A DNA stretch of 5,676 bases, taken from assembly GCA_030595925.1 (NCBI GenBank), contig JAUVLC010000138.1:1-5676 (forward strand), read 5' to 3'. Positions 1-5,676 of this stretch are shown here, in pieces. The first letter of the stretch is position 1. Every line of letters starts with the position of its first letter. The notes under the pieces are model-generated. The model had not been told where the DNA came from and ran no database searches. It saw only the letters and a program-made list of their open reading frames with translations. The position numbers and the translations under genes were made by a program. The stretch is from Clostridia bacterium. Its GTDB lineage: Bacteria; CBDUZB01; JAGLHV01.

Positions 1-206
1 TATTTTTTTTGCCTTTTTTACCTCCGGGGTGAATTTCCTTTTTTAACCATCCTCCCATCCATCTTTCCCTGCAAACTTTGGGGTAAAGTGATTTTTAATT
101 TCTTGTTTCTTCGACGCTATTTTTACAGCGCAAATAACTCGTGGCGAAAAAGACTTGACAAATAGAAAAAATATAATATACTTAAAAGATAAGAGGAAAT
201 AAAAAA
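1..206. other. Upstream non-coding region, T-rich
   Basis: I see no convincing reading frame on either strand before the first gene. The stretch is rich in T and C runs. It holds two weak inverted repeats: a 5-bp stem at 75-79/85-89 followed by a T-rich run, and CGCT (115-118) facing AGCG (127-130). Neither is strong enough to call a terminator or a structured RNA, and there is no GEMM-type aptamer here, unlike the leaders of the two PilX-like genes. The right end holds the promoter and the ribosome binding site of the first pilin gene. Confidence 0.6.
155..182 (+). promoter_or_regulatory. Sigma70-type promoter of the first pilV-pilW unit
   Basis: A perfect TTGACA -35 box (155-160) is followed after 16 nt by TATACT (177-182). 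A TATAAT at 172-177 is closer to consensus but only 11 nt from the -35 box, so TATACT is the better partner. Transcription would start near 189, just before the AGAGGA ribosome binding site (192-197), so the leader is very short and leaves no room for a riboswitch. Confidence 0.6.
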
Positions 207-680
207 ATGAAAAAAAACATCAAGGGAATGACTTTGGTAGAAGTAGTTATTGCTATGGTTATTTTAGTTACCCTGTTAGTGGGAATTGCGCCGATGTTTA
301 TAGCAATGATGAGAGCTAATACCCGGGATAGATGGGAAACCTTTGCGGTAGCACAAACGCGGGAGTTAATTGAAACCATAAAAAGGATAGCATCTACGTC
401 GACCGGATATATAAACGGGGACACCAATGGCAATACTATTATTGATAATCCTGCAGGATATCAGGAGATTGCTCTTACCGATGGAAATCATTCCGATCCG
501 AATAATCCGATTAGTTTTGTTTCAGGTGCGAAAACGATGAGGGTTAATAGATATTATAAGGTAGTTACTACAACCATCGGAACATCCAGCTATAAGACGA
601 TAACCGTCTGGATAGAACCTTCCGGTACGGAATCAATATTAAAAAAGGTGACACTGGAAACGGTAATTTCTTCACCATAA
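207..680 (+). CDS. PilV/GspI-like minor type IV prepilin (first copy)
   Basis: 157-aa class III prepilin, predicted to be cut by the prepilin peptidase and inserted into a T4P or pseudopilus tip complex. The signal is textbook: a short basic leader MKKNIKG, cleavage after Gly7, Met at mature +1 and Glu12 at mature +5, then a hydrophobic helix to about residue 35. The globular part starts with RDRWET and an E-x-x-E-x-x-K-R segment as in PilV/GspI proteins. A loop with D72, N74, N76 and D80 resembles a dockerin-type calcium loop. The C-terminal SYKTITVWIE strand is typical of the pilin beta-sheet. The start is supported by AGAGGA 9 nt upstream. It lies 13 nt before a PilW-like gene, so the two are co-transcribed. 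A clear paralogue lies at 5156-5647, sharing RDRW-[ED]-T, TSTGY, GDTN and SYKT-[IV]-TVW. Minor prepilin identity is secure; the PilV/GspI subclass is by family pattern and order. Confidence 0.9.
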   Translation: MKKNIKGMTLVEVVIAMVILVTLLVGIAPMFIAMMRANTRDRWETFAVAQTRELIETIKRIASTSTGYINGDTNGNTIIDNPAGYQEIALTDGNHSDPNNPISFVSGAKTMRVNRYYKVVTTTIGTSSYKTITVWIEPSGTESILKKVTLETVISSP

Positions 681-693
681 GCAAGAGAAAAAA

Positions 694-1380
694 ATGCAAA
701 AAAAAGTTTGTAAACAAAAAGGTTTTACTTTTTTAGAAATAATGATTAGTGTTGCTATTTTAGCTATGGTGGTATTGATGGGTAGTTTAGTGCAAAAGAA
801 AAATCAACAACTTTGGTTCAAATCAAATCAGCGTCGTGATGTTCAACAGAATGCCCGGATGGCACTGGACCAAATGGTTCGGGAGATAAAACAAGCAGGA
901 TATATCCATGGAAATAGGGCTCCTACGGATATACCCCCCGGTATTGGGCAGGCAATTGAGGTAGCTACGCCGAATACTATTAGTTTTAATGCGGTAATTA
1001 GGGATGTAAATGGGGATGGACTTAAGGAAGATACTACTACCTGGTCGGTTAATAGGGATACGGAGACGATAACTTTTTCTATGGTGCCTGTTTCCGGTAC
1101 TACTAAAAATAAAATTCAAAGGCATTCTGTCTTTGCGAATGGAGACAGGGATATGGATTTTACTTTACCGCAAGTAGATGTGGAAAATCTTGAATTTGAA
1201 TATAGAGATGGTCCGGGTAATATTTTGACCTTTCCGATTAGTATTCTGGATAGATATAATATTCGTTATATTAGTGTTTCTTTAAAAGTAAAAAAAGGAG
1301 CAGGACTCGGGAATACAGTCGCAGGATATGAGGAGATAATTCTAAAATCAGGAGTAAGTCCTCCCAATTTAAAACAGTGA
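694..1380 (+). CDS. PilW/GspJ-like minor type IV prepilin
   Basis: 228-aa prepilin with leader MQKKVCKQKG, cleavage after Gly10, Phe at mature +1 and Glu15 at mature +5, followed by a hydrophobic helix to about residue 33. The segment QQNARMALDQMVREIKQAGY (51-70) is the hallmark of PilW/GspJ/ComGF-like proteins, which sit with PilV and PilX in the minor pilin tip complex. Residues 104-112 (D-V-N-G-D-G-L-K-E) form a dockerin/EF-hand-like calcium loop. The rest is beta-rich pilin head, including a FEYRDG strand. The ATG lies 13 nt after the preceding stop with AAGAG (683-687) 6 nt upstream, so translation is probably coupled to the PilV-like gene. Length and layout look complete. The PilX-like gene expected next is separated by its own promoter and riboswitch rather than being directly linked. 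Confidence 0.9.
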   Translation: MQKKVCKQKGFTFLEIMISVAILAMVVLMGSLVQKKNQQLWFKSNQRRDVQQNARMALDQMVREIKQAGYIHGNRAPTDIPPGIGQAIEVATPNTISFNAVIRDVNGDGLKEDTTTWSVNRDTETITFSMVPVSGTTKNKIQRHSVFANGDRDMDFTLPQVDVENLEFEYRDGPGNILTFPISILDRYNIRYISVSLKVKKGAGLGNTVAGYEEIILKSGVSPPNLKQ

Positions 1381-1399
1381 AAATTTTTTTTGTTTTTTT
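1371..1399 (+). terminator. Possible weak terminator overlapping the pilW stop
   Basis: AAAACA (1371-1376) can pair with TGTTTT (1391-1396), extended by a few A-T and G-T pairs across the stop codon, and lies in a run of T residues (1384-1399). The stem is nearly all A-T and weak. Leaky termination is the most I would claim. Read-through transcripts would run into the riboswitch terminator at 1612. Confidence 0.25.
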
Positions 1400-1476
1400 C
1401 CGCAAAGATTTTGAAAGGGGAACTTAAAAAATAGAAACATTTATTTTTGATAGATGATTAAAAATAATATTTCCTA

Positions 1477-1510
1477 TTGACAAAAAGAAAAAAAGTTATA
1501 TTTTTATAAT
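1477..1510 (+). promoter_or_regulatory. Probable promoter of the first riboswitch-pilX unit
   Basis: A perfect TTGACA (1477-1482) is followed by TATTTT (1499-1504) at 16 nt. A perfect TATAAT sits slightly later (1505-1510), but at 22 nt it is too far from this -35 box. Either hexamer puts the transcript start at about 1511-1517, some 25 nt before the aptamer. The -35 box is convincing and the choice of -10 is not. Confidence 0.5.
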
Positions 1511-1538
1511 AAGAGGAAAAAGATATAGTTTTTTTAGA

Positions 1539-1634
1539 TTTTAAGCGACAAAGGCAAATTCGTTGTAAAGCGAAGGAGCAAAGCCATGGGGCGCTATTAA
1601 GTAATAGCGGAAGCCGGGTTACCGAAACTTAAAA
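1539..1634 (+). promoter_or_regulatory. c-di-GMP-I (GEMM-I) riboswitch aptamer, first copy
   Basis: The conserved GEMM-I core is present: AAAGGCAAA (1550-1558), a hairpin TTCGTT/AGCGAA (1559-1564/1569-1574) capped by a GTAA GNRA tetraloop (1565-1568), GCAAAGCC (1578-1585), a second hairpin (1592-1598/1603-1609), and GCCGGGTTACCG (1613-1624). The closing stem is TTTTAAG (1539-1545) with CTTAAAA (1628-1634). By alignment to the Vibrio Vc2 aptamer, the ligand-contacting bases are G1554 (G20), A1581 (A47) and C1622 (C92). G at the first position is the c-di-GMP-type base, whereas cGAMP-sensing GEMM-Ib RNAs have A. The first hairpin differs in sequence from the copy at 4032 but keeps pairing and loop, which is covariation support. 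It precedes the large PilX-like gene and controls it through an overlapping terminator. Confidence 0.93.
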
Positions 1635-1660
1635 TAGATTGGTAATCCGGCTTTTTATTT
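1612..1660 (+). terminator. Riboswitch-controlled intrinsic terminator
   Basis: AGCCGGGTTACC (1612-1623) pairs with GGTAATCCGGCT (1641-1652) in a 12-bp stem with one G-T wobble, followed by TTTTTATTTTT. The left arm is the 3' part of the aptamer core and includes C1622, the base that pairs with the ligand. The closing strand 1628-1634 lies in the loop. The folded ligand-bound aptamer and the terminator therefore exclude each other, so binding of c-di-GMP should allow transcription into the PilX-like gene (ON switch). The pairing is seen directly; the direction of control is inferred. Confidence 0.85.
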
Positions 1661-1695
1661 TTATATATTATCTTTTAAAAGGGGGTAAAAGAAAA

Positions 1696-3450
1696 ATGTT
1701 ATGGATAAAAAAGGATTTAAATAAAAAAGGATTAGCCTTACCGATGGTTTTTTTAATAGCCGTTGTTTTTATTCCAGTGGCTGTAGGATTAGTGTTTCTT
1801 TTAAGACAGGAGACTAAGGTGGTAAGAAAGAGTAAGGTTTCCGCTCAGGCGGAGCAACTTGCTGAAGGGGCGGCAAATAGAGGGTTGATAGAATTAAAAA
1901 AACGCATAAATGAAGATCTGAAAGAAAATCTGGATACAAATGATTATGCTCCGAATGTAATAAGAAATACTTATGTAGCCAATCCAATGAATTTTATTCA
2001 TGATTGTCTGATTCTTTCTGCCTCGACCGATTTTTTTGATATTTGGGCGACTTCTGCAACCCTTACTTTTTCAGAAAACTTAGAAACAGGAAGTTACAGC
2101 ACTACAGTTGCTATTAGCACTACCCAGGCTCCTGTGTGGGAGCCGCATGGAGGAGGTCCGGGAAATCCTATAGCCCGTTTTTATTTTAAATATAAAATAA
2201 CGACAGAGAGTACAGTAAAATACGAGGCTAAGAGTGATAAAATTTTTGGTCTGGTGATAGATTCTCTTAGTCCCAATGCTGTTCGTCCTGATGGTGAATT
2301 TGAAATAAAAATAGCAAAACGGAATTTTTGCGAGTATAATCTTTTTTGTGAGAGTTTACAGGATAATAATTGGTTTACCGAGCGTTATGATTTTAGCGGC
2401 CCGGTTCATTTTAATGATGAAATCAATTTTTTTGGTGATCCCGGGAACAACGGTCTTTCCGGTACTTTCCATGATGAAGTTACCTGTACCGCAGCTACAG
2501 CGAATTTTTTTCACGGGGGTCAATTAGATGCAGACTTTTATGATAATGGTGATGGAGTAGCTAGTTCTGGTGATGACCGGCCGGTGTTTAATGCAGGGTT
2601 TCAGAGAGGGGTGGATACAATTGATATGCCGGATTTTGTACAAATGCAACTACAACAAACTACGGCATTGGGTTTACCCGATGGAGCGGCTATACCTGCT
2701 TGTGCTAATGGGGTTTATGTGCCTAATGACGGAGCTAATAATGTAACCGGGGGTATTTATATCCAGGGAGATGTAAATAATATGACTATGAGCACTGCAG
2801 GAGGAGGTAACAGAGCAGTATACACTATTGACCATGATAATGGGACGACATATACTGTTTCTGTTAATATGAACACTGGAAATACCAGGTTTAACGATGG
2901 AAGTGATCATAATTACACCGGAACTACTAATGGAGTAATTTTTACTAACGGCGGTGACATAAATGCTTTTTCCGGTACGGTTCAGGAAGATTCACAGGTT
3001 ACGGTTGCTGCTACCGGAGGGATTACCATTACTGACCATGTTCAATATGCAGATGATCCCCTTGTAAATCCAACGGCAACCAATGTTTTAGGTCTGCTTT
3101 CCTGGAATGATGATATTATGATTGGAACTTCCGCTCCGGATGATCTTACAGTACAGGCGTCTGTTATGACTCCCTCTGGTGAATTTGAAGTAGAAAATTA
3201 TAATTCTTGCGGCTTACGGGGGGATTTAAATTTGTTAGGTGGGGTGATTGGGGATGAGATGGGTTATCATGGCGTATTTGACGGTGTTACAGGAGCATTT
3301 GTTCATGGTTATGCAGATCAATATGTTTATGATGTCAGGTTTAAAGAGGGCATAGCTCCACCCAAATTTCCTACGATAGGTACTTTTCGGTCGGATGTTC
3401 TGGATTTTAATACGGCGCCGAGTTGGAGACGGCTAAAAGAGAAAATTTAG
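1696..3450 (+). CDS. Large PilX/GspK-like pilus protein with DUF4900-like body
   Basis: 584-aa protein starting at the ATG after AGGGGG (1680-1685, 10 nt spacing). A TTG at 1639 in the same frame is rejected because it lies inside the riboswitch terminator. The leader ends KKG (residue 12) and is followed by LALPM and a hydrophobic helix to about residue 36. Glu at mature +5 is absent, as in PilX and GspK. The helix continues into a charged segment with ETK (39-41) and an EQLAEGAANRGLIEL repeat-like helix typical of PilX N-termini. The body is beta-rich and fits my recollection of DUF4900 proteins: GPVHFNDEI (about 235-243), GGIYIQGDV (about 352), NGVIFTNGG (about 412), LGLLSWNDDIMI (464-475), GDLNLLGGVIG (509-519), GYADQYVYDVRF (538-549) and PPKFP (555-559). 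D278, D280, D283 and D286 form a possible metal-binding loop. Six cysteines are outside the membrane part. It is likely a surface-exposed, tip-associated minor pilin, expressed under c-di-GMP control. Domain naming is from memory. Confidence 0.85.
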   Translation: MLWIKKDLNKKGLALPMVFLIAVVFIPVAVGLVFLLRQETKVVRKSKVSAQAEQLAEGAANRGLIELKKRINEDLKENLDTNDYAPNVIRNTYVANPMNFIHDCLILSASTDFFDIWATSATLTFSENLETGSYSTTVAISTTQAPVWEPHGGGPGNPIARFYFKYKITTESTVKYEAKSDKIFGLVIDSLSPNAVRPDGEFEIKIAKRNFCEYNLFCESLQDNNWFTERYDFSGPVHFNDEINFFGDPGNNGLSGTFHDEVTCTAATANFFHGGQLDADFYDNGDGVASSGDDRPVFNAGFQRGVDTIDMPDFVQMQLQQTTALGLPDGAAIPACANGVYVPNDGANNVTGGIYIQGDVNNMTMSTAGGGNRAVYTIDHDNGTTYTVSVNMNTGNTRFNDGSDHNYTGTTNGVIFTNGGDINAFSGTVQEDSQVTVAATGGITITDHVQYADDPLVNPTATNVLGLLSWNDDIMIGTSAPDDLTVQASVMTPSGEFEVENYNSCGLRGDLNLLGGVIGDEMGYHGVFDGVTGAFVHGYADQYVYDVRFKEGIAPPKFPTIGTFRSDVLDFNTAPSWRRLKEKI

Positions 3451-3663
3451 AAATGAAACGAAAAACATATTATATTAATATCGTTGTGGGAAAAAAAGAC
3501 GAAGTAATTTTCATAAACTATTGTGTTAATTGGGATTGATTCCGCCGTTTAAATGACAATTTCAGCAAGTGCATAAATATTCCGCCTTATCGGTTTTAAT
3601 CCATAGGGCGGAGTTGTTATGCTTTGCAAAATTAAAAATATATTATACAAAGGAGAAAAAAAG
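3451..3663 (+). other. Intergenic leader with strong hairpin before the small gene
   Basis: No recognised gene lies here. TCCGCCTTAT (3581-3590) pairs with ATAGGGCGGA (3603-3612) in a 10-bp stem with one G-T wobble and a 12-nt loop. The downstream sequence (GTTGTTATGC) is not a proper T run, so it is a poor terminator. An extra copy of ATTCCGCC lies at 3539-3546, giving the right arm of the hairpin a second possible partner, and GGATT (3533-3537) could pair with AATCC in the loop (3598-3602). The layout suggests a structured leader or attenuator for the gene at 3664, but it matches no riboswitch class I know. No clear promoter was found. An AT-only inverted repeat (AACGA 3457-3461, TCGTT 3481-3485) is weaker still. 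Confidence 0.5.
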
Positions 3664-3963
3664 ATGACAAAAAAGTTTCCGGTAATAATTTTTAGTTTTT
3701 TGGTATTAGGAATGTTATTTACAGAAGGAGTGTCTGGGGTTAAGATCGTTGGTTTGTCTCCGGTACAAAGGCGCCTGGAAAATAAAAAAGTAGAAGCACC
3801 GGTAGAAACTGTTGTTTCCGAAGAAAAAAGAGAAGTAGAAATCGAAGATAAAATTGAAGAAAAAGAAGTAAAAGACACAAACGGATTAATTTTTATTATT
3901 ATAATAGGAGCTGTTGTTGGATGGGTATTATTGAAATCTTTTAAAAAAGGAAAGAAAAAGTAA
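3664..3963 (+). CDS. Small secreted/membrane-anchored protein of unknown function
   Basis: 99-aa protein that I do not recognise. The start is fixed by AAAGGAG (3649-3655) 8 nt before the ATG; an in-frame ATG at 3619 overlaps the upstream hairpin region and has no such site. Residues 1-25 look like a Sec signal peptide: MTKK, a hydrophobic core to about residue 19, and a possible cut after VSG (23-25). Residues 39-71 are a highly charged linker rich in K, E and V (for example EIEDKIEEKEVK). Residues 74-93 are a second hydrophobic segment, ending in KKGKKK. After cleavage the protein would be bitopic with the acidic linker outside and the basic tail in the cytoplasm. No prepilin motif, sortase motif or catalytic residues are seen. 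Its place between two riboswitch-driven PilX units suggests a pilus accessory role, which is inference only. Confidence 0.75.
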   Translation: MTKKFPVIIFSFLVLGMLFTEGVSGVKIVGLSPVQRRLENKKVEAPVETVVSEEKREVEIEDKIEEKEVKDTNGLIFIIIIGAVVGWVLLKSFKKGKKK

Positions 3964-3982
3964 AAAAAGTTTAAATTTAGTT

Positions 3983-4011
3983 TTGACGAATTGCAAAAAT
4001 GATGTTATACT
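3983..4011 (+). promoter_or_regulatory. Strong promoter of the second riboswitch-pilX unit
   Basis: TTGACG (3983-3988) and TATACT (4006-4011) are separated by an ideal 17 nt. A TG at 4003-4004 one base before the -10 box makes it an extended -10 promoter. Transcription would start near 4018, about 14 nt before the aptamer. This is the best promoter in the window. Confidence 0.8.
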
Positions 4012-4031
4012 AAAAACAAGTAAAGTATAAG

Positions 4032-4128
4032 TTTATAACGATAAAGGCAAACCATCTGTAAAGGTGGGACGCAAAGCTACAAGATCCATTGTTAAGTAAT
4101 GATGGATAGCCGGGTTACCGAAAATGAA
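4032..4128 (+). promoter_or_regulatory. c-di-GMP-I (GEMM-I) riboswitch aptamer, second copy
   Basis: A close match to the GEMM-I consensus: AAAGGCAAACC (4043-4053), hairpin CCATCT/AGGTGG (4052-4057/4062-4067) capped by GTAA (4058-4061), GGGACGCAAAGC (4066-4077), second hairpin (4084-4090/4101-4107) and GCCGGGTTACCG (4109-4120). A short closing stem TTTAT (4032-4036) with ATGAA (4124-4128) is weak and includes a wobble. The inferred ligand contacts are G4047 (G20 of Vc2), A4074 (A47) and C4118 (C92). As in the first copy, the base at position 20 is G, favouring c-di-GMP over cGAMP. It leads the short PilX-like gene at 4242. Its expression platform is not arranged like that of the first copy. 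Confidence 0.95.
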
Positions 4129-4153
4129 AGAAAAATCAAGGAAGAGATTTCTT

Positions 4154-4195
4154 AAACCGGATTATCCGTAGCAAAGCGGGTAATCCGGTTTTTTT
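4154..4195 (+). terminator. Stand-alone intrinsic terminator of the second riboswitch
   Basis: AAACCGGATTATCCG (4154-4168) pairs with CGGGTAATCCGGTTT (4177-4191) in a 15-bp stem with one G-T wobble and an 8-nt loop, followed by T residues to 4195. This hairpin lies wholly downstream of the aptamer. The right arm can also pair with the aptamer strand 4108-4119, as in the first riboswitch. The aptamer strand CCGGGTTA (4110-4117) can in turn pair with TAAACCGG (4153-4160) apart from one G-A mismatch, giving a possible antiterminator. The terminator itself is clear; how ligand binding affects it is not. Confidence 0.88.
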
Positions 4196-4241
4196 AAATT
4201 GGCAAGGGGACAATCTCTAAGGATAAAAGGAGGGAATAAAA

Positions 4242-4997
4242 ATGGGTAAAAGGAGGATGTGTTTACGGTCAGAAAAGGGGATTGTTATGCCGTTAGTGTT
4301 ATTAATGATTTTAGTTTTGATTCCTATTGGACTGGGTTTATCCAATTTAACCAAAATAGAAACAAAGACTACTGTGGCGGCAAAGAAAACAAGCCGGGCG
4401 ATTCAATTGGTTAGTGCCGGAGTACAAAGAGCAATGGTGGAGATAGTTAATAATGTAAGTTACCTTGGTCCTGGGGCTGTACAGAATTTATCAACAGGGC
4501 AATATACAATTAATATTTCCACCCCGGGATGTAGTTTTCAAGGGAATATTTTACCGGTTAATCGTTATGGTATAGAAGCCATTGGTTATGTTCCTAACCT
4601 GGTTCAAGCAGATGAAACAAGAAAAGTTGTTGCTTTTGTCAACAGGATACCATTTAACAATCATGGTTTATTTGATTTTGCTGTTACCGCAGGGGATGGG
4701 GGAATTGACATTAGAGGGAATTGCTTAGTAGATGGAGATCTAATTACCAGTGGTATCGCGAATAGTCAAGGGAGTGTAACTATTACAGGAACAGTTATCG
4801 ATGGGGATGCTTCAGTCGCTAATTTTTCTCCCTTAGTTGCTCCGGAAACAGCAATAGATTTAGGAGCAATAGATCTAAATGGAAATAATAATTTTACTAT
4901 AAATCCGGGAACTTATACTTGTAGTTCTATAAATATCAGGGGAAATGCCAGAATAACCCTGAATACAATTCCTGAAGGGGATGCAGTTTATTCATAA
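4242..4997 (+). CDS. Short PilX/GspK-like minor prepilin with beta-repeat tail
   Basis: 251-aa protein with a strong AAGGAGG (4227-4233) 8 nt before the ATG. The leader ends EKG (residue 13), followed by IVMPLVLLMILVLIPIGLGL; Glu at mature +5 is absent, as in PilX/GspK. The N-terminus closely parallels the 584-aa protein upstream: Pro at mature +4, a central I-P in the helix, then ETK and a Q-L-x-x-x-G-x-x-R segment. The middle (about 85-135) contains a YGIEAIGYVPN-like strand typical of this protein group. From about 150 on, GDGGIDIRGN, VDGDLITSG, GSVTITG and VIDGDASV look like short beta-solenoid turns, and NPGTYTCSSINIRGNARITL (221-240) resembles a motif that in relatives I recall is followed by more beta turns. 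The protein stops 11 residues later, so it may be C-terminally shortened. It is controlled by the second c-di-GMP riboswitch. Confidence 0.85.
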   Translation: MGKRRMCLRSEKGIVMPLVLLMILVLIPIGLGLSNLTKIETKTTVAAKKTSRAIQLVSAGVQRAMVEIVNNVSYLGPGAVQNLSTGQYTINISTPGCSFQGNILPVNRYGIEAIGYVPNLVQADETRKVVAFVNRIPFNNHGLFDFAVTAGDGGIDIRGNCLVDGDLITSGIANSQGSVTITGTVIDGDASVANFSPLVAPETAIDLGAIDLNGNNNFTINPGTYTCSSINIRGNARITLNTIPEGDAVYS

Positions 4998-5020
4998 ATA
5001 AAATTTTTTATTTATTTTTA
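4994..5020 (+). terminator. Weak A-T-only hairpin at the end of the short pilX
   Basis: ATAAATAAA (4994-5002) pairs with TTTATTTAT (5007-5015) around a 4-nt loop and is followed by TTTTTA. The stem is perfect but holds no G-C pair, so it can be at most a leaky terminator. It overlaps the stop codon. A separate promoter for the next gene begins at 5060, which fits a transcript end here. Confidence 0.35.
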
Positions 5021-5059
5021 ATACTTTTAGTTTTTATATGCCTAATTTTTTGAATTTAC

Positions 5060-5088
5060 TTGACAGATTTCAAAAATAGATATATATT
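5060..5088 (+). promoter_or_regulatory. Promoter of the second pilV-pilW unit
   Basis: TTGACA (5060-5065) and TATATT (5083-5088) lie 17 nt apart, a near-consensus arrangement. Transcription would start near 5095, leaving a leader of about 60 nt in which I see no riboswitch or terminator. As in the first module, the PilV-like gene is thus not behind a c-di-GMP aptamer. Confidence 0.75.
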
Positions 5089-5155
5089 ACTTAATAATGG
5101 AAGGAAATATTTATTTTGGTTTAGTTAAAAAAAATAATTTTGAAGGTTAAGTGTA

Positions 5156-5647
5156 ATGGAAAAAGAAAAATTTAGTAAAATAAAAGAGAAAAAAGGGATG
5201 ACCCTTATTGAATTGGTAGTGGGAATGGCTCTTTTATCTATTGTTTTATTGGGTCTTATTCCGGTATTGACTATGGTAATGAAGGGTAATGTTCGGGATA
5301 GATGGGATACATTAGCTATGCAGCGGGCAGAAGAATTTATTGAAATAATAAAAAGAGTTGCTTTAACCAGTACAGGTTATGATTCGGGTGACACTAATAA
5401 TTCCGCAGCGATAGATACAGCTAATTATAAAGAAGTTGTGTTGGGTCCTGATGGTACTTATGATGATCAGTTTAATCCCATTTTTTTATCTGGAGCGACA
5501 TCAGGCATACTTGCTAATCGGCGATACAGTGTAGCAACTACAGTTGTAGGTATTACCAGTTATAAAACCGTAACTGTCTGGGTAGAGGCTATGGATTCTT
5601 CGTTATTGCGGACAGTAACAATTGAAACAATTATTTCAGAACCTTAA
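5156..5647 (+). CDS. PilV/GspI-like minor type IV prepilin (second copy)
   Basis: 163-aa prepilin paralogous to the protein at 207-680. The leader is longer and highly charged (MEKEKFSKIKEKKG), with cleavage after Gly14, Met at mature +1 and Glu19 at mature +5, then a hydrophobic helix to about residue 42. Shared blocks are RDRWDT, F-I-E-I-I-K-R, TSTGY, GDTN, SYKTVTVWVE and T-x-E-T-I-I-S-x-P. The acidic loop keeps its spacing (D79, N81, S83, D87, against D72, N74, N76, D80 in the first copy). GAAGG (5142-5146) lies 9 nt before the ATG. A 14-nt stretch around the RDRW codons (5294-5307) is identical in DNA to 324-337, but overall the copies have diverged well, so the duplication is not recent. 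It probably forms the V subunit of a second tip set with the truncated gene that follows. Confidence 0.9.
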   Translation: MEKEKFSKIKEKKGMTLIELVVGMALLSIVLLGLIPVLTMVMKGNVRDRWDTLAMQRAEEFIEIIKRVALTSTGYDSGDTNNSAAIDTANYKEVVLGPDGTYDDQFNPIFLSGATSGILANRRYSVATTVVGITSYKTVTVWVEAMDSSLLRTVTIETIISEP

Positions 5648-5656
5648 ATAAAAGAG

Positions 5657-5676
5657 ATGAAAAAAATGATAAAAAA
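5657..5676 (+). CDS. Start of a gene cut by the window end, probably pilW-like
   Basis: After the PilV-like stop (5645-5647) a new frame opens with ATG at 5657 or, in frame, at 5666. The second is preferred because AAGAG (5652-5656) lies 9 nt before it but directly abuts the first. Only codons for M-K-K-M-I-K are visible, a basic start that fits a prepilin leader. The position matches that of the PilW-like gene in the first module, where the intergenic gap is 13 nt and the ribosome binding site is also AAGAG. Identity as PilW-like rests on that synteny alone. Confidence 0.5.

Follow-up and report, generated by a model that had tools for sequence, protein, structure and literature searches.

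Putative opposite wiring of c-di-GMP-I riboswitches ahead of paralogous X-type minor pilin genes in a clostridial type IV pilus locus

Riboswitches of a single aptamer class are probably wired in opposite directions within the pilus locus described here. Judging from the leader sequences, the switch before pilX1 would be ON and those before pilX2 and pilX3 OFF at high c-di-GMP, both designs acting by transcription termination. It is possible, though this is put forward only tentatively, that a single messenger thereby re-tips type IV pili, with X1 used at high and X2/X3 at low c-di-GMP. The sequence itself shows the aptamers and terminators, the matches to promoters, the pairings that exclude each other, covariation and conservation; from there we infer the identity of the ligand, the direction of switching in the cell, the location at the tip and a functional difference between the X subunits.

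In the mechanism proposed, each X-type gene would be transcribed from its own promoter under a c-di-GMP-I riboswitch, and the messenger would determine which X subunit the pilus receives (a long DUF4900 X1 or a short DUF7305 X2/X3). No riboswitch accompanies pilV/W, the major pilin or the motors. Control of pili by c-di-GMP is usually studied as an all-or-nothing matter, i.e. pili or none, extension or retraction. The RNA here predicts a choice of X subunit, with the engine and the major pilin lacking such a switch. The idea that minor pilins define pilus function would become directly testable, the prediction being a reversal of sign between two short leaders, and these leaders would form a clean pair for studying how ON and OFF platforms evolve from one aptamer scaffold.

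The locus and its aptamers

The window, i.e. the whole stretch of 5,676 nt that was analysed, is a complete contig, the final 141 bases of which are the initial 141 bases of contig C191. On C191 the locus goes on to pilW2, a gene for a HAMP-like protein, pilX3 behind a third aptamer, and a gene for a PilZ protein. Its minor pilins form two sets (pilV-pilW plus X-type genes). Features of the window are listed in Table 1.

Table 1. Features of the window, with positions numbered from its first base
Feature	Positions	Strand	Basis
pilV1 promoter-like site, TTGACA-16-TATACT, without aptamer	155..182	+	
pilV1-like class III prepilin gene	207..680	+	N_methyl above cut-off; TIGR02523 PilV under cut-off
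pilW1-like class III prepilin gene	694..1380	+	N_methyl above cut-off
pilX1 promoter-like site	1477..1504	+	
Putative c-di-GMP-I aptamer A (pilX1), G20 and C92 kept	1544..1627	+	cmscan and sequence
GCCGGGTTACC, aptamer 3′ strand, predicted to double as 5′ arm of pilX1 terminator	1613..1623	+	
Predicted pilX1 leader terminator, 3′ arm GGTAATCCGGC and U-tract	1641..1661	+	
pilX1, long X-type minor pilin, 584 aa, DUF4900-like	1696..3450	+	
Small protein, hydrophobic N-terminal and C-terminal segments, also in G001	3664..3963	+	
pilX2 promoter-like site	3983..4011	+	
Putative c-di-GMP-I aptamer B (pilX2), G20 and C92 kept	4037..4123	+	cmscan and sequence
Candidate antiterminator strand 1, GCTAC, P3 5′ strand of aptamer B	4076..4080	+	
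Predicted intrinsic terminator in the pilX2 leader, independent of the aptamer; stem at 4154-4191, U-tract after it	4154..4197	+	
Candidate antiterminator strand 2, GTAGC, at terminator apex/loop	4168..4172	+	
pilX2, short X-type minor pilin, 251 aa, C-terminally truncated in the window genome	4242..4997	+	
pilV2 promoter-like site, without aptamer	5060..5088	+	
pilV2-like class III prepilin gene	5156..5647	+	N_methyl above cut-off
141-base overlap with contig C191	5536..5676	.	

The N termini of the X-type proteins, as read from the sequence, are prepilin-like (charged residues, G, hydrophobic helix) and lack Glu5 (KKGLALPMVFLIAVVF and EKGIVMPLVLLMILVL); N_methyl, a model that requires Glu5, did not match them. 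In profile searches the X-type proteins of the window fell under the cut-off of PilX_N or an equivalent model. The homologue of pilX1 in an unrelated genome (G044; 39% identity) lies above the PilX_N and DUF4900 cut-offs, and PilX2 of G001, a genome of the same genus as the window, matched a PilX-type Pfam model under cut-off (E 0.007). The Pfam assignment of pilX2/X3 as PilX is below cut-off. Structures predicted with AlphaFold for a pilX2 orthologue (mean pLDDT 38) and for pilX1 (mean pLDDT 32) were set aside, the N-terminal helix being their sole credible part.

All four expected starts (pilV1, pilX1, pilX2 and pilV2) are among the best plus-strand promoter-like matches. The total of such sites in the window was not above that of shuffled sequences in the promoter scan, and the four promoters are therefore accepted on position and match strength only.

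Exactly two credible RNA elements, both from the c-di-GMP-I clan, were detected in the window by cmscan. Aptamer B scored 61 bits with RF03167 (gathering threshold 59; E 5.3e–13) and 62.8 bits with RF01051 (gathering threshold 35); for aptamer A the values were 54 bits, just below gathering (E 5.5e–11), and 58.7 bits. Both are thus above the RF01051 gathering threshold, as expected from the original prediction of two PilX-like genes, each with a promoter, a GEMM-I aptamer and a terminator. In both cases the order is promoter, aptamer, PilX-like gene, with a terminator 3′ of the aptamer. The pilV-like genes had been described as having plain promoters with no aptamer, and this description holds: no third aptamer was found in the window, and none ahead of pilV1 or pilV2, even at E = 1.

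At the ligand-contact places both aptamers read AAAGGC, GCAAAG and UUACCG. The contact positions, which we take from alignment to Vc2 to be G20, A47 and C92, are all of the c-di-GMP type in both. The ligand of the window aptamers is probably c-di-GMP, given the retention of G20 and C92. A different ligand for the GGC variant was considered and rejected, as the classical RF01051 model scores the window aptamers as well or better.

Two leader designs

It is predicted that the pilX1 terminator is built with the 3′ strand of the aptamer, including C92. In a U-run-anchored test, 16/18, 23/23 and 19/19 of the nucleotides in the terminator 5′ arm lay inside the aptamer for pilX1 of two species and the paralogue X4. 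Because the terminator uses the aptamer’s own 3′ strand, ligand binding should prevent termination, which would turn pilX1 ON at high c-di-GMP. During modelled elongation of ON-type leaders the aptamer fold yields directly to the terminator. Two species share the design, in three leaders altogether. Leaders of this kind do not have the complementarity of the P3 5′ strand to the terminator apex that is described below.

In the pilX2/pilX3 leaders the number of nucleotides common to aptamer and terminator is 0. Here, the P3 5′ strand of the unliganded aptamer would pair with the terminator apex to form an antiterminator; the ligand would lock P3, the apex would be freed, and the terminator would form, turning pilX2/pilX3 OFF at high c-di-GMP. 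The antiterminator takes 4-6 aptamer nucleotides. As long as the 3′ arm has not been synthesized it is favoured over the aptamer fold by 2.7-10 kcal/mol, and its probability climbs to 0.71-1.0 in modelled elongation. The P3/apex helix comprises 9 pairs, 84% paired over 15 leaders from three genomes/species, with 5 pairs altered on both sides in a compensatory manner. One such natural change is found in G002, which has GCUGCGG/CCGCAGC in place of GCUACGG/CCGUAGC. The covariation score was reached in 0/500 shuffles and the observed value was attained 1/20000 times by partner swapping, in tests that ignore relatedness and on a conservation basis of three mutually related genomes of one genus; slid partners were at most 49% paired. 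The OFF design is clean in pilX3, in each of the three genomes, and in the G001 copy of pilX2. At equilibrium, leaders of either type end up in the full terminator; switching must therefore be kinetic in both, as it is for the Cd1 and pilM riboswitches discussed below.

In the window pilX2 the antiterminator, of only 5 bp, is weaker than in any other leader of the set, and the gene lacks the ~105 C-terminal residues (DUF7305) present in its G001 orthologue; this copy may therefore be decaying. A wider version of this view sees partial decay of the locus: pilX2 would be a pseudogene, truncated and with its switch weakened, and meaningful regulation would persist only at pilX1 and pilX3. This version can also draw on a separate paralogue in G002 (C346) with a degenerate 39-bit aptamer. 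It is judged unlikely. At pilX2 the promoter, aptamer and terminator are all intact, as is the open reading frame, the antiterminator is still formed at a probability of 0.71-0.96, and reciprocal control would in any case persist as pilX1 versus pilX3.

The terminator 5′ arm in the pilX2/pilX3 leaders resembles the aptamer 3′ strand, its 3′ arm could pair with the aptamer, and equilibrium folding gives the terminator in every state. Both riboswitches might on these grounds work in the same direction, gating the X-type genes together, with the antiterminator a by-product of an aptamer-like terminator. This is improbable, because the complementary segment runs into the terminator loop (GUAGC), which is dispensable for the terminator, and covaries with the P3 strand; moreover, with 0 overlap between terminator and aptamer the ligand could not block termination in the manner of pilX1. 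An ON reading of pilX2/X3, in which the aptamer 3′ strand would be the partner of the terminator 3′ arm, had been prompted by the mimicry of the 5′ arm; it was rejected since the terminator is complete without that strand and the P3/apex helix covaries.

Opposite wiring to one messenger may be set against a reading in which two subunits answer to two messengers, with c-AMP-GMP or another dinucleotide sensed at least before pilX1. Precedents exist in Desulfobacca, where aptamers of one locus differ at the ligand-contact position and in ligand preference (PMC9481103), and in Geobacter, where pilus genes are associated with aptamers for c-AMP-GMP (PMC9262584). The G001 X1, G001 C125 and orthologous C56/C179 leaders carry A at the contact position (AAAAGC), A20 being a signature of c-AMP-GMP preference, and species may differ in the ligand that their ON switch senses, but G20 and C92, the c-di-GMP signature, are present in both window aptamers, which score 58.7 and 62.8 bits with RF01051, and this reading is very unlikely.

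Association with X-type genes

A covariance-model search of the whole window genome gave 19 c-di-GMP-I aptamers. They precede all X-type genes with a visible leader (4/4) and none of the class III prepilin genes (0/13), and none was found at the pilA-pilC-pilD-pilM-N-O cluster (C90) or at pilB/pilT (C83). The genome encodes the pilus machinery (type IV pilus ATPases, pilA/C/D/M/N/O) and, on the signalling side, 9 GGDEF matches. Forty-three aptamer-bearing leaders occur in the genus, about 14-15 of each design. The arrangement recurs in G001, which has an identical layout with three aptamers ahead of its three pilX genes.

The original prediction went further, suggesting that c-di-GMP switches the X-type subunit only and so might gate one tip component. 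The placement of switches before X-type genes alone supports the first part, with the qualification that no terminator lies between pilX2 and pilV2, so read-through could reach pilV2 and the selectivity would not be absolute. The tip location is suggested by analogy with other systems. As for gating, a single direction does not fit leaders of opposite architecture, for which an exchange of X-type subunits is the better reading.

Comparison with known systems

Both designs are already known singly, pilM as an ON and Cd1 as an OFF switch; in the literature searched, no precedent was found for a locus that combines the two on minor pilin genes paralogous to each other.

The pilM riboswitch of Geobacter metallireducens, an ON switch of the GEMM-I clan that responds to c-AMP-GMP (PMC9262584), resembles that of pilX1 in that its terminator is built from the aptamer 3′ strand, including the ligand-pairing C, in that aptamer and terminator are mutually exclusive, and in its association with pilus genes. 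Unlike pilM, the window copy has G rather than A at the ligand position and precedes one X-type minor pilin gene, and its locus also holds a switch of opposite predicted polarity. Cd1 of Clostridioides difficile, a c-di-GMP-I OFF switch (PMC9262584, PMC11477304), is the counterpart of the pilX2/X3 design: the terminator is compatible with the folded aptamer, it is an antiterminator that competes with the aptamer and takes it apart, ligand leads to termination, and the span from aptamer completion to the decision point is similar. The antiterminator strand is, however, the P3 5′ strand (GCUACGG) in pilX2/X3 and the 3′ ligand-pocket strand in Cd1, and the genes controlled are those of minor pilins and flagella, respectively.

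A minor-pilin operon (pilV-pilW-pilX) in the unrelated genome G044 (L089) lies behind one c-di-GMP-I-GGC aptamer. It thus has a pilX1 homologue under the same riboswitch family, and the antiterminator there resembles the OFF type, but the aptamer is ahead of the whole operon and not of X alone.

One messenger acting in two directions on surface appendages is also seen in C. difficile, where a class I riboswitch turns flagella OFF and a class II riboswitch turns a pilin operon ON (PMC11477304). That pair involves two unrelated aptamer classes, different organelles and distant operons, whereas the window locus would combine one aptamer class, two platforms and paralogous subunits in a single locus. 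In Myxococcus xanthus, pilY1.1 and pilY1.3 are exchanged by the HsfBA phosphorelay (PMC9109919). There too, paralogous components of the pilus tip are regulated in divergent ways, which has been proposed to accessorise tips; the regulator is a protein phosphorelay and the component PilY1, as against riboswitches and X-type pilins in the window locus.

Aptamers and X-type genes of the pilus locus

An Rfam search of the whole contig, from a metagenome-assembled genome (2.6 Mb, 193 contigs, 97% complete), identified the two predicted aptamers of the c-di-GMP-I clan, with RF01051 scores of 58.7 and 62.8 bits against a threshold of 35; the GGC variant model places one of them over its threshold and the other just below. 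No other credible RNA element was found in the window by Rfam, and none of these aptamers was detected there before pilV1 or pilV2, even at E = 1. A promoter scan revealed good -35/-10 pairs upstream of pilV1, pilX1, pilX2 and pilV2. The original prediction had anticipated both results. Of the 19 aptamers in the genome, none precedes any of its 13 class III prepilin genes, the pilA-pilC-pilD-pilM-N-O cluster or pilB/pilT. Selectivity for X-type genes therefore stands, as a property of the genome and not an accident of the window. It may leak, since no terminator lies between pilX2 and pilV2.

Coordinates of features in the window and in related sequences
Feature	Sequence	Position
c-di-GMP-I clan aptamer	Window	1544-1627
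c-di-GMP-I clan aptamer	Window	4037-4123
Site of missing pilX2 3' part	Window	4980-5060
PilZ-domain gene	L041	3164-3619
Degenerate aptamer	L086 (G002:C346)	314-396

The end of the window and the start of contig C191 overlap by 141 identical bases. Downstream of pilV2, the locus continues on C191 with pilW2, a gene for a HAMP-like membrane protein, the third aptamer, pilX3, a gene for a PilZ-domain protein and, on the other strand, gyrA. The PilZ-domain protein is a possible protein-level c-di-GMP receptor encoded in the same locus. In G001, from the same genus, the gene order is identical on a single contig and aptamers precede all three pilX genes. X4, an additional pilX1 paralogue (contig C140, 62% identical), also has an aptamer. 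In the unrelated genome G044, by contrast, one aptamer of the same family, with a different antiterminator of the OFF type (ligand causes termination), precedes the entire pilV-pilW-pilX operon. Whole-set control thus exists elsewhere, and confinement of the riboswitch to the X gene is characteristic of this genus.

The pilX1 product combines a prepilin-like N terminus that lacks Glu5 with a DUF4900-like region; its G044 homologue (39% identity, E 1e-82) exceeds the PilX_N and DUF4900 cut-offs. The pilX2 and pilX3 products share an N terminus with a PilX_N match below cut-off, and full-length copies have a C-terminal DUF7305. The window's pilX2 has lost approximately 105 C-terminal residues: about 330 bases for the DUF7305 part are missing relative to G001, and no remnant was found downstream.

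Two leader designs

In the pilX1 leader, GCCGGGTTACC, at the aptamer end, forms a perfect helix (one G-T included) with GGTAATCCGGC, which immediately precedes the U-tract, and the terminator takes up the 3' strand of aptamer helix P3 and the ligand-contact base C92. The pilX1 terminator of G001 and that of X4 are built likewise. When elongation is modelled, the aptamer helix stays populated up to the emergence of the terminator arm, then falls to zero. Since the terminator consumes the aptamer strand and the fold is lost at that point, ligand holding the aptamer would have to prevent termination (an ON switch).

The pilX2 and pilX3 leaders have a terminator that starts 22-31 nt past the aptamer and shares no bases with it. 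Shortly before the terminator 3' arm is transcribed, the most stable fold pairs GCUACGG (P3 5' strand) with CCGUAGC, which lies in what will become the terminator's apex and loop. The resulting antiterminator is favoured over the aptamer fold by 2.7-10 kcal/mol, and its probability reaches 0.71-1.0 in modelled elongation. Ligand holding P3 would free the apex and let the terminator form (an OFF switch). The window's pilX2 has the weakest antiterminator; because that gene is also shortened, pilX1 and pilX3 are the clearest reciprocal pair.

Across 15 distinct leaders from three genomes, non-pilus genes included, the P3-apex helix is 84% paired, with changes on both sides in five of nine pairs and a covariation score above all 500 shuffles; the genomes are related, and the tests overstate independence. 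Sliding the partner by 1-3 bases reduces pairing to 16-49%, and swapping partners among leaders attains the observed pairing in 1 of 20,000 trials. Compensatory changes have arisen separately at least three times. Among the changes, A-U has become G-C in the pilX3 leader of G002 (a third related genome) and in C137, and G-C has become A-U in C169b and C112a. P3-apex complementarity is absent from leaders with the ON design.

The pairing and its conservation suggest that the two leader types are probably wired reciprocally, ON at pilX1 and OFF at pilX2/pilX3. The location of GspK/PilX at the tip is established in other systems. Exchange of the X-type tip subunit by one messenger is a more tentative reading, to which we give somewhat less than an even chance. 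The original prediction, gating of a tip subunit, was correct in that only X-type genes of the locus carry an aptamer, but missed the opposite wiring, which turns gating into a predicted swap of X subunits. Mechanism beyond sequence, pairing and conservation we infer throughout.

Other leaders in these genomes

At ligand-contact position 20, the G001 pilX1 aptamer (L104) has A (AAAAGC) instead of G, as have L095 (G001:C125), L017 (G000:C56) and L107 (G002:C179); in the C125 and pilX1 aptamers, the G-to-A change occurs in G001 only. This A is the signature of c-AMP-GMP preference. Given its presence in G001 pilX1, the ligand specificity of the aptamers may drift.

Aptamers also precede Flp-type pilin and TadE/TadG-like genes (L018/L043, G000:C169; L009/L047, G000:C178), and the c-di-GMP regulon thus appears to extend to a second pilus type. 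Two copies of the aptamer 3' strand (GCCGAGC..UACCG) are present in L036/L014 (G000:C178), L019 (G000:C32), L108, L109, L015 and L111. The proximal copy is imperfect in several cases, the distal copy doubles as the terminator 5' arm, and covariance models sometimes favour the distal copy; competition between the two 3' strands could give an ON design. In L013 (G000:C122), L100 (G002:C354) and L095, only 1-2 nt separate the aptamer from the ATG of the subtilase gene that follows it, leaving no space for a terminator or normal ribosome-binding site; control is probably translational, the start region lying inside or adjoining the aptamer. A third kind of leader (L001, C142; L002, C48; L007, C183; L094, G002:C333) combines a high-scoring aptamer with a separate terminator, no P3-apex helix and unrelated downstream genes, e.g. 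a YhcG/NucS-type nuclease. The degenerate L086 aptamer (39 bits, 3' half lost) precedes an intact X-type gene, at a locus different from that of pilX2 and with an orthologue partly on G000:C174; it appears to be a decaying riboswitch.

Comparison with known systems

A search of the open-access literature found no account of paralogous minor pilins at a single locus under opposite c-di-GMP-I switches, which leaves the absence of such an account unproven. In C. difficile, c-di-GMP works in both directions through two aptamer classes that are unrelated and serve different organelles (PMC11477304), and in Myxococcus, paralogous PilY1 tip components are exchanged by a phosphorelay (PMC9109919). The pilM and Cd1 riboswitches have homologous aptamers and two logics: pilM is ON, its terminator formed from an aptamer strand, and Cd1 is OFF, its aptamer and terminator coexisting while an antiterminator, stable only transiently, competes (PMC9262584). 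The pilX1 leader shares the pilM logic and the pilX2/pilX3 leaders that of Cd1, whose transient antiterminator fits the kinetic picture required for the pilX leaders here.
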